From positions 4,836,001-4,900,000 of the forward strand of contig NZ_CP028158.1 of assembly GCF_003030345.1 (NCBI RefSeq): 64,000 bases of DNA, given 5' to 3'. Source of the DNA: Plantactinospora sp. BC1. GTDB lineage: Bacteria > Actinomycetota > Actinomycetes > Mycobacteriales > Micromonosporaceae. A model generated the notes under the pieces. The model did no database searches. It worked only from the letters and a program-made list of their open reading frames with translations, and was not told the origin of the DNA. Of this stretch, positions 1 to 64,000 are shown in pieces. Position 1 is the stretch's first letter. Each line of letters opens with the position of its first letter. Position numbers and translations under genes: made by a program.

Positions 1-709
1 GACCACCCCGGCACCCAACCCCGGCGGCACGGCCGGCGGCGGCGACGGCGCGACCATCGAGCGGGTGCTTTCGAGCTGGGCCGTCGCCACCCAGTCCGGT
101 CGGATGCTGGCGATCATCGACATCTCCGGCTCGATGGCCGAGAAGGTGCCGACCGCCAACAACGCCACCCGGATGCAGGTGACCCTGGAGGCGGCCAAGC
201 GCGGCCTGGCGCTCTTCGACGACTCCTGGGCACTCGGCCTCTGGGTCTTCTCCACCGAGTTGAACGGCTCCCGCGACTACCGTTCGCTGGTGCCGATCGG
301 CCCGATGTCCGCCCAGCGGGAGCAGTTGGAGAGCAAGCTCGCCGGGATCACCCCCAAGCGGCTCGGCAACACCGGCCTCTTCGACACGATCCTCGCCGGC
401 TACAAGGCGGTGCAGGAGGACTGGCAACCCGGCCGGGTCAACTCGGTGGTGATGCTCACCGACGGGAAGAACGAGGACGAGGACGGGGTCAGCCAGTCGC
501 AACTGCTCGCCGAGCTGAAGCGGATCAACGACCCGGACCGCCCGGTCCAGGTGATCATCATCGGCATCGGGGCCGAGGTCAGCAAGGCCGAACTGGACTC
601 GATCCCCAAGGTGACCGGCGGGGCCGCCTTCGTCACCGAGGACCCGGCCAAGATCGGCGACATCTTCCTTCAGGCGATCGCCGCCCGCAAGGAGTCCGCT
701 CCGCGCTGA
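1..709 (+). CDS. VWA-domain protein, C-terminal part (5' end outside window)
   Basis: The reading frame is open from the first bases, so the gene starts upstream. The visible part begins with a Gly/Pro-rich linker and then a complete von Willebrand factor A domain of about 200 residues. The MIDAS metal site is visible as DISGS near the start, a threonine in GNTGLFDT, and the aspartate of MLTDGKN. The layout resembles the C-terminal half of actinobacterial proteins that fuse an extracellular substrate-binding domain to a VWA domain, but the first half cannot be seen, so that is inference. A strong hairpin follows the stop codon. Confidence 0.85.
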   Translation, partial: TTPAPNPGGTAGGGDGATIERVLSSWAVATQSGRMLAIIDISGSMAEKVPTANNATRMQVTLEAAKRGLALFDDSWALGLWVFSTELNGSRDYRSLVPIGPMSAQREQLESKLAGITPKRLGNTGLFDTILAGYKAVQEDWQPGRVNSVVMLTDGKNEDEDGVSQSQLLAELKRINDPDRPVQVIIIGIGAEVSKAELDSIPKVTGGAAFVTEDPAKIGDIFLQAIAARKESAPR

Positions 710-728
710 CGCCGGCTCCGCTCGACCA

Positions 729-765
729 CGCCCGCCGTACCCGGCCAGTGCCGGTACGGCGGGCG
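729..765 (+). terminator. Hairpin terminator after the VWA gene
   Basis: A perfect 13-bp stem (CGCCCGCCGTACC at 729-741 paired with 753-765) and an 11-nt loop lie 20 nt after the stop codon. No U-tract follows, as is usual for actinomycete terminators. Confidence 0.7.
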
Positions 766-855
766 TCGCGCTTCTCCGGCCGACGACATCACCGGCCGAC
801 AGACATCACCGGCCCGAGAACGTGAGCAGCCGGAGCACCACCGACGCAAACAAAT

Positions 856-869
856 GACAGTAATCTGTC
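856..869. promoter_or_regulatory. Inverted repeat upstream of the sugar transferase gene
   Basis: GACAG-TAAT-CTGTC lies in an unusually AT-rich patch about 110 bp before the start codon at 977. It could be an operator; nothing in the sequence names the regulator. Confidence 0.3.
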
Positions 870-976
870 GGAAGCTCTCAGTGATGCCCCCGGTAGGTGA
901 AGATGTCGGGGTGCCTCGGGGCCGCTCTGCCAGGGCGAGTGGCTGACCGGGTGTCCCCTGGAGCGAGGGAGGGCCG

Positions 977-2461
977 GTGACGTCGGCGACACTGCTGAGC
1001 CCCACCACGATGCCTCCGGAGCCCACCTCGGGGGCATCCGCCTCGTCATCCCGGACACGTCAGCGCGGCTACATCCGCGCGCTGCTGGCCCTCGACACCG
1101 TCATCCTGGTGCTCGCGGTGATCGGTGGCTACTTCGCCCGGTTCGGCGGCGACGAGCCGCGCGGCTCCGACATCCCGTACGTGATCGTCGGGCCGGCCCT
1201 GGTGGTCGCCTGGCTGGTCTCGCTCAAGGCGCTGCGCTGCTACGACCACCGGGTGCTCGGCTACGGCGCCGACGAGTACCGCCGGGTCACCTCGGCCAGC
1301 CTGCGGCTCGCCGGGGGAGTCGCGATCGCCGGCTACCTCGCCGACGTCGGGGTCTCCCGGGGATTCCTCGGCATCTCGTTCGCGGTCGGCACCGTCGGGC
1401 TGGTGATCGCCCGGTTCGCCGCCCGGAAACGACTGCACTGGTCCCGGTCCCGGGGGGCCGGCTGGTCCCGGCGGGTGCTGGCGGTCGGCGACACCGCACA
1501 CGTACTCGAACTGGTGCACACGCTGCGCCGCGAGCCGTACGCCGGCTACCAGGTGGTCGGCGCCTGCATCCCGGACGCGCTGCTCGCGCCGGTGCCGCAG
1601 CGCCTCGGCGACGTGCCGGTGCTCGGCTCGTTCCGGGCGATCGTCGACGCCGCCGCGGCGATCAACGCCGACACGGTCGCGGTGACCGCCTCCAACGAGC
1701 TGACCGCCACCCGGCTGCGCCGGCTCGGCTGGCAGTTGGAGGGCACCGGCGTGGACCTGGTGCTGGCCCCGGCGCTGACCGACGTCGCCGGGCCGCGGAT
1801 CCACACCCAGCCGGTCGCCGGGCTGCCGCTCATCCACGTCGAGGCGCCGGAGTTCCGGGGCGCCCGGAAGGTCGTCAAGGCCTTCGTGGACCGGGCACTG
1901 GCCGCCACGGCGCTCGCGGTCGCCCTGCCGCTGCTCGCCGTCATCGCCCTCGCCATCAAGCTGGACAGCCGGGGGCCGGTGATCTTCCGGCAGATCCGGG
2001 TCGGCCAGGGCGGCCGGGAGTTCGGGGTGTACAAGTTCCGAACCATGGTGGTGAACGCGGACGCGCTCCTGGCCGAGCTGGCCACCAAGAACGAGACCGA
2101 CGGCCTGATGTTCAAGATGCGGGTCGACCCCCGGGTCACCCGGGTCGGCCGGATCCTGCGCAAGTGGTCCCTCGACGAGCTGCCGCAGCTCGCGAACGTG
2201 CTGTTCGGGCACATGAGCCTGGTCGGGCCGCGCCCGCCGCTGCCGTCCGAGGTGGCCCGCTACGACGGTGACGTCGCCCGCCGGCTGCTGGTGAAGCCGG
2301 GCATGACCGGCCTCTGGCAGATCAGCGGCCGCTCCGACCTGAGCTGGGAGGACGGCATCCGGCTGGACCTCTACTACGTGGAGAACTGGTCGCTCGCCGC
2401 CGACCTGACCATCCTGTGGAAGACCTTCGGGGCGGTGGTCCGGACCCGGGGCGCCTACTGA
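977..2461 (+). CDS. Polyprenyl-phosphate sugar-1-phosphate transferase (exopolysaccharide initiation)
   Basis: 494 aa. The N-terminal half carries about four or five predicted membrane segments (residues ~34-145) and a CoA-binding/PCAF-like cytosolic part. The C-terminal third is a bacterial sugar transferase domain: a membrane hairpin near residues 305-328, then GPVIFRQIRVG, YKFRTM, KWSLDELPQL and SLVGPRPP. The family moves a sugar-1-phosphate onto undecaprenyl phosphate, the first membrane step of exopolysaccharide assembly. The GTG start at 977 follows a GAGGGAGGG ribosome site. No other glycan genes adjoin it, so the polymer is unknown. Confidence 0.9.
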   Translation: MTSATLLSPTTMPPEPTSGASASSSRTRQRGYIRALLALDTVILVLAVIGGYFARFGGDEPRGSDIPYVIVGPALVVAWLVSLKALRCYDHRVLGYGADEYRRVTSASLRLAGGVAIAGYLADVGVSRGFLGISFAVGTVGLVIARFAARKRLHWSRSRGAGWSRRVLAVGDTAHVLELVHTLRREPYAGYQVVGACIPDALLAPVPQRLGDVPVLGSFRAIVDAAAAINADTVAVTASNELTATRLRRLGWQLEGTGVDLVLAPALTDVAGPRIHTQPVAGLPLIHVEAPEFRGARKVVKAFVDRALAATALAVALPLLAVIALAIKLDSRGPVIFRQIRVGQGGREFGVYKFRTMVVNADALLAELATKNETDGLMFKMRVDPRVTRVGRILRKWSLDELPQLANVLFGHMSLVGPRPPLPSEVARYDGDVARRLLVKPGMTGLWQISGRSDLSWEDGIRLDLYYVENWSLAADLTILWKTFGAVVRTRGAY

Positions 2462-2495
2462 CCCCGGGTCCGGTACCTCCCCGCCCCCGGGGTCA
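2459..2495. terminator. Bidirectional terminator built from both stop codons
   Basis: TGACCCCGGG (2459-2468) pairs perfectly with CCCGGGGTCA (2486-2495). The two arms contain the stop codons of the convergent sugar transferase and phosphatase genes. Confidence 0.65.
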
Positions 2496-3617
2496 GCCGC
2501 CGTACCAGTCCAGGCAGACCACCACGGCGTCGTCCACCAGATCGCTGCCGACGTACGCCCGCAGGTCGCCGAGGAGCGACCGTACCGCCTCCAGCGGTGC
2601 CATCGACCTGGTCCGCCGCACGGACCGGTAGAGCGCGGTGTCGCCGTACCGGCCGGAGCGGGAGGTCGCGTCGAGGACGCCGTCGCTGACCACGAAGAGC
2701 CGGTCACCGGGCGTCAACTGGAAACGCTGGGACTGGTAGATGGTGCCGTCGAACATGCCGAGCGGGAACTGGTCGTCCAGCGGCTGGTCGAGCACCTCGC
2801 CCTCGCGCAGCACCAGCAGCCGGGGCGAGCCGGCATCCACCGCGGTCACCGCCCCGGTGCGCAGGTCCAGCTCCAGCAGGAGCGCGGAGAGGTGCTGGAT
2901 GCCCTGGTGGTAGGCGTAGATCGCCTGGTCGGCCAGGGCGGCCTGGTCGGCGAGTTCGAGGCCGGCCCGACGGGCGTTGCGCAGCGCGTTGGTGCCGAGG
3001 CAGGTGAGCATCGAGGCGCTGACTCCCTCGCCCATCCCGTTCATCGTGGAGAGCCAGAGCCGCTGGCCGTCGTCGGCCCAGTCGAAGCTGTCGCCGCGCA
3101 CCGCGTACGCCGGTTCGAGTTGGCCGGCGAGGCTGAACGAGGGACGGATCCGGCTCCGGCCGGGCAGCAGCTCCCACTGCATCTCGGCGGCGAGGGTGAG
3201 CCGGCGGGTCCGGGCGCCGACCACGTACTTGTCGGTGCCGGGCCGTACCGTGACCAGCTCGTGCGCCAGCCCGGTCGCCACCTGCGCCAACTCGTCGTGC
3301 CGCTGCGGATCCTCCGGTGCCGGGGTGAGCCGGAGTACGCCGAGCCGGTCGCCGCGCATCGTGACCGGGAGATGGAGCGTCCCGTTCTCCAGCACCGGGG
3401 TCTGGTGGTCGAAGCACCGCCAGGCCGGGGTGGCGGCCCCGACCACCGGGTCGCCACCGTGCAGCGGCACCAGGGCGGCGAGCCGGTAGTCGACCTGGAG
3501 CAGTTCCGTCTCCGTCGTCCCGTACGCCCGGTTCAGCTCGGCGCCGAGCCGCTCGATGACGAGGTCCGCCGGAGCCTCGGCCAGGGTACGGCGGATCTCG
3601 GCCAACCTGCCGGTCAT
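2493..3617 (-). CDS. PP2C/SpoIIE-type serine phosphatase-like protein
   Basis: 374 aa. The N-terminal half (to about 165) is GAF-like sensory sequence; the C-terminal half is a SpoIIE-type PP2C fold. Visible motifs are GDSFDW (usual first metal motif GDxxD), MNGMGEG, VSDGVLDA and the terminal DDAVVV. The second motif normally reads DxMGxG with a metal-binding aspartate; here that position is Asn, so metal binding may be altered. Such proteins usually act in partner-switching control of sigma factors, but no anti-sigma kinase lies nearby. A MarR regulator is transcribed divergently from a start 117 bp away. Confidence 0.8.
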   Translation of the reverse strand: MTGRLAEIRRTLAEAPADLVIERLGAELNRAYGTTETELLQVDYRLAALVPLHGGDPVVGAATPAWRCFDHQTPVLENGTLHLPVTMRGDRLGVLRLTPAPEDPQRHDELAQVATGLAHELVTVRPGTDKYVVGARTRRLTLAAEMQWELLPGRSRIRPSFSLAGQLEPAYAVRGDSFDWADDGQRLWLSTMNGMGEGVSASMLTCLGTNALRNARRAGLELADQAALADQAIYAYHQGIQHLSALLLELDLRTGAVTAVDAGSPRLLVLREGEVLDQPLDDQFPLGMFDGTIYQSQRFQLTPGDRLFVVSDGVLDATSRSGRYGDTALYRSVRRTRSMAPLEAVRSLLGDLRAYVGSDLVDDAVVVCLDWYGG

Positions 3618-3733
3618 CTGCGCCCCGCCGCTTTCGGGGCGGTCCGGAGGTACGGTTCCGGATAATCCGGATGGGCTGTGCCGGAACGCACCGGTGCGGT
3701 CGACTGTGTGACGGCGGTAGGGTCAGGATCACC

Positions 3734-4210
3734 ATGGCTGAATCCGGCGGTCCTGGCGGACCGGATCCGACCCTCGCCACCGCGGTGGACACCGCCGCGG
3801 CGGCGCTGTTGTCGGTCTGGGACGCGGCCCGGGAGCAGACGAACGGGCGCCTCTCCAGCTCCCAGTTGCGGGCGCTGATGGTGGTCGAGCAGTTCGACGG
3901 GATCAACCTCCGGGGCCTGGCCGGGATCCTCGGCATGCTGCTCTCCTCGGCGAGCCGGCTCTGCGACCGGCTCGTCGCGGCCGGGCTGCTGGAGCGGGAG
4001 CCGGGCCGGGCGGATCGCCGGGAGATCTCCCTGCACCTCACCACGGTCGGTCAGAAGCTGCTGGCCGAGATCCGCGCCGACCGCCGGGAGCGGCTGGCCG
4101 AGACGCTCGCCGGGATGAGCCCGGCCGGCCGGCAGGCGCTGCTGCGTGGGCTCGTCGAGTTCGACCAGGCGTTCCGGGCGAACGTGGAGCCGACCGAACG
4201 GTCGGCCTGA
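3734..4210 (+). CDS. MarR-family transcriptional regulator
   Basis: 158 aa from the ATG at 3734; a longer in-frame version from 3671 adds a non-conserved Cys/Arg-rich tail. The winged helix-turn-helix spans about residues 45-115: an LRGLAGILGM helix, the LLSSASRLCDRL recognition helix, and a wing ending RADRREISL. The C-terminal helices serve dimerisation. It is divergent to the PP2C-like phosphatase. The family usually senses small phenolic or oxidant ligands; the ligand here cannot be told. Confidence 0.85.
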   Translation: MAESGGPGGPDPTLATAVDTAAAALLSVWDAAREQTNGRLSSSQLRALMVVEQFDGINLRGLAGILGMLLSSASRLCDRLVAAGLLEREPGRADRREISLHLTTVGQKLLAEIRADRRERLAETLAGMSPAGRQALLRGLVEFDQAFRANVEPTERSA

Positions 4211-4636
4211 GCGGGCCGCCGGCCGCCCGTCGGCGCGGCCCGGACGCCGGGCCGCGGGGAGACCCTCAGCCCGTCCTCCGGGTCGTCGAGGTGTGCGCAT
4301 CAGCGCTGGCACTCCTGTCGGCGCAGAAGAACCTTCTCGCCCCCTTTGGTCCGTGCGGCCCGCAGGTGGAGGTCGGGCGCGTGCGTCGCGCCGTACAGGT
4401 CGAGAAGGTCCGATGGTTGATGATCGGAATAGTTGTCCAGGGGCAACAATAGCGACCAGACGCTCGGCCCCGCCGCCACGGTCGCCCTGGTTGCCGTGGC
4501 CGATTCCATGGTGCCCCGGCGGGACCGGCCAGGCGGGGCGGAACGGGTGACGAGCGGCCGGGCGGGCAGGTGTCCGGCGCGCCAGCGGCGGCAGTTCCGG
4601 CCCGATCGATGCCGGGCGCCACCCGGGCCGCCCGGG
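4211..4636. other. Intergenic region with at most one doubtful small gene
   Basis: 426 bp between the MarR gene and the stop of the ROK gene. The stretch 4400-4450 is less GC-rich than its surroundings. Apart from a possible 69-codon frame on the minus strand I see no convincing gene or RNA. Confidence 0.4.
4300..4509 (-). CDS. Possible small hypothetical protein
   Basis: 69 codons from an ATG at 4509. The translation is mildly hydrophilic (middle part DNYSDHQPSDLLDLYGAT, Arg/Lys-rich end) and matches no family I know. Third-position GC is lower and more mixed than in neighbouring genes, and no clear ribosome site precedes it. It may be a chance frame in a low-GC patch. Confidence 0.2.
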   Translation of the reverse strand: MESATATRATVAAGPSVWSLLLPLDNYSDHQPSDLLDLYGATHAPDLHLRAARTKGGEKVLLRRQECQR

Positions 4637-5911
4637 CTACCGGGCGGTGCGGCCGAGCCACCGGGCGGGCTGTTCCAGCACGGTACGGACGACCGAGCCG
4701 GCGGCGCCGAGGGCGGCCGCGTCCCCGCCGAGCAGCGCGGCCCGGACGGTCACCGGTGACCAGGCGGCGGTCAGCACCCGGCGGCGGATCTCGTCCTCGA
4801 CGGTCGGGGCCAGCCAGCGGGCCAGCGGCGCGTAGACGCCGCCGAGCACCACCGTGTCCACGTCCAGCAGGTTGATCACCCCTGCCACGGCGACCCCGAG
4901 CGAGGTCGCCGCCTCCACCAGGGCCCGGCTCGCGGCCGGATCCTCCCGGGTGGCCGCCTCGACCAGCCGGGCGACCGCCGCACCCGGGGCCGGTGCCGGT
5001 CGATCCCGGGCCGGGTGGGCTCCGGCGGGTGGGTCGGTGAGGCGGGCGGCGGCGAGGATGGCCTCCTGGCCGGCGTACTGCTCCAGGCAGCCGCGACCGC
5101 CGCACCGGCAGGGCAGCCCCTCGGGGTGTACCGGCACGTGGCCGAGCTCTCCGCTCCAGCCCCGGGCGCCCCGGAACAGGGTGCCGTTCAGCACGATCCC
5201 GGCGCCGATGCCGACCTCGCCGGAGATGTAGATGAAGTTGCCGGACTCGGGCGGGCCGGCGTGCAGTTCGCCGAGCGCGGCGAGGTTGGCCTCGTTCTCC
5301 ACCCCCAGTCCGCGCCCGCCCAGCGCCGGATGGCCGCCGAGCAGCGCCGGCACGTCCACGTCCCGCCAGCCGAGGTTCGGGGCGAGCCGGACCAGCCCGG
5401 TGGCGGTGACCAGGCCGGGCACCGCGAGCGCCGTACCGGCCAGGGTCAGGTCCTGCCGGTCCGCCTCGGCTGCCGCCTCGGTGATCAGTTCGCCGGCCAG
5501 CCCCAGGGCCTCGGCGGGAGGCACCGGCCGGAGGTCGACCCGGCGGACCGCTCGGTGTCGTACCGTCCCGGCGAGGTCGACCAGGACGGCGGCCAGGTAG
5601 TCGACGTTGATCTCCAGGCCCAGGCCGGCGGGGCCGTGCCCGGCGAGCGTGAGGCCGACGGCGGGCCGACCGGCGCCGGACCGGGGGGTCGGGGCGACCT
5701 CGGTGAGCAGCCGTCCGGTGATCAGGTCGTCGACCAGCGCGGAGACGGTGGCCCGGGTCAGGCCGGTGGCGGTGGCCAGGTCGGCCCGGGACGGCGGGCG
5801 ACCGGCGGTGGCGATCTGCCGCAGCACCAGGGCCAGGTTGTGTTCGCGCAGGCTCGCCTGGCGGACGGCGGTCACCGCCGCGCCGACCGGCACTGCCGCG
5901 GGTTGCGCCAC
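4637..5911 (-). CDS. ROK-family repressor, probable xylose repressor (XylR-type)
   Basis: 424 aa. An N-terminal winged helix-turn-helix (about 35-75, [20 protein letters not shown]) is followed by a ROK sugar-kinase-like fold. [12 protein letters not shown] and the zinc-binding [12 protein letters not shown] motif mark ROK repressors. It diverges from xylA-xylB, so repression of the xylose operon with xylose as inducer is the likely role. The GTG start at 5911 has no Shine-Dalgarno sequence, which suggests a leaderless mRNA. Another start could be an internal GTG a few codons on. Confidence 0.88.
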
Positions 5912-5915
5912 GGTA

Positions 5916-5944
5916 TTGACAATGCCATACCACGGCCAAATAAT
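5916..5944 (+). promoter_or_regulatory. xylA promoter
   Basis: TTGACA (5916-5921), a 17-bp spacer and AATAAT (5939-5944) form an almost ideal housekeeping-sigma promoter reading towards xylA. This is unusual in such GC-rich DNA. Confidence 0.75.
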
Positions 5945-5948
5945 TCAA

Positions 5949-5964
5949 CCGATAAACAAATCGG
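5949..5964. promoter_or_regulatory. Putative ROK repressor operator
   Basis: The inverted repeat CCGAT-AAACAA-ATCGG lies just downstream of the xylA -10 box, over the expected transcription start, where a repressor would block initiation. Confidence 0.5.
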
Positions 5965-6044
5965 CCGGGTTGCCGGGGAGTCACCCCGGGGTTACGCACC
6001 CGCGCCCCACCTCAACGTCGAGTCGGTTCCCCTGGAGGTCAGCC

Positions 6045-7232
6045 ATGGCAGCCCAACCAACCCCTGCCGACAAGTTCTCCTTCGGTCTCTGGACCGTGGG
6101 CTGGCCGGCCCGCGATCCCTTCGGCGACGCCACCCGGGAGGCCCTCGACCCGGTCGAGGCGGTCAACCGGCTCGCCGAGCTGGGCGCGTACGGGATCACC
6201 TTCCACGACGACGACCTGGTCCCGTTCGGCTCCGACGACGCCGCCCGCGACCAGCACATCTCCCGGTTCCGCAAGGCGCTGGAGGAGACCGGACTGGTGG
6301 TGCCGATGGTCACCACCAACCTCTTCACCCACCCGATCTTCAAGGACGGCGGCTTCACCAGCAACGACCGGGACGTACGCCGCTACGCGCTGCGCAAGGT
6401 GCTGCGCAACATCGACCTCGCCGCCGAGCTGGGCGCGGAGACCTTCGTGATGTGGGGCGGCCGGGAAGGCGCGGAGTACGACGCCGCCAAGGACATCCGG
6501 GCGGCGCTGGACCGCTACCGCGAGGCGGTCAACCTGCTCGGCCAGTACGTCATCGACCGGGGCTACGGGCTGAAGTTCGCGATCGAGCCGAAGCCGAACG
6601 AGCCGCGCGGCGACATCCTGCTGCCGACGGTCGGGCACGCGCTCGCCTTCATCAACGAGCTGGAGCACCCGGAGCTGGTCGGGCTGAACCCCGAGGTCGG
6701 GCACGAGCAGATGGCCGGGCTCAACTTCATGCACGGGATCGCGCAGGCGCTCTGGGCCGGCAAGCTGTTCCACATCGACCTGAACGGGCAGCGCGGGATC
6801 AAGTACGACCAGGATCTCGTCTTCGGGCACGGCGACCTGCTGAACGCGTTCGCCCTGGTGGACCTGCTGGAGAACGGTGGGCCGCAGGGCGGGCCGGCGT
6901 ACACCGGGCCCCGGCACTTCGACTACAAGCCGTCGCGTACCGAGGACTTCACCGGGGTGTGGGCCTCGGCGGCGGCGAACATGCGGACGTACCTGCTGCT
7001 CAAGGAGCGGGCGGCGGCGTTCCGGGCCGACCCGGAGGTGCAGGAGGCGCTGGCCGCCAGCAAGGTGGCGGAACTCTCGACGCCGACGCTCAACCCCGGC
7101 GAGACGTACTCGGACCTGCTGGCGGACCGGAGCGCGTTCGAGGACCTCGACGTGGACGCGGTGGCGGCCCGGGGCTTCGGGTTCGTGCGGTTGAACCAGC
7201 TTGCGGTGGAGCATCTGCTCGGGGCTCGCTGA
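6045..7232 (+). CDS. xylA: Xylose isomerase
   Basis: 395 aa, the usual length of the short actinobacterial (group I) enzymes. It converts D-xylose to D-xylulose. Family motifs are complete: [23 protein letters not shown] with metal-binding Glu, [16 protein letters not shown] and HIDLNGQ. The ATG at 6045 follows GGAGG with 6 nt spacing. It is the first gene of xylA-xylB and is expressed from the promoter at 5916, facing the ROK repressor. Confidence 0.97.
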
Positions 7233-7336
7233 GTCTTCCCTGACCTGGTCGGGGTGCGTGACCAGGGTCGCGCATCCCGACCGACCGTTGTGCTGATCTG
7301 CAACAACCGTCCGTGAGCCCAGAAGGAGGGCGTGAG

Positions 7337-8752
7337 ATGGCGCTCGTTGCCGGGGTCGACTCGTCGACCCAGTCGTGCAAGGTGGTGATCCGGGACGCCG
7401 AAACCGGGGCGCTGGTCCGCAGCGGCCGGGCGGCGCATCCGGACGGGACCGAGGTCGACCCCGGGGCCTGGTGGGACGCGTTGGGGTCGGCGATCACCGA
7501 GGCCGGTGGGCTGGACGACGTGGCGGCGGTCGCCGTCGCCGGCCAGCAGCACGGGATGGTCTGCCTCGACGAGGCGGGCGAGGTGGTCCGGCCCGCGCTG
7601 CTCTGGAACGACACCCGGTCGGCGGGGGCGGCGGAGGAGCTGGTCGAGGAGCTCGGCGGTGGCGAGGCCGGGCGGCGGGCCTGGGCGGAGGCGGTCGGCA
7701 GCGTGCCGGTGGCGAGCTTCACCGTCACCAAGCTGCGCTGGCTGGCCCGGCACGAGCCGGAGAACGCGGCGCGGGTCGCCGCAGTCTGCCTGCCGCACGA
7801 CTGGCTCACCTGGCGGCTCGGCGGTGCGACCGGGCTGGACGTGCTGCGTACCGACCGGGGGGACGCGAGCGGGACCGGATACTGGTCACCGGCGACCGGT
7901 GAGTACCGGATCGACCTGCTGGAGCGGGCGCTCGGGCGGGCGGTGGCGGTGCCGACCGTGCTGGGGCCGGCCGAGGTGGCCGGGCGGTTGCCGAGCGGCG
8001 CACTCCTGGGGCCGGGGACCGGGGACAACGCCTCCGCCGCGTTCGGGGTGGGCGCGGTCGCCGGGGACGTGGTCGTCTCCATCGGTACCTCCGGGACGGT
8101 GTTCAGCGTCGCGGACACCCCGGCGGCGGACTCGTCCGGCACGGTGGCCGGGTTCGCGGACGCCACCGGACGGTTCCTGCCGCTGGTCTGCACGCTGAAC
8201 GCGGCCCGGGTGCTGGACGCGGCGGCGGCGATGCTGGGGGTCGGGCTCGACGAGCTGGCCAAGCTGGCGTTGAGCACGCCGGCCGGCGCGGACGGGCTGG
8301 TGATGGTCCCCTACCTGGAGGGCGAGCGGACGCCGAACCGGCCGCTGGCGACCGGGGCGGTGCACGGGCTGACCCTGCGCACCTCGACGCCGGGGCATCT
8401 GGCCCGGGCCGCCGTCGAGGGCATGCTCTGCGCGCTGGCGGACGGGTTGGACGCGCTGCTCGCCGAGGGCGCGACGGCGAACCGGATCATCCTGGTCGGT
8501 GGCGGGGCCCGCTCCGAGGCGGTACGCCGGATCGCACCCGAGGTCTTCGGCTGTCCGGTCCTGGTGCCGGAGCCCGGCGAGTACGTCGCCGACGGAGCGG
8601 CCCGGCAGGCCGCCTGGGTCGTCCACGGTGGAGCGGAGCCGCCCGCCTGGTCGGCCGGGGAGTCCCGGGAGTACGTCGGCGCGGGCGTCCCCCGGATCCG
8701 TGAGCAGTACGCCCGCGCCCGTGACCTGATCCTGGACCGGCCGACGACCTGA
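7337..8752 (+). CDS. xylB: Xylulokinase
   Basis: 471 aa FGGY-family sugar kinase that phosphorylates D-xylulose to enter the pentose phosphate pathway. Motifs: [10 protein letters not shown] at the N-terminus, [31 protein letters not shown] and VGGGARSEA. The ATG at 7337 has an AAGGAGG ribosome site; an upstream in-frame GTG at 7313 lacks one. It follows xylA after 104 bp. A long inverted repeat starts 26 bp after the stop. Confidence 0.95.
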
Positions 8753-8778
8753 CCAACCGCCGCGCGCCTTCCGCCCGG

Positions 8779-8830
8779 TCGACCCACGGTCCTACAGGCA
8801 TCCAAGATTGCCTATAGGACCGTGGGTCGA
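8779..8830. repeat. Near-perfect 22-bp inverted repeat after xylB
   Basis: The arms 8779-8800 and 8809-8830 match at 21 of 22 positions around an 8-nt loop. The arm tips read TCGACCCACGG; the loop-proximal parts contain CCTACAGG and CCTATAGG. It may end the xylAB transcript, but its length and AT-richer core are unlike the other terminators here, and it may be a copy of a dispersed palindromic element. Confidence 0.7.
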
Positions 8831-8897
8831 TGTTTGGCACACTGCCTGTGGCCGGAGTTCCGGCCCGACCGGGTGGGTGAGGCTGGGGGGACTGTCG

Positions 8898-10355
8898 ATG
8901 GAGGCGCCGGCGGTCGGCGAGGTGCGGGAGGAATCCGGGGCGCGGGCCGAGTCCGCAGAGCCGGCGGACGGGTCGGAGCCGGACCGGGAGCGCTCGGATT
9001 CGACGGTGCCGCCGGGTCGGTCCCGGGCGCGGATCGCCGCGCTGCTGGAGTGGCTGCTGCTCGGCGGCGGGATGCTGCTGCTGGCGATCTATCCCCGGCC
9101 GCCGATGATGGGGGACGGGCTGGTCCGCTATCAGGCGCTGCTCCAGCTGCTGGAGCAGCGGCAGATGCCGGAGATGGCGTACTCGTTGATCGGGCCGCTC
9201 TTCGCGACTCCGCTCTGGATGGTCGGCCGTTGGTACGGCGACCCGCAGCCGGTGCTGGCGCAGTACAACCTGCTGCTCTTCGGGTTCGCGCTGGTGGCGG
9301 TGCACCTGTTGCTGCGCGACCGGATGGATCGCCGGCTGCTCCGGCGGTTCCTGCTGCTGCTGGTCGCCGGGAGCATGGCCGCCGCACACGTGCAGGACTT
9401 CTACGGCGAGATGTTCACGGCGACGACGGTCGGGGTGGGGCTGCTCGCCGCGACGCTGCCCGGGACGGGCCGTACGACCCGGCTGGCCGGTTGGACCGGG
9501 GTGGTGCTCGGGGTCGCCAACACCCCCGCCTCGGTGGTGGCGCTCGGTCTCGTCGTCGGGCTGCTCTGCCTGCGGGAGCGGCGGCTGCGCTACCTGCTGG
9601 TGCTGCTGGCGGCCGGGCTGCTCGTCGCCGGGGAGGCGTGGCTGCGCTTCGGCGACCCGCTGCACCGGGCGTACGCGAACAACGGCGGCGGGCAGACCGT
9701 GATGCCGTACTCGGGCGAGCCGGGTTTCTCCTACCCGCTGCTGCTCGGGCTGGCGGCGATCCTCTTCTCGTTCGGCAAGGGGTTGCTCTGGTTCACCCCG
9801 GGGCTGTTCCTGCCGGTGCGGCGGTGGCTGCCGGAGCGGGCCGGTCGGGACGTCGCCGGGGTCTGGCTGCTCTGGCTGGTCTTCGTGGCCGGGCTGGTGC
9901 TGGTCTACGCCTCCTGGTGGGCCTGGTACGGCGGCCTGTACTGGGGGCCGAGGTTCTTCCTGCTCGCCATCCTGCCGGCCAGCCTGGCGCTCGCCGTACG
10001 GCTGGGGGCGGCCGAGGCGGGACCCTGGGCGAACCTGGCCACCCTGGCCGCCGTGCTGCTCTCGGTCTGGGGTGCCGCCAACAGCCTGGTCTACGGGCAG
10101 CTCTGGCCGTGGACCTGCTACGACAACAACTACTACCTGGAGTCGCTCTGCCACTTCACCCCGGAGTTCAGCCCACTGTGGTATCCGCTGGTGGCGCAGC
10201 CGGCGCTGACCGGGTTGCAGCGGGTCGCGCTCGCCGGCCACGCCGTGCTGCTGCTCTGGCTGGTCGGGCCGGTGCTCGGTCGGCTCGCCCGGCAGGCGGG
10301 TGCGGCGCTGCGGTCCGGCCGGTCGGCCTGGTCGCCGCGGAACTGGGGCTGGTAG
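8898..10355 (+). CDS. Polytopic membrane protein, possibly GT-C glycosyltransferase-like
   Basis: 485 aa from the ATG at 8898, preceded by a G-rich ribosome site. A charged, acidic N-terminal tail of about 45 residues precedes some ten hydrophobic segments. The first extracellular loop contains PPMMGDGLVRY, reminiscent of the acidic loop in GT-C enzymes, and aromatic-rich segments (YASWWAWYGGLYWG) follow later. No diagnostic motif allows a firm assignment. The next two same-strand genes are also of unknown function. Confidence 0.75.
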   Translation: MEAPAVGEVREESGARAESAEPADGSEPDRERSDSTVPPGRSRARIAALLEWLLLGGGMLLLAIYPRPPMMGDGLVRYQALLQLLEQRQMPEMAYSLIGPLFATPLWMVGRWYGDPQPVLAQYNLLLFGFALVAVHLLLRDRMDRRLLRRFLLLLVAGSMAAAHVQDFYGEMFTATTVGVGLLAATLPGTGRTTRLAGWTGVVLGVANTPASVVALGLVVGLLCLRERRLRYLLVLLAAGLLVAGEAWLRFGDPLHRAYANNGGGQTVMPYSGEPGFSYPLLLGLAAILFSFGKGLLWFTPGLFLPVRRWLPERAGRDVAGVWLLWLVFVAGLVLVYASWWAWYGGLYWGPRFFLLAILPASLALAVRLGAAEAGPWANLATLAAVLLSVWGAANSLVYGQLWPWTCYDNNYYLESLCHFTPEFSPLWYPLVAQPALTGLQRVALAGHAVLLLWLVGPVLGRLARQAGAALRSGRSAWSPRNWGW

Positions 10356-10499
10356 CGCTGATGCCGCCGGCTGCGGACCCGTCGGCGGTAGGCCGGCCGG
10401 CGCGCCCGGGGGAGCCGGTCCATACACGGTGGGTAGTCGGATCGCCGCTAGGTGTGTAGCTTCCTTACGGGCCGGTGAAACTGTCCGAGGAGGCCGCTG

Positions 10500-11558
10500 A
10501 TGGAGGAGACCGAACGTGTCCGGCGCGCGGCGGTGTGCCGGGACGCATTCGAGCTGTTGCTGACCGGTGAGCCGGAGCCGGCCGCCGCGCAGCTCAAGGG
10601 GCTCACGGAGGCGGCGCCCGGCGCCCCGTACCGGACGGAGGCGGCGTTCCTGCTCGCCCTGGCGAAGGCGGTGCCGTACACGCACCGGCAGTTGGCCGGC
10701 GGCGCGGACGCGCTGCGGATCGCCGCCGAGGGGGACCATCCGATCTACACCCCGGCGGCCAAACTGCTGCTCGCCGGGCACGCCACCCGGGTCGAGGACT
10801 ACGAGCTGGCGAACCGGTTCTGGAACCAGCTCGCCGGGCCGTACCGGCTCGGGTACAGCGCGGTGGCGTGGTTCCACATCGCCCTCAACCACGAGCGGGC
10901 CGGCGAGCCCGACCGGGCCCGGGACGCGATGGCGAAGGCGCGGGCCACCAGCGATCCGCAGTACGCCCCGAAGGCGATGAGCTGGATGATCACCTACTAC
11001 AACAACCGGGGCCGGTACGACCGGGTGGAGGCGCTGGCCGAGATCGCGTTCGACTTTCCGGACGATCCACTGGGGCTGGACCGGTACATGCAGCGGAACC
11101 ACCACGCGGTGATCGGCCGGCAGAAGCTGCTCGACCTGGCCGAGCCGGCCGGGGTGCTGGCCGGTGCCCAGATGCTCGCCCAGGCCAACGGCATCGAGGA
11201 CGACCCGCTGCCGGTCGCGCTCGCGAACGACCTCCAGTTCCAGCCCACCCCGATGGCCGGGGTCGACCTGCCGTGGTTCGAGCCGTACCTGCGGCACCAG
11301 CCCGGCACCGAGGCGCTCTACACCGCCGCGCACCAGGCGCTCGCCTACGCCGACTACGTCTGCACCCAGGCCGCCATCCAGTACCTGGAGCGGAACAACG
11401 GGCCGGCGAACAGCTTCCGCAACATGGTGCAGTACCCCACCCGCTTCCCGTGGGGAGCGGTGATGCACGAGAGCATCCGGCAGCGCCTGCTCAACGTGTT
11501 GCACGCTCCCGACCACTTCATCCCGACCGACTGGGCGACGGTGCACGACCCGGAGTGA
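10500..11558 (+). CDS. Hypothetical helical-repeat (TPR-like) protein
   Basis: 352 aa, ATG with GAGGAGG at 10487-10493. The first 200 residues alternate short amphipathic helices rich in Ala, Leu and Tyr (for example AVAWFHIALNHERAGEPDRARDAM), the pattern of tetratricopeptide-like repeats. The C-terminal part is Tyr/Gln/Pro-rich and ends HAPDHFIPTDWATVHDPE. No signal peptide or membrane segment is visible, so it is probably cytoplasmic. I do not recognise the family. Confidence 0.75.
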   Translation: MEETERVRRAAVCRDAFELLLTGEPEPAAAQLKGLTEAAPGAPYRTEAAFLLALAKAVPYTHRQLAGGADALRIAAEGDHPIYTPAAKLLLAGHATRVEDYELANRFWNQLAGPYRLGYSAVAWFHIALNHERAGEPDRARDAMAKARATSDPQYAPKAMSWMITYYNNRGRYDRVEALAEIAFDFPDDPLGLDRYMQRNHHAVIGRQKLLDLAEPAGVLAGAQMLAQANGIEDDPLPVALANDLQFQPTPMAGVDLPWFEPYLRHQPGTEALYTAAHQALAYADYVCTQAAIQYLERNNGPANSFRNMVQYPTRFPWGAVMHESIRQRLLNVLHAPDHFIPTDWATVHDPE

Positions 11559-11618
11559 CCGCGCCCCGGCCGCCGAGCGGGTACCCGAGCCGGCTCGCCG
11601 TCTGGAATTCTCGCTCTC

Positions 11619-13121
11619 GTGCGGAGTGGATCGTGGCGGTGGAATCCGGCGGAGCGGCGGGTGCGGTCGGCCTTCGGCGGCGGAGACGAGGTCGACCTGC
11701 GCGGCACGACGTACCCGGTCCGGGCGGAGGTGCTGGTCGAGCTGCTCACCGGCGGCGCCGACCGGGCCGGGGGCCGGGCCGGGCTGCGCCTGCGGTCGGC
11801 CCGGATCGTCGGCCGGCTGGACCTGCGGCACGCCGAGATCACCGTCCCGGTCTCGTTCGGCGGGTGCACCTTCGCCGACGTACCCGAGCTGACCGAGGCC
11901 CGGGCGGTCAACCTCGTCCTCGCCGACTGCGCCCTGCCGGGCCTGCGGGCCCGGCTGCTCGAACTGCGCGGCGACCTGGCGCTGCTGCGCTGCGTCGTCA
12001 CCGGCCCGGTCGACCTGCGGGACGCCCGGATCGGCGGCACCGTCACCCTGAACGGCTCGCGGCTGGCCGATCGGAGCGAGTCGGCCGGTGAGGTCTTCCC
12101 GCCGATCGACCCCGGTACGGCGCTGGCGGCGGGCCGGCTGACCGTGACCGGCAACCTGCACGCCCGGCAGGGGTTCGTCGCCGACGGTCAGGTCTGGCTC
12201 GGCGGTGCCCAGGTCGGCGGCAACCTCGATCTCGACGGCGCCACCCTGCGGCATCCGACCGGGGCGGCGCTCAGCGCGGACCGGTTGACGGTGGCCGGCA
12301 GCCTCACCGCCCGGTACGGCTTCGCCGCCGAGGGTGCCGTACTGCTGATCCACGCCCAGATCGGCAACCAGCTCAACTTCCACCACGGCGCACTGCGCGG
12401 GGCGGGAGCGTTCGCCCTGCATCTCGGTGGTGCCCGGGCCGGCAGCGTCTGGCTGACCTTCGCCGAGCGGCCGACCGGGCGGGTCCGGCTCTCCGGTCTC
12501 CAGGCCGACTCCATCTTCGACGATCCGCGGACCTGGCCGGCGGAGCTGGACCTGATCGGCTGCACCTACCGGCTGCTGATCGCCCGCGCGCCGTCCCCGC
12601 CGGGCGAGCCGTCGCCGCCCGTGCCGGTCAGCGTCCGGCAGCGGCTGGACTGGCTGCGGCGCAGTCCCGAGGGCTACACCCCGCAGCCCTACGAGCAGCT
12701 CGCCGAGGTGTACCGGCGAAGCGGCCAGGAGGCGGAGGCCCGCCGGGTACTGCTGGAGCGGCAGCGCCGACGGCGGGCCACCCTGCGGGCTCCGGGTCGG
12801 CTCTTCGGCGCCCTGGTCGACGGCCTGGTCGGCTACGGCTACCGCACCTGGCTGGCCGCGATCTGGCTGGTCGCCTTCTGGGCACTGGGGACGCTCAGCT
12901 TCGCCCTGGACCCGTCGGTGGCCCGCAATCCGGCCGAGGCGCCGGAGCGGAACGCCGCACTCCAGTCGCTCGACCTGCTGCTGCCGATCGTCAACCTGGG
13001 GCACGACAACGCCTGGAAACCGGTCGGCGGCACCGAGTACGTCGCCGCGCTGCTGGTGCTGGCCGGCTGGGTGCTCACCACGGCGGTGGTCGCCGGGCTG
13101 ACCCGTACCCTCGACCGCTGA
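11619..13121 (+). CDS. Beta-helix protein with C-terminal membrane anchor
   Basis: 500 aa, GTG start 60 bp after the previous gene. Residues ~20-320 show repeated short strands with regularly spaced Leu/Val/Gly (GRLDLRHAEI, GNLDLDGATL, GNQLNFHHGAL), the signature of a right-handed beta-helix. A linker follows, then an Arg-rich helix and two hydrophobic segments near residues 410-430 and 470-492. Similar actinomycete proteins are often labelled membrane-associated oxidoreductases, but I see no cofactor or active-site motif, so I do not adopt that name. Confidence 0.75.
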   Translation: MRSGSWRWNPAERRVRSAFGGGDEVDLRGTTYPVRAEVLVELLTGGADRAGGRAGLRLRSARIVGRLDLRHAEITVPVSFGGCTFADVPELTEARAVNLVLADCALPGLRARLLELRGDLALLRCVVTGPVDLRDARIGGTVTLNGSRLADRSESAGEVFPPIDPGTALAAGRLTVTGNLHARQGFVADGQVWLGGAQVGGNLDLDGATLRHPTGAALSADRLTVAGSLTARYGFAAEGAVLLIHAQIGNQLNFHHGALRGAGAFALHLGGARAGSVWLTFAERPTGRVRLSGLQADSIFDDPRTWPAELDLIGCTYRLLIARAPSPPGEPSPPVPVSVRQRLDWLRRSPEGYTPQPYEQLAEVYRRSGQEAEARRVLLERQRRRRATLRAPGRLFGALVDGLVGYGYRTWLAAIWLVAFWALGTLSFALDPSVARNPAEAPERNAALQSLDLLLPIVNLGHDNAWKPVGGTEYVAALLVLAGWVLTTAVVAGLTRTLDR

Positions 13122-13188
13122 GCCGGGGGGCTGGTGGGCGGGACCGCGACGCGGCCGGTGCGCCGCCCGGAAGAAGATCGTTTACCGG

Positions 13189-13208
13189 ATCCGAATCGAT
13201 CCGTATCG
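13189..13208. promoter_or_regulatory. Tandem 10-bp repeat upstream of the amidase gene
   Basis: ATCCGAATCG and ATCCGTATCG lie head to tail (9 of 10 identical), one helical turn apart, about 95 bp before the amidase start. The spacing suits a dimeric regulator; which one is unknown. Confidence 0.35.
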
Positions 13209-13302
13209 TAGCGATCACATTCCAACCGTGTGCTTCCGAGATCCCCCTCAGGTCCGGGTGTCCGTGGGCCGCCCGGGCGTGGCCTCATGGAAGGGCGTGC
13301 AG

Positions 13303-14925
13303 GTGCATCAATCCGCTGTGCCGACCCGGCCGCGATCCGCGGCCCGGCTCGTCGTACTCGCCACCGTCCTGGTCAGCATCGCCGCGCTGGTCGCCACCTC
13401 GCTCGGCGGCCCGTCCGAGGCGACCGGGCGGCACCGGCCGTTCCCGCTCGACCTGGAACGGGCCGGCATCCCGCAGATCCGCGCGGCGCTGGACGCCCGG
13501 CGGATCAGCTCGGAGGAACTCGTCCAGGAGTACCTGGAACGGATCCGGGCGCTGAACACCAACGGCCCGGGGCTGCATGCCGTCCGGGCGGTCACCCGGG
13601 ACGCGGTCGCCCAGGCGAAGCGGGCCGACCAGGAGCGCCGGCAGGGCCGGGCGAAGGGGCCGATGCACGGCATCCCGGTGCTGATCAAGGACAACATCGA
13701 CCTTGCCGGGCTGCCCACCACCGCCGGGGCGCTGGCGCTGGAGCACTCGTACCCGGCGCGGGACGCCTTCCTGGTCACCCGGCTGAAGGCGGCCGGGGCG
13801 ATCATCCTCGGCAAGACCAACCTGACCGAGTTCGCCAACTTCACCACCAGCGGGATGCCGTCCGGCTACAGCGGACTCGGCGGCCAGGTCCTCAACCCGT
13901 ACGACGTCAGCCAGACCCCGAGCGGCTCCAGCTCGGGTTCCGGCTCGGCCGCGGCGGCGGCGCTGGCCACCGTCACCATCGGTACCGAAACCTCCGGCTC
14001 GATCCTCAGCCCGTCGGTGGCGAACTCGCTGGTCGGGGTGAAGCCGACCGTCGGCCTGGTCAGCCGGACCGGGGTGGTGCCGATCGCCGCCAGCCAGGAC
14101 ACCGCCGGCCCGATGACCCGGAGCGTCTACGACGCCGCCGCCCTGCTCAGCGCGCTGACCGGGATCGACCCGGAGGACCCGGTCACCGAAACCAGCGCGG
14201 GCGTGGTCGGCACCGACTACACGAGGGCGCTCTCCACGACCGCCCTGCGGGGCAGCCGGATCGGTGTCGCCAGCAGCCCGACCGGCAACCAGGGGGCGCT
14301 GTTCACCGAGGCCCTGGACGTGCTGCGGGCCCGCGGCGCCACTGTCGTGCCGGTCACCGTCAACACCGGCGGCCTGCCGCCGAGCATCCTGACCTACGAG
14401 TTCAAGCGGGACCTGAACGCCTATCTGGCCCGGCTGCCCCGGCACGCGCCGATGGACACTCTCGACGACGTGGTGCGGTGGAACCTGGCGCACGCCGACG
14501 AGGGCGCGATCAAGTTCGGCCAGACCCAACTCGTCGCCTCGAACGAGGTCGACCTGACCGATCCGGTGGCGAGGGCGGAGTACGAGACCAACCGGGACGC
14601 CGGGATCGCCGGGGCGCGGGAGCGGATCGACTCGGTACTCGCCGCCGAGAACCTCGACGCGATCGTCTTCGTCGGCAGCGGGTCGGCCGGGATCGGCGCG
14701 CGGGCGCAATATCCGTCGGTCGCGGTCCCGATCGGGTACGACCCGGCGAACGGCCGCCCGGTCGGGATCTCCTTCCTCGGTACCGCCTACACCGAGGCCC
14801 GACTGCTCGCCCTGGCGTACGACTACGAGCAGGCGTCGGCCAGGTGGCGCCCGCCGTCCCAGGTCAACCCGTCGCTCTTCCGGTGCGCCGACTTCGACGA
14901 CCGGGAGTCGAGCTGCGCACCCTGA
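13303..14925 (+). CDS. Secreted amidase (amidase-signature family)
   Basis: 540 aa from the GTG at 13303, chosen because GGAAGGG lies 7 nt upstream; the frame opens earlier, at 13228. An N-terminal signal segment ([16 protein letters not shown]) suggests export. The Ser-cisSer-Lys catalytic set is visible: Lys in PVLIKDNID, the [15 protein letters not shown] glycine/serine loop and the GTETSGSI nucleophile region. The family hydrolyses amide bonds, including peptide amides, in many substrates; the substrate here cannot be told. It stands alone, with no operon partner. Confidence 0.88.
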
Positions 14926-14984
14926 CGTCCCCTTCGAACGGAGGACGGAGCGTGACGTCGGGGCGTTCGGGCCGGGGGCGGAGG

Positions 14985-15173
14985 TCAGCCGTGCGACTTC
15001 GCCAGGCTGACGAACGCCCGCCAGGCGGCCGGGCCGAAGGTCAACGTCCCGCCGTCGCGGTCCTTGGTGTCCCGGACCAGCACCCGGCCCGGAAGGTTGG
15101 CGGCCACCTCGACACAGTTGCCAGACGACCCGTTGGATCGGGTACTTTTCCGCCAAGCTGGTTCATAGCTCAT
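14985..15173 (-). CDS. DUF397 domain protein
   Basis: 62 aa with the typical pattern WRKSTRSNGSSGNCVEVA, RVLVRDTKDRDGGTLTF, AWRAFVSLAK. DUF397 genes usually follow an Scr1-type XRE regulator and are thought to be its small partner. Here the upstream regulator is reduced to its last codons: the ATG at 15173 overlaps the remnant's stop by 11 nt (15163-15173), preserving the old translational coupling. Confidence 0.9.
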   Translation of the reverse strand: MSYEPAWRKSTRSNGSSGNCVEVAANLPGRVLVRDTKDRDGGTLTFGPAAWRAFVSLAKSHG

Positions 15174-15260
15174 TGATAATCCTCAACATCATGTCTCGGG
15201 TCTGGTCGGCGGTCAGCGCCAGCTCGTTCACCGCCTCCCAGACTAGTTCCAGCTCAAGCA
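15163..15260 (-). pseudogene. C-terminal remnant of an Scr1/DUF5753 XRE regulator
   Basis: Reading from about 15260 down to the TGA at 15163-15165 gives about 30 residues (VLELELVWEAVNELALTADQ, then TRDMMLRIINEL). These match the C-terminal end of Scr1-type regulators, which finish with an ALSPxxSxxLI-like helix. The helix-turn-helix and the body of the DUF5753 domain are missing, and no start codon is in place. It is the upstream relic of the DUF397 gene. Confidence 0.6.
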
Positions 15261-15500
15261 CGTCACGACGGCACGGACGGGCAGCACGTCCCCACGGAGA
15301 CGTACGCCTGCCGTGAATGCGAACACGACTGGCCCTGCGCGCCGGCCCGGCTCTCCCTGCTGATCGGGTTCGACGGTGACCGGGTGGGCTTGATGATGTA
15401 TCTCGCCGCGCACCTCGCCCGCGCCCTGGAGGCGCTGCCCGATCGGCATCCGGCGCTGGTCGTCGGGCAGATCATCTACCGGGTGCCCCGGCGCCGGTAG
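15261..15500 (+). pseudogene. 5'-truncated small protein remnant
   Basis: On the plus strand the frame ending with TAG at 15498-15500 reads about 79 residues, including CRECEHDWPCAPARL, MMYLAAHLARAL and VVGQIIYRVPRRR. The CxxCxxxWPCxPA pattern followed by a helical YLA stretch matches a small actinomycete family sometimes labelled flavin reductase, although nothing catalytic is visible. There is no ATG, GTG or TTG in frame before the Cys motif, and the frame runs straight into the regulator remnant on the other strand, so the 5' end was lost. Confidence 0.5.
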
Positions 15501-15637
15501 CACCGGTTCGGCATCCCGGGACGTCGCTACCGGCCCCTACCACCGGCACATCATCGGGGCCGGCACGACGATTCGTCGACTCGGCGACTGGGTAGCAGCA
15601 CCATGACAGCCAAGCATCCCCCAAGAGGAGGCGTGTC

Positions 15638-15913
15638 ATGGGTATCGGCACCAGCATCTTCCTGATCGCGCTCGGTGCGATCCTCACCTTCGCCCTGAAC
15701 GTCAGCGTCGGCGGTCTGGACCTGGACGTGGTCGGCTGGATCCTGATGGCGGCCGGCGTACTGGGCCTGATCATGACCATGGTGATCTGGAACAACCGGC
15801 GCCGGTCGGTGGTGACCACCACCGAGCCGACCGAGTACCGCCAGGTCACCACGACCGAGCCGACCGAGTACCGGCGGGTGGAGGAGCGGCGCGACGTGCT
15901 GCCGCCCCGGTAG
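15638..15913 (+). CDS. DUF6458 family small membrane protein
   Basis: 91 aa, ATG preceded by AAGAGGAGG. Two hydrophobic segments (IFLIALGAILTFAL and ILMAAGVLGLIMTMVIW) match DUF6458 proteins of actinobacteria. The cytosolic tail contains a perfect protein-level duplication, TTTEPTEYRQV and TTTEPTEYRRV, before an Arg/Glu-rich end. Function unknown. Confidence 0.85.
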   Translation: MGIGTSIFLIALGAILTFALNVSVGGLDLDVVGWILMAAGVLGLIMTMVIWNNRRRSVVTTTEPTEYRQVTTTEPTEYRRVEERRDVLPPR

Positions 15914-15918
15914 TCGGG

Positions 15919-15978
15919 GCCGGCTGGGGTGTGGCTCGGTGGCTGGGGGCACCGGGCGCACGCCACGCCCCAGCCGGC
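15919..15978. terminator. Bidirectional terminator between DUF6458 and ABC exporter genes
   Basis: GCCGGCTGGGGTGTGGC (15919-15935) pairs with 15962-15978 over 17 bp with a single G-U pair, between two convergent genes. Confidence 0.6.
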
Positions 15979-16039
15979 ACCTGGAAATAGCGCCGCAGCC
16001 CGGTTCCGCGTCACATCCTCACCAGGGATCAGCGGATTC

Positions 16040-18115
16040 TCACTCCGTGTAGCCGCTGGCCTGGAGGTCGAAGAGTTCCCGATAGAGCCCGCCGGCCTCG
16101 ACGAGCTGGTCGTGGTCGCCCTGCTCGATCAACCGGCCGTCCCGCATCACGTAGATCCGGTCGGCGTGCCGCACGTTGGCCAGCCGGTGGGTGATCAGCA
16201 CGATCGTCCGGTCCGGGTGCCGGCGGAGCTGCTGGAAGAGCGCGTGCTCGGCCCGGGCGTCGAGCGCGGCGGACGGCTCGTCGCAGATCAGCAGCCGACC
16301 CTCCCGATAGAGTCCCCGGGCCGCCACCAGCCGCTGCCACTGGCCGCCGGAGAGGTCGTGACCGTCCCGGAAGCTGCGGTCCAGCAGCGTGTCGTAGCCG
16401 CGCGGCAACCCGCTGACCATCTCGTGCGCGGAGGCGGCCGTCGCCGCCGCCACCACGGAGGGCCCGGCCTCCTCGGGCCGGTCGTACCGGCCGATCGTGA
16501 TGTTCTGCCGGGCGGTGAACGGGAACTTCCACCAGTCCTGGCTCAGCACCGCCACCTGCGCGCCGACGGCACCCGGGTCGAGGGTGCCGATGTCCACCCC
16601 GTCCCAGCGGATCGCCCCACCGGTCGGCTGGTAGAGCCCGGCGAGCAGCTTGGCCAGGGTCGTCTTGCCGGAGCCGTTCTCGCCGACCAGGGCGATCACC
16701 TCACCCCGGCGTACGGTCAGGCTGACCCGGTCCACCGCCGGCCGCTCGGTGTCCGGGTAGTGCAGGCTGACCTCGTCGACCTCGATCTCGTCGAAGCCGG
16801 CGACCGCCGCGCCGCCTCCGCCCCGGGTACGCCCGTCGGCCCGCTCCAGGAAGGTCAGGAAGTCGCGGTAGTAGAGCGCGTCCTCGTACAGCCGGTTGGT
16901 GGCGTGCACCGTGTTGCCCAGGCTGGTCCGGGCGGCCTGGAGCGCCAGCAGCGCGGTCGCGGCGGCGGCCAGCGGCACCACGCCGGCCAGCAGCAGCCAG
17001 CCGAGTACGGCGTAGACCGCGAAGGTGGCCAGCCCGGCGATCGAACCACCGCCCACCCGGGTCGAGGTCTGCGACCGGACCAGCCGGAGCTGGGCCCGGG
17101 TCTCCATGGTCATCACCCGGCGGTACTCGCCGAGCAGGAACCCCCGCATCTGGTACGTCCGCACCTCGACCGCGGTGTGCCGGTTCGCCATCAGGGTGGC
17201 GAGCATCCAGAGCCGGCGTCGCCGGGTGATCCGGGCCAGCAGCGCGATGTACTCCCGGCGGGCGATCCGGACCGCGGTCACCGCCGACGGCACCGCCGCG
17301 ACCAGCAGGCAGGGCAGCAGCAGTGGCTGGATGACCGTCACGGCGGCGGCGGTGGCGGCCACCCCGACCAGGCCGGTGATCAGGTTGACGGTGTCGTCGA
17401 CGATCGACGCCGCCTCGGTCATGCCCCGGTCCCGGGCCCGGTCCATCTCCTCGGCGAAGCCGGCGTCGTCGAAGGCGGCCAGGTCGACCGCGGTGGTCGC
17501 CTCGAAGAGCCGCAGCTCGACCCGGTAGTTGATCTGCGGGGCGAGCCGGGCCTGGGCCCAGCCGGCCGCGATGGTCAGGCCGCCCTTGGCCATCACCGCC
17601 AGCGCCGCCACCGCCAGGCCGGGCGCGGCCGAGCGGACCCGGTCCGGGGTCGGCCCCGAGGCGAAGAGTTCCCGCAGTACGGTGCTGGTGGCCAGCAGAC
17701 CGAACGTGATCATCATGCCGGCGACGATGTTGAGGCCGATCGCGGCCAGCGTGTCGGCCCGGCTGACCCGCCAGGCCAGCAGTACCGCCTCCCGGATGAT
17801 CGCCGGCAGTCGGCGGGCCACCGCCCAGAAACTCGTCTCGGCGAAGGCGGCGCCGTGGTGCATCCAGCCGGCGTCGGCCAGCTCCGGCAGCGCCGCCGGA
17901 TCGTCCTCGCCGTCCGCCCGGCCGGCGTCCGCGCGATCTTCCGCTGCCCGATCCTCCGCTGACCGATCCTCCGCCGCGCGATCTTCCGCTGCCCGGTCGG
18001 CCACCCGCTGGCGTACGTTCGTCCTCGTCGGCTCCAACCAGCACCTCCAGGAATCCGAACCGCTCTCGACGATCCGCCCCAGGCGTCGCGCCATCACGGA
18101 CAGTCGCGTGCACAC
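16040..18115 (-). CDS. ABC exporter (fused permease and ATPase)
   Basis: 691 aa half-transporter. A charged N-terminal tail carries AEDR-type pentapeptide repeats (about residues 38-62). Six membrane segments span about 100-400, then an ATPase domain with GENGSGKTT (Walker A), LSQD (Q-loop), LSGGQWQR (signature), LLICDEPSAALD (Walker B) and ITHR (switch His). It should act as a dimer exporting an unknown lipid, peptide or drug. The start may be the GTG at 18115 or the ATG at 18094; neither has a clear ribosome site. An MFS transporter is divergent. Confidence 0.9.
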   Translation of the reverse strand: MCTRLSVMARRLGRIVESGSDSWRCWLEPTRTNVRQRVADRAAEDRAAEDRSAEDRAAEDRADAGRADGEDDPAALPELADAGWMHHGAAFAETSFWAVARRLPAIIREAVLLAWRVSRADTLAAIGLNIVAGMMITFGLLATSTVLRELFASGPTPDRVRSAAPGLAVAALAVMAKGGLTIAAGWAQARLAPQINYRVELRLFEATTAVDLAAFDDAGFAEEMDRARDRGMTEAASIVDDTVNLITGLVGVAATAAAVTVIQPLLLPCLLVAAVPSAVTAVRIARREYIALLARITRRRRLWMLATLMANRHTAVEVRTYQMRGFLLGEYRRVMTMETRAQLRLVRSQTSTRVGGGSIAGLATFAVYAVLGWLLLAGVVPLAAAATALLALQAARTSLGNTVHATNRLYEDALYYRDFLTFLERADGRTRGGGGAAVAGFDEIEVDEVSLHYPDTERPAVDRVSLTVRRGEVIALVGENGSGKTTLAKLLAGLYQPTGGAIRWDGVDIGTLDPGAVGAQVAVLSQDWWKFPFTARQNITIGRYDRPEEAGPSVVAAATAASAHEMVSGLPRGYDTLLDRSFRDGHDLSGGQWQRLVAARGLYREGRLLICDEPSAALDARAEHALFQQLRRHPDRTIVLITHRLANVRHADRIYVMRDGRLIEQGDHDQLVEAGGLYRELFDLQASGYTE
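17936..17998. repeat. 15-bp tandem repeats inside the ABC exporter gene
   Basis: About four imperfect copies of a 15-bp unit encode repeated AAEDR/SAEDR pentapeptides in the exporter's N-terminal tail. The copies differ by a few bases, so the array is not freshly expanded. Confidence 0.7.
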
Positions 18116-18222
18116 TACGATCCCGCACCGACGGCCTCACCGGAATGCCGTACCAACCGGCAGAATTCCCCGATAGCCGACCCGGCGGTACCGTCACCCC
18201 GCCGTTACCTGATCCTGGTTGA

Positions 18223-19701
18223 GTGCCGGACATGACGATCGGTGGCCAGCGAGTCGCCCGAGGCGGGGGACCGGTCCACCGGTTCTACAGCGTCGCGGTC
18301 TTCGTGGTGCTCGCCTCGCTGGACAACGTGGCGATCGGACTGGTACCGCCGCTCTACGGCTCCATCGCGCCCGCACTCGACGTCGGCGTCGGCGCCGTCG
18401 GCGCGGTTACCGCGACCAGCTTCCTGGTCAGCGCGGTGGCCGCGGTCGGCTGGGCGTACGTCGGGGACCGCACCAACCGCAAGCCGCTGCTGATGGTCGG
18501 CACGCTGCTCTGGGCCGCCGGCACGGCGGGCAGCGCGCTCGCCCCCAGCTACCTGGCCTTCTTCGGCGCGCAACTGCTGGCCGCGATCGGCCTCGGCGCG
18601 GTGGGTTCGGTCGGCTTCTCCGTGGTCACCGATCTGGTCAGCCCGCGCCGCCGGGGCCTGGTGCTGAGCTTCTGGGGCCTCTCCCAGGGCGTCGGCACCC
18701 TGGCCGGCACCCTGGTCGGCGGCGTCCTCGGCGCGCAGGACTGGCGCCGCCCGTTCCTGCTGCTCAGCGTCGCCGGTCTGGTGGCGACCGTGGCATACCT
18801 GCTCACCTACGACATCCGGCGCGGCCAGAGCGAGCCGGAGCTGACCGACGCGCTCGCGGTCGGCGGCGACTACGACTACCGGATCAGCCGGAGCGACCTG
18901 CCCGGCATCCTGGGCCGCCGGACGAACCGCTGGCTGGTGTTGCAGGGGCTCACCGCGCAGGTGGCCTTCGGCTCGCTGGTCTGGCTGCCGGCGCTGTTCC
19001 GGGAGCGGGCCGAGGCCCAGGGGTACTCGTCGGCCACCGCGACCGTCGTGGGCAGCATCTTCGCCGTACTCTTCCAGCTCGGCGGGGTGCTCTCCATCGT
19101 CGGCGGGCTCATCGGCGACGCCGCGCAACGGCGTACCCCCCGGGGGCGGGCGATGGTCGCGGCGATCGGGGTGCTGGCGGCCGTACCCTTCTACCTGGTG
19201 CTCTTCTTCGTGCCGATCCGGATCGACGTGCCCGACGGCGCCGGTGCCGGCGCGGTGGCCGCGGCGGTCCTCGGCAGCGTCCTCACCGAGCCGACGGTCG
19301 GGCTCAGCCTGCTCACCGCCCTGGTCGCGCTCGGCCTCACCTCGGCCAACTCGCCGAACTGGTTCGCGCTGATCGCCGACGTCAACCCGCCGGAACACCG
19401 GGGTACGGTCTACAGCCTCGGCAACCTGGTCAACGGGGTGGGCCGGGCGGCCGGCAACGGGCTGATCGGGGTGGCCGCCTCGGCGCTGCGGGTGGCCTTC
19501 CCGCCGCCGCTGAACTTCGCGGTCGGGCTCGCCGCCTTCCAGCTCTTCTTCATCCCCACCGGGATCATGTACTGGCTCGCCGCGCGCAGCGCCCCCGGGG
19601 ACATCCGCCGGGTGCACGAGCTGCTCACCGTACGGGCCGAGGAGGTCACCCCGGACGACATCGGGCCGGCCCGCTCGGCACGGTCGCCCTCCGACTGGTA
19701 G
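18223..19701 (+). CDS. MFS transporter
   Basis: 492 aa with about twelve hydrophobic segments. The loop motif between the second and third segments, GDRTNRKPLLMVG, is the major facilitator signature. The middle of the protein holds a hydrophilic loop (about 205-235) before the second six-helix bundle. The first half resembles Spinster-like or drug-efflux transporters; the substrate is unknown. GTG at 18223 and ATG at 18232 are both possible starts. It is divergent to the ABC exporter. Confidence 0.88.
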   Translation: MPDMTIGGQRVARGGGPVHRFYSVAVFVVLASLDNVAIGLVPPLYGSIAPALDVGVGAVGAVTATSFLVSAVAAVGWAYVGDRTNRKPLLMVGTLLWAAGTAGSALAPSYLAFFGAQLLAAIGLGAVGSVGFSVVTDLVSPRRRGLVLSFWGLSQGVGTLAGTLVGGVLGAQDWRRPFLLLSVAGLVATVAYLLTYDIRRGQSEPELTDALAVGGDYDYRISRSDLPGILGRRTNRWLVLQGLTAQVAFGSLVWLPALFRERAEAQGYSSATATVVGSIFAVLFQLGGVLSIVGGLIGDAAQRRTPRGRAMVAAIGVLAAVPFYLVLFFVPIRIDVPDGAGAGAVAAAVLGSVLTEPTVGLSLLTALVALGLTSANSPNWFALIADVNPPEHRGTVYSLGNLVNGVGRAAGNGLIGVAASALRVAFPPPLNFAVGLAAFQLFFIPTGIMYWLAARSAPGDIRRVHELLTVRAEEVTPDDIGPARSARSPSDW

Positions 19702-19725
19702 TGCTGGGGTCGGGGTGGCTGCCCG

Positions 19726-19862
19726 GGGGACTGTCGAGCTGCCCCGCTTGTGCACCCACCCCACCGTCCCGCCTGTACACCAACCCACTGTCCCGGGCCG
19801 TCCGGGTAACGCGGCAACCCGGCGCTGCGTGCCCCGTCTGTGCACCCAGCTCGACAGTCCCC
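19726..19862. repeat. Palindromic intergenic repeat element, copy A
   Basis: A 137-bp element is bounded by perfect 16-bp inverted ends (GGGGACTGTCGAGCTG at 19726-19741 and its complement at 19847-19862). Inside are three degenerate direct copies of a CCCCGYCTGTGCACCCA-like unit (about 19742, 19767 and 19831) and a small CCGGGT/ACCCGG hairpin. The 24 bp at 19730-19753 recur exactly, in inverse orientation, at 55577-55600. It lies between the convergent MFS and GH13 genes and may also act as a terminator. Confidence 0.75.
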
Positions 19863-19899
19863 GGAACGAACTACCTCTGCCCGGACCGGCCGAGCCGGG

Positions 19900-21627
19900 T
19901 CACCCGTCCGTAACGGTCTCCTCCGCGACCCGGATCCAGACCGTGACGTCGGTCGGCACCCGCCCGTCGACGTCGAGCGGGCCGCTGGCGTGCACCAGCT
20001 CGGCACCCGCCGGCAGCTCCACCGGTGCGGCACCGAAGTTGGTCAACACCCGCAGCTCCCCGTTGCGGAAGTGGAGCACGTCGTCCGGGCTGGTCAGCCA
20101 GTACACCGTGCCGGAGCCGAGCCGGAGTTCCCGGCGCAGCCGCAGGCTGGTCCGGTACAGCTCGTACGTCGAGCCGACCACCCCGCGCTGCCGGTCCAGG
20201 GCGTACTCGGCCCAGAGCGGCGGCTGCGGCAACCAGCTCGCGTCCCCCGGCCCGAAGCCGTACGACGGGGCGTCCGCCTCCCACGGGATCGGCACCCGGC
20301 AGCCGTCCCGGCCCCGCTCGGTGTGGCCGCTCCGCTGCCAGGTCGGGTCCTGCCGGGACTCGTCCGGCAGCGAGGTGTGCTCCGGCAGTCCCAGCTCCTC
20401 ACCCTGGTAGAGGTAGGCGGAGCCGGGCAGCGCGAGCATCAGCAGGGTGGCCGCCCGGGCGCGGCGCAGCCCGACGACGGCGTCCGGCTGCGGGTCGCCG
20501 ACGCCGATGCCCCGGGGCCGGGGCGTGCCGACCGGCAGTCCGAGCCGGCTGGCGTGCCGCAGCACGTCGTGGTTGGAGAGCACCCAGGTGGTGGGGGCGC
20601 CGACCGCCGCGCTGGCGGTCAGCGAACGGGTGATCACCGCGTACTGGACCGGGGCGGTCCAGGCCGCCTCCAGGTATTCGAAGTTGAACGCCTGGTGCAT
20701 CTCGTCCGGCCGGACGTACCGGGCCAGCCGCTCGGCGGGCTGCACCCACGCCTCGGCCACCAGGATCCGCTCGCCCGGGTACTCGTCCAGCACCCGGCGC
20801 CATTCCTGGTAGATCGCGTGTACGCCGTCCTGGTCCCACATCGGCGGGCGGGGCCCCTCGGTGCCCTCGCCGGTGACCGGCTCCACCGGCGGGTGCGCGT
20901 CGGCCAGGTCGAGCTGCTTGACCAGCCCGTGCGCCACGTCCACCCGGAACCCGTCCACGCCCCGGTCCAGCCAGTACCGCAGGATGTCGTGGAACTCGGC
21001 GCGCACCTCCGGGAGGTCCCAGTTGAGGTCGGGCTGGCCACGGTCGAAGAGGTGCAGGTACCACTGCCCGGGGCTGCCGTCCGGTTCGGTCACCCGGGTC
21101 CAGGCCGGGCCGCCGAAGACGCTCTGCCAGTCGTTCGGTGGTTCGTTGCCGCCGGGGCCGCGACCGTCCCGGAAGACGTAGCGCCGCCGCTGCGGGCTGC
21201 CCGGCTCGGCCGCCAGCGCGGCGGTGAACCACGGATGCGCCGAAGAGGTGTGGTTGGGCACCAGGTCGACGATGAGCCGCAGGCCACGGGCGTGGGTCTC
21301 GGCGATCAGCCGGTCGAAATCCGCCAGGGTGCCGAAGAGCGGATCCACCCCACGGTAGTCGGCCACGTCGTAGCCGGCGTCGGCCTGCGGGGACGGATAG
21401 AACGGCGACAGCCACACCGCGTCCACGCCCAACTCGACCAGGTGGTCCAGCCGGGCGGTGATCCCGGGCAGGTCGCCGATCCCGTCGCCGTCGGAGTCGG
21501 CGAACGACCGCGGATAGATCTGGTAGATGACCGCGTGTCGCCACCAGGGCCCGGCCTCGGCCGGCCCGGTGCCGCTCTGCGCGGGAGTGGGTCCGGTGTC
21601 GGAGGAGATGGTCTCGGTGCTGTTCAG
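19900..21627 (-). CDS. GH13 alpha-glucosidase
   Basis: About 575 aa. The four GH13 regions are clear: DLVPNHTSSAHPWF (I), GFRVDVAHG with the nucleophile Asp (II), ILVAEAWV with the acid/base Glu (III) and VLSNHD (IV). The conserved N-terminus WWRHAVIYQIYPRSFADSDG lies upstream of any ATG, GTG or TTG in frame. The best start is a CTG at 21625-21627 preceded by GGGAG six nt away; the ATG at 21640 is out of frame. It would hydrolyse imported alpha-glucosides and belongs with the LacI regulator and ABC genes just upstream. Confidence 0.88.
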   Translation of the reverse strand: MNSTETISSDTGPTPAQSGTGPAEAGPWWRHAVIYQIYPRSFADSDGDGIGDLPGITARLDHLVELGVDAVWLSPFYPSPQADAGYDVADYRGVDPLFGTLADFDRLIAETHARGLRLIVDLVPNHTSSAHPWFTAALAAEPGSPQRRRYVFRDGRGPGGNEPPNDWQSVFGGPAWTRVTEPDGSPGQWYLHLFDRGQPDLNWDLPEVRAEFHDILRYWLDRGVDGFRVDVAHGLVKQLDLADAHPPVEPVTGEGTEGPRPPMWDQDGVHAIYQEWRRVLDEYPGERILVAEAWVQPAERLARYVRPDEMHQAFNFEYLEAAWTAPVQYAVITRSLTASAAVGAPTTWVLSNHDVLRHASRLGLPVGTPRPRGIGVGDPQPDAVVGLRRARAATLLMLALPGSAYLYQGEELGLPEHTSLPDESRQDPTWQRSGHTERGRDGCRVPIPWEADAPSYGFGPGDASWLPQPPLWAEYALDRQRGVVGSTYELYRTSLRLRRELRLGSGTVYWLTSPDDVLHFRNGELRVLTNFGAAPVELPAGAELVHASGPLDVDGRVPTDVTVWIRVAEETVTDG

Positions 21628-21692
21628 GGTGCTCTCCCATCGGTCGCGACTCGCGGGCGGACCCGCCCTGGGCTCCGGGTGAGGGTCGAGGT

Positions 21693-22718
21693 TCAGTTTG
21701 CCCGGGGTGGGCCGGTCGAATCCCGTACGACGAGCCGGGTGGGCAGGATCACCGGGGCGGGTTCCTCCCCGGTCCGGGCCCGGCCGGCCAACGGGCCCAG
21801 CAGCGTACCGGCGGCGAGCCGGCCCTGTTCGGCCGCCGGCTGGGCGACGGTGGTCAGGCCGAACGCGCCGGCCAGGTCGTGGTCGTCGATGCCGATCACG
21901 CTGACCTGCTCCGGCACCCGGATCCCGGCCGTCCGCAGCGCGTTCAGCACGCCCATCGCCACCTCGTCACAGCTGGCGAAGATCGCCGTGGGCAGCTCGC
22001 CCCGGGCGATCAGCCGCTCGGTGGCCAACCGGCCCCCCTCGGCGTCCGCCCGGGCCTGCGCGCCGAGCCCGGGGTCGGGTCCGATGCCGGCGGCGTCGAG
22101 CGCCTCCCGGTAGCCGCGGTACCGCTCCAGGTGGGCCGGATGCGCGAACTCGTCGGCCGGGTCACCCCGGACACAGGCGATCCGGCGGTGGCCGAGGCTC
22201 AACAGGTGCTCGGTGGCGGTCCGGCCGGCCGCCACGTCGTCGATCCGGATGCTCGGCCAGCCCGGTACCACCGTGCCGGAGCTGACCGTCACGCCCGGCA
22301 GCGCCAGGCTGGCGATCGTGGCCAGGTCGTCGGCGCGCATCGGGGTGGCGACCAGCATCACCCCGTCGACCCGCTTGGGCAGGTTGGACTTGTGCAGCAG
22401 GCGCGTCCGGGCGTGCTCCCGACCGCCGACGTTGTAGAGCAGCAGGTCGTAACCGGCGGCGTGTAGGACCTCCTCGGCGGCCTCCACCACGGCACCGACG
22501 AACCAGGGGGTGATCCGGGGGACGATCACGGCGACGGTGCCGGTCTTGCCGCCGGCCAGCCGGGAGGCGCTGGGCGAGACGGCGTAGTCGAGTTGCTCGG
22601 CGGCGAGGAGTACCCGGATCCGGGTCGTCTCGGAGACCGTCGGCAATCCGCGCAGCGCGCGCGAGACGGTGGCGGTGGAGACCCCGGCCAGCCGGGCCAC
22701 GTCGTCGATTGTGGTCAC
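21693..22718 (-). CDS. LacI-family transcriptional regulator of the alpha-glucoside genes
   Basis: 341 aa from the GTG at 22718. The N-terminus TIDDVARLAGVSTATVSRAL is the LacI headpiece with its hinge helix (SPSASRLAGGKTGTVAVIVP). The rest is a periplasmic-binding-protein-like ligand domain ending with IGIDDHDLAGAFGLTTV and a Pro-rich tail. It lies between the sugar ABC genes and the GH13 gene, all on one strand. The LacI-type palindrome upstream of the binding-protein gene is its likely target. Confidence 0.92.
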   Translation of the reverse strand: MTTIDDVARLAGVSTATVSRALRGLPTVSETTRIRVLLAAEQLDYAVSPSASRLAGGKTGTVAVIVPRITPWFVGAVVEAAEEVLHAAGYDLLLYNVGGREHARTRLLHKSNLPKRVDGVMLVATPMRADDLATIASLALPGVTVSSGTVVPGWPSIRIDDVAAGRTATEHLLSLGHRRIACVRGDPADEFAHPAHLERYRGYREALDAAGIGPDPGLGAQARADAEGGRLATERLIARGELPTAIFASCDEVAMGVLNALRTAGIRVPEQVSVIGIDDHDLAGAFGLTTVAQPAAEQGRLAAGTLLGPLAGRARTGEEPAPVILPTRLVVRDSTGPPRAN

Positions 22719-22772
22719 AGTGCCATCCTGATCCGGCCGTGCCGCCGGCCACGGCTGCCGGGCCCGGGCCCC

Positions 22773-22804
22773 GGCCGCCGGGCGGAGCCTCCCGCCCGGC
22801 GGCC
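22773..22804 (-). terminator. Hairpin between the ABC permease and LacI genes
   Basis: GGCCGCCGGGCGG (22773-22785) pairs perfectly with 22792-22804 around a 6-nt loop. It would end or attenuate the ABC transcript before the regulator gene. Confidence 0.55.
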
Positions 22805-22822
22805 GTCGCCCGGGACGGCCGG

Positions 22823-23791
22823 TCAGCCCTTGACGCCGCCGGCGAGCAGGCCACGCACGAAGAAGCGCTGGAGGGACAGGAACACGATCAGCGGTACGAC
22901 GATCGAGATGAACGCGCCGGAGGTGAGGCGCTGCCACTCGTTGGCCCGGGTACCGGCCAGCTCCGCCAGGCGTACGGTCAGCGGTGCGGTCTCGCTGCCG
23001 CCCCCGGCGAAGATCAGCGCCACCAGCAGGTCGTTCCAGACCCAGAGGAACTGGAAGATGCCGAACGCGGCCAGCGCCGGCACGATCAGCGGCAGCACGA
23101 TCGAGCGGAAGATCTTCGGATGGGTGGCGCCGTCCACCCGGGCCGCCTCCATCAGGTCCTTCGGTAGCTGCGAGATGAAGTTGTGCAGCAGGAAGACGGC
23201 GACCGGCAGCGCGAAGCAGGTGTGTGCGAACCAGACCTGGACGAACTTCTCCTCGTCGTCGAGGTTCCACGCCGGCATCAGCTCGACCCCGCCCAGGCTG
23301 ACCCCCTCGGAGAAGAAGCTGAGCAGCGGTACCAGCGCCATCTGCAACGGCACGATCTGCAACGCGAAGATGCCGATGTAGATCCAGTCCCGTCCCCTGA
23401 AGTTGATCCACGCCAGGGCGTACGCGGCCAGCGCGGCGAAGGCCAGCGGGAAGAGCACCGACGGGATCGTGATCACCAGGGAGTTGACGAAGTAGCCGGC
23501 GAGCTGCCCGGAGGAGGCCGAGCGGCCGAAGAGCACCTCCTGGTAGTTGTCCAGGGTGAACTGCGGGTTGGTGAACGCCGTCCACCAGCCGGTGGTCTTG
23601 ATCTCGTCCTCGGGGCGGAACGAGGAGACGAAGAGGCCGAAGGTGGGGACCGTCCAGAGCACCGCGATCAGGATCGACGCGGCGGTGGCGTACGGGTTGT
23701 TGAGCCGGCGGCGCACCCGGCCGGCCCGGGTGACCGGCGGGGTGGCCACGGACTGTGTGCCGGCCAGCGCGGGAGGCGTGGTGGTGGTCAT
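22823..23791 (-). CDS. Carbohydrate ABC transporter permease (MalG/AglG type)
   Basis: 322 aa with six membrane segments. The permease EAA loop is visible as EAARVDGATHPKIFRSIVLPLIVPAL (about residues 215-240). A sizeable extracytoplasmic loop near residues 60-115, GWWTAFTNPQFTLDNYQEVLF, resembles the alpha-glucoside AglG group. It starts one base after the stop of the other permease gene, so translation is coupled. No ATPase gene is in the operon; a shared MsiK-like ATPase encoded elsewhere is likely, as in other actinomycetes. Confidence 0.9.
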   Translation of the reverse strand: MTTTTPPALAGTQSVATPPVTRAGRVRRRLNNPYATAASILIAVLWTVPTFGLFVSSFRPEDEIKTTGWWTAFTNPQFTLDNYQEVLFGRSASSGQLAGYFVNSLVITIPSVLFPLAFAALAAYALAWINFRGRDWIYIGIFALQIVPLQMALVPLLSFFSEGVSLGGVELMPAWNLDDEEKFVQVWFAHTCFALPVAVFLLHNFISQLPKDLMEAARVDGATHPKIFRSIVLPLIVPALAAFGIFQFLWVWNDLLVALIFAGGGSETAPLTVRLAELAGTRANEWQRLTSGAFISIVVPLIVFLSLQRFFVRGLLAGGVKG

Positions 23792-23792
23792 C

Positions 23793-24860
23793 TCATACCT
23801 CCCGCTGCTTGCGCAGGTTGCGGACCTGGTAGATCACGATCGGGATCACCAGGACGAAGAGGAAGACGGCCAGCGCCGACCCCTGGCCGGTCTGGCCGAA
23901 CCGGAACGCCTGGTTGTACATCTCGTTGGCGATCACGCCGGTGTCGAAGTTGCCGTTGGTGGTGGTCCGGACGATGTCGAAGACCTTGAGCGTGGCGATC
24001 GAGACCGTGACCACCACGACGATCAGGGCCGGCCGGATGCTCGGCAGGGTGATCTGCCAGAACATCTGCCAGGGGTTCACCCCGTCCAGCCGGGCCGCCT
24101 CGACGACGTCGCCCGGGATCGCCTTGATCGCGGCCGAGAGGACCACCATCGCGAAGCCGGCCTGGATCCAGATCATGATCACGATCAGCAGCAGGGTGTT
24201 CAGCGGCGGGTCGTTGAGCCACTGCCGGGGCTCGCCGCCGACCATCACCCAGACCTGGTTGAGCAGGCCGATCTGGTCGTACTCGCCGGAGCGGTAGGCG
24301 TAGACGAACTTCCAGATGATGCTGGCGCCGACGAACGAGATGGCCATCGGCATGAAGATCAGCGCCTTGGCCACGGACTCGAACCGGGCCCGGTCGACCA
24401 GTACGGCGTAGACCAGTCCGATCGTGGTGGCCACCAGCGGGACCAGGACCACCCAGATCAGGGTGTTGGTGAGGATGCCGAAGATCTCGTCCTGGGCGAA
24501 CATCCACCGGTAGTTGACCAGCCCGACCCAGTTCTCGCTGCCGCCGTCCATGAAGGAGAGCACGGTGGTCCGGACGGCGGGCACGACCAGGCCGATCGCG
24601 AGCAGCGCCAGGGTGGGCAGCAGGAAGAAGAGCGCGAGCGCGCCCTCCGGGCGGTTCGCCACGGAGCGGCGGCGCGGTCGGGGACCGGCGGCGGCCGCCG
24701 GCCCGCCGGCCGAGGCCGCGACCAGCGCCGCCTCGCGGCGCCGGGCGAACCAGTTGGGTACGACGTCGAGCAGCACGAGCAGTCCGCCGACCACGACCGC
24801 GAAGGCGGCCAGGCCGTAGAGCAGCATGAGCAGCTTCGGTGTCTCGTCGGCGAAGTCCAT
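23793..24860 (-). CDS. Carbohydrate ABC transporter permease (MalF/AglF type)
   Basis: 355 aa from the ATG at 24860, chosen for the GGAGG five nt before it; a GTG at 24878 would add six residues. An extra N-terminal membrane segment (LLYGLAAFAVVVGGLLVLLD) precedes a Pro/Arg-rich linker and six further segments. This extra helix and the large loop are typical of AglF proteins. The EAA loop reads EAARLDGVNPWQMFWQITLPS. It pairs with the downstream permease and the binding protein upstream. Confidence 0.9.
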   Translation of the reverse strand: MDFADETPKLLMLLYGLAAFAVVVGGLLVLLDVVPNWFARRREAALVAASAGGPAAAAGPRPRRRSVANRPEGALALFFLLPTLALLAIGLVVPAVRTTVLSFMDGGSENWVGLVNYRWMFAQDEIFGILTNTLIWVVLVPLVATTIGLVYAVLVDRARFESVAKALIFMPMAISFVGASIIWKFVYAYRSGEYDQIGLLNQVWVMVGGEPRQWLNDPPLNTLLLIVIMIWIQAGFAMVVLSAAIKAIPGDVVEAARLDGVNPWQMFWQITLPSIRPALIVVVVTVSIATLKVFDIVRTTTNGNFDTGVIANEMYNQAFRFGQTGQGSALAVFLFVLVIPIVIYQVRNLRKQREV

Positions 24861-24893
24861 CAGCGCCTCCAACGCCACAACGTTCGGGAAGCC

Positions 24894-24929
24894 GACGGTC
24901 CGGCCCGCAGCGGCGCGGGCCGGACCGTC
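24894..24929 (-). promoter_or_regulatory. Intercistronic hairpin between binding-protein and permease genes
   Basis: A perfect 15-bp stem (24894-24908 with 24915-24929, loop 6 nt) lies just after the binding-protein stop and before the permease start. Such stems commonly stabilise the upstream mRNA or partly terminate, giving more binding protein than permease. Confidence 0.6.
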
Positions 24930-24936
24930 AGGGGTG

Positions 24937-26280
24937 TCACTTCGGCCAGGAGCCTTCGACGAAGTCGAGGGTGCTCTTGGTGTCCTTGCCGTTGACCCAG
25001 TCGATCATGCCCTTCCAGAGGGTGCCGGAGCCGACTGCGGCGGGCATCAGGTCCGAGCCGTCGAACCGGAAGACGGCGCTCTTGTCGAGCAGCACCTCCA
25101 TGGAGAGCTTGTCGACCGCCTGCTCGACCTTGCTGACGTCGAGCTTGTTGTTCGGCGTGATCCAGTTGCCCAGCGCCGCCCGCGAGTTGGCGTACTCGCC
25201 GGTCATAAGGTATTGCCGGACGGCCTGCACCGCCGGCCCGTCGGTGAAGGCCACGGTGAACTCGCCGCCGCCGAGCACCGGCTTGCCCCTGGCCGGGTCG
25301 ACCGCCGGGAAGTAGAAGGCGTAGATGTCGCCGTCCGGGCCGATCTTGGTGCCCTCGGGCAGGTAGTTGGCGTAGAAGTTCGCCTGCCGGTGCATCGAGC
25401 ACTGGCCCTGGAGGATCGGCAGGCCGCCCTCCTGGAACGGGGTGGTGGTCAGGCTCTTGACGTCACCGTAGCCGCCGTTGACGTACTTCGGGTTCTTCAG
25501 GACCTGGCCGGCCTGGTCGACCGCCTGGAGCACCCGGGGGTCGTTGAACGGGATGGCGTGGCTCGTCCACTGGTCGTAGACCTCCGGGGTCTGCGTACGC
25601 AGCATCAGGTCCTCGATCCAGTCGGTCGCCGGCCACCCGGTGGCCTCGCCCGACTCCAGCCCGACGCACCAGGGCTTCTGGTTCTTCGCCGCGATCTTGT
25701 CGCTCAGCTCCATCAGCTGCTGCCAGGTGGTCGGCACCTGGTAGCCGTTGTCGGCGAACGCCTTCGGCGAGTACCAGACGAAGGACTTCACGTTCGCGCC
25801 GAGCGGCGTGCCGTAGAGCTGCCCACCGGCGGTGGCGTACTTGAGCCAGTCGGCCGGGTAGTTCGCCTCGGCCAGGCTCTTCTGCTCCGCCGTCATCGGC
25901 TTGAGCTTGTTGGCCTGGGCGAACCGGGCGAGCAGACCGGGCTGCGGGATGAAGGCCAGGTCGGGCGGGTTGCCGCCGTCGACCTGGACCTGGAGCTGGG
26001 CCTCGAACTCGCCGCTGCCGTCGTAGTCGATCTCGATGCCGGTGCAGTCCTCGAACTGCTTCCACGACTGCCGGAGCAGGTCGGCCTCGGCGTCCCGGAT
26101 CGACGCGTAGATGGAAACGCTCTCGCCGTCGTGACCCTGGTAGGCGGAGTACGGTGCGCACTCCGCGGAGTCGGGGTCGAGCCCGCTCTCACTGTCGCCG
26201 GAACAGGCGGTGGCGCCGAGTGCCAAAGCCAACACACCGGCGATCGCGAAGGCCTGGCGTGGTCTGGACTGGACCGCCAT
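24937..26280 (-). CDS. Sugar-binding lipoprotein of ABC transporter (AglE-like)
   Basis: 447 aa. The N-terminus is a lipoprotein signal with lipobox LGATAC, so the mature protein is anchored at Cys26. It is a family 1 solute-binding protein; GDIYAFYFPAVDPARGKPVLGGG and the preceding C...QCSMHRQA region resemble alpha-glucoside-binding AglE. It heads an operon with the two permeases, and GH13 and LacI genes follow, so maltose, trehalose, sucrose or similar alpha-glucosides are the likely ligands (inference). Confidence 0.9.
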   Translation of the reverse strand: MAVQSRPRQAFAIAGVLALALGATACSGDSESGLDPDSAECAPYSAYQGHDGESVSIYASIRDAEADLLRQSWKQFEDCTGIEIDYDGSGEFEAQLQVQVDGGNPPDLAFIPQPGLLARFAQANKLKPMTAEQKSLAEANYPADWLKYATAGGQLYGTPLGANVKSFVWYSPKAFADNGYQVPTTWQQLMELSDKIAAKNQKPWCVGLESGEATGWPATDWIEDLMLRTQTPEVYDQWTSHAIPFNDPRVLQAVDQAGQVLKNPKYVNGGYGDVKSLTTTPFQEGGLPILQGQCSMHRQANFYANYLPEGTKIGPDGDIYAFYFPAVDPARGKPVLGGGEFTVAFTDGPAVQAVRQYLMTGEYANSRAALGNWITPNNKLDVSKVEQAVDKLSMEVLLDKSAVFRFDGSDLMPAAVGSGTLWKGMIDWVNGKDTKSTLDFVEGSWPK

Positions 26281-26349
26281 GCCGTCCTCCTTTCGTGCCG
26301 GCGTGCCGGTTGCCTGTGGCTTCCGAGCCGGCCTGTGGGCGTCACCACA

Positions 26350-26363
26350 TGTAAGCGCTTGCA
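26350..26363. promoter_or_regulatory. LacI-type operator of the alpha-glucoside operon
   Basis: TGTAAGCGCTTGCA is a 14-bp near-palindrome (12 of 14 symmetric) with the central CG typical of LacI-family sites. It lies 70 bp upstream of the binding-protein start. Confidence 0.7.
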
Positions 26364-26413
26364 GCCAGGGGCGTCCAGACCCGGTGAGCCACGAGGCCGT
26401 AACGATTCGGAAA

Positions 26414-26432
26414 CCCGGCGGTCGCCGCCGGG
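26414..26432 (-). terminator. Hairpin terminator of the HD-domain gene
   Basis: CCCGGCGG (26414-26421) pairs with CCGCCGGG (26425-26432) around a 3-nt loop, directly after the HD gene's stop codon. Confidence 0.5.
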
Positions 26433-26450
26433 CCGGCCGGCGGGTGGCGG

Positions 26451-27206
26451 CTACTCGGCGACCGGCAGCGCCGGGGCGGCCTCGGGCTCGTCGAGGATCG
26501 CGGCGAAGCGCTGCTCGGCGAGGTCGAGCTGACCGAGGATGTGCGCCCGCGCCTCGGCGCCGAGCGGGGTGTCCGGCCGGGTGACCAGGTCGCGGAAGAG
26601 CGGCACCAGCGGGCGGTACTTCCGGGCCGAGCGGTGCACCCGGTCCCCGGTGGTGTGGATGACTCCCACCCCGTTGTCGGTGAAGTCGGAAACCTTGATC
26701 ACCCGGGCCCAGGGTTCCCGGTCCAGGCTCTCCGCCAGGTGCGCGCGGTACTGCTCGTCCCGGTCCCGCTCCGGGTCGTACTCCGGATTGGTGACCGCCG
26801 CGATCAGCCGGGCGACTCGGGGGTTGAACCGCCGGGCCACCTCGGCCAGCGCCGCCTCGGTGGCCGCCGGGCCGGTCGTCCCGGCCGGCAGGCCGGCGAG
26901 TTCGGCCGGATGGTCCTCCACCGCGTCGTGCAGCAGCGCCGCCGCGATCACGTCGACGTCGGTCACCGAGTAGTAGCAGATGATCCGGATGGCCACCCGG
27001 AGCAGGTGGTTGAGATAGGGCTCGCGGACCCGGCGGTCGTCGCGGTGCAGCGTGCCGGCGAGGTCCAGCGCCGCCGCCAGCCGGCTCCGCTCGGCCGGGG
27101 CGAAGCGCTCCGCCTCCAGCGCGAACCGGTCCCGCAGGCCGGCCTCGCCGTAGACCTCGGTCACGGCGTGCAGCGGCATGCTCCTCAGGTACGTCGGCGA
27201 GGCCAT
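26451..27206 (-). CDS. HD-domain protein of the RelA/SpoT hydrolase type
   Basis: About 251 aa from the ATG at 27206; an ATG at 27182 would shorten it by eight residues, and neither has a strong ribosome site. The HD metal motif is ALLHDAVEDH (about residue 85), preceded by PYLNHLLRVA and followed by KVSDFTDN, the pattern of (p)ppGpp hydrolase domains. The synthetase and regulatory domains of full RelA are absent, so it looks like a small alarmone hydrolase or a related nucleotide phosphohydrolase. It stands alone. Confidence 0.8.
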   Translation of the reverse strand: MASPTYLRSMPLHAVTEVYGEAGLRDRFALEAERFAPAERSRLAAALDLAGTLHRDDRRVREPYLNHLLRVAIRIICYYSVTDVDVIAAALLHDAVEDHPAELAGLPAGTTGPAATEAALAEVARRFNPRVARLIAAVTNPEYDPERDRDEQYRAHLAESLDREPWARVIKVSDFTDNGVGVIHTTGDRVHRSARKYRPLVPLFRDLVTRPDTPLGAEARAHILGQLDLAEQRFAAILDEPEAAPALPVAE

Positions 27207-27278
27207 GTCGTCCAGGTATACCGGATCGGCTCCACGGCCGGGTCGCCCCCGCGCCCGGCTCCGCTCTTCCGTCGAGTG

Positions 27279-27316
27279 AAGTTTTCTGCCACGATCCATT
27301 CGTACATAGAAAACTT
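27279..27316. promoter_or_regulatory. AT-rich inverted repeat upstream of the M23 peptidase gene
   Basis: AAGTTTTCT (27279-27287) and AGAAAACTT (27308-27316) are perfect inverted copies, 20 bp apart and 17 bp before the GTG start. The arms stand out in GC-rich DNA. A regulator or processed mRNA hairpin is possible. Confidence 0.45.
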
Positions 27317-27333
27317 TCGCCATGGGAGGTCTC

Positions 27334-28113
27334 GTGCGCTTCCGCCTGTTCGCTTCCGTCGGTGCCGGCCTACTGGTGGCCGCCGCGGTACTGGTCCCGG
27401 CCTCGCCGGCCGCCGCCGCACCCACCTTCAAGGTGCCCTTCCCCTGCGGCCAGTCCTGGTCCGGGCAGACCCGGACCAACCACAGCCCGACCAACGCCGT
27501 CGACTTCAACCGCACCGACGACCAGGGCGACCCGGTGGTGGCCAGCGCCCCCGGCACCGTCGACGTCGTCACCGACCTCGGCAACACCAGCTACGGCAAG
27601 TACGTCCGGATCAACCACGGCGGCGGGTACACCACCTACTACGCCCACCTGAACAGCTTCAACACCGCCGTCGGGCGGACCGTCGGCTACGGCACCGTGA
27701 TCGGGTACGTCGGCACCACCGGCGGATCCACCGGTCCGCACCTGCACTACGAGCAGCGCCTGAACGGCTCCGCCATCCAGGTGCGGTTCAACGGCACCCT
27801 GGCGCTCTACTGGGGCACCCGCACCTACACCAGCGACAACGCCTGCTCCGGCGGCGGCACCGGATCCGGCACGGTGAACACCGCGGGCAGCCCGCTGACC
27901 GTCCGGTCCGGCCCCGGCACGGGCTACTCCTCGGTCGGCACGGTCGCCGACGGGGCCACGGTGACCATCGGCTGCCAGACCACCGGCACGACGGTGACCG
28001 GCACCTACGGCACCAGCAACATCTGGGATCGGATCGGCACCGGTCGGTTCATCTCCGACGCGTACGTGCTGACCGGTTACGACGGCTTCATCCCCGGCGT
28101 GCCCCGCTGTTGA
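27334..28113 (+). CDS. Secreted M23 family metallopeptidase with SH3-like domain
   Basis: 259 aa from the GTG at 27334, chosen because GGGAGG lies 4 nt upstream and gives a clean signal peptide (MRFRLFASVGAGLLVAAAVL, cleavage after ASPAAAA). The peptidase domain shows SPTNAVDFN, YYAHL and GPHLHYEQ with the zinc-binding His/Asp set. The C-terminus (about 180-259) has LTVRSGPGTGYSSVGTV, a bacterial SH3 repeat that binds cell wall. It should cut peptidoglycan cross-bridges outside the cell. Confidence 0.9.
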   Translation: MRFRLFASVGAGLLVAAAVLVPASPAAAAPTFKVPFPCGQSWSGQTRTNHSPTNAVDFNRTDDQGDPVVASAPGTVDVVTDLGNTSYGKYVRINHGGGYTTYYAHLNSFNTAVGRTVGYGTVIGYVGTTGGSTGPHLHYEQRLNGSAIQVRFNGTLALYWGTRTYTSDNACSGGGTGSGTVNTAGSPLTVRSGPGTGYSSVGTVADGATVTIGCQTTGTTVTGTYGTSNIWDRIGTGRFISDAYVLTGYDGFIPGVPRC

Positions 28114-28250
28114 CGCCTCGGCCGCCGGTAGGCCGGAAAGACGAATCGCCGGGGCCGCCGAGCCCGGGTCATCCAGGGGGAGAGGGAGACCCGGGCGCGA
28201 CGACCCCGGCTTGCCTGTGGGGGTCTTGTTCTCGTAGTGACAGGGGTTGG

Positions 28251-28291
28251 TGATCCGAGGCCGGCGCTGCGCCTACGTCGGCCTCGGATCA
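28251..28291 (-). terminator. Terminator hairpin overlapping the stop of the 48-aa gene
   Basis: TGATCCGAGGCCG (28251-28263) pairs perfectly with 28279-28291 over 13 bp with a 15-nt loop. The far arm contains the stop codon of the small membrane protein gene. Confidence 0.6.
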
Positions 28292-28435
28292 ACTGCTGAA
28301 GATGCTGACGCCGAAGGGTCCGACGAGCAGCCCGACGATGATGAGCACCACACCCCAGAGGATCTGCCGCCGGAACAGTGCCAGCACACCGGCGACCACC
28401 AGTACAACCGCGAGGATCCAGAGCAAGAATTCCAT
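28289..28435 (-). CDS. 48-aa small membrane protein (GPGG-motif type)
   Basis: The 48 residues begin MEFLLWILAVVLVVAGVLAL, then FRRQILWGVV, a second hydrophobic stretch, and end GLLVGPFGVSIFSS. This fits the actinobacterial GPGG-motif small membrane proteins, with the motif here as GPFG. Two membrane segments flank a short basic turn. It starts 3 nt after the metallophosphoesterase gene, as the last gene of a four-gene operon. Function unknown. Confidence 0.75.
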   Translation of the reverse strand: MEFLLWILAVVLVVAGVLALFRRQILWGVVLIIVGLLVGPFGVSIFSS

Positions 28436-28438
28436 GGC

Positions 28439-29212
28439 TCAGGAAATACCCCCCGCGCTGATCGCGGAAACCTTGCCCGCGGTCCCCCCCGCGAAGGGCG
28501 GGTGCAGGTGGAACACGCTGTACGCCTGCTTGATCACCGGGTGCGCGACGTTGCGGACCCGTACCCCGCCCGGAGTGGTGCCCCGCTCGCTGCCGGCGTG
28601 CGCGTGCCCGTGCAGCGCCAGCTCGGTCGGCGCGGAGTCGATGGCCTGACCGAGCAGGTACGAGCCGAGGAACGGATAGATCTCCAGCGGCTCCCCGGCC
28701 AGGGTGTCGGGCACCGGGGCGTAGTGGGTCAGCGCGACCCGTACGTCGCAGTCCATCTCGCGCAGCGCCTCGCCGAGCTGCTCGGCGATGTCGCTGGTGG
28801 TCCGGACGAACGCCTTCATCTCCGGTTCGCCGAACTCGCTGGCGCACCGGCCGGCGAAGCCACCGCCGAAGCCCTTCGCGCCCGCGATGCCGAGCCGTAC
28901 CCCGGAACACTCCAGCACCACGTTGGTGCCCTCCAGCACCAGGATGCCGGCGTCCTCGAGTACCCGGATCACCCCCGGCACCTCGTTGCAGTGGTGGTCG
29001 TGGTTGCCGAGCACCGCGACCACCGGTACGCCGAGGTTGCCGAACTCGGTCGCCACGCAGCGTGCCTCGGACTCGGTGCCGTGCCGGGTCAGGTCCCCGG
29101 CCAGCAGCAGGACGTCGGCGCTCTCCGGCAACCGTTCCAGGGCGGGCCGGAACCGTCCGACCACGTCCTGGTCCATGTGCACGTCGCCGACGGCCGCGAT
29201 CCGGATCACCAT
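28439..29212 (-). CDS. Metallophosphoesterase (calcineurin-like)
   Basis: 257 aa with the full dimetal motif set: GDVHMD (residues 9-14), GDLTRHG, GNHDHH, LTHYAP and GHAHAG. The family hydrolyses phosphomono- or diesters, often nucleotides. The gene lies 13 nt after the BON gene and 3 nt before the 48-aa gene. A Cys-rich segment (CSGVRLGIAGAKGFGGGFAGRC) is present near the middle. The substrate is unknown; the upstream nucleotidyltransferase may make it. Confidence 0.88.
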   Translation of the reverse strand: MVIRIAAVGDVHMDQDVVGRFRPALERLPESADVLLLAGDLTRHGTESEARCVATEFGNLGVPVVAVLGNHDHHCNEVPGVIRVLEDAGILVLEGTNVVLECSGVRLGIAGAKGFGGGFAGRCASEFGEPEMKAFVRTTSDIAEQLGEALREMDCDVRVALTHYAPVPDTLAGEPLEIYPFLGSYLLGQAIDSAPTELALHGHAHAGSERGTTPGGVRVRNVAHPVIKQAYSVFHLHPPFAGGTAGKVSAISAGGIS

Positions 29213-29225
29213 GTCGTCGCCTCCC

Positions 29226-29501
29226 TCACCGCAGCTCCTCCACCTCGGTCGGTGCCTGGGTGCGGATCAGTCCGATGTCGACGGTCACCGGCACCTCGGG
29301 AAAGTGCTCCAGCACGATGCGGAGGATCTCCTCGCGGCGCTGCGCGCTCTCCACCTCGCCGCAGAGCACCACCGAGTGGTCCCGGCGGCTCACCGTGATG
29401 CCCTGCTCGGCGATCTCGGTGCGTTCGGTGAGCAGGCGCTGGATCGCCGCCTCCAGATAGTCGTCCGGCGGCTCGGTACCCGCCGTGCCGCGCTGGTTCA
29501 T
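29226..29501 (-). CDS. BON-domain small protein
   Basis: 91 aa. YLEAAIQRLLTERTEIAEQGITVSRRDHSVVLCGEVESAQRRE follows the BON fold (helix-strand-strand: short helix, then VxxxxGxVxS). No signal peptide is visible, so it is probably cytoplasmic. BON domains usually bind phospholipid or other macromolecules. Its ATG overlaps the stop of the nucleotidyltransferase gene by 4 nt (ATGA), showing translational coupling. Confidence 0.75.
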   Translation of the reverse strand: MNQRGTAGTEPPDDYLEAAIQRLLTERTEIAEQGITVSRRDHSVVLCGEVESAQRREEILRIVLEHFPEVPVTVDIGLIRTQAPTEVEELR

Positions 29502-30139
29502 GTCGCCACCTCGCTCCGCTCGTCCATGCCGGTCATCCCCTTCTCCGCGCCGGCCCGGGAAAACCGCTTCTCCTCGCCGCCCGACGAGTAGGGCACGACG
29601 TCCAGCCGGTCCAGCAGCACCAGGAACGCCTCGGCGTACGGCGAGTGCGCCGTCTCCTTGCGGACCCGGTCCCAGTCGATCTGCTCGCGCAGCGAGCGGG
29701 CGAGCGGCAGGCCACGGGCGAAGTCGCAGTAGTGCTGGGAGAAGCTGAGCAGCTTGTGCACCATCAGGTGGGTGGCCGACAGCACCGGCATGTGGATGGC
29801 GTCGACCGGGCGCACCACGGTGTCCCGGAAGGTCTCGTCGGTGACCGGGGTCTCGATCGGGCGGTGGATCAGGTCCACCATCCGGTCGTTGTCCCAGACC
29901 TTCACCAGCCAGTCCTCCGGGGGGCGTTCGGCGGTGAAGCCAACCTCGACGAGCGCCTCCAGGGCGCGCTCGACGTCCTGCTCCCGGATGAGGAAGTCGA
30001 CGTCGTGGTCGCTGGAGTGGCCGCCGTGCGCGTACACCGCGAAGCTGCCGCCCAGCGCGAAGGGGATCTCGGACTGCTTCAGGACGGCGGCGACCCGCTT
30101 GAGGGTGGCAAGGAGGGTCTCGTCGCCGTTGTGATCCAT
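29498..30139 (-). CDS. Nucleotidyltransferase-fold protein
   Basis: 213 aa from the ATG at 30139, which has GGGAG five nt upstream. The N-terminus shows PFALGGSFAVYAHGGHSSDHDVDFLI, the GGS...DxD metal signature of minimal polymerase-beta-like nucleotidyltransferases. A central helical part (HLMVHKLLSFSQHYCDFARGL) follows. It heads the four-gene operon with BON, phosphoesterase and small membrane protein. There is no HEPN partner, so a toxin-antitoxin role is not supported. The target is unknown. Confidence 0.8.
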   Translation of the reverse strand: MDHNGDETLLATLKRVAAVLKQSEIPFALGGSFAVYAHGGHSSDHDVDFLIREQDVERALEALVEVGFTAERPPEDWLVKVWDNDRMVDLIHRPIETPVTDETFRDTVVRPVDAIHMPVLSATHLMVHKLLSFSQHYCDFARGLPLARSLREQIDWDRVRKETAHSPYAEAFLVLLDRLDVVPYSSGGEEKRFSRAGAEKGMTGMDERSEVAT

Positions 30140-30153
30140 CGGGTCTCCCGGGT

Positions 30154-30165
30154 CAATGGCCATTG
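30154..30165. promoter_or_regulatory. Palindrome upstream of the nucleotidyltransferase operon
   Basis: CAATGGCCATTG is a perfect 12-bp palindrome 15 bp before the start codon; a second half-site GGTCAATGG follows at 30172-30180. It could be the operon's operator. Confidence 0.4.
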
Positions 30166-30409
30166 GGCATCTGGTCAATGGGGTGGAGATTTACCGGTAC
30201 CCGGCACTTCGTTCCTTCACACCTGGGCCGGGACACACCTGGGTCGGGATCCGGCGGCTCCGCCCGATCCGGAACCGGACGCGGCGGCACGGACCGGCGG
30301 GTCGGTGCCGGCGGGACGGTCCGGCCGGTACGGCTCATCCGGCGGCGGGCGGGACCCCGGCGGCGTTGCCGGGCCGGGGGGCTGCGGGCGCCGGGTACCG
30401 TTGCTGAGC

Positions 30410-31471
30410 GTGGCCCGAACTCTGCTCCAGCGGCGGCACGGGGGACGGCTGCGGTCCGTGGCCCTGGTCGGAATCGACGGCTCGGGCAAGACCACCCAGG
30501 CACACCGGCTCGCGGACGCGCTGACCGCGAGCGGCGTTCCGGCGACGTACTGGCAGAACGCGGGCGGTCGGCGCTGGTTCAGCCGGCTGGCCCGCAAACT
30601 GGGCCGTCGGGACGCCCAGCGCCTGTTGGGCCGCAACGGGATGCTGCTGGCCGAGTCGGTGCTGCGCTGGCTGGCCATCGGGCGGGCACTGCTCCGGTCC
30701 CGACTCCGCTCCCGGGTCGCCGTGATGGACCGCTACTCGGTCTGCCAGTACGCCAGCATCCGGGCGCACGGCGGCGGACGCCGCTGGGAGAGCCTCGCCC
30801 GGTTGCTGTACCGGATCTTCCCGCCGCCCGACCTCACCTTCCTGCTGGCGGTGGACCCGGGTGAGGCGTACCGGCGGATCGAGGCCCGGGGCACCGACCA
30901 CGAGGACATCAGCTACCTGGCCGCCGGGGCGGCGGCGTACCGGTCGCTGCCGGAGGCCGCCACGTTCGTGGTGGTGGACGCCAACCGCTCGCCGGACGAG
31001 GTGACCCGGGCGATCCAGGCCGGTGTGCGGGCGTGGCTGCCGGGCGACCACCCGCTGCCCGGGTTCGGCACCGCCGCGCCGGCTCCGTCCGACGGATCCG
31101 GCGCCGCGCCGGCCGGCCCCGGCCCCGCGCCGGCAGACCCGGACCCGGACCCGCCGGCTCCGACCGTCGGCGTTCCGGAGTCCGCCGCCCCGACCGGTCC
31201 GCCCGACCCGGCCGGCTCGCGCGGTGCGGCGGATCCGCCGGGTACGCCGGATCCGGCCGGCCGGTCGTCCGAGCCGGACGAGGCGGACGAGGCGGAGCCG
31301 GCCACCGCCGGATCGGTCAGGCCCGGCCGTACACCGGTATCGTCGCGCCGCTCGTCGGCGCCGACTCGTCACTGGCCAGGAAGCGGATCACCCCGGCGAT
31401 CTCCGCCGGGGCCACCCAGCGGGAGTGGTCCGCGCTGGGCTGCGCCGCCCGGTTGGCCGGCGTGTCGATGA
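30410..31471 (+). CDS. Thymidylate-kinase-like P-loop protein with disordered tail
   Basis: About 353 aa; the start could be GTG 30410 or TTG 30401. The first 205 residues look like a dTMP-kinase-type fold: GIDGSGKTT (P-loop), VMDRYSV, LLAVDPGEAYRRIEARG and a final VVVDANRSPDEVT. From about 210 the protein is Pro/Ala/Gly-rich low complexity. The last 52 codons overlap the convergent SDR gene (31317-31471) and look like its shadow, so the true stop may be compromised by sequence error. Not recognised as the main thymidylate kinase. Confidence 0.75.
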   Translation: MARTLLQRRHGGRLRSVALVGIDGSGKTTQAHRLADALTASGVPATYWQNAGGRRWFSRLARKLGRRDAQRLLGRNGMLLAESVLRWLAIGRALLRSRLRSRVAVMDRYSVCQYASIRAHGGGRRWESLARLLYRIFPPPDLTFLLAVDPGEAYRRIEARGTDHEDISYLAAGAAAYRSLPEAATFVVVDANRSPDEVTRAIQAGVRAWLPGDHPLPGFGTAAPAPSDGSGAAPAGPGPAPADPDPDPPAPTVGVPESAAPTGPPDPAGSRGAADPPGTPDPAGRSSEPDEADEAEPATAGSVRPGRTPVSSRRSSAPTRHWPGSGSPRRSPPGPPSGSGPRWAAPPGWPACR

Positions 31472-32024
31472 CGCTCGGCAGCACCGTGTTGCAGCGCACC
31501 CCCGCCTGCCGGTACTCGACGGCGACCGCCGAGGCGAAGGCGAGGACCGCCGCCTTCCCGGTGACGTAGCCGGCGGCACCGGGGAACGGGGAGAGTGCGG
31601 CCCGGGAGGAGACGCAGACCACCGAGCCGCCGCCGGCCTCCAGCAGGTACGGCAGCGCGCTCCGGGTGACCAGGTAGGTCGGGCGCAGGTTGCGGGCGAT
31701 CATCTGCTCGAAGTCGGCGACCGGGGTCTCGTGCACCAGGCCGCCGGCCGCGTACCCGCCGGCCAGGTTCACCACCGCCCGCAACGGTGCCCCGGCGTCG
31801 CCGCCGGCCACCTCGACCGCCCGGGCGACCTGTTCCGGGTCGGTGAGGTCGGCCGCCACCCGGAGCACCCCGCCGCCCGGCTCGCCGGGTACGCCCACCG
31901 GCGCCGCCCCGCCGACCGGCCGTACGGGTACCACCACCCGCCAGCCGGACGCGACGAAGGCGGCGGTGACCGCCCCGCCGAGCCCACCCGCTCCGCCGCT
32001 GACCAGTACAGTGCGATCCGCCAT
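31317..32024 (-). CDS. SDR-family oxidoreductase
   Basis: 235 aa from the ATG at 32024. The nucleotide-binding motif is a variant, VSGGAGGLGG, followed by NLAGG, the catalytic VSSRAAL serine and the YVTGK motif (Tyr-x-x-x-Lys). The C-terminus IRFLASDESAPTSGATIPVYG is typical of classical SDRs that use NAD(P)H. Substrate unknown. Its 3' end overlaps the convergent kinase-like gene by 155 bp. Confidence 0.88.
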   Translation of the reverse strand: MADRTVLVSGGAGGLGGAVTAAFVASGWRVVVPVRPVGGAAPVGVPGEPGGGVLRVAADLTDPEQVARAVEVAGGDAGAPLRAVVNLAGGYAAGGLVHETPVADFEQMIARNLRPTYLVTRSALPYLLEAGGGSVVCVSSRAALSPFPGAAGYVTGKAAVLAFASAVAVEYRQAGVRCNTVLPSVIDTPANRAAQPSADHSRWVAPAEIAGVIRFLASDESAPTSGATIPVYGRA

Positions 32025-32177
32025 GCCTGCCACGCTATCGGCAGCGGCGGGCGCGCCGCCGGCACACCGCCCCGGCCGTGCCCGGCAGCACCCGGCGGCC
32101 GGCCCGGTCCGATCTGGACGGTCGGGGACGCCCGTTTCCGGCCCGCCGGCGGAGCCGTTCCGGTAGCCTATCGATCG

Positions 32178-32270
32178 ATGACTATTCACCCGGACGCCGT
32201 CCGGCGTTGCGGGCTCGGTCACCCCGCTGAGCCGAAGGTGTGGTGGGAATGGCACGCTCGGCTGGGCTGA
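32178..32270 (+). CDS. Possible 30-aa leaderless Trp-rich peptide
   Basis: An ATG at 32178 lies 8 nt after TAGCCT (32164-32169), the spacing of a -10 box for a leaderless mRNA. The peptide ends AEPKVWWEWHARLG, with three Trp in four residues. A Trp run recalls leader peptides, but no trp gene or terminator-antiterminator pair follows. It may also be chance. Confidence 0.3.
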   Translation: MTIHPDAVRRCGLGHPAEPKVWWEWHARLG

Positions 32271-32325
32271 CCGGCCGCAATTTCCCACCGGTTGGGCGTA
32301 CTTTCGCAGGTGTAGCGCGTCATGG

Positions 32326-32355
32326 TTGACGCTCCCGCCTCCGTGAAAGTAAGTT
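32326..32355 (+). promoter_or_regulatory. Leaderless promoter of the MurR-type regulator
   Basis: TTGACG (32326-32331), 18 bp, then TAAGTT (32350-32355). The transcription start would fall at or next to the GTG at 32362, so the mRNA would be leaderless. Confidence 0.55.
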
Positions 32356-32358
32356 TCA
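32344..32358. promoter_or_regulatory. Putative RpiR/MurR operator
   Basis: TGAAA-GTAAG-TTTCA is a perfect 5-bp inverted repeat that covers the -10 box. A TGAAA-N5-TTTCA layout suits autoregulation by the RpiR-family protein encoded immediately downstream. Confidence 0.6.
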
Positions 32359-32361
32359 TCC

Positions 32362-33270
32362 GTGGTGAAGACTGCGAAGGTTTCTGCGAGTCACGAGACA
32401 GGTGGGCTGATCGTCCATATCAGCGGCCTGCTCCCGTCGCTGTCGCCCGCCGAACAACGGGTCGCCAGACTCGTCGTGGCGGATCCCGCGGACGCCGCTC
32501 GCCGGACCATCACAGACCTCGCGACCGCCGCCGAGACCTCCGAGGCCACCGTCATCCGGTTCTGCCGGTCGGTCGGCATGGACGGCTACCCGCAACTCCG
32601 GATCCGGCTCGCGGCCGAGGCGGCCCGCCGGGTGGAGCCACCGGACGCCCGGGTGGTCGGCGGCGACATCCCGCCCGGCGCCGACCTGGCACAGATCATC
32701 GCGACCATCGCCTTCAGCGACGCCCGGGCGGTCGAGGAGACCGCGGAGCAGCTCGACGCGGCGGTCTGCGAGCAGGTGGTCGAGGCGATCAGCGGCGCCG
32801 GCCGGATCGACATCTACGGTGCCGGGGCGAGCGGCTTCGTCGCCTCCGACTTCCAGCAGAAACTGCACCGGATCGGCCGGACCGCCTTCTACTTCCCGGA
32901 CGTGCACACCGCGCTCACCTCGGCGGCCCTGCTCGGCAAGGGCGACGTGGCGATGGGCATCTCGCACACCGGCACCACCCTGGACGCGGTCGAGGTGCTG
33001 GAGCAGGCGCGGGCCCGGGGGGCGACCACGGTCGCGCTGACGAACTTCCCCCGGTCGCCGATCACCGACGTCGCGGACCACGTGCTCACCACGGCGGCGC
33101 GGGAGACGACGTACCGGTCGGGCGCGATGGCCAGCCGGCTCGCCCAGTTGACGGTGGTCGACTGCCTCTTCGTCGGAGTGGCCGCGCGCAACCGGGCCAG
33201 AGCGAAGAAGGCCCTGGAGGTCACCGCCGAAGCGGTGCAGCCGCACCGGGTCAAGGGGAGGCGGGCATGA
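32362..33270 (+). CDS. MurR/RpiR-family transcriptional regulator
   Basis: 302 aa. The N-terminal helix-turn-helix (about 15-90; TITDLATAAETSEATVIRFCRSVGMDGYPQLR) is followed by a SIS sugar-phosphate-binding domain (IDIYGAGASGFVASDFQQKL, ISHTGTTLDAVEV). The gene ends 117 bp before murQ on the same strand, so MurNAc-6-phosphate is the probable ligand. The GTG start has no Shine-Dalgarno and lies three bases after the operator, which fits a leaderless, autoregulated gene. Confidence 0.92.
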   Translation: MVKTAKVSASHETGGLIVHISGLLPSLSPAEQRVARLVVADPADAARRTITDLATAAETSEATVIRFCRSVGMDGYPQLRIRLAAEAARRVEPPDARVVGGDIPPGADLAQIIATIAFSDARAVEETAEQLDAAVCEQVVEAISGAGRIDIYGAGASGFVASDFQQKLHRIGRTAFYFPDVHTALTSAALLGKGDVAMGISHTGTTLDAVEVLEQARARGATTVALTNFPRSPITDVADHVLTTAARETTYRSGAMASRLAQLTVVDCLFVGVAARNRARAKKALEVTAEAVQPHRVKGRRA

Positions 33271-33387
33271 GCGGCGGACGGACCGGCCGGGCCGGCGCGA
33301 CGGTGCCGCGAGGCGTCGTCGCGTACGGCGAGGCGGCCGGGAGATGAGCGACGGGCTCGGCGGTGGCCGAGCTGCTGGGGGGCGGAC

Positions 33388-34458
33388 ATGACGGCCGGAC
33401 GGGTCGAACCCGGTGCACCACCCGCCGCCACCCCGCGTCCGGATTCCGACGCGGGGTCCTCTTACCCGCCGGTCGAGCCGGGTTACCCGGCCGACGGTAC
33501 GGGCGGACGGGACGGCGGCGCGGGTGCGGTCGACGGGCGAGCGCCGGAACCGCGCGCGGTGGTCCGGGTCAGTTCCCCGACCGAGCTGCGCAACCCGCGC
33601 AGTCTCGACCTCGACCTGATGTCCGTCCGGGACGTCCTCAAGGTGATCAACGAGGACGACCGGCGGGTGCCGGCCGCGGTGACGAAGGTGCTGGACGAGA
33701 TCGCGGTGGCGGTCGAGCTGGCCGTGACCGCGCTGCGGGCCGGCCGCCGGGTGCACTACTTCGGCGCGGGCACCTCGGGCCGGCTCGGTGTGCTCGACGC
33801 CGCCGAACTGGCGCCCACCTTCAACACCCCGGACCGCTGGTTCTGCGCACACCTCGCGGGCGGGCCGGACGCGATGTGGCGGGCCGTGGAGGACGCCGAG
33901 GACGACGAGACCGGCGGTGCCGAGGAGGCGCGCGGCTGCGTGTCCCCCGGTGACCTCGTGGTCGGCTTGGCCGCCAGCGGCCGTACCCCGTACGTGCTCG
34001 GGGCGCTCGGCGCGGCGACCGGGCTGGGCGCGGACACCGTGCTGATCTGTGCCGACCCGGGTGCCGTGGCGGCCCGCTCGGTGACGGTCTTCATCGGGGT
34101 GGAGACCGGCCCCGAGGTGGTTACCGGTTCGACCCGGATGAAGGCCGCGACCGCCCAGAAACTCGTGCTGAACGGTTTTTCCACCGCCGTGATGGTGCGG
34201 CTCGGGCGGGTCTACTCAAACCTGATGATCGACATGGTCGCCACCAACGCGAAACTGCGGGGACGAATGATCTCGATCCTCGTGGAGGCGACGGACTGCA
34301 CCGAGGAGGTCGCGCAGCACGCGCTGACCGAGGCCGACGGTGACCTGAAGGCCGCCCTGGTGTCGCTGCTGTCCGGCGCGGCCGTCGCCGACGCCCGGGC
34401 CGCGCTGGACCGCTCGGCTAACCAGGTACGCGGCGCGATCGCCCTGCTCGCCGGCTGA
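33388..34458 (+). CDS. murQ: N-acetylmuramic acid 6-phosphate etherase
   Basis: 356 aa, longer than the usual ~300 because of a Pro/Gly/Asp-rich N-terminal extension of about 55 residues. From SPTELRNPRSLDLDLMS on the sequence is typical: GAGTSGRLGVLDAAELAPTF, SASGRTPY-like GLAASGRTPYVLGAL and GSTRMKAATAQKLVLN. The enzyme cleaves the D-lactyl ether of MurNAc-6-P to GlcNAc-6-P in cell-wall recycling. The ATG has a GGGGGG ribosome site. Two tiny overlapping frames link it to the regulator gene upstream. Confidence 0.95.
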   Translation: MTAGRVEPGAPPAATPRPDSDAGSSYPPVEPGYPADGTGGRDGGAGAVDGRAPEPRAVVRVSSPTELRNPRSLDLDLMSVRDVLKVINEDDRRVPAAVTKVLDEIAVAVELAVTALRAGRRVHYFGAGTSGRLGVLDAAELAPTFNTPDRWFCAHLAGGPDAMWRAVEDAEDDETGGAEEARGCVSPGDLVVGLAASGRTPYVLGALGAATGLGADTVLICADPGAVAARSVTVFIGVETGPEVVTGSTRMKAATAQKLVLNGFSTAVMVRLGRVYSNLMIDMVATNAKLRGRMISILVEATDCTEEVAQHALTEADGDLKAALVSLLSGAAVADARAALDRSANQVRGAIALLAG

Positions 34459-34904
34459 CCTCCGGGCGCTCCTCGGCCGGGTCCCGAAACGGCGGCAGGA
34501 CGTCCGGGGGCCCGGCGCACGGACCCCGGGACTATCCCCGGGTCCCGGATTGTTGCCCAGGCGGAGGGGTAACCCTGGGGCGGCGGATGAACCGACCGGC
34601 CGCGCCGCGCGTGTATCGAAGCGTGACGAGCATCGCAGCAATCGGGTGACGTGGATCGCTGTGTGTCGTTGCGTGGCGATGATCCGATATCGGGTGCAGA
34701 GCCGTCGCAAGGCCCCGTAGCTGCGCCATCGCCGGCTCCGACATGCCCCGATCGGGACGACTGACAGCAAACGTCGATCGTGCTTTCAGCAACTACTCAG
34801 GCATTCGTGACACTTTCGACTCACCAGATGGAATCCCCAACGCGTCTCAACTGTTGTGTAGGTGTCAGCACCGCGGGGCACAGCGGAAGTTACGGGGAGG
34901 GCTG
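34459..34904. other. Long 5' intergenic region before the sigma factor gene
   Basis: 446 bp. After the murQ terminator it contains a markedly less GC-rich stretch (34600-34860) with a CCGATATCGG palindrome (34684-34693). No frame there looks coding. It probably holds the sigma gene's promoters and a long untranslated leader; I could not pick a single convincing -10/-35 pair. Confidence 0.5.
34521..34545 (+). terminator. Terminator after murQ
   Basis: GGACCCCGGG (34521-34530), loop ACTAT, and CCCCGGGTCC (34536-34545) form a stem with one C-C mismatch, about 60 bp after the murQ stop. Confidence 0.55.
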
Positions 34905-35915
34905 ATGAACGTGGGGATGGCAGGAGCAGGAACCCGGGCCACCGGGAGGAACGACGAGGGGACCGTGGGGAACGTGGAGAAGAAGATCGTGATGCGGACC
35001 GACGAGGTCGCCGAGGAGCGCGACCTGGTCGGCGTGTACCTGCACGAGATCTCCCGCACACCGCTGCTCGACGCCGCCGCCGAGGTCGACCTCTCCAAGG
35101 CCATCGAGGCTGGCCTCTACGCTGAGCACCTGATCGACGAGGAGAAGCTTCCGGAGGGCGTCAGCCGCGCGGAGCTGGAGCGGCTGGTGGTCGAGGGGGA
35201 GCGGGCGAAGGACCTCTTCATCCGGGCCAACCTCCGGCTGGTCGTCTCCATCGCCCGCCGGTACGTCCGCTCCGGGATGCCGATGCTGGACCTGATCCAG
35301 GAGGGCAACACCGGTCTGGTCCGGGCGGTCGAGAAGTTCGACTACGAGCGGGGATACAAGTTCTCGACGTACGCGACGTGGTGGATCCGGCAGGCGATCA
35401 GCCGGGCGATCGCCCAGCAGGAGCGCACCGTACGGCTGCCCGTGCACCTGGTCGAGGACGTCAACCGGATGCGCAACGTGGCTCGCCAGCTCACCCGTGA
35501 GCTGGGCACCGACCCGGAGCCGGAGCAGATCGCGGCGGCCCTGGGCGTACCGGTGGAGCGGGTGCACGAGCTGGTCCGCTGGTCGCAGGACACCGTCTCG
35601 CTGGACACCCCGGTCGGCGACGACGGGGACACCAACCTCGGTGACCTGGTCGCGGACAGCGACGCCCCGTCGCCGGAGGAGATCGTGCTCACCGGCCTGG
35701 AGCGGCAGCGCATCGAGGGTCTGTTGAACCACCTCGACGACCGGTCGGCCGGGATCATGCGGGCCCGGTACGGCCTGGAGGACGGTCGCGAGCACTCGCT
35801 GACCGAGGTCGCGTCCCGGTTCTCGCTCTCCCGGGAGCGGATCCGGCAGCTGGAGATCCAGGCGCTGGGCCGGCTGCGCGAGCTGGCCCGGGCCGAGGGG
35901 CTACAGGCGGCCTGA
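34905..35915 (+). CDS. RNA polymerase sigma factor, sigma-70 group 2 (SigB/HrdB-like)
   Basis: 336 aa from the ATG at 34905 (GGGGAGG at 34894-34900). Region 1.2 (DLVGVYLHEISRTPLL), region 2 (FIRANLRLVVSIARRY, DLIQEGNTGLVRAVEKFD, YATWWIRQAISRAI), region 3 and region 4.2 (SLTEVASRFSLSRERIRQLE) are all complete. The lack of the long N-terminal region of HrdB and the length near 330 fit a group 2, primary-like sigma factor used in stationary phase or stress. It is monocistronic, ended by a very strong hairpin. Confidence 0.93.
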   Translation: MNVGMAGAGTRATGRNDEGTVGNVEKKIVMRTDEVAEERDLVGVYLHEISRTPLLDAAAEVDLSKAIEAGLYAEHLIDEEKLPEGVSRAELERLVVEGERAKDLFIRANLRLVVSIARRYVRSGMPMLDLIQEGNTGLVRAVEKFDYERGYKFSTYATWWIRQAISRAIAQQERTVRLPVHLVEDVNRMRNVARQLTRELGTDPEPEQIAAALGVPVERVHELVRWSQDTVSLDTPVGDDGDTNLGDLVADSDAPSPEEIVLTGLERQRIEGLLNHLDDRSAGIMRARYGLEDGREHSLTEVASRFSLSRERIRQLEIQALGRLRELARAEGLQAA

Positions 35916-35936
35916 GCCAGCGCCACTTCGACACAC

Positions 35937-35978
35937 CGGCGAGCGGCCGGCGTCCCACGGGACGCCGGCCGCTCGCCG
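35937..35978 (+). terminator. Very strong hairpin terminator of the sigma factor gene
   Basis: A perfect 20-bp stem (35937-35956 with 35959-35978) encloses a 2-nt apex, 21 bp after the stop. It is the longest perfect stem in the window. Confidence 0.8.
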
Positions 35979-36139
35979 TATCCCAGGGCCGGACGTCGCC
36001 GGGTGCCTGCGGAGCGCGGTACCAACATCAACCATTAGGGTGACCGGCATCACGACAGTGAGTTCCGCTCGCGTCGGCAGGCGCGCCGTCCCCGACGGCC
36101 GGCACGCCCACCGCCGACGGAGGAATCGGGGAGGACTCC

Positions 36140-36994
36140 GTGCCGATCAGTCCGACCGCCCGGCGTCGCCGGCTCGGCATCGAGCTGCGCCGCCTGCGGG
36201 AACGGGAGCAGCTCACCCTTCTCCAGGTGGCACAGCGGATGAAGTGCTCCGATGCCAAGATCTCCCGGATCGAGGCGGGCAAGCACTCGACCCGGACCCG
36301 CGACGTCCTCGCGCTGCTCGACATCTACCGGGTGGCCGACGAACGGACCCGCGAGGTGCTGGCGACCCTGGCCAAGCAGTCGACCCAGCGCGGCTGGTGG
36401 GTCACCTACGGCGGGGCGATCCCGGACTGGTTCGAGGTGTACGTCGGGCTGGAGTCCGAGGCGACCGAGATCCGTACCGTGGAGACCCATCTGGTGCCCG
36501 GCCTGTTGCAGACCGAGGCGTACGCCACCGCGCTGATCCGGTCCACCCAGCCGCTCGCGCCGGCCGAGGAACTGACCCGTCAGGTCGAACTCCGACTGGC
36601 CCGGCAGCGGCGGCTGCACGAGCACGACCCGATGCGGCTGCGGGTGGTGCTCGGCGAGGCGGTACTGCGGTGCCGGGTCGGCGACGATGCGGTGATGCGC
36701 GACCAGCTCGGTCACCTGGCGGTGCTCGCCGAGCGGTCCCACGTCGAGTTGCGGGTGGTCCGGTTCAACAGTCCGGCGTACACCGCCTTCGGCCGGCCGT
36801 TCGCGATTCTCGGCTTTCCCGAGCCCACCGATCCGGGCCTCGTCTACACCGAACACCGGACCGGCGCGCTCTATATCGACGAGCCGGCCCAGATCGCCTC
36901 CTTCGCGCTTGCCTTCGACCACCTGGTTGCGGCAGCGTTGTCGCGGAAAGAATCGGCTCGGCTGCTCAGGGAGACGGCGGCCTTCTGGACGTGA
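36140..36994 (+). CDS. Scr1-type XRE regulator (HTH + DUF5753)
   Basis: 284 aa from the GTG at 36140 with GGGGAGG upstream. The N-terminal HTH (about 10-70, QLTLLQVAQRMKCSDAKISRIEAGKHS) is followed by the DUF5753 domain (YVGLESEATEIRTVETHLVPGLLQT, FAILGFPEP, FALAFDHLVAAALS). The family is common in many copies in Streptomyces and Micromonosporaceae and is paired with DUF397 proteins. The DUF397 gene follows after 16 bp, so this is the standard intact pair. Confidence 0.92.
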   Translation: MPISPTARRRRLGIELRRLREREQLTLLQVAQRMKCSDAKISRIEAGKHSTRTRDVLALLDIYRVADERTREVLATLAKQSTQRGWWVTYGGAIPDWFEVYVGLESEATEIRTVETHLVPGLLQTEAYATALIRSTQPLAPAEELTRQVELRLARQRRLHEHDPMRLRVVLGEAVLRCRVGDDAVMRDQLGHLAVLAERSHVELRVVRFNSPAYTAFGRPFAILGFPEPTDPGLVYTEHRTGALYIDEPAQIASFALAFDHLVAAALSRKESARLLRETAAFWT

Positions 36995-37010
36995 GGGAGG
37001 GCCGGACGGA

Positions 37011-37217
37011 ATGCGGCCGGAGGAAACTACGCTGAGCTGGCAAAAGAGCAGCCGATCTGGTGGCGAGGGCGGCAACTGCGTCGAGGTGGCCCGGCTCGCC
37101 AGCGGCGTCGCCGTACGTGACTCGAAGGACACGGAGGGCCCCGTGCTCCGGTTCGTGCCGACCGCCTGGGTGGCCTTCGTCACGGCCCTCGGCCCGGATG
37201 GCGGGGTCCCGGGCTGA
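37011..37217 (+). CDS. DUF397 domain protein
   Basis: 68 aa from the ATG at 37011. LSWQKSSRSGGEGGNCVEVA, GVAVRDSKDTEGPVLRF and AWVAFVTAL are the DUF397 signature. It follows the Scr1-type regulator on the same strand, so the two form an operon. In such pairs the small protein is thought to modulate the regulator. Confidence 0.9.
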   Translation: MRPEETTLSWQKSSRSGGEGGNCVEVARLASGVAVRDSKDTEGPVLRFVPTAWVAFVTALGPDGGVPG

Positions 37218-37270
37218 CCCGCTGGCGGCTCCCCGAACGGGCCGATCCCCGGGCGGTCCGCCGCGCCGGG

Positions 37271-38386
37271 TCAGACCAGCGCGGGCACCAGGACGCCGGC
37301 CAGCAGTGCCGCCAGGACGGCGGTCAGCAGCAGCAGGCTCCGGGGGTTGCCGAAGTTGAAGGTCCAGCCGATGCCGATCCGCTTCTGCACCAGGATCGCC
37401 GGGTCGTCGCGGTTGACGTAGCAGAGGCCGGCGAGCCGCCAGTACCGGTCGTCGTCGGCGTGCGCGGTGTCGGGGCGTTCGGCCGCCGGGGCGGCGACGG
37501 TGGAGATCCGGCTGCCGCCCTGGCCGGCGCGTAGCGCCACGACCACCAGGTAGACCGTGCCGAGCAGCGTGCAGAGCACCATCGCGGCGGTGGCCAGCGG
37601 GCCGGGTGCCCGCCCCTGCCACATCGGCAGGAAGGCGAAGAGCACGGTGAGGTTCCCACAGGCGGCGAGCACCAGCAGGGCCCGGGAGATGCGCCGGAGG
37701 AAGAGCCGGTGCTGGGTGGCCGAGCGCTTCGGCGCGGAGGGATCCAGATCGGCCCGGCTCCGGTAGGACCAGGCGAGCAGGCCGACCAGCAGGACCGTGG
37801 TGGCCAGTTCGAGTATCACCGGTACTGCGACCACCCAGGGCGACTTCGTCTGCCAGGCGACCACTGTGGAGCCGTTGGTGCGCATCGGCACCCGATCCGG
37901 CATCTCGGGATAGCTGGCGATTCCGGCGGCGAGCGTGATCAGCGGGACGAGCAGCGCGGGGAGTACCCACGGCCAGGGCAGCCGTTCGGGTCCGGTCCGC
38001 AGCGAGGTGTCCACCGCCACCCGCTGGCTGACGCCGCTGTACCAGCCGTCCTCGGCCTTCACCCGCTGGATCGCCTGGCGGGCCCGCAGGTAGCAGAGCC
38101 CGACCAGCAGCATCAGTGCCACCATCGGCACCAGGCCGACCAGCGCCACGGTCTCCTCGTCGCCGTCCACGGTCAGCATCAGCGGGATTCCGGCGAGCAG
38201 CCCGAGAAGTCCACCGACGGCGACCCTGCTCCGGAAGCTGCGGATCTGACCGGCGATGGCGGCGTCACCGGCCCGCTGGGCGGGCACCCGTACGCCGAAC
38301 GGCAGCGTCGGTTGCTGGACCGCGGGCATGATCCAGGCGGAACCGGCGATCGTGAACAGCGCCACGCTGATCCAGGCGACAGTCAT
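37271..38386 (-). CDS. DUF1648/DUF5808 membrane protein
   Basis: 371 aa from the ATG at 38386 (GGAGG upstream). About eight hydrophobic segments. The loop SYPEMPDRVPMRTNGS matches DUF1648, and the C-terminal YWRLAGLCYVNRDDPAILVQ plus KRIGIGWTFNFGNP matches DUF5808. Such proteins are usually encoded beside YtrA-type GntR regulators in Gram-positive bacteria. The start overlaps the GntR stop (ATGA), so the two are co-translated. Function unknown. Confidence 0.88.
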   Translation of the reverse strand: MTVAWISVALFTIAGSAWIMPAVQQPTLPFGVRVPAQRAGDAAIAGQIRSFRSRVAVGGLLGLLAGIPLMLTVDGDEETVALVGLVPMVALMLLVGLCYLRARQAIQRVKAEDGWYSGVSQRVAVDTSLRTGPERLPWPWVLPALLVPLITLAAGIASYPEMPDRVPMRTNGSTVVAWQTKSPWVVAVPVILELATTVLLVGLLAWSYRSRADLDPSAPKRSATQHRLFLRRISRALLVLAACGNLTVLFAFLPMWQGRAPGPLATAAMVLCTLLGTVYLVVVALRAGQGGSRISTVAAPAAERPDTAHADDDRYWRLAGLCYVNRDDPAILVQKRIGIGWTFNFGNPRSLLLLTAVLAALLAGVLVPALV

Positions 38387-38784
38387 CGCGACTCCTCCTG
38401 TCCCTCGTCGAACGTGGTCAGCACCGTGCGGCAGATCTCCAGCACCTCTTCCCGGGTCAGGCCGTGCGCGGTCGCCTCGGCCAGCAGCGTGGTGGCCCGG
38501 CCGGTCCAGTCGGCGACGAACTCCGGTGCCGGTGGACCGGAGTGCGCGTCCCGGAGCACCACCGCGCCCGACTTCCGGTTGATCCGCAGCAGGCGCTGCT
38601 GGCGCAGCAGGTCGTAGCCCTTGTTGACGGTGTGGAAGTTGATGCCGAAGTCGGTGGCCAGGGCACGGGTGGAGGGGAGCGGGCTGCCCTCCCGGAGGGC
38701 GCCGCTGGCGATCGCCTCGACCACCCGGTCGCGGAGCTGCTGGTAGATCGGGACCTCGCTGTTCGGGTCCACCTCGATTATCAC
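38383..38784 (-). CDS. GntR-family regulator, YtrA subfamily
   Basis: 133 aa from the GTG at 38784. VPIYQQLRDRVVEAIASGAL, LPSTRALATDFGINFHTVNKGYDLL is the GntR winged helix; the C-terminal part is only about 50 residues, the short effector tail of the YtrA group. YtrA-type regulators control ABC transporter operons. An ABC operon lies divergently, and matching palindromes lie in both promoters. Confidence 0.9.
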   Translation of the reverse strand: MIIEVDPNSEVPIYQQLRDRVVEAIASGALREGSPLPSTRALATDFGINFHTVNKGYDLLRQQRLLRINRKSGAVVLRDAHSGPPAPEFVADWTGRATTLLAEATAHGLTREEVLEICRTVLTTFDEGQEESR

Positions 38785-38799
38785 GCCGGCCACCCTCCC

Positions 38800-38820
38800 T
38801 GTTCCACAAGTTATAGAACA
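38800..38820. promoter_or_regulatory. YtrA-type operator, GntR side
   Basis: TGTTC-N11-GAACA with the right half ACAAGTTATAGAACA. It overlaps the GntR gene's -10 box. A second similar site lies at 38916-38936. Confidence 0.65.
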
Positions 38821-38839
38821 GCTCGGGTACCCGTGACAA
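38810..38839 (-). promoter_or_regulatory. Promoter of the GntR-DUF1648 operon
   Basis: Read on the minus strand: TTGTCA (38839-38834), 18-bp spacer, TATAAC (38815-38810). Confidence 0.6.
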
Positions 38840-38907
38840 GCCCGCCGCCCCCCGATCGTGGTGAGCCTGCGCACCCTGCGACGTCCGACTGCCGCTCGCC
38901 TTCCGCT

Positions 38908-38935
38908 TTGACATCTGCTATACAACTAATAGAAC
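38908..38935 (+). promoter_or_regulatory. Promoter of the divergent ABC operon
   Basis: TTGACA (38908-38913), 16-bp spacer, TAGAAC (38930-38935), overlapping the second operator. Confidence 0.5.
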
Positions 38936-38936
38936 A
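38916..38936. promoter_or_regulatory. YtrA-type operator, ABC side
   Basis: The 21-bp site begins TGCTATACAACT and ends AATAGAACA. It matches the GntR-side operator at most right-half positions (ACAA-T-ATAGAACA), so one repressor probably controls both directions. Confidence 0.65.
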
Positions 38937-38987
38937 GATGCCGCTCAGGTTCAGAGGCGGTCGACGAGGAACGCGGGGTGGAAACCG

Positions 38988-39364
38988 ATGGCGACGATGA
39001 GGATCTCCGGCGACGCACTGGCCTTCGAGTTCGAGGGACTGGAACGACTCTGGCTCGGTCGACGGGCCCTGACCGTGCCACTGCGCTCCGTACGGCAGGT
39101 GGCGTACGTCGAGCGGCCGCTGCGGCTCGCCTCCGGTGCCCGCCGGGGGCTGGTGGTCACCGGCATCGCCAAGATGGGGGTGTGGGGGATCTTCGGCGGC
39201 CCGCGTCAGCTGGTCTACGCCCGCCACGGCATGCCGGGCCTGCACCTGCGACTCGACCGCAGCATGGTGCCGGGGGCCTTCGACGAGGTGGTCTTCGCCA
39301 CCCCGGATGCGGCCCGACTCGTCGCCGCCGTCCAGCGGCGCGTCGCCGACACCGGGGACCGGGC

Positions 39365-39368
<4 letters not shown>
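38988..39368 (+). CDS. Small hypothetical protein of the ABC operon
   Basis: 126 aa, ATG with GGTGGAAA upstream (an ATG three codons on is also possible). The sequence is strand-rich (LAFEFEGLERLWLGRRALTVPLRSVRQVAYV, GLVVTGIAKMGVWGIFGGPRQLVYAR) and resembles PH-like domains seen in Gram-positive regulators; this is inference from pattern only. Its stop overlaps the ABC ATPase start by 4 nt (ATGA). Confidence 0.8.
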
Positions 39369-40134
<766 letters not shown>

Positions 40135-40138
<4 letters not shown>

Positions 40139-40932
40139 ACCGCCTGATCCGGGCCGAGTTCCGGCGGCTGCTGGCCAGCCGGCTCTGGCTGGTGGCGCTC
40201 GCGATCGCCGTACTCTGCGGCGCCGGGCTGATCGGTCTGCTGACCCTGCTCGGGCCGGAGAACTTCGACCCGCCGATGCCGGGACTCGACACCGAGACGG
40301 GGGTACGGGCCGTCCTCGGCATGGTCGGCTACACCATGTTCATCCCGGCGGTGCTGGGCACGCTCGCGGTCAGCGCGGAGTACCGGCACCGGACCGTCGA
40401 CTTCACCTTCCTCTTCGCGCCCCGGCGCTGGCAGGTGCTGGTGTCGAAGCTGGTCGCGTACGGCGTCGCCGGGCTGGCGTACGGCCTGGTGCTCACCGGC
40501 TCCGGCGCGGCGGTCCTCTTCGCCGGGGCGGCGGCCCGGGACGTCACCCCGGGACTGGGCACCGGGTCGATCCTGGAGCTGTTCGCCCGGCTGGCCGTCT
40601 CGATGGCCGTGTACACGCTGCTGGGCGTCGGGATCGGGGCGCTGGTCGGCAACCAGGTGGCGGCCCTCGGCGTGGTGGTCGGCTACTTCTACCTGCTCGA
40701 ACCCCTGCTCGCGATCGTCCCCGGCGTGAGCCAGCTCTATCCGTACCTGCCGGCCGGGGCGACCGCCTCGCTCACCGGGTTCAGCTATGTCGTCGACGCG
40801 GCCGCCGAGGAGCTCGGCACCACACCGGTCCAGCTCGTGTCACCGCTCGGCGGCGGGCTGCTGCTGCTGGGCTACGCGGCGGTGGCGGCGGTGCTCGCGG
40901 TCGCCGTACCCATGCGGCGGGACGTCACCTGA
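40135..40932 (+). CDS. ABC transporter permease (ABC-2 type)
   Basis: 265 aa with about six hydrophobic segments: LWLVALAIAVLCGAGLIGLLTL near the N-terminus and VAAVLAVAVPM at the end. It follows the ATPase with an ATGA overlap. Together they form an ABC-2 exporter controlled by the YtrA-like regulator; such systems often respond to cell-wall-active compounds (family knowledge; the ligand here is unknown). Confidence 0.9.
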
Positions 40933-40985
40933 GCGGTGCCGGACGCCGGCACGCGGACTCGGCGACCGGTGCGGCTCGGCGGGGC

Positions 40986-41663
40986 TCAGCCGTCGAAGCG
41001 GGCGATCAGGTCGCCGATCCGTGCCGTCGGCTGGGCGTCGCAGAGCTGGTCGACGGCGGTCATCACCAGCGGACTGTCCACTCCGGAGATGCCCTTGGCC
41101 AGCCCGATCTGCCGGATCGCCGCGACCCGCTCCTCCGGCGGGGCCTGCTGGTATTCCTCGCAGCTGGAGTCGGCGGTCAGCCCGCCGGCCTCGCTGAGCC
41201 CGCCGAGCACCGCGCGGACCACCAGGCCGCCCACCGCCAGCAGCAGCACGACCGCGCCGAGGGCGACCCAGGGACCGTACCGGCGGGGCCGTCGACCGCC
41301 GCCCGATCCGGGTACGGCCCCGACCGGCTCCCGGGGCTCCGCCGGGGTGGCCGGCCGGTCCGCCACGACCGGTGCAGCGGCCGCCGCCGGCAGGGCTCCG
41401 ACGGCGGCGGCCAGCTCGGCCGCGTACCCTGGATCCTCGGTCGCCGCGGTGCGCAGCAGGCGCTTGACCAGCGAGTTGTTCCGGGGCTCCCGGACCAGGT
41501 CGGCCAGCGCCTCGGCCTCGCCGAGGGCGCGCAGGCGCGCCGCCACCAGCTCGTAGAGTGGCCCGGCCGGCCCCGGCCCACCGGCCGAGGCGGCCTCCGG
41601 CAGGTGCGGGGCGAGGCGGTCGAGCACCACAGCGGCGAGCTTGCCGGCCTCCGACGGAGTCAT
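40986..41663 (-). CDS. Hypothetical single-pass membrane protein
   Basis: 225 aa. An N-terminal helical domain (residues ~1-95; TPSEAGKLAAVVLDRLAPHL, EAEALADLVREPRN) with a Pro/Ala-rich linker, one membrane helix (WVALGAVVLLLAVGGLVVRAVL, ~130-150) and an extracytoplasmic C-terminal domain containing two Cys (SSCEEYQQ and DQLCDAQP) that could form a disulphide. Unknown function. It is convergent with the ABC permease gene. Confidence 0.75.
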   Translation of the reverse strand: MTPSEAGKLAAVVLDRLAPHLPEAASAGGPGPAGPLYELVAARLRALGEAEALADLVREPRNNSLVKRLLRTAATEDPGYAAELAAAVGALPAAAAAPVVADRPATPAEPREPVGAVPGSGGGRRPRRYGPWVALGAVVLLLAVGGLVVRAVLGGLSEAGGLTADSSCEEYQQAPPEERVAAIRQIGLAKGISGVDSPLVMTAVDQLCDAQPTARIGDLIARFDG

Positions 41664-41801
41664 CCCGGCAGGTTAGCGCCCGGCCGGCCCCGGCGCCGGC
41701 TCGGGCACCGCGTCGAGCCGGACCGGTCGGGGCGAGCCCGGTCGGCACGTGGTCGAACGGTTCTCGCACCTCGCCTTCACGAAAACCGCACAGACGCCTC
41801 C

Positions 41802-41807
41802 TAGTCT
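41802..41807 (+). promoter_or_regulatory. Probable -10 box for a leaderless alr mRNA
   Basis: TAGTCT at 41802-41807 lies 8 nt before the alr GTG, which has no Shine-Dalgarno. No good -35 box is visible. Confidence 0.4.
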
Positions 41808-41815
41808 CACGCAAC

Positions 41816-42994
41816 GTGATCAAACTCGGCGGAGCAGGTGGCCTGACACCCCTCGCGGAGGCGGTGGTCGACCTCGACGCGATCGCGCACAACACCCGTA
41901 CCCTGGCCGGCCGGACCGGCGCGGAGCTGCTCGCCGTGGTCAAGGCGGACGGGTTCGGACACGGTGCCCTGCCGGTGGCCCGGACCGTGCTGGCGGCCGG
42001 CGCGCGGTGGCTGGGCGTGACCTCCCGGGCCGAGGCGCTCACCCTGCGGGCCGGCCGCGTCGACGCGCCGGTGCTCTGCTGGCTGCACGCCGAGGACGAG
42101 GATTTCGCCCCGGTCGTCGCGGCCCGGATCGACCTGTCGGTCGCCTCCGTGCCGCACCTGCGGGGGATCGCCGCCGGTGCGGCCCGGGCCGGCGTACGGG
42201 CCGAGGTGCACCTCAAGGTCGACACCGGACTCTCCCGCAACGGCGCCACCGAGGGCGAGTGGCCCGAGCTGGTACGCCTGGCGCGCGGCTTCGAGGCCGT
42301 CGGGCGGATCCGGGTACGCGGGGTCTGGTCCCATCTGGCCGGCGGGGAGTTGCCGGCCGACGCGCGGGACAGGACGCAGCTCCGGCGGTTCGGCCGGGCA
42401 CTGGCGCTGGCCCGGTCAGCCGGGCTCGCGCCCGACCTGGTGCACCTGGCCAACTCGGCCGCCCTGGTCGGTCGCCCGGAGACGCACTTCGACCTGGTCC
42501 GGGCCGGCATCGCCGTCTACGGCGTGGAGCCGCTGCCGGGACTGCCCGCCGGACTGCGCCCGGCGCTGACCCTGCGCTCCCGGGTCATCCTCACCAAGCG
42601 GGTCGCGGCGGGCACCGGCATCTCCTACGGGCACGACCACGTCACCGCCGTGCCGACCACCCTGGCGCTGGTGCCGGTCGGCTACGCGGACGGGATCCCC
42701 CGGGCCGCCGCCGGGGCGGCCGAGGTCTGGATCCAGGGCCGCCGGTGCCGGATCGCCGGCCGGGTGACCATGGACCAGATCGTCGTCGACGTCGGTGACC
42801 TGCCGGTGCGTACCGGCGACGAGGTGCTGCTCCTCGGTCCCGGTGACCGGGGCGAGCCGACGGTCGTCGACTGGGCCGGTTGGGCCGGTACCAACCCGCA
42901 CGAGATCTTCACCGGCATCGGATCCCGGGTCGGCCGGCGCTACCTGCCGGTGCGGGCCGGACTGGGCAGCGGACGGGAGCGGGTCAGTGTCTGA
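41816..42994 (+). CDS. alr: Alanine racemase
   Basis: 392 aa. VVKADGFGHG carries the PLP lysine (the usual motif is VVKADAYGHG) and TGISYGHDH carries the catalytic Tyr. Other family motifs: HLKVDTGLSRNGA, SNSAALVG-like ANSAALVG and VTMDQIVVDVG. It makes D-alanine for peptidoglycan. The GTG start lacks a ribosome site and seems leaderless. The stop overlaps the ddl start by 8 nt, so the two enzymes of the D-Ala-D-Ala branch are co-translated. Confidence 0.95.
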   Translation: MIKLGGAGGLTPLAEAVVDLDAIAHNTRTLAGRTGAELLAVVKADGFGHGALPVARTVLAAGARWLGVTSRAEALTLRAGRVDAPVLCWLHAEDEDFAPVVAARIDLSVASVPHLRGIAAGAARAGVRAEVHLKVDTGLSRNGATEGEWPELVRLARGFEAVGRIRVRGVWSHLAGGELPADARDRTQLRRFGRALALARSAGLAPDLVHLANSAALVGRPETHFDLVRAGIAVYGVEPLPGLPAGLRPALTLRSRVILTKRVAAGTGISYGHDHVTAVPTTLALVPVGYADGIPRAAAGAAEVWIQGRRCRIAGRVTMDQIVVDVGDLPVRTGDEVLLLGPGDRGEPTVVDWAGWAGTNPHEIFTGIGSRVGRRYLPVRAGLGSGRERVSV

Positions 42995-44021
42995 GTCACC
43001 CCTCAGTGTCGCGGTGTCACCCCTCGGGGTCGCGGTGTCACCGATCAGGGTCGCGGTGCTCTCCGGCGGGCGCAGCGGCGAGCACCGGATCTCCCGGCGG
43101 TCGGCGGCGAGCGTGCTGGCGAACCTGGACCGGGCGCGCTACCGGCCGGAACCGGTGTTGATCACCCGTACCGGGCAGTGGGTCTTCGGCACCGGGACCC
43201 CGGTCACCGTCTTCGAGGCGATCGAGCGGCTGCGTACGACCGACGTGATCTTTCCGACCCTGCACGGCCCGTACGGCGAGGACGGCACCCTCCAGGCGGT
43301 GCTGGAACTGACCGGCGTGCCGTACGTCGGCAACGGCGTGCTGGCCAGCGCCGCCGGGATGGACAAGGAGTTCACCAAGAAGCTGCTCGCCGCGGAGGGG
43401 ATCCCGGTCGCCGACGCGGTGGTGTCCAAGCCCACCGATCCGGAGTGCGTGCCGCCGCAGGCGGAGTTGCGCCGGCTCGGCCTGCCGGTCTTCGTCAAGC
43501 CCGCCCGGGCCGGCTCCAGCCTCGGGGTGACCCGGGTGACCGACTGGACCGAACTGCCGGCCGCGCTGGAGTGGGCCCGGTCGAGCGACCCGAAGGTGCT
43601 CGTCGAGGCGGCGGTCCCCGGTCGCGAGATCGACCTGGCGGTGCTCGAACGTCCGGACGGCCGGCTGGAGGTCGGTCCGCCGCTGGAGATCCGGGTCACC
43701 GGGGAGCGGCCCTTCTTCGACTACGACGCCAAGTACGACGACCCGGAGACGGTCTTCGAGGTCCCGGCCCGGCTGGACGGGGCGGTGACGGCCGAACTCT
43801 CCGACCTCGCGGTGCGGGCGTTCCGGGCGCTCGGCTGCGCCGGGCTGGCCCGGATCGACTTCTTCCTCCGCGACGGCGTGCACCCGGTGCTGAACGAGGT
43901 CAACACCTTCCCCGGCTTCACCCCGGTGTCGCAGTACCCCCGGATCTGGCAGGTCGCCGGGATGGACTATCCGGAGCTGCTGGACGTACTGGTCGACAAC
44001 GCGCTCGCGCGCCGGAGGTGA
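42987..44021 (+). CDS. ddl: D-alanine--D-alanine ligase
   Basis: 344 aa from the GTG at 42987 (GGGAG eight nt upstream). The ATP-grasp fold is complete: LSGGRSGEHRIS, PTLHGPYGEDGTLQ, FVKPARAGSSLGVTRV, FFDYDAKY (the omega-loop Lys-Tyr of D-Ala ligases rather than the Lys-Phe of D-lactate ligases) and NEVNTFPGFT. The N-terminus is odd: SPLSVAV, SPLGVAV and SPIRVAV are three tandem copies of a 7-residue unit, the last being the true first beta-strand. It is coupled to alr. Confidence 0.95.
   Translation: MSESPLSVAVSPLGVAVSPIRVAVLSGGRSGEHRISRRSAASVLANLDRARYRPEPVLITRTGQWVFGTGTPVTVFEAIERLRTTDVIFPTLHGPYGEDGTLQAVLELTGVPYVGNGVLASAAGMDKEFTKKLLAAEGIPVADAVVSKPTDPECVPPQAELRRLGLPVFVKPARAGSSLGVTRVTDWTELPAALEWARSSDPKVLVEAAVPGREIDLAVLERPDGRLEVGPPLEIRVTGERPFFDYDAKYDDPETVFEVPARLDGAVTAELSDLAVRAFRALGCAGLARIDFFLRDGVHPVLNEVNTFPGFTPVSQYPRIWQVAGMDYPELLDVLVDNALARRR
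42996..43058 (+). repeat. 21-bp tandem triplication at the ddl start
   Basis: Three in-frame 21-bp copies starting TCACC at 42999, 43020 and 43041 encode the unit S-P-(L/I)-x-V-A-V. The first two copies differ at only two positions. Confidence 0.8.
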
Positions 44022-44038
44022 CCCCTCCGGCGCGCGAG
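44004..44038 (+). terminator. Terminator of alr-ddl
   Basis: CTCGCGCGCCGGAGG (44004-44018) pairs perfectly over 15 bp with 44024-44038. The ddl stop codon lies in the loop. Confidence 0.75.
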
Positions 44039-44089
44039 CAACACCGAGCTGAACCGAGCTGGGCTGAACTGAGCTGAGCTGCGGCTGGG

Positions 44090-45052
44090 CTAGCGGACGC
44101 GTCCGTAGCCGTACGGGTTCATCATGTCCACGTCGGCCAGCTTGACGCTCTCACCGGCCCGGGGCGCGTGGATCACCTTGCCGCTGCCCACGAAGAGCGC
44201 CACGTGGCCGAGTCCACTGTAGAAGACGAGATCGCCGGGTTTCAGCTCGCCACGGCCGATGTGTGCCACCCTGTCCCACTGCATCGCGGCGTTGTGCGGC
44301 AGGGACTTGCCGGCGGCCCGCCAGGCGGCCAGGGTCAGCCCGGAGCAGTCGTAGCCGTTCGGCCCCTCGGCCGCCCAGACGTACGGCTTGCCGATCGCGC
44401 CGTAGGCGTACCGGACGGCGACGCCGGCCTTGCCGGAGACGGCCGGGACGCTGCCGGTGTACCTGCTGCCGGAGGAGGTCGCCGACCCGTACGCCTCGCG
44501 GCGCATCTCGTAGAGCTTGGCCAGCTCGCCCTCGATCCGCTTCTTGCCGGCGGCCAACTGCTTCGCCTGGGCGGTCTGCCGGGCCAACGTGGCGTCGAGC
44601 CGGGCCTTCTCCTCGGTGTACTGCCGCTGCGTCGCCTCGAACCCGGCGATCTGCCGGTCCCGGTCCCGGGCCAACTGCTCCAGCGCACCGAGCCGGTTCA
44701 CCAGGGTGTTGGCGTCGCCCCGGTTCAGCAACGCGCTCGCCGTGCTCAAGCCACCGAGCTTGTACGCCCGGCTGGCGAGTTCGGCCACCTCGGCCCGGCT
44801 CTGGTCCGCCTGCTGTTGCAGCGGTCCGATCCGGGCGCTGAGTGTCGCCGCGGCGGCCTTGCTCTCCTTGATTTCCTCGTTGAGCTTGTTGTAGGACTCG
44901 ACGACCTGCTCCAGTTCGGCTGAGGCCTTGTTGATCCGCTGCGTGAGTTCGCCGGCCGAGGGTTCGGCCCGGGCCGCCGACATCGGGGCGAGAAGTGCCG
45001 CCGAGAGGCCGGCCGCGACGAGGGTACGCAGCAGGATCCGCACCGAAGACAA
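44090..45052 (-). CDS. Secreted NlpC/P60 peptidoglycan hydrolase
   Basis: About 320 aa from a TTG at 45052; a GTG at 45043 is an alternative. A signal peptide (LVAAGLSAALLAPMSAARA) precedes a long coiled-coil of about 170 residues and a C-terminal NlpC/P60 domain with GYDCSGLTLAAW (Cys), RGELKPGDLVFY and HVALFVG (His). The coiled-coil-plus-NlpC layout matches RipA/CwlO-type cell-separation hydrolases. An AAGGAAGAAGGG sequence lies 12 nt before the TTG. A pair of 14-bp direct repeats lies in its 5' leader. Confidence 0.9.
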   Translation of the reverse strand: MSSVRILLRTLVAAGLSAALLAPMSAARAEPSAGELTQRINKASAELEQVVESYNKLNEEIKESKAAAATLSARIGPLQQQADQSRAEVAELASRAYKLGGLSTASALLNRGDANTLVNRLGALEQLARDRDRQIAGFEATQRQYTEEKARLDATLARQTAQAKQLAAGKKRIEGELAKLYEMRREAYGSATSSGSRYTGSVPAVSGKAGVAVRYAYGAIGKPYVWAAEGPNGYDCSGLTLAAWRAAGKSLPHNAAMQWDRVAHIGRGELKPGDLVFYSGLGHVALFVGSGKVIHAPRAGESVKLADVDMMNPYGYGRVR

Positions 45053-45071
45053 CGTGTGCAGAACCCTTCTT

Positions 45072-45116
45072 CCTTGCGCCACCGCAATCCAGCCGGTGGC
45101 GGCCTTGCGCCACCGC
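45072..45116 (-). repeat. 14-bp direct repeat in the leader of the NlpC/P60 gene
   Basis: CCTTGCGCCACCGC occurs at 45072-45085 and again at 45103-45116, 31 bp apart, with a CCACCG/CGGTGG stem between them. It may be a regulatory leader element; it does not match a riboswitch I know. Confidence 0.5.
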
Positions 45117-45152
45117 GACTGCTGCCTGCGGCGACACCGGGCCGGCGCCACC

Positions 45153-45722
45153 CGGGGGGATGACTGACGACCGGGCCGGCCGGTTCAACGTAGCCCGGGG
45201 TCGGCATTACCGACAGTGGCGGGCGGGTGAGATGCGGCAGTGGCGAGCGATAACCCGAATGTCGTGATCACTGAACGTGCCGCACTCCGTCCGAGCCGTG
45301 ATGTCGGGCGGCGGCGGGCGGCTTCTCCGGCCGCTCTCCGGCTCTTCGCCCGATAGGTCGGTGTTGGCGGATGGCGGCCCGGGCTGAGTATGGGCAAACC
45401 ACCACGGAACCGGGCACAGGGCGACGGGAAGCCCGGCTGCCGCCTGGAAATCTGCCAGGTGGCTGTCTGCGTCCCTTCCACTTGCTGGTGTGCCCTTCGC
45501 ACAATGAATGCGGGAGTCGACAAGGCTTTCCGGGGTCCGGCGTAGCAGTACACGGCGTAGTCGCCAGCAGGGGGGCGAGGTCGCGTGCAATGAATCAGCC
45601 GTAGTCCCGGGCGGCCAGCCTGCGCCCCGCACGCCCGCAAGACGATCGGCATCCGGCTGCCACCAGATGCCGATCTCTACGAACCATCCACACAGCCGCC
45701 TCAGGAGCCGTTGGAGGCAAGA
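45153..45722. other. 570-bp intergenic region
   Basis: Mixed base composition, with several frames that lack gene-like codon use. It must hold the divergent promoters of the NlpC/P60 and DUF6232 genes. I see no tRNA, riboswitch or repeat that I can name. Confidence 0.4.
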
Positions 45723-46262
45723 ATGGAGCCTACTCGCCCCCAGGTCCACCTGCCAGACGCGTCATTCGAGGTATCTGGACTGGCCCGTCCCCGCCCCGTC
45801 GACATCTACCGGGAACCCGGCGTACGGATCACCAACGAGGCGTTCATCGTCGCCGGCCGCAGGTTCACGATCTCCGAACTCACCCACCTACAGACCGCCC
45901 GCGGGCCGCACGACCGGCTGACGCTGCGCGCGGTGCTGGTCACCGCCGCGGTACTGGTCGGCATCGGGGTCGCGCTGGGCTACACCGGTGACCTCTACCG
46001 GCTCCCCGCCACCACCTACGCCGGGCTCGGGCTCGCCGCCTTCGTACCGGTCGGCCTCGCCCTGGTGGGCCACCGGTGGCGGCCGCCGGCCTACGAGCTG
46101 TGGGGAAAGTACCGGGGCGAGACGGTGCTGCTGTTCAGCTCCGACCACGAGCGGCAGTTCGGTCAGGTGACCCGGGCACTGATCCGCGCCCGGGAAGCCG
46201 CCCGACTGGGCGGGTTGGCGTACCCGCCGGCCTCGGACACCCCTTACGAGCCGATGTCCTAG
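45723..46262 (+). CDS. DUF6232 family membrane protein
   Basis: 179 aa from the ATG at 45723, with GGAGG five nt upstream. REPGVRITNEAFIVAGRRFTISELTHLQ followed by two hydrophobic segments (LVTAAVLVGIGVALGYTG; TYAGLGLAAFVPVGLALV) and WGKYRGETVLLFSSDHERQFGQVTRALIRA is the DUF6232 pattern. Function unknown. An Scr1-type regulator gene is convergent. Confidence 0.85.
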   Translation: MEPTRPQVHLPDASFEVSGLARPRPVDIYREPGVRITNEAFIVAGRRFTISELTHLQTARGPHDRLTLRAVLVTAAVLVGIGVALGYTGDLYRLPATTYAGLGLAAFVPVGLALVGHRWRPPAYELWGKYRGETVLLFSSDHERQFGQVTRALIRAREAARLGGLAYPPASDTPYEPMS

Positions 46263-46347
46263 CCGGGACCTGGCGAGGCGCGGTCCGCCGGACCCTCGAC
46301 GGGGTCCGGCGGCGGCGCCCGCCGGACCGGCCGGTGGTTGACGCTGG

Positions 46348-47214
46348 TCAGCCGGCGAAGTCGGCGGCGATCTCGGAGATCCGGCGCATTGACTCGGCCG
46401 GGCTCAGTGCCGCCTCGCGGAGCCCGGTGAAGGTCCGCAGGTGCGCGGTCACCGCGTCGGGGTCGTCGAGTACGTCCTCCAGGCCGGTGCTCTCCAGATA
46501 GACCACGTCCGCGTCCTCCCCACCGGCGAAGCGCACGATCACGAACTGGCCGAGCGGGGTGTAGACGGTGGAGGTGAACGGCAGCACCTGGACGGTGATC
46601 CGGCCTGATTCGGCGAGGCCGACCAGATGCAGGAGCTGTTCCCGGATGACCGCCGGTCCGCCGGTCTGCCGGTGCAGTGCCGCCTCGTCGAAGACCACGA
46701 CGATGTTCGGCGGATCGGGGCGACCGAGCATTTCCTGCTGGCGGCGCAGCCGCAATGCGACGGAGGTCTGTGCCTCGTCGGGATCGTCGAGTTTGGGAAT
46801 TGCCGTCTTGAGGACCGCCTGCGCGTACGCCTGGGTCTGAAGCAGTCCCGGCATGCCGACGGACTGGTAGAAATAGAGTTCGGAGGACTCCGCCTCCAGA
46901 CCGATGTACGAATAATAGGCCGGTGGCAGTGCGTCACGATATTGCGACCACCAGGTGCGTTGTCGGGAGACCCGGGCCAGTTGCACCAGTTCGGCGACCT
47001 GTGCGGGATCGCGCACCTGATAGTAATTGAGCAACGCCTTGACGTCGTTGGTGGATATCGAGACGTATCCCGCCTCTATCCGGATCAGCTTGGACAGCGA
47101 CCAGTCCATGGCGAGCGCCGCCTGCTCCTGGGTGAACCCGGCGGCTTCCCTGGCCCGCCGGATCGCCGAACGGAGCTTGCGGCGACCCACGGTCGGGCCG
47201 TACGCCGTAGTCAT
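46348..47214 (-). CDS. Scr1-type XRE regulator (HTH + DUF5753)
   Basis: 288 aa from the ATG at 47214 (GGGAG upstream; a TTG six codons earlier is also in frame). HTH: REAAGFTQEQAALAMDWSLSKLIRIEAG. DUF5753: YIGLEAESSELYFYQSVGMPGLLQTQ, FVIVRFAGGEDADVVYLES and a C-terminus FTGLREAALSPAESMRRI. Unlike the usual tandem layout, the DUF397 gene is divergent (start 47526), separated by a 311-bp control region. Confidence 0.92.
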   Translation of the reverse strand: MTTAYGPTVGRRKLRSAIRRAREAAGFTQEQAALAMDWSLSKLIRIEAGYVSISTNDVKALLNYYQVRDPAQVAELVQLARVSRQRTWWSQYRDALPPAYYSYIGLEAESSELYFYQSVGMPGLLQTQAYAQAVLKTAIPKLDDPDEAQTSVALRLRRQQEMLGRPDPPNIVVVFDEAALHRQTGGPAVIREQLLHLVGLAESGRITVQVLPFTSTVYTPLGQFVIVRFAGGEDADVVYLESTGLEDVLDDPDAVTAHLRTFTGLREAALSPAESMRRISEIAADFAG

Positions 47215-47525
47215 CGGGAACGCTCCCTTCAAACGGCGCCCCGGCGGCCGAGCGAGGGTGGACCCGGCTCATTCTGATCCCGGCAACCTGCCACCTGGCT
47301 ACCGGCTACCTGCCGGATTGCCAGACTTTTGTGCAGGCTACACGGGCCCGCCCCGTTCCACCAGCGTCCCTGCTTGCCGCGACCACGCCATCACCGTTTG
47401 TGTCCATTGTCGACACGCACATCATAATCGCGATATTCCGGGCTGTGCGGAATGGGGGGTGACGGGTAGCCTCTGTCCGTTGTCGCGGCATCTGCCGCAA
47501 CAGTATTAGTTGCCGGGGAGGGCGC
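47215..47525. promoter_or_regulatory. Divergent control region of the Scr1 regulator and DUF397 genes
   Basis: Towards DUF397: TTGTCG (47480-47485), 18 bp, TATTAG (47504-47509); the spacer contains the palindrome GCGGCA-TC-TGCCGC (47485-47498), a likely operator. Towards the regulator: a TATGAT-like -10 box on the minus strand (47426-47421), next to ATCGCGAT. Confidence 0.5.
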
Positions 47526-47711
47526 ATGTCACAGACTGGTTCCGCCGAGCTCGTCTGGCGGAAGAGCACTCGATGCGAATCGCAGCATTGTGTCGAGGTC
47601 GCTCAGGTCGCCGGCGGTGCCGCCGTCCGCGACTCGGTCGATCCGGAGTCGTCGCTGCTGTTCGGCACGACGGCCTGGCGGGCATTCGTCGACGGGCTCC
47701 GCAACACGTGA
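47526..47711 (+). CDS. DUF397 domain protein
   Basis: 61 aa, ATG with GGGGAGG. VWRKSTRCESQHCVEVAQ, AAVRDSVDPESSLLFG and AWRAFVDGL match DUF397. It is divergent to the Scr1-type regulator, so the pair can be controlled from one region. Confidence 0.9.
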   Translation: MSQTGSAELVWRKSTRCESQHCVEVAQVAGGAAVRDSVDPESSLLFGTTAWRAFVDGLRNT

Positions 47712-47827
47712 AAAGCGACCCGGCGGCGTGATTCATTCACGTTCCGGTCCATCCGGTGTCGCCGAGCACGCGGTTTGACCTCGCCTATCGCGAGACATTC
47801 GAATGAATAAACGGCCCGATGGACGAA

Positions 47828-47857
47828 CGGGGCGGCCCGCGATCGGCGGCCGCCCCG
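47828..47857 (-). terminator. Terminator of the DUF3817 operon
   Basis: CGGGGCGGCC (47828-47837) pairs perfectly with GGCCGCCCCG (47848-47857), loop 10 nt, 10 nt after the DUF3817 stop. Confidence 0.6.
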
Positions 47858-47866
47858 CGCCGGGGT

Positions 47867-48178
47867 TCAGCCGGCCACCGGCTCCGGCTCGCGTACCTGC
47901 CGGGTGACCGCCCGCTCGGCGAAGAACGAGACGAACGGGATCGTCCCGGCGAGCATGACCAGCACCATCCGGCCCAGCGGCCAGCGCGCCCGGCGACCCA
48001 GGTCGAAGGTGGCCACCAGATACACCATGTAGAGGAAGCCGTGCGCCGGGCCGACCGTCTCGACGACGATCGGATCGTTCCCGAGGTACTTGAGCGGCAT
48101 GCCCACCACGACGAGCGCGATCAACACGACGCCGACGACGTAAGCGACCACACGGTAGCGGGTCAGGGCTGCGCCCAC
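47867..48178 (-). CDS. DUF3817 membrane protein
   Basis: 103 aa, GTG start 3 nt after the upstream gene. Three membrane segments; VVETVGPAHGFLYMVYLVATFDL is the core DUF3817 motif. The family is widespread in actinobacteria and sometimes fused to transporters; its function is not established. It is co-transcribed with the 140-aa membrane protein. Confidence 0.88.
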   Translation of the reverse strand: MGAALTRYRVVAYVVGVVLIALVVVGMPLKYLGNDPIVVETVGPAHGFLYMVYLVATFDLGRRARWPLGRMVLVMLAGTIPFVSFFAERAVTRQVREPEPVAG

Positions 48179-48181
48179 GGT

Positions 48182-48604
48182 TCATCCTTCCTGCTGCCGG
48201 CCCAGGCCGGGATAGTCGGCGGGCCGGGCGCCGGGATTGGCGTTCAGCCACGCGAGGTAGTGGTTGTATTCGGTCAGCGCCGGATCCTCCGGGCCCTCGG
48301 CGGCCAGCCGGGGCCGGGCCGTCCGCACCGGTCGGCGTACCCCCGGGGTGCCCGGCCGGGCCGGCGGAGCTGCCGGCTCGGCGGCCGGCGGCCGGCCACC
48401 GCGCAGCGTGTAGCGGACCTCCCGCACCCAGAGGAAGACGACGAACCCGGCGAAGATCGGCCACTCGAAGGCGTACGCCCAGCTCAGGGTGTTGCCCGCC
48501 AGCGCCCGGCTGATCTGCCACCAACCGAGGGCCAGGAAGCCGACGACCACCGCGACGGTGAACACGTGACGCAGGATCCACGCCGGTGTGCACAGCCGTT
48601 TCAT
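48182..48604 (-). CDS. Hypothetical actinobacterial membrane protein
   Basis: 140 aa from the ATG at 48604. Two membrane segments ([43 protein letters not shown]) precede a Pro/Arg-rich linker and a conserved-looking end, [25 protein letters not shown]. It is the first gene of a pair with DUF3817, an arrangement also found in other actinobacteria (family knowledge, not checked here). Function unknown. Confidence 0.8.
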
Positions 48605-48740
48605 GCCCCCGAGCGTACCGGGCGGGCCGGTGTCGTCTCCGACGCGGCGTCGTAGTGTCGCCGCGCCGGGGCGGGGTTTGGCGGTACCCGGTTTGGGCAA
48701 CCGTCTAGTCGTCCACCCAAACGAGTTATCGGGGGCGACG

Positions 48741-49103
48741 ATGTCCGAATCAGTACGCCACGACGAGTTCTCCCCGGCCGACGTCGGGGCGCCGATCGAC
48801 GCCAGCCCGGAACAGCGGGTCGGCCAGTGGGACGGCGACCCGGTCCGGCGCGGCGGCACCGCCAGCGACTTCGTGAGCGCCGAGGAGGAGACCCTCGGTG
48901 TCGACCCGGCCGAGCTGAGCGACGAGGACCTGTTCCGGGAGATGCACAGCCTGCACCGGACCAGACTCGACACCCTCCGGCACGCCGCCGACACCGCGCT
49001 CGGCAACCACCTGCGGCGGACCGCCGAACTGGAGACCGAGTACCTGACCCGGCACCCGGGCCGGGAGGTCGACCCGAGCCGCCTGCGGGACGGCGGATGG
49101 TGA
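48741..49103 (+). CDS. DUF6158 family protein
   Basis: 120 aa from the ATG at 48741. [29 protein letters not shown] and [24 protein letters not shown]-like sequence (here [20 protein letters not shown]) are typical of DUF6158. It is acidic and helical, with no membrane segment. The next gene overlaps it by 7 nt (ATGGTGA). Confidence 0.8.
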
Positions 49104-49438
49104 CGGGCCGCGCCGAGCGGGGCATGTCCGCCCCGCCGGAGGTGGTGTTCAGTACCGCCACCGACCCGGACCGGGTCTCGGCCTGGCTGCCCGCGCCGCT
49201 GCGCGAGGACGGCGGGCCGCGGCCGGAACTCTCCGCCGCCGACCTGCGGGCCCGGTGGCGCAGCGCCGGCTCCCCGGACTGGTCGGCCCGGTTGCAGGTC
49301 TCACCGGTCGACGCCGGGGGAGCGACGGTACGACTCGAACTGGAGGGCGAGCCCTCCGAGCAGCGGTTGCACGAGATCGCCGACGAGTCGCTGGCCGGCC
49401 TCGCCCGGGAGGTCGACGACAACCTCACCCCCGGGTGA
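49097..49438 (+). CDS. SRPBCC-like small protein
   Basis: 113 aa from the ATG at 49097, or 104 aa from the ATG at 49124. [19 protein letters not shown] and [30 protein letters not shown] suggest a small START/SRPBCC-type fold. It overlaps the DUF6158 gene and is probably translated from the same mRNA. Function unknown. Confidence 0.7.
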
Positions 49439-49533
49439 GCCGCACGCACGCGGGGGAAGCGGGGATGGCCGTGCCCCGGAGCGGACGGCGGGCGGCAGCA
49501 TCGGACGGCACGCGGAACGCGGAACGAGGCGGG

Positions 49534-50049
49534 ATGAAGGTACGGGACAGGGTGGCGCGACTTCGGCAGGCGTACGCGCCCGACGAGCACCGGCCGCTCG
49601 GCGGCTACCTGGCGACGATGGGCACCTACGCCGGGGTGGCGCTGGCGCTGGGCATCGCGGCGAAGACGACCGGGCGCCGGGTACCGGAGCGGCCGAGCGT
49701 CTCCGACGTCGTACTGCTCTCGGTGGCCACCCACAAGCTCAGCCGGCTGCTCTCCAAGGACGCCGTGACCAGCCCGCTGCGAGCGCCGTTCACCCGCTAC
49801 GACCGGCCGATCGGCAGCGGCGAGGTGATGGAGCAGGTACGCGACGAGGGGAGTTCGGCCAGGCACGCCGTCGGCGAACTGCTGAGCTGCCCCTTCTGCC
49901 TGGCCGTCTGGGTCTCCACCGGGCTGACCGGTGGCCTGGTGCTGGCCCCCCGGCTGACCCGGCTGGTGGCCACCGCCTTCACCGCCGTGGCCGCCTCCGA
50001 CTTCCTCCAGATGGGCTACGCCGTCGCACAGCGGGCCGCCTCCCGGTAG
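49534..50049 (+). CDS. DUF1360 family protein
   Basis: 171 aa from the ATG at 49534 (GAGGCGGG upstream); an ATG at 49465 would add 23 residues. VLLSVATHKLSRLLSKDAVTSPLRAPF and ELLSCPFCLAVWVSTGL with the CPFC motif are diagnostic of DUF1360. Three or four hydrophobic segments. It closes a same-strand run with the DUF6158 and SRPBCC-like genes. Confidence 0.85.
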   Translation: MKVRDRVARLRQAYAPDEHRPLGGYLATMGTYAGVALALGIAAKTTGRRVPERPSVSDVVLLSVATHKLSRLLSKDAVTSPLRAPFTRYDRPIGSGEVMEQVRDEGSSARHAVGELLSCPFCLAVWVSTGLTGGLVLAPRLTRLVATAFTAVAASDFLQMGYAVAQRAASR

Positions 50050-50092
50050 CGGGGGCGGCCCGTCGGGGCGGGTCGGCCGTGGTGCGGAGAAG

Positions 50093-50287
50093 TCAGCGCT
50101 GCATGCCGGACCAGCCCCGGGGCGACTCCGGCTCACGTTCCGTGTCGCTGTCGGTGATGATCTCCTCGTCCACCGCCGTCTTGTCGTGCTCGGCGGTGAA
50201 GTCCGGATCGTCCTGCGGATCCGTCTCTCCGGGCGGCTGGCCGAGCGGAGCCAGGCGAGCCTGCTCTGGCCGGTCGTCTTCGGTCAT
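50093..50287 (-). CDS. Small acidic hypothetical protein
   Basis: 64 aa, very acidic and Pro/Gln-rich (PGETDPQDDPDFTAEHDKTA, then DEEIITDSDTEREPESP), so probably disordered. It follows the 73-aa gene by 24 bp on the same strand. I do not recognise the family. Confidence 0.6.
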   Translation of the reverse strand: MTEDDRPEQARLAPLGQPPGETDPQDDPDFTAEHDKTAVDEEIITDSDTEREPESPRGWSGMQR

Positions 50288-50311
50288 CGGTTCTCTCCTC
50301 GCCCTCCGGGG

Positions 50312-50533
50312 TCAGCCGGCCGTACCGCCGAGCAGGTCGGCAACCTCGTCGACCGCGTACTCGCCCTCGGGAAGCGCGGTGATCCTGGTCAGCAGCTCGG
50401 CGGAGACGTCCGCGGCGACCGCCCGTCGCTGGATCTCCGCCTGGGTGAGCCGCTCCTGACCGGAATAGAGGTCGTCGAGCAGGGCGTCGAGTTCCGGACT
50501 GGTCGACTCGTCCGGGGCCGGTTGGTCGGTCAC
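50312..50533 (-). CDS. Small hypothetical protein
   Basis: 73 aa from the GTG at 50533. Helical pattern (SPELDALLDDLYSGQERLTQAEIQRRAVAAD) ending ITALPEGEYAVDEVADLLGG, slightly reminiscent of DUF2795 ends. It probably forms a two-gene operon with the 64-aa gene. Confidence 0.65.
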   Translation of the reverse strand: MTDQPAPDESTSPELDALLDDLYSGQERLTQAEIQRRAVAADVSAELLTRITALPEGEYAVDEVADLLGGTAG

Positions 50534-50842
50534 GGAGATCAGCTACCCGGTGTCGGATCGGCCAAACCCGTACCGATGCGCACCCGCCGTCCGGTTTCCG
50601 CAGCTGGTGACGTGCGTCACGGCCAAGGTCGGAACACCGGGCCCGGATCCGAGGTTGACTAGGACTGTCGGTGTGTCCAGTGTCCCCGGGCCTCACCCTA
50701 TTGCCTTCGCGGAATACCGTCCGGCTGGAGCCGCGTCGTGCCACTCGCCGAGAGGCGACCTGCACACCGACACCGCGCCGCCCATGGCTCTCGCCATGGG
50801 CGGCGTACCCATCTCCGGGGCCGGTCAGCCCCGGAGTCGGCG
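50534..50842. other. Intergenic region with PBP terminator
   Basis: 309 bp between the 73-aa gene's start and the PBP stop. Apart from the terminator hairpin at 50776-50805 I see no gene; frames here are not gene-like. Confidence 0.5.
50776..50805 (-). terminator. Terminator of the penicillin-binding protein gene
   Basis: CGCCGCCCATGG (50776-50787) pairs perfectly with 50794-50805 around a 6-nt loop, 37 bp after the stop codon. Confidence 0.7.
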
Positions 50843-53284
50843 TCAGCCGCGTCGTCCGGGCCGGTCGCTGACCGTACCCCCGGTGGTGCCGCCCTCGGTC
50901 GAGGGCCGGCCGCCGCCGGGACCGTTGGTCGAGGGCTGGCCGTTGCTGACCCGCAGCATCACCACGCCGCCGGAGACGGTCCGGCCGTCCGGGTCGGTGC
51001 CGGCGACCGCACCGGCCGGGCAGTTCGAGGCCACCCGGTTCGGGTCGACCTCGACCTTGAAACCGGCGTTGCGCAGCGCCGAGGTGGCGTCGTCGACCGA
51101 GCGGCAGGTGACCGAGGGCACCGACCGCTGGTCCCCGTAGACCAGCTTCTCGCCGGGCCGGGGGAAGTCCTTCTTCGGCTTCCCCTTCATCGCGTCGGCC
51201 AGCGTCTCGTAGACGGCCGGGTTGACGATGTCGTGGTCCATGTCGGTGGTGGTCTCCGGCCAGTCCGGGTTGGCCATGATGCCGGCGACCGAGAGCGTCG
51301 TGGTCATGGTCACCAGCGACGCGGTCCGCTCGCTGTCCGTGGTACCGGTCTTACCGGCGATCGGATGCCCCACCACCCGGTGCGCGTCCGCCTCCGTCGC
51401 GCCGCGGCACCTGCCGTAGGCGGACTGGTCGCCGACCGGGCAGCGGGCAGCGTCGATCGCCGCCCGGGCCACCTCGGGATCCACCGCCTTCTCGCAGTGC
51501 GGCTTGGCGATGTCGAGCACCTTGCCGGTGTGGTCCTTGACCTCCTGCACCGGGATCGGCGCGCAGTGCTTCCCGTCGGCGGCCAGCGTGGCGTACGAGT
51601 TGGCCAGGTCCAGCGGGGTGGTCGCCGAGACACCGAGGGTGAACGAACCCCAGCCGTCGGCCTGGACCGGGTCCTTGGCGATCGCCGCCTCGCCCGGCTG
51701 CCGGAACCTGATGCCGAGCCGCTGCGCCGCGTCGACGACCTTCGCCGCGCCGACCCGCTCCTCCAGGGGTACGAAGTAGGTGTTGACGGAGCGGCCGAAC
51801 GCGCTCCACATGTCGTGCACGCCGGCCATGCTCGCGTTGTCGTTACCCGGGCACCACCGCTCGGTGCCGGTGCAGGCCGAGTCGGTGCCGCGCTCCGCCG
51901 AGTACTTCGACGGGTAGCGCTGCGGGGCGTTGTAGGTGTGGCTCAGCGGGTAGCCCTGCTCCAGCGCGGCCACCATGGTGAACATCTTGAACGTCGACCC
52001 GGCCTGATATCCGGCGACGTCGCCGCCACCGGTCAGCAGCGGGTTGGTGGTACGCGGATAGGTCGCCCGCATCCCCGCGTCCGCCTGCTTCGGGTTGCTG
52101 GAGATCGGGTTCTTCGGCTTCACCGGGTTGTCCAGCCCGAACGTCCGGTTGGTGGCCAGCGCGCGTACCCGGCCGGTGCCCGGCTCGACGGCCGCCACCA
52201 TCAGGGCGTCCTTCCGGCCGGTGGGGAGGTACTGCTGCACGTTCTTGTACGCCGCCTTCTGCACCGCCGGGTCCAGGGTGGTGACGATCCGGTACCCGCC
52301 GCCCTTGAGCCGCCGCTCCCGGTCGTAGGTGCTGCTGCCGAACGCCTCCTGATCCATCCACCAGCGGTAGAAGAAGTCGCAGAAGAAGCCCCAGTCGTTG
52401 TGCACCGAGCTGGTGCAGCCGTTGGCCGGCCGCTGCCCCTTCACCGTCAGCGGTGTGGCGAGCGCCGCCGCCTGCTCCTGCTCGGTGATCGCGCCGGTCT
52501 CCCGCATCTGCCCGATCACCCAGTTGCGGCGGTCCACCGTGCGGCCGTAGCCCGGCCCCTTGCTGTCCAGCGCGTCGTAGTAGCTCGGCGACTTGACCAG
52601 ACCGGCGATCATCGCCGCCTCCGGCACGGTCAGGTTCTTCGGCTCCTTGCCGAAGTAGAACCGGCTCGCCGCGGCCACCCCGTACGTCCCGTGGCCGAAC
52701 GGCGCCATGTTGAGGTAGCGCTCCAGGATCTGGTCCTTGGTCAGCTTGTTCTCCAGCGCCACCGCCAGGCGCATCTCGCGCAGCTTCCGGGCGTTGGTGT
52801 CCTCGCTGGCCGCGACCACGTCGTTCGGGTCGGTCGCACCGTAGGTGATCGACATCCGGACAAGCTGCATGGTCAGGGTCGAGGCGCCCTGCCGGGAGTT
52901 GCCGGTGAAGTTCGAGACCAGGGCCCGCATGAAGCCCTTCACGTCGATCCCGTTGTGCCGGTAGAACGAGTGGTCCTCGGCGGCGATCATCGCGTCCCGC
53001 ATCGCCTGGGAGATCTCGGGCAGCGGAGCGTCCTGGCGGTTCTCGTCGTAGAACGTCGCCATCAGGGTCTTGTTGTCGGCGGCGAAGACCTGGGTCGCCT
53101 CCGGCACCTGCGGCACGGTCAACTCGGTGGGCAGGTCCTGGAACGAGTCGGCGCCGGCCTTCGCCGCCAGTCCGGACATGGCCACGGCCGGGAACGCCGC
53201 CCCGGCGACCACCACCCCGGCGAGCAGGGCACAGGTGAAGAGCGTGGCGGCCTTGATCAGGCTGCGTCGGCGAAATTTCGGCAT
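50843..53284 (-). CDS. Bifunctional class A penicillin-binding protein with PASTA end
   Basis: 813 aa from the ATG at 53284. One N-terminal membrane anchor, then a GT51 glycosyltransferase domain (AAEDHSFYRHNGID, ASTLTMQLVR), then a transpeptidase domain with STFK (SxxK), SVNTYF (SxN) and GKTGTT (KTG). The C-terminal ~70 residues (VPSVTCRSVDDATSALRNAGF) look like a PASTA domain. It builds and cross-links peptidoglycan (PonA2-like). Not in an operon; a terminator follows. Confidence 0.95.
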   Translation of the reverse strand: MPKFRRRSLIKAATLFTCALLAGVVVAGAAFPAVAMSGLAAKAGADSFQDLPTELTVPQVPEATQVFAADNKTLMATFYDENRQDAPLPEISQAMRDAMIAAEDHSFYRHNGIDVKGFMRALVSNFTGNSRQGASTLTMQLVRMSITYGATDPNDVVAASEDTNARKLREMRLAVALENKLTKDQILERYLNMAPFGHGTYGVAAASRFYFGKEPKNLTVPEAAMIAGLVKSPSYYDALDSKGPGYGRTVDRRNWVIGQMRETGAITEQEQAAALATPLTVKGQRPANGCTSSVHNDWGFFCDFFYRWWMDQEAFGSSTYDRERRLKGGGYRIVTTLDPAVQKAAYKNVQQYLPTGRKDALMVAAVEPGTGRVRALATNRTFGLDNPVKPKNPISSNPKQADAGMRATYPRTTNPLLTGGGDVAGYQAGSTFKMFTMVAALEQGYPLSHTYNAPQRYPSKYSAERGTDSACTGTERWCPGNDNASMAGVHDMWSAFGRSVNTYFVPLEERVGAAKVVDAAQRLGIRFRQPGEAAIAKDPVQADGWGSFTLGVSATTPLDLANSYATLAADGKHCAPIPVQEVKDHTGKVLDIAKPHCEKAVDPEVARAAIDAARCPVGDQSAYGRCRGATEADAHRVVGHPIAGKTGTTDSERTASLVTMTTTLSVAGIMANPDWPETTTDMDHDIVNPAVYETLADAMKGKPKKDFPRPGEKLVYGDQRSVPSVTCRSVDDATSALRNAGFKVEVDPNRVASNCPAGAVAGTDPDGRTVSGGVVMLRVSNGQPSTNGPGGGRPSTEGGTTGGTVSDRPGRRG

Positions 53285-53475
53285 GTTCGCGTGAACCTCT
53301 GGATGCTGGCGGGCAGGTCGCGGGCGGGGCGGCCGGCGCGAGCACAACCGTACGCGCGTCTTTCGCCCTATTGATCCAGACGCCGCACCGAACCGCACGG
53401 TTGCGTCCCGATGGATCTCCCAACTGACTGCTACGTCACACCCGCCAGTCCCGGCGGCGACCTCGGAGGCGTCCC

Positions 53476-53503
53476 CGGCGGCGGCCTCGAACGGCCGCCG
53501 CCG
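53476..53503 (-). terminator. Terminator of the DAHP synthase gene
   Basis: CGGCGGCGGCC (53476-53486) pairs with 53493-53503, loop 6 nt, about 10 nt after the stop codon. Confidence 0.6.
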
Positions 53504-53513
53504 ACCCGGACAG

Positions 53514-54608
53514 TCAGTTCAGGGCGGTACCTGTCGGTGCCGCCACCCGCCGGGCCCGGACCGCCGCCGCCAGGTCCGCCAGCACCTCCTCGGTCTCCGG
53601 CCAGCCGAGGCAGGCGTCGGTGATCGACTGCCCGTACTCCAGCGGCCGGGTCGGGTCCAGGTCCTGCCGGCCGGGTACCAGGAACGACTCCAGCATCAGC
53701 CCGACGATGCCGCGCTGGCCGTCCGCCATCTGCCGGGCCACGTCGGCGGCGACCACCGGCTGCCGGCGGTGGTCCTTGCCGCTGTTGTCGTGGCTCGCGT
53801 CGATCACCAGTCGCTCGGGGAGCCCGGCCGCCCGGAGCAGGGCCAGCGACTCGGCCACCGACTCGGCGTCGTAGTTGGGCTCGCCCCGGCCGCCGCGCAG
53901 CACCAGGTGGCAGTCCGCGTTCCCCCGGGTGTGCATGATCGCCGGAGCCCCGGAGACGTCGATGCCGGGGAAGACGTGCGGCACCCCGGCGGCCCGGATC
54001 GCGTCGACCGCCGTGCCGACGCTGCCGTCCGGGCGGTTCTTCATCCCGATCGGCATGGAGAGGCCGGAGGAGAGCTGGCGGTGCACCTGGCTCTCGACCG
54101 TACGGGCGCCGATGGCGCCCCAGGCCACCGTGTCGGCGATGTACTGCGGGGTGATCGGGTCCAGGAACTCGCAGCCGACCGGCAGCCCCAGCCGCAGGAC
54201 GTCCAGCAGCAGCGCACGGGCGGCCCGCAGCCCGGCGTTCACGTCGCCGGAACCGTCCAGCCCCGGGTCGTTGATCAGGCCCTTCCAGCCGACGGTGGAG
54301 CGGGGCTTCTCGAAGTAGACCCGCATCACCACCAGCAGGTCCTCGGCGTGCTCGGCCGCCGCCACCCGTAGCCGTCGGGCGTAGTCCAGGGCCGCCGCCG
54401 GATCGTGCACCGAGCACGGGCCGACGACGACCAGCAGCCGGTCGTCCTCCCGGTCGAGCACCTGGGCGACCGATCGTCGGCCGTCCAGCACGGCATCGGC
54501 CAACGCCTGGTCCAGGGGCAGTTCGTGGTGCAGCAGCGCCGGGGTGGTCAGCGGCACGATCCGGTCGATGCGCTGGTCGCTGACCCGACCCATCCCGGTG
54601 GTGGTCAT
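53514..54608 (-). CDS. aroG: 3-deoxy-7-phosphoheptulonate synthase (class I DAHP synthase)
   Basis: 364 aa from the ATG at 54608 (GAGGGAG upstream). It is a class I (AroFGH-type) enzyme: GPCSVHDPAAALDYARRL, MRVYFEKPRSTVGWKG, EFLDPITPQYIADTVAWGAIGART, HNSGK-like ASHDNSGKDHRRQ and GIVGLMLESFL. It joins PEP and erythrose-4-P, the first step of aromatic amino-acid synthesis. An upstream leader peptide with Tyr, Trp and Phe plus a U-tract terminator indicates attenuation control. Many actinomycetes also have a class II enzyme elsewhere. Confidence 0.95.
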   Translation of the reverse strand: MTTTGMGRVSDQRIDRIVPLTTPALLHHELPLDQALADAVLDGRRSVAQVLDREDDRLLVVVGPCSVHDPAAALDYARRLRVAAAEHAEDLLVVMRVYFEKPRSTVGWKGLINDPGLDGSGDVNAGLRAARALLLDVLRLGLPVGCEFLDPITPQYIADTVAWGAIGARTVESQVHRQLSSGLSMPIGMKNRPDGSVGTAVDAIRAAGVPHVFPGIDVSGAPAIMHTRGNADCHLVLRGGRGEPNYDAESVAESLALLRAAGLPERLVIDASHDNSGKDHRRQPVVAADVARQMADGQRGIVGLMLESFLVPGRQDLDPTRPLEYGQSITDACLGWPETEEVLADLAAAVRARRVAAPTGTALN

Positions 54609-54680
54609 CGTCGAGGCTCCCTCTCTGCCGACCGCCACCCCGGGGCCGGCGCCCGGGAGCCGAGCCGGCTGATCACATGG

Positions 54681-54706
54681 AAAAAGCAGGGACGATGTCC
54701 CTGCTT
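54681..54706 (-). terminator. Attenuator terminator upstream of aroG
   Basis: On the minus strand AAGCAGGGAC, loop ATC, GTCCCTGCTT, then a U-run (54685-54681): a classical intrinsic terminator, rare in this GC-rich window, placed 73 bp before the aroG start and downstream of the leader peptide. Confidence 0.85.
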
Positions 54707-54739
54707 CAGCCGGCTCTGCTGGATCTTGGTGACGTCAGG

Positions 54740-54799
54740 TCATGGCTGAGTCACCGGCTCCGGAGCCGGCTGACTAAACCATCGATACGAACGCGTCAC
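54740..54799 (-). CDS. aroG leader peptide (aromatic amino-acid attenuator)
   Basis: A 19-residue frame from GTG 54799 to TGA 54740-54742 reads MTRSYRWFSQPAPEPVTQP. Tyr, Trp and Phe codons are clustered (Y-R-W-F). A self-complementary CCGGCTCCGGAGCCGG stretch within it and a GGTGAC/GTCACC pair further on can form competing stems before the terminator at 54681-54706. TATGGT lies 7 nt before the GTG, so the leader may be leaderless. Ribosome stalling at scarce aromatic tRNAs would then let transcription reach aroG. Confidence 0.8.
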   Translation of the reverse strand: MTRSYRWFSQPAPEPVTQP

Positions 54800-54858
54800 G
54801 CTGGGAACCATACCCGATGCCGGGCCCGACCGGACCCCGCCGCCCACCTGCTGGTACG

Positions 54859-55332
54859 TCAGCGGCCCGGGTTGCGGGCGGCGATGGTGGCGTTCAGCGC
54901 GGTGGCGAAGCCGGTCCAGGCCAGGTAGGGCAGGAGCGCCGCCCCGGCCACCCGGTCCGCCCGCCAGGCTCGGTGCAGCAGGGCGGCGTTGGCCGCGTTC
55001 AGCAGGACCAGTTCGGCCAGGGCGAGCCGTGGCCGGCGGGCCCGGAAGAAGAGCGCGTTCCAGCCGGCGTTCAGGACGAGATCGATCGCGTACGCGCGCC
55101 GGAGCCTGCCGCGCTCTGCGACGCTGGTGCTGGCGTCGAGGGCGCGGGCGGCGGCGAACGCGATCGAGGCGTAGAGCGGGGTCCAGACGGCGGGGAAGGC
55201 CGCCGGAGGCGGCTGCCACGCGGGCTTGTCCAGCGACCGGTACCAGGCGGAGTTGGGGTCGGTGGCAAGCGAGCCGGCGGCGGCGGTCAGCGCGGTGGCC
55301 AGTCCGGTCTTGGCGAGTGTCGAACCGTTCAT
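54859..55332 (-). CDS. tspO: TspO/MBR family membrane protein
   Basis: 157 aa with five membrane segments. WYRSLDKPAWQPPPAAFPAVWTPLYASIAFA is the core TspO signature, and LVLNAGWNALFFRARRPRLALAELVLLNA follows it. Bacterial TspO proteins bind porphyrins and take part in tetrapyrrole or stress signalling. It lies just upstream of the aroG leader, but the attenuator has its own promoter-like sequence. Preceded by the repeat-rich intergenic region. Confidence 0.92.
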   Translation of the reverse strand: MNGSTLAKTGLATALTAAAGSLATDPNSAWYRSLDKPAWQPPPAAFPAVWTPLYASIAFAAARALDASTSVAERGRLRRAYAIDLVLNAGWNALFFRARRPRLALAELVLLNAANAALLHRAWRADRVAGAALLPYLAWTGFATALNATIAARNPGR

Positions 55333-55443
55333 CCCGGTCTGGTACCCGATCGGGAGCCGGTCATCCCCTCAAGGGCGAGGCCAGGCATGGACCTGGCGTC
55401 GCCTGTCCCGCCGCCGGCCTCCTGGGGAACCTCTGTGGCCGAG

Positions 55444-55600
55444 ACTGTAGAGCTGCCCCGTTTGTGCCCACCAGGAGCGCGAGGTCGTTCTGGTGGGCAA
55501 TCTCGTCCTCCGAGGACGTCGCGCCCGCCCTCGATGCGCCTCGGATCGGCTCCGAACCGCGCCTGGTAGACCGGGAGCACAAGCGGGGCAGCTCGACAGT
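55444..55600. repeat. Palindromic intergenic repeat element, copy B
   Basis: 24-bp inverted arms, 55444-55467 and 55577-55600, match at 22 of 24 positions; the right arm is an exact inverse match to copy A at 19730-19753. Between them lie a perfect GCCCACCAG/CTGGTGGGC hairpin (55466-55498) and a CCGAGG/CCTCGG stem, so a transcript would fold as a branched structure. Confidence 0.75.
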
Positions 55601-55653
55601 GTCCGCCGCAGACCCATTGCGCTCGGGTCGCACCGTCCAACGTCGGGCTACCC

Positions 55654-55681
55654 GGGGGGGGGGGGGGGGGGGGGGGGGGGG
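55654..55681 (+). repeat. Run of 28 G
   Basis: An uninterrupted 28-base G homopolymer, followed by CGGGG. The length may be a sequencing or assembly estimate. Such a run can form G-quadruplexes and is prone to slippage. Confidence 0.85.
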
Positions 55682-55768
55682 CGGGGCCGGCGTCCCGGCC
55701 CCCACGGGCAAAGGGGGGCGTGCTGTTGCGGTCTCTTGCGCGCAAAGCCGGGCGTTACGGTGGGCCAT

Positions 55769-55822
55769 AGAGACCTCCGGTAGGTATGGGCGTCAGCACC
55801 TCACACCTCGCCGGAGGTCTCT
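55769..55822. terminator. Inverted repeat at the 3' end of the GH43 operon
   Basis: AGAGACCTCCGG (55769-55780) and its perfect complement (55811-55822), 30 nt apart, lie just beyond the stop codon of the convergent-side GH43 gene. The likely role is a terminator. Confidence 0.45.
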
Positions 55823-55870
55823 CCATCGATCAAGCCGACACGCCGTCAACAACGCTCATGGTCACTACAG

Positions 55871-57316
55871 CTAGCTGGTCGCCCGGAAGGTGGCATCGCT
55901 TCGGCCCTGTGCGTCGCCGATCGGGTCCAGCCGGAGCAGGTAGCCGCTGTGCCGGATGTAGCGGTCGGGGTGGTTGTAGGACCGGTACGAGGTCCAGGCG
56001 GAGTTGGCGAGCCCGGCGACGGGTTGGAAGGTCGCGTCGGCCGCGAAGGTGGCGGTGCCGTCGCTGGCCTCCAGTCGGAAGTCGAAGTCGTAGTGCCGCA
56101 GGTAGTGGCCGGGGAAGTTCACCGACTCGAACGATCTGGTGTCGGAGCCGCCGGCCAGCCCGGGTACCAGCCGGAACTGGGCGTCCTGCGCCGGGCTGAC
56201 GTTGGCGTCGAGGCGTACGTCGAAGTCGGCGTGCCGCACGTACCGGTCCTGGTGGTTGTAGGACTGGATCCGGTTGACCGGTGTGCTGTGGCCCCAGCGG
56301 GCGAGCACCCGGCTCTCCTCGGCGGCGGTCAGGTTGAGGATCGAGCCGTGCCGTTTGACGGTGCCGCCCATGGCGTACGAGCCGGACGCCGGGATCCGGT
56401 AGCCGCCGGGGTTCGACGGGTTGGCGGTCAGCACGGGCAGGTACCCGCGTCCGGAGGAGTACTGGTCGAGATAGAGCGCCCACTCGGTGCGGGTGTTGAA
56501 CCGCATCCACATCGGCCCCTCGACCTGCGAGCCGGTCAGGCCGATCCCGGCGAGGTTGCCGAGGGTGGTCCAGGTGCCGAGGACCGAGTTGCTTCCCTCG
56601 ACGGTGATCTGGCCGTCGCCGGAGGCCCGCACGTAGCGGTAGCCGCCGACGCCGGCCGGAACCTCGACGATCTGGGTGTCGATGATGCCCTGCGCACCGG
56701 CCCGGTCGATGTACACCTGTGGGGTGCCGATGCTGCGGAAGTTGGTCGTCCGGGCCTGGTAGATGCGGTGTTTCAGCACCCCGTTGCGGGTCGCGTTCGT
56801 CGCCCAGTAGAGGACGTAGTCGCCGGTGGCGGGGTTCCAGATCGCCTCCGGCGCCCAGGCGTTGCGTCCGTCCGGAATCGCACCGGCGACGTTGAGCAGC
56901 CAGGGCGCCGACCAGTTCACCAGGTCGGTGGACTCCCAGACGACCAGGTTGCGGCTGCCGTTGTTGACGGCGCCGTCCCAGTCCTGTCCGCAGCCGATGC
57001 AGAGGTCGGTCGCGATCATCCAGTATCGGTCTCCGGCGGGGGAGCGGACCAGGGCCGGGTCCCGGGCGCCACGGGTGCCGACCGTCGAGCGGAGGACCGG
57101 ACCTCCGTTGTTGAGGTCGGTCCAGTGCAGCCCGTCCCTGCTGTGTGCGACGGAGATCTGTTGGCCGGCCGCCCCTTCGCCGACGAAGTGCGCCATCAGG
57201 TAGCCGGTGAACGGGTCCAGCGCCGCCGCCTGTCCCGGCGCCGCCGCCGACCACGAGGTGAGGAGCAGGCAGGCGGCGCCGAGTACCGCGCTGAGCCGGA
57301 CGACTGTTCTCGACAT
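55871..57316 (-). CDS. Secreted GH43-type glycosidase with AbfB (CBM42) domain
   Basis: 481 aa. Signal peptide (LSAVLGAACLLLTSWSAAAPGQAAA), then a five-bladed GH43-like domain (residues ~35-330; GARDPALVRSPAGDRYWMIATD, NAWAPEAIWNP, VEGPMWMRF) and a C-terminal arabinose-binding AbfB domain (~345-481) with IQSYNHQDRYVRHADFDVRL, FESVNFPGHYLRHYDFDFRL and YRSYNHPDRYIRHSGYLLRL. It probably acts on arabinan or arabinoxylan side chains outside the cell. It is the second gene of an operon, 19 bp after the next entry. Confidence 0.88.
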   Translation of the reverse strand: MSRTVVRLSAVLGAACLLLTSWSAAAPGQAAALDPFTGYLMAHFVGEGAAGQQISVAHSRDGLHWTDLNNGGPVLRSTVGTRGARDPALVRSPAGDRYWMIATDLCIGCGQDWDGAVNNGSRNLVVWESTDLVNWSAPWLLNVAGAIPDGRNAWAPEAIWNPATGDYVLYWATNATRNGVLKHRIYQARTTNFRSIGTPQVYIDRAGAQGIIDTQIVEVPAGVGGYRYVRASGDGQITVEGSNSVLGTWTTLGNLAGIGLTGSQVEGPMWMRFNTRTEWALYLDQYSSGRGYLPVLTANPSNPGGYRIPASGSYAMGGTVKRHGSILNLTAAEESRVLARWGHSTPVNRIQSYNHQDRYVRHADFDVRLDANVSPAQDAQFRLVPGLAGGSDTRSFESVNFPGHYLRHYDFDFRLEASDGTATFAADATFQPVAGLANSAWTSYRSYNHPDRYIRHSGYLLRLDPIGDAQGRSDATFRATS

Positions 57317-57335
57317 GAGGTTCCCTCCGGTGGCC

Positions 57336-58733
57336 CTAGGCTGTCGGGACGATCGGCCGGATGGTGCCGTCGGCGTTGAACTCCATCCGGTCGATGGTGG
57401 TTTCCCGGTTGGTGCCGTTACCGGCCGGCACGGCGAACCGGTGATAGGCGACGTACCAGGTGTCGGTGCCGGGCGCCCGTACCACCGAGTGGTGGCCGGT
57501 GCCCCTGATGCCGGCGTCGAGCCGCTTCTGGAGTACGACCCGGCGGTTGGTCCACGGCCCGAACGGTGACGTCCCGGTGGCGTACGCGACCCGGTAGTCC
57601 TCGCTGCGGGTGTCGTTCTCGGACCACATCAGGTAGTAGGTGCCGTTTCGCCTGAACACGAACGGCGCCTCGTTGTAGCCGGGTGGGGTGATGGTGCGCA
57701 CCTGCGCCGGGTCGTACGAGACCATGTCGGCGTTGAGCCGGACGACCCTCGCCACGCCCTGGCCCCAGTACAGATAGGACACTCCGTCGTCGTCGGTGAA
57801 GACCATCGGGTCGATCGCCTGACCGCCGGGGAACTGGCCGGCGCGCACGAGTGGATGCCCCAGCGCGTCGCGGAACGGTCCGGTCGGGGTGTCCGCGACG
57901 GCGACGCCGAGCTGCTTGGCGGTGTTGCCGCTGGCCGCGCCGCCGCTGAAGTAGAGGTAGTAGCGGCCGTTGCCGGCGGCGACCGCCGGGGCCCAGGCGG
58001 AGTCGTCCGCCCACGACACGTCCGGCCCGTGGTCGAGGATCACGCCGTGGTCGGTCCAGTTGACCAGGTCGGTGGAGGAGAACGCCTTGTAGTAGGTGCC
58101 GCTCCAGCCGGCGTACCCGTCGGTCGTCGGGTAGAGGTAGTAGCGGCCGTTGAAGGTGGTGAGGTGCGGGTCGGCGAAGAGGCCCGGGATGACCGGCCCC
58201 CTGGTGGTCTTCGGCGCCCACGGCGCGGTGAGCCGGAACGCACTCTCCGCCCGGAACGTCGCGGTGTCCTGGTACGGGTCGAGCCAGAGCGCGGAGTCGC
58301 GGTGCCGGATCCGCCGGTCGGGGTAGTTGTACGAGGCGAGCGAGACCGACCCGGCGACCGGGCCGTCCACCGGGCAGAAGGTGGCGTCGGCCCGGAACGT
58401 CGGGTCGCCGGTGTTGGGGTCGATCCGCAGGCGCCAGTCCCGGTGCCGCAGAAACTGCCCGTTCGCGGCCTGCAACGAGTAGCACCGTGGCGACGCCAGC
58501 CCGTTCACCACGGTGAAGGTGGCGTCGAGTCTGGTCTGGGCGCTGCTGCCGCTCGTCACCTCGTCGAGTCGCCCGAGGTGGTCCTGGTGTCGCAGGTACC
58601 GTCCGGGCAGGCCGACCGACTCCAGCGACCGCGCGCCGGTGGGCAGCGTCGCCGCCCGCGCGGGCGACCCCGGGACCAGGACCAGGAGGCCGGCCGCCAC
58701 CGCCGAGAGTGTGAGGACGGGAAGGATGCGCAT
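57336..58733 (-). CDS. Secreted AbfB-GH43 arabinosidase
   Basis: 465 aa from the ATG at 58733 (GGAG upstream). Signal peptide, an N-terminal AbfB/CBM42 domain (~35-165; ESVGLPGRYLRHQDHLGRLDE, ASYNYPDRRIRHRDSALWLD), then a GH43 domain (~175-465) with IPGLFADPHLTTFNGRYYLYPTTDG (catalytic Asp), DDSAWAPAVAAGNGRYYLYFSGG, AIDPMVFTDDDG and NEAPFVFRRNGTYYLMWSEND (catalytic Glu). The domain order is reversed relative to the downstream gene. LacI-type operators lie at 58834-58860. Confidence 0.9.
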   Translation of the reverse strand: MRILPVLTLSAVAAGLLVLVPGSPARAATLPTGARSLESVGLPGRYLRHQDHLGRLDEVTSGSSAQTRLDATFTVVNGLASPRCYSLQAANGQFLRHRDWRLRIDPNTGDPTFRADATFCPVDGPVAGSVSLASYNYPDRRIRHRDSALWLDPYQDTATFRAESAFRLTAPWAPKTTRGPVIPGLFADPHLTTFNGRYYLYPTTDGYAGWSGTYYKAFSSTDLVNWTDHGVILDHGPDVSWADDSAWAPAVAAGNGRYYLYFSGGAASGNTAKQLGVAVADTPTGPFRDALGHPLVRAGQFPGGQAIDPMVFTDDDGVSYLYWGQGVARVVRLNADMVSYDPAQVRTITPPGYNEAPFVFRRNGTYYLMWSENDTRSEDYRVAYATGTSPFGPWTNRRVVLQKRLDAGIRGTGHHSVVRAPGTDTWYVAYHRFAVPAGNGTNRETTIDRMEFNADGTIRPIVPTA

Positions 58734-58833
58734 CACGAGACTCCGATCCGGGTCGGCCGCCGTGGCCGGTGCACACATCGGGACAGGTTCGTCAGCGGTC
58801 GGGCGCCCACCGCTCGCACCTGGGGGACCGTGC

Positions 58834-58860
58834 TGTTAGCGCTGAGTGTTAGCGCTCACA
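58834..58860. promoter_or_regulatory. Two tandem LacI-type operators of the GH43 operon
   Basis: TGTTAGCGCTGAGT (58834-58847) and TGTTAGCGCTCACA (58847-58860), 13 bp apart, about 100 bp upstream of the GH43 start. Both carry the AGCGCT core of LacI-family sites. Confidence 0.65.
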
Positions 58861-58970
58861 TGGCGCCTGTCAAGCTCTCGACGGTTCTCGATGCCGGAGT
58901 GGGGCCGGTCCCGGGCCGCTCTGCCGACCCGGGGCCCGCCCCACCCACCGTCCTGCTGCCGGACCCTCGG

Positions 58971-60857
58971 CTACCGGGCGGCGTAGCTGATGTTCGGCCG
59001 GGGCGGGGTGCTCATCCCGGCGCCGAGGAAGTAGTCGACGTGGTGGGACTGCATGTACCCCTTCAGCGTCATCGCGTTGCGATAGGCGGGGTTGTGCGCG
59101 AGCGTGTACAGCCGGGTGCCGCTCGGCTGGTTGGTGGTGAAGATGATCAGCTCGTTGTAGCTGGCGTTGGTGTAGACGACCTCCTCGCGCCAGTCACCGA
59201 GGATGTCGCCGACGAAGGTGGGCTGGACGCCCTGGCTCGCGTTGACCGCGCCGTAGTTCCAGGTGCTGACCAGCCGGGGCACGCTGCCGCTCGCCGTCGG
59301 GCTGTTCGGGTTCCACTTCTCGATCTTGCCGTCGTTGAGCAGCTCCATGGTGACGTCGCCGTCCCACCAGAGCCCGAGCTGCGGCCACGGCTGGAGCGAG
59401 GTGTTCGGCTCGGCGAGCCGGTTGGTGGGCGCGTTGTATAGCCCGGAGAAGGACCAGACCTCCATGCCGGGGAAGCGCGGGTCGATGTCACCGGCCATGC
59501 CGCGCCCCACGTCGGCGGTACCCGACTCGACGTGCCGCCAGATGATGGAGCCGTTGGCCGCGTCGTAGTAGTACTGGCGCAGCCCGCTGGGGTTGACCTG
59601 CTGGACACCGTAGCCCTGTAGACCCGGGCGGTTGGGATCCATCTTGGCGATGTGGAAGCGGTCGCCGTGGATGACACCCTGCGGTCCAAGCGAGTACTTC
59701 AGGGTGCCGTTTCCGTTGAGTACGAACCCGATCTCGGCGACCTCGTCCCGGCCGTCGCCGTCGACGTCGATGATCCGGGTGTTGTGCCCGTCCGGGGTGT
59801 TCTGGTTGCCGCGCAGCCACTTCCACTGCTGGCTGAGGGACTGGCCGGTGAACCGCCAGGCGGTCATCATCAGGTTGAAGTCGCCGCTGCCGATCCGGTT
59901 CTTCATGAAGGCGACCAGGCTCGGGTTGACCCCGTCGAGGTGACCGACGCCGAAGCGGGCGTACATGGGGCCGTCGGCGAGGTAGTCGGTCGGCACCGGT
60001 GCGGTGGCCCGGGGCGCCCCGGTCAGGCCGTCGAGGATGGCGATGAACTGCCGGTTGTTGTCGCTGTTGGTGAAGGTGGTGCCGTTGCCGAACCGGACGC
60101 CGTTGGCGATCCGCAGGGCGACCTCGGCGCGGCCGTCGCTGTCGAGGTCGTAGACGGTGACGCCGTCGTTGTGGCCGACGTCGATGGTGGCCGAGCCGCC
60201 CTCGATGTTGTTCTGGTTGGTGCTGTTCGGGCCCATGTTGACCGACCAGAGGAACTGGCCGTTGCCGCGGTACGCCTCGACGGTCTGCGGGGAGGTCTGC
60301 CGGTCGAGCACGTAGTCGTACTCGCCGTCGCCGTCGAGGTCGCCGACCCAGACGAACTTGACCGCCCCACCGGCGCGCAACGGCACCCGGACCACCGGTT
60401 CGGTGGCGTGGTTGGCGGAGAGCGTGAACGAACGGCTCGGCGCCTGTTCCGCACCGTTGACCACCGGGCGTACGTGGTAGGTGTTCGACTGGCCCAGGTT
60501 CGCGCTGCCGTCGGTGTAGTTCGTCCCGCCGGTCAGCGGCGACGGATTGAGTTTCACGGCCGCACCGCCGCCGGTGGCCCGGTAGACGTTGAAGCCGATA
60601 CCGGCGGGGTCGAGGCCGAGCAGCCGCCAGCTGACCAGCACCTGGCTGCCGCTTGACCGCACGGCGACGACCCCGCGACCGAGGCTCTCCATCCGACGGG
60701 GGTCGGCCGGCAGCCGGCTCGGGTCGCCCGCCGTGACGCCGGGCCCGCCCCCGGACCGGACCGGCGCGGCCGCCGCCCCCAGCGCGACCACCACTCCGGC
60801 GCCGGTCAACAGGGTCGTCACGGCCAGCACTGCGCAGAACTTCGTCCTCGGTCTCAT
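58971..60857 (-). CDS. Rhamnogalacturonan lyase, PL11 (YesW/YesX-like)
   Basis: 628 aa from the ATG at 60857. Signal peptide, a fibronectin-like N-terminal part (to ~165), then the PL11 propeller with repeated calcium-binding DxDGDG loops (WVGDLDGDGEYDYVLDRQTSPQT, YDLDSDGRAEVALR, IDVDGDGRDEVAEIGFVLNGNG, WWDGDVTMELLN). The ends MKGYMQSHHVDYFLG-like (here LKGYMQSHHVDYFLGAGM) are typical. It cleaves rhamnogalacturonan I outside the cell. The start overlaps the PL26 gene's stop (ATGA). Confidence 0.93.
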   Translation of the reverse strand: MRPRTKFCAVLAVTTLLTGAGVVVALGAAAAPVRSGGGPGVTAGDPSRLPADPRRMESLGRGVVAVRSSGSQVLVSWRLLGLDPAGIGFNVYRATGGGAAVKLNPSPLTGGTNYTDGSANLGQSNTYHVRPVVNGAEQAPSRSFTLSANHATEPVVRVPLRAGGAVKFVWVGDLDGDGEYDYVLDRQTSPQTVEAYRGNGQFLWSVNMGPNSTNQNNIEGGSATIDVGHNDGVTVYDLDSDGRAEVALRIANGVRFGNGTTFTNSDNNRQFIAILDGLTGAPRATAPVPTDYLADGPMYARFGVGHLDGVNPSLVAFMKNRIGSGDFNLMMTAWRFTGQSLSQQWKWLRGNQNTPDGHNTRIIDVDGDGRDEVAEIGFVLNGNGTLKYSLGPQGVIHGDRFHIAKMDPNRPGLQGYGVQQVNPSGLRQYYYDAANGSIIWRHVESGTADVGRGMAGDIDPRFPGMEVWSFSGLYNAPTNRLAEPNTSLQPWPQLGLWWDGDVTMELLNDGKIEKWNPNSPTASGSVPRLVSTWNYGAVNASQGVQPTFVGDILGDWREEVVYTNASYNELIIFTTNQPSGTRLYTLAHNPAYRNAMTLKGYMQSHHVDYFLGAGMSTPPRPNISYAAR

Positions 60858-63613
60858 CGCTCCTCCTGAGCGGGTAGGTGGTCGCCGACCAGCGCCAGGC
60901 ACTGGATCGCGGCCAGGCCGTACTGGGAACTCGCGTTCGTGGAGACGAAGCTCGCCTCGTCGACGGGTTTCAGCACGGCCGGACCCTCGACCCGGACGGA
61001 ACGCCAGTCGAGGTTGCGTGGATAGCCGGCGTGGCCGGTGTGGAACTCCTGCCAGGCGCGGGCGGCCAGCGCCGGGTTGCCGGTCCGGGCGGCGGCGTAC
61101 GCGGTGAGCCGGGCGTGCGCCTGGCGCAGGTTGAGGCTGCCGAACGACTGCCCGGTCTCGGCGATCTGCTCGGCGGCGGTGCCGTTGTAGAGCCGGCAGT
61201 ACTGCAACCAGGCGTCGGTGAACTCCGGCAGGTCGAGCAGGTCGACGAGTTCGGCGCAGATCTCGACCAGGCCGAAGACGGCGCCGAGCGAGCCCACGCT
61301 CACCTTCGGCGGGCCGATCGCGAACAGCCCGGTGTCGAGGTCGTAGAGGCCGTCGCCCTGGATGAAGCCGTTCGGTTGGGCGGCGATCGAGCGGGCGGTG
61401 TTGACCAGCTTGGTCCGGGCGACCGGGTCGCCGTCGCGCTCCCACTCGGTCAGCCAGGCCGCCGCGAGGCCGCTCCAGTCGGTGCCGAACCCGATCCCCA
61501 GCGCATGCGGGTCCGGCTCGTACGGCTCGGTGCGGATTTTGCGGATCGGGTCCAGGGCCAGGAAGGTGCGGTCGGCGTCGACGAGGTCACGCATCAGGTC
61601 GCCGACCCGCTCGTCGGCGGTGAGGAAGTAGTAGAAGCGCCGGTACGCGGCACTGCTGATCCGCAACTGCTTGGCGCTGTCGGCCCAGTGCAGCACCCCG
61701 TGCCGGGTGCCGAGGTCGCGGTATTTACCGAGGTGGTAGACGTCGACCTCGCCGGTGTGCCGGGTCATCGCCTCGGCGAACCGGAACACGTCCGCCCGGC
61801 CCGAGCGCAGGTACTGGTACCAGAGCCACAGGTCGGGGGAGAGTTCGGAGTTGGCCCAGGCGTACCCGCCGACGTCGTACCGCCAGACGTGCCGGTCCGG
61901 GTCGTAGCTGTGCATGATGTCGCCGTAGTTCCAGAATCCGTACCAGGAACGCTGCTCGACCTGATCGCGGTGGAAGTCGACGAGGAAGTCGAGCCGGTCC
62001 TCGATCTCCCGCCGTGCCGGGGTGCTCCGGTCGACCGGACTCCAGTCGCCGAAGACGCCGGCCGCGTGTAGCTGGGCCGGCGGGGCGACGATCAGTGGCG
62101 GGGTCCGGACGGCCGCGGCGAGCTGGGCGAACCGCTCGGCGGAAGGCGTGCCGCCGAGCGCCCAGAAGTACATCTCGGTGGTGCGCGCGATCCCGTACGG
62201 GCTGCCGAAGCCGGGCTCGTAGTCCTCGTACGTGATCTCCAGCCCCTCCAGCTGCTCCGGATAGCTGTCCTGGCCCATCCCGTCGTGGTAGAAGCGCAGG
62301 TCCATCGGGGTGGCGTCGGGTGACCAGAGCCAGACGGTGACCTCGGCGCTCTCACCGGCCGCGCCCCGGACGTCGAGCTGGGTCGGGTGCAGCTGCCAGA
62401 AGTCCTTCATGCCGAAGGCGAGACCGCCGGAGACGCCACCCAGATAGCCGAGGCCGCCGGCCCGCCGACCGGTGTCGACCTGCACCCAGCCGTGCCCGGC
62501 CCGGGTGCGTTTGCGGATGTCGAAGCAGCCGTCGGAGAGCTGCCGCAGGCTGTAGTCGCCCCAGGCCGGCACGAGGTGCAGCCGGCCGCTCACCCGGGTG
62601 TCCCAGCTGGCCACGTCGGGGGTCCGCTCGCCGGCGACCTGCGCCTGCCGGACCGCCGCACCCGGGTCGCGGCGCAGGCCGGTGATCCCGCGAACGGCCT
62701 CGCCGAGGATCCCGTCGCCGTCCCCGGCGAACCGCACGTGCCGGTCGTGCGGCTGGTCGGTCATCGGTACCTGGAACCGGACGCCGAGGCCGCTGACGAA
62801 GTCCCTGCGCTCGTCGCCGTCGAAGACGAAGGTGTGCACCATCCGGATGCCGTCGCTGCCGGCGTAGAGGTAGAGCCGGATCGTGAACGGCAACCACTCC
62901 CGGCGACCCCGGACGGCCCGGTGCCGACCGTCGACCCGGACCACCGCCCGGACCGGGCCGCGCTGCTCGACCCGTACCTCGTGGATCTCGGCGCTGAACC
63001 GCTGCTGCCGGACGGTGCCCGCCTCGTCCTCGCCGGTGGCGTCCCGGCGCAGGCAGACGAGGGTGCCGTTCGCCGCGACGGTGCGGTCGCCGCGGACGAT
63101 CGAGGGCACCAGCACCCGACCGCGCCGGGCGATCCGGCAGCGGACGACGCCGGTGTCCACCTCGATCACCCTGGCGGTCTCGGTGACCCGCAACGGGACG
63201 TCCGGTGCGGCCGGCTGGCCGGGCCGGAGCAGGTAGTCGTCGGCGGGTGGTACCCCGGTGCCGATCGCGTGGGCGGTCCACTTGACCGTGCCGTCCGGCC
63301 AGAATCCGGTCGGCCAGGACTGCACGGGTACGGGCGTGCCGGCGGCGGTGGTCAGGGCGAGTTCCTGGCCCCGGGGCAGGGCGCCGCGCGGCCACGGCAC
63401 ACCCCAGGTCGCGCCGACCAGGGCGCGGGGTGCGTCGCCGTCGAGCCAGCGCAGCGGCACCCGGGCGTCGGGGTTGGCGGCGGGGGGCGTTTCGGGTCGG
63501 GCCGGTGCGACCCGGGGTGGGGCGGCGGCGGCCGGTCGGGGGCCGGGGAGTTGGGTCGCGACGCCGGCCATCGCGACGCCCATCAGCAGGCTGCGTCTGG
63601 GCAGTTGGGGCAT
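60854..63613 (-). CDS. Exo-rhamnogalacturonan lyase family protein (PL26/YetA-like)
   Basis: 919 aa from the ATG at 63613 (GGAG six nt upstream). A twin-arginine-like signal (LPRRSLLMGVAMAGVATQL) suggests Tat export. Beta-rich N-terminal domains (WLDGDAPRALVGATWGVPWPRG, IRLYLYAGSDGIRMVHTFVFDGDE, WQLHPTQLDVRG) are followed by an (alpha/alpha) barrel (SWYGFWNYGDIMHSYDPDRHVWRYDVGGYAWANSEL). This matches the PcRGLX/YetA family of exo-acting rhamnogalacturonan lyases. It heads an operon with PL11. Confidence 0.88.
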   Translation of the reverse strand: MPQLPRRSLLMGVAMAGVATQLPGPRPAAAAPPRVAPARPETPPAANPDARVPLRWLDGDAPRALVGATWGVPWPRGALPRGQELALTTAAGTPVPVQSWPTGFWPDGTVKWTAHAIGTGVPPADDYLLRPGQPAAPDVPLRVTETARVIEVDTGVVRCRIARRGRVLVPSIVRGDRTVAANGTLVCLRRDATGEDEAGTVRQQRFSAEIHEVRVEQRGPVRAVVRVDGRHRAVRGRREWLPFTIRLYLYAGSDGIRMVHTFVFDGDERRDFVSGLGVRFQVPMTDQPHDRHVRFAGDGDGILGEAVRGITGLRRDPGAAVRQAQVAGERTPDVASWDTRVSGRLHLVPAWGDYSLRQLSDGCFDIRKRTRAGHGWVQVDTGRRAGGLGYLGGVSGGLAFGMKDFWQLHPTQLDVRGAAGESAEVTVWLWSPDATPMDLRFYHDGMGQDSYPEQLEGLEITYEDYEPGFGSPYGIARTTEMYFWALGGTPSAERFAQLAAAVRTPPLIVAPPAQLHAAGVFGDWSPVDRSTPARREIEDRLDFLVDFHRDQVEQRSWYGFWNYGDIMHSYDPDRHVWRYDVGGYAWANSELSPDLWLWYQYLRSGRADVFRFAEAMTRHTGEVDVYHLGKYRDLGTRHGVLHWADSAKQLRISSAAYRRFYYFLTADERVGDLMRDLVDADRTFLALDPIRKIRTEPYEPDPHALGIGFGTDWSGLAAAWLTEWERDGDPVARTKLVNTARSIAAQPNGFIQGDGLYDLDTGLFAIGPPKVSVGSLGAVFGLVEICAELVDLLDLPEFTDAWLQYCRLYNGTAAEQIAETGQSFGSLNLRQAHARLTAYAAARTGNPALAARAWQEFHTGHAGYPRNLDWRSVRVEGPAVLKPVDEASFVSTNASSQYGLAAIQCLALVGDHLPAQEER

Positions 63614-63653
63614 AGCGCACTCCACTTCGTCGGGTCGCGGCCGGGGCCGCTGT

Positions 63654-63665
63654 GGAAACGCTTAC
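63654..63665. promoter_or_regulatory. LacI-type operator upstream of the PL26-PL11 operon
   Basis: GGAAACGCTTAC with core AAACGCTT, 41 bp before the PL26 start. A similar core recurs at 63789-63797 beside the divergent gene. Confidence 0.5.
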
Positions 63666-63768
63666 TATGTCGTGCAGGTAACCAGAGAGTTGCATCGATG
63701 TCAATGAGAGGAGCTCGCGGCTGGTCGCGCTGGTACAAGGGAGTTGATCGTGATCAGGGCGGTGACCT

Positions 63769-64000
63769 ATGCTCGTCCGCATCGGTACAAACGCTTTAAC
63801 TAAGCCTCCGGCTGTCGATGGTTGGCTCTCGCCGTACACCGGGTGGACCCGGGCGCACTGGGAGGCCGCCGCCGACCGCCTGCTCGACGCGGTGCTGCCC
63901 TACGCGGTGCCGGGCTTCGCCCAGGTGCGCCTGCCCGGGCGGCCGGGCAGCGCCGGCCTTTCCTGCGACGGCCTGGAGGGGTACGCCCGGACGTTCCTGC
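63769..64000 (+). CDS. DUF2264 domain protein, N-terminal part (cut by window end)
   Basis: 77 residues visible from the ATG at 63769. LSPYTGWTRAHWEAAADRLLDAVLPYA and SCDGLEGYARTFL are the DUF2264 N-terminus. Members are found in pectin-degradation clusters and may be glycosidases, which fits the divergent PL26-PL11 operon. Residues 8-11 read NALT with a rare TTA leucine codon, and the LacI-like sequence ACAAACGCTTTAAC lies inside these first codons, so the true start or control is unusual. Confidence 0.75.
   Translation, partial: MLVRIGTNALTKPPAVDGWLSPYTGWTRAHWEAAADRLLDAVLPYAVPGFAQVRLPGRPGSAGLSCDGLEGYARTFL
63787..63801. promoter_or_regulatory. LacI-like operator at the DUF2264 start
   Basis: ACAAACGCTTTAACT shares the AAACGCTT core with the site at 63654. 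It lies 18-33 bp inside the apparent coding sequence. Confidence 0.4.

Follow-up and report, generated by a model that had tools for sequence, protein, structure and literature searches.

Our results suggested that the class I DAHP synthase gene of Plantactinospora sp. BC1 is very probably governed by a leaderless, ribosome-mediated transcription attenuator of the same family as Corynebacterium glutamicum aroR. Ribosome-mediated attenuation is well supported by the sequences, in which the leader, its codon content, its codon choice, a conserved helix with a terminator and the tie to aromatic genes can all be read. This kind of element is already known from C. glutamicum aroR, and the one described here joins it; what is new is its wide distribution, a Trp-less version in front of chorismate mutase in 10 genomes and the absence of a classical antiterminator.

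The leader region of the DAHP synthase gene

An earlier note on the window (the whole stretch of 64,000 nucleotides that was analysed) had described a 19-codon frame with Tyr-Arg-Trp-Phe preceded by TATGGT, a self-complementary segment, a hairpin with a U-run and then a class I DAHP synthase gene. All of these were found again, on the minus strand (Table 1). The codons of the leader are GTG ACG CGT TCG TAT CGA TGG TTT AGT CAG CCG GCT CCG GAG CCG GTG ACT CAG CCA TGA, and the self-complementary stretch GCCGGCTCCGGAGCCGG lies inside this ORF, 3' of the aromatic codons. The product of the DAHP synthase gene matched TIGR00034 (aroFGH) with 468 bits, against a cut-off of 173. Upstream of the leader there is a 157-aa ORF (54859-55332, minus strand) whose TspO-like match, at 106 bits, falls short of the cut-off of 180.

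Table 1. Features of the leader region, in coordinates of the window
Feature	Position	Strand	Remarks
-10-like TATGGT	54812-54807	minus	7-nt spacer to the leader GTG
Leader ORF VTRSYRWFSQPAPEPVTQP	54799-54740	minus	19 sense codons, GTG start, TGA stop (54742-54740)
Putative sensor codons TAT CGA TGG TTT (Tyr Arg Trp Phe)	54776..54787	minus	codons 5-8 of the leader ORF
Segment A UCAGCCGGCUC	54763..54773	minus	partner is C or a neighbour within the ORF; from folds
Segment C GAGCCGGCUGA	54706..54716	minus	3' of the stop codon, pairs with A, flush with the terminator
Terminator-like hairpin with U-run, AAGCAGGGAC...GTCCCTGCTT then five T	54706-54681	minus	from sequence and fold
Segment D CAGCCGGCUC	54662..54671	minus	closely resembles A; 3' of the terminator
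Shine-Dalgarno-like AGAGGGAGC of the DAHP synthase gene	54616..54624	minus	
Class I DAHP synthase gene (aroFGH type)	53514..54608	minus	putative regulated gene; ATG at 54608

Since TATGGT sits so close to the leader GTG, the transcript probably begins at the start codon, i.e. it would be leaderless, as the earlier note had proposed. In support of this, 86 of 101 family leaders have a TANNNT box ending 6-7 nt 5' of their start codon, compared with 17 of 1500 other ATG or GTG codons of the same regions. The same box preceded 18/33 class leaders (13/445 other ATG or GTG codons) and 16/21 named leaders (5/303). Note that a simple sigma-70 and terminator scan of 54600-54900 listed neither a promoter nor a terminator; the rule of this strict scan wants five T in the eight bases after the stem, and of the five present here two can base-pair with the AA on the 5' side. 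No Rfam cis-regulatory family matched within the window at the gathering threshold.

Conservation and codon content of the leaders

To define the family set, class I matches (E 1e-60) were collected in 121 of 150 genomes, and upstream DNA was taken from 126 of the 127 match rows. A leader was called when at least three F, Y or W fell within six residues, with a start within 14 codons and a length of at most 30 aa, over a span of 330 nt. The aromatic leader, whose absence from homologues the earlier note had named as evidence against attenuation, is kept in 101 of the 112 orthologous family regions, against 94 of 4480 shuffles (2%) and 1 of 112 antisense strands. With family counts so far above the shuffles, the leader is not a product of chance. 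None of 14 family upstream regions of diverged class I copies (49-58% identity, against 60% or more; the sole class I match of the genome in 9 of the 14) carries a leader, a split that was not blind, having been made after a first scan had shown 12 of the 14 without one. In the class-wide sample the gene was present in 54 of 256 genomes, and 33 of the 51 regions not counted before have a leader, 18 having none by the rule used. Among 80 named loci it was found in 21/26 actinobacterial ones, and in 22/54 others against a shuffle background of 17%; this background was 1-3% for the family, class and named actinobacterial regions. In a third sample all 20 regions, hand-picked from 93 rows, passed the rule.

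The rule misses some real leaders (L013, L091 and L114 were caught by other rules), probably because within an open stretch it considers no aromatic cluster beyond the first. By eye, a two-aromatic leader is visible in the family misses L148, L152, L155, L160, L164, L170 and L173, while L126 shows none and L247 is ambiguous. Among the 18 class misses, L205 has a two-aromatic leader by eye, L220 is masked and several members of f16 show none.

Aromatic-rich short ORFs (e.g. MSAKFYFYFFWYLRPLADREGC) precede class I DAHP synthase outside the actinobacteria too. At least five aromatics per eight residues were found in 17 of the 54 non-actinobacterial named loci, against 49 of 5400 shuffles (L032, L038, L040, L041, L044, L048, L052, L057, L061, L062, L064, L065, L067, L070, L072, L075 and L079); these are mostly from Burkholderiales, with others from Xanthomonas, Hyphomicrobiales and an Anaerolineae bin. 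The class II DAHP synthase gene, also present in the genome of BC1, was considered and set aside, with no aromatic leader seen by eye in about 400 nt upstream. A second class II gene of this genome (L259 and L260; G000:C1:7875408-7876496) was matched in two pieces, each with a reported open frame of 446 aa, and lies about 20 kb away from the complete gene (L258).

The order and number of the aromatic residues vary among the leaders (YRWF, WYSWF, FYWF, YWRF, WYWRF, YFWF, RYPYF) and the residue class is constant. Tyr, Trp and Phe occur together in 99/101 family, 24/33 class and 19/20 named leaders. Within the first 16 codons, Phe is the last aromatic in 126 of 139 distinct ORFs; 12 ORFs were scored as Trp, and in some of these the Trp stands after the cluster. 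Moreover, codon choice in the leaders is the inverse of that in the genes, UAU and UUU being prevalent in the former and next to absent from the latter. Thus, family leaders have 99 TAT to 1 TAC and 107 TTT to 12 TTC, while the DAHP synthase bodies of 20 named relatives have 107 TAC to 1 TAT and 115 TTC to 1 TTT. G or C occupies position 3 in 9% (30/324) of the leader Tyr and Phe codons, in 69-72% of the other leader codons and in 91% of the gene codons. In such genomes Tyr and Phe have one kind of tRNA each, and slower wobble reading of UAU and UUU would therefore be expected. According to the accessible text of PMC1183508, sensitivity varies with the synonymous codon used, but the 'rare codon' rule is an oversimplification.

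R1, an RNA model built on the sister group, matched the window element at 54677-54799 (E 7.8e-7). Over the whole genome of BC1 this is the one convincing site, two others having E-values of 0.28 and 0.98. In the class sample R1 matched in at least 43 of 256 genomes, a lower bound because the stricter filters missed the window's own element. An aromatic-pathway gene lies downstream in all 43; when coordinates were compared, the match stood just upstream of the class I gene in 33 of them. Among the 20 hand-picked regions of the third sample, 13 matched the whole of R1 with E-values of 0.001 or below, and the match was weak or partial in the remaining 7, which have YFWF or YYWF leaders.

In the other 10 of the 43 genomes, all of them from family f16 and lacking class I matches at 1e-80, the R1 match precedes a chorismate mutase (loci L294-L303, in G280, G197, G383, G341, G262, G223, G367, G289, G163 and G271). 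Nine of the proteins combine a partial DAHP_synth_1 match with CM_2, and L300 is a bare CM_2; at L298 the DAHP match is below the cut-off, beside CM_2. The partial DAHP synthase I domain, which comes before the chorismate mutase part, is possibly degenerate. The leaders of this set have Trp in 0/10, Phe in 10/10 and Tyr in 6/10, those of L296 and L297 having a single aromatic codon. A leader without Trp is what a gene of the Phe/Tyr branch should need, which makes these loci a natural control, although they count as few independent events because all come from one family of genomes. Nor is the Trp rule strict, since Trp is also absent from 9 of the 33 class leaders before DAHP synthase.

RNA structure and the proposed switching step

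The 126-nt RNA of the element folds at -58.3 kcal/mol (z -5.4), and none of 200 shuffles folded as well. The helix between segments A and C, which connects the ORF with the stretch that precedes the terminator, and the terminator itself covary in the sister group, as the earlier note had expected of the stems. In MAFFT alignment A2, which comprises 22 sister-group sequences and was made without fitting to structure, 92% of the cells are paired across both elements and 13 of the 26 pairs show two-sided changes. None of 500 shuffles matched the observed values on any of five measures, and slid controls were far lower. Note that this count covers the sister group, alignment A1 of the window's own group misplacing the terminator arms; there the A-C helix rests on complementarity because its GCCGGC core is invariant. 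Minimum free energy structures (MFEs) were examined for 36 dereplicated sequences; 27 of them have a helix that stops 0-1 nt short of the terminator (A-C in 23, another in 4), and one has no helix beside it.

The earlier note had expected the terminator to be kept in homologues. This is so for most leaders, a hairpin followed by at least three U being present in 108 of 154 by our own rule, but not for a clade with YFWF or RWYRF leaders. The clade or clades with YFWF, YWF or RWYRF leaders (e.g. L008, L010, L014, L015, L019, L020, L150, L242 and L249) are without a U-run terminator and have a GC-rich C-D hairpin in its place; control in these may therefore differ.

From this layout we infer a leaderless start, ribosome stalling and an effect on termination. 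Ribosomes would begin directly at the 5'-terminal GTG. If charged Tyr-, Trp- or Phe-tRNA were short, the ribosome would slow at TAT, TGG or TTT, which in the window element begin 14, 8 and 5 nt before segment A; if charged tRNA were plentiful, it would run through A to the stop codon. The position of the ribosome would set A-C pairing, and RNA polymerase would accordingly halt at 54681 or enter the gene. By analogy with ilvBNC, a ribosome parked before A may leave A-C formed and so hinder the terminator; we hold this with low confidence, the chances being about evenly balanced, and the opposite polarity, in which A-C aids termination, is possible. In the 29 of 36 sequences with A-C in the MFE, the median distance to A is 16 nt for Tyr, 11 nt for Trp and 8 nt for Phe codons. 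With the ribosome at the last aromatic codon, median A-C pairing dropped from 0.75 to 0.41 when a downstream footprint of 13 nt was modelled, while with one of 9 nt most of it was retained; the polarity of A-C thus depends on the footprint assumed.

The textbook switch implied by the earlier note could not be seen in this analysis. An upstream partner for either terminator arm passed the 5% shuffle threshold in 3 of the 36 dereplicated sequences each, about the expectation, and the predicted probability of the terminator had a median of 0.85-0.88 in all modelled ribosome states, falling below 0.5 in 1/36. The partnerless arms and a terminator predicted in every ribosome state rule against a classical antiterminator. 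One that shares a boundary with the terminator, as in ilvBNC, is a weak candidate, since the overlap of A-C with the terminator averages 0.3 bp and reaches 0.8 bp or more in just 7/36. End-product control codons in the leader ORF and a predicted intrinsic terminator before the gene are both present, as in trp-type attenuators; because a mutually exclusive antiterminator was not found here, we do not class the element as trp-type, and it may still work alike. We entertain, tentatively and at somewhat less than an even chance, the wider reading that this is an actinobacterial family of leaderless RNAs which retunes its codon set to the downstream enzyme, uses rare UAU and UUU as sensors and controls termination via a helix flush on the terminator instead of a competing antiterminator. 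The codon sets would then be Tyr, Trp and Phe for DAHP synthase in most lineages, and Phe or Phe with Tyr for chorismate mutase.

Control could instead be translational, with the leader ribosome setting the partner of C, either A or D, and D otherwise closing the Shine-Dalgarno region and the U-run hairpin being secondary. Segment D can pair with C around the terminator, and its role is uncertain. C pairs with the stretch after the terminator better than shuffles do in 54/95 family, 12/33 class and 8/16 named sequences, most often in the window's family, and the clade without a U-run terminator keeps the C-D hairpin. However, predicted access to the Shine-Dalgarno site shifted by over 0.2 in just 12 of 149 cases (with C free, 9 were more open and 3 less), so that a translational switch via C-D is unsupported. 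Moreover, the terminator stem covaries in the sister group, and C. glutamicum aroR is described as transcriptional in the accessible part of PMC11802643. We therefore consider translational control improbable.

It is rather unlikely, and would be compatible with attenuation, that a single amino acid is sensed (Phe as in C. glutamicum, or Tyr) and that the other aromatics are passengers. The different distances of the three residues from A would fit such a sensor, and for AroR a response is reported to Phe but none to Tyr (PMC11802643, in the text accessible), but for one input the joint presence of Tyr, Trp and Phe in nearly all family leaders would be superfluous. Thus, of the earlier claim that one peptide monitors all three amino acids, the codons for each are there, while a response to all three is unsupported, given what is reported of AroR. 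That the cluster is no sensor at all, and keeps a leaderless 5' end unstructured or has a role as a peptide, the terminator setting a fixed level, strikes us as highly improbable. UAU and UUU are A/U-rich and would lower structure, and the other leader codons are also less often G/C at position 3 than those of genes, so the A/U-rich codons could in part reflect selection for an open 5' end. Against this, the Tyr and Phe codons lie far below the other leader codons, the residue class is kept while order and number vary (YRWF, WYSWF, FYWF, YWRF), and the content tracks the downstream enzyme, Trp being absent before chorismate mutase. Attenuation through aromatic codons is the reading we retain.

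Relation to known attenuators

C. glutamicum aroR is reportedly leaderless, in the work of Neshat et al. in 2014. An F-Y-F leader precedes C. glutamicum aroF (PMC4046766, accessible text), and AroR responds to Phe, not to Tyr, and acts on transcription, according to what could be seen of PMC11802643, citing Neshat et al. 2014. Like aroR-aroF, the window element has an aromatic leader peptide upstream of a class I DAHP synthase, with Y-R-W-F, including Trp, in contrast to the F-Y-F there. Two loci with W-R-F-Y-F leaders (L304 and L305) matched R1 with E-values of 2.7e-6 and 5.8e-8, which are rough, coming from a 13-kb search. Their genus (g142) appears to be Corynebacterium, in part from the WRFYF motif itself. 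As likely Corynebacterium homologues these loci match R1, while aroR itself was compared by description; the element is thus probably related to the Corynebacterium leaders in sequence and structure.

The nearest experimentally dissected layout, and with low confidence the likeliest mode here by analogy, is that of Corynebacterium ilvBNC. As presented in the accessible parts of PMC11857589 and PMC10272879, its three-hairpin model also has a leader ORF, a helix of the ORF region beside the terminator and a terminator hairpin. In C. glutamicum the antiterminator lies directly against the terminator and the two have a boundary trinucleotide in common, an arrangement supported by mutants (PMC11857589); here the sharing is slight, and ilvBNC senses branched-chain amino acids.

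Streptomyces trpE and trpS (PMC8079986 and PMC1262725, as far as accessible) likewise have actinobacterial leader peptides, leaderless in S. lividans and followed by hairpins, but these sense Trp only and precede other genes. None of the eight S. lividans leaders given in the accessible text of PMC8079986 stands before DAHP synthase, and the part of a 2005 survey that was available (PMC1262725) reports no conserved RNA structures upstream of actinobacterial phenylalanine/tyrosine operons. In other bacteria, the uORFC-13-1 motif of Acholeplasma aroF likewise places Phe codons in a short ORF ahead of a DAHP synthase gene and includes a terminator stem; it differs in having a ribosome-binding site, and the accessible portion of PMC8632094 describes no Y-W-F set. 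Nor is one described, in the text available of PMC6429828, for two shikimate uORFs with F and Y, which precede aromatic-pathway genes of other bacteria. Among the literature matches listed, none described a Y-W-F leader across actinobacteria, in a search mainly of freely available papers.

As the first enzyme of the shikimate pathway, DAHP synthase supplies the whole of aromatic metabolism, and with it many actinomycete natural products. As no antiterminator that competes with the terminator was found, it is natural to ask how a stalled ribosome would prevent termination in these GC-rich bacteria. Codon-specific sensing can be tested by simple swaps, for which the inverted codon choice and the Trp-less chorismate mutase versions offer the ground. 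Finally, the wide leader family suggests that actinobacteria commonly control DAHP synthase through the charging of aromatic tRNAs.
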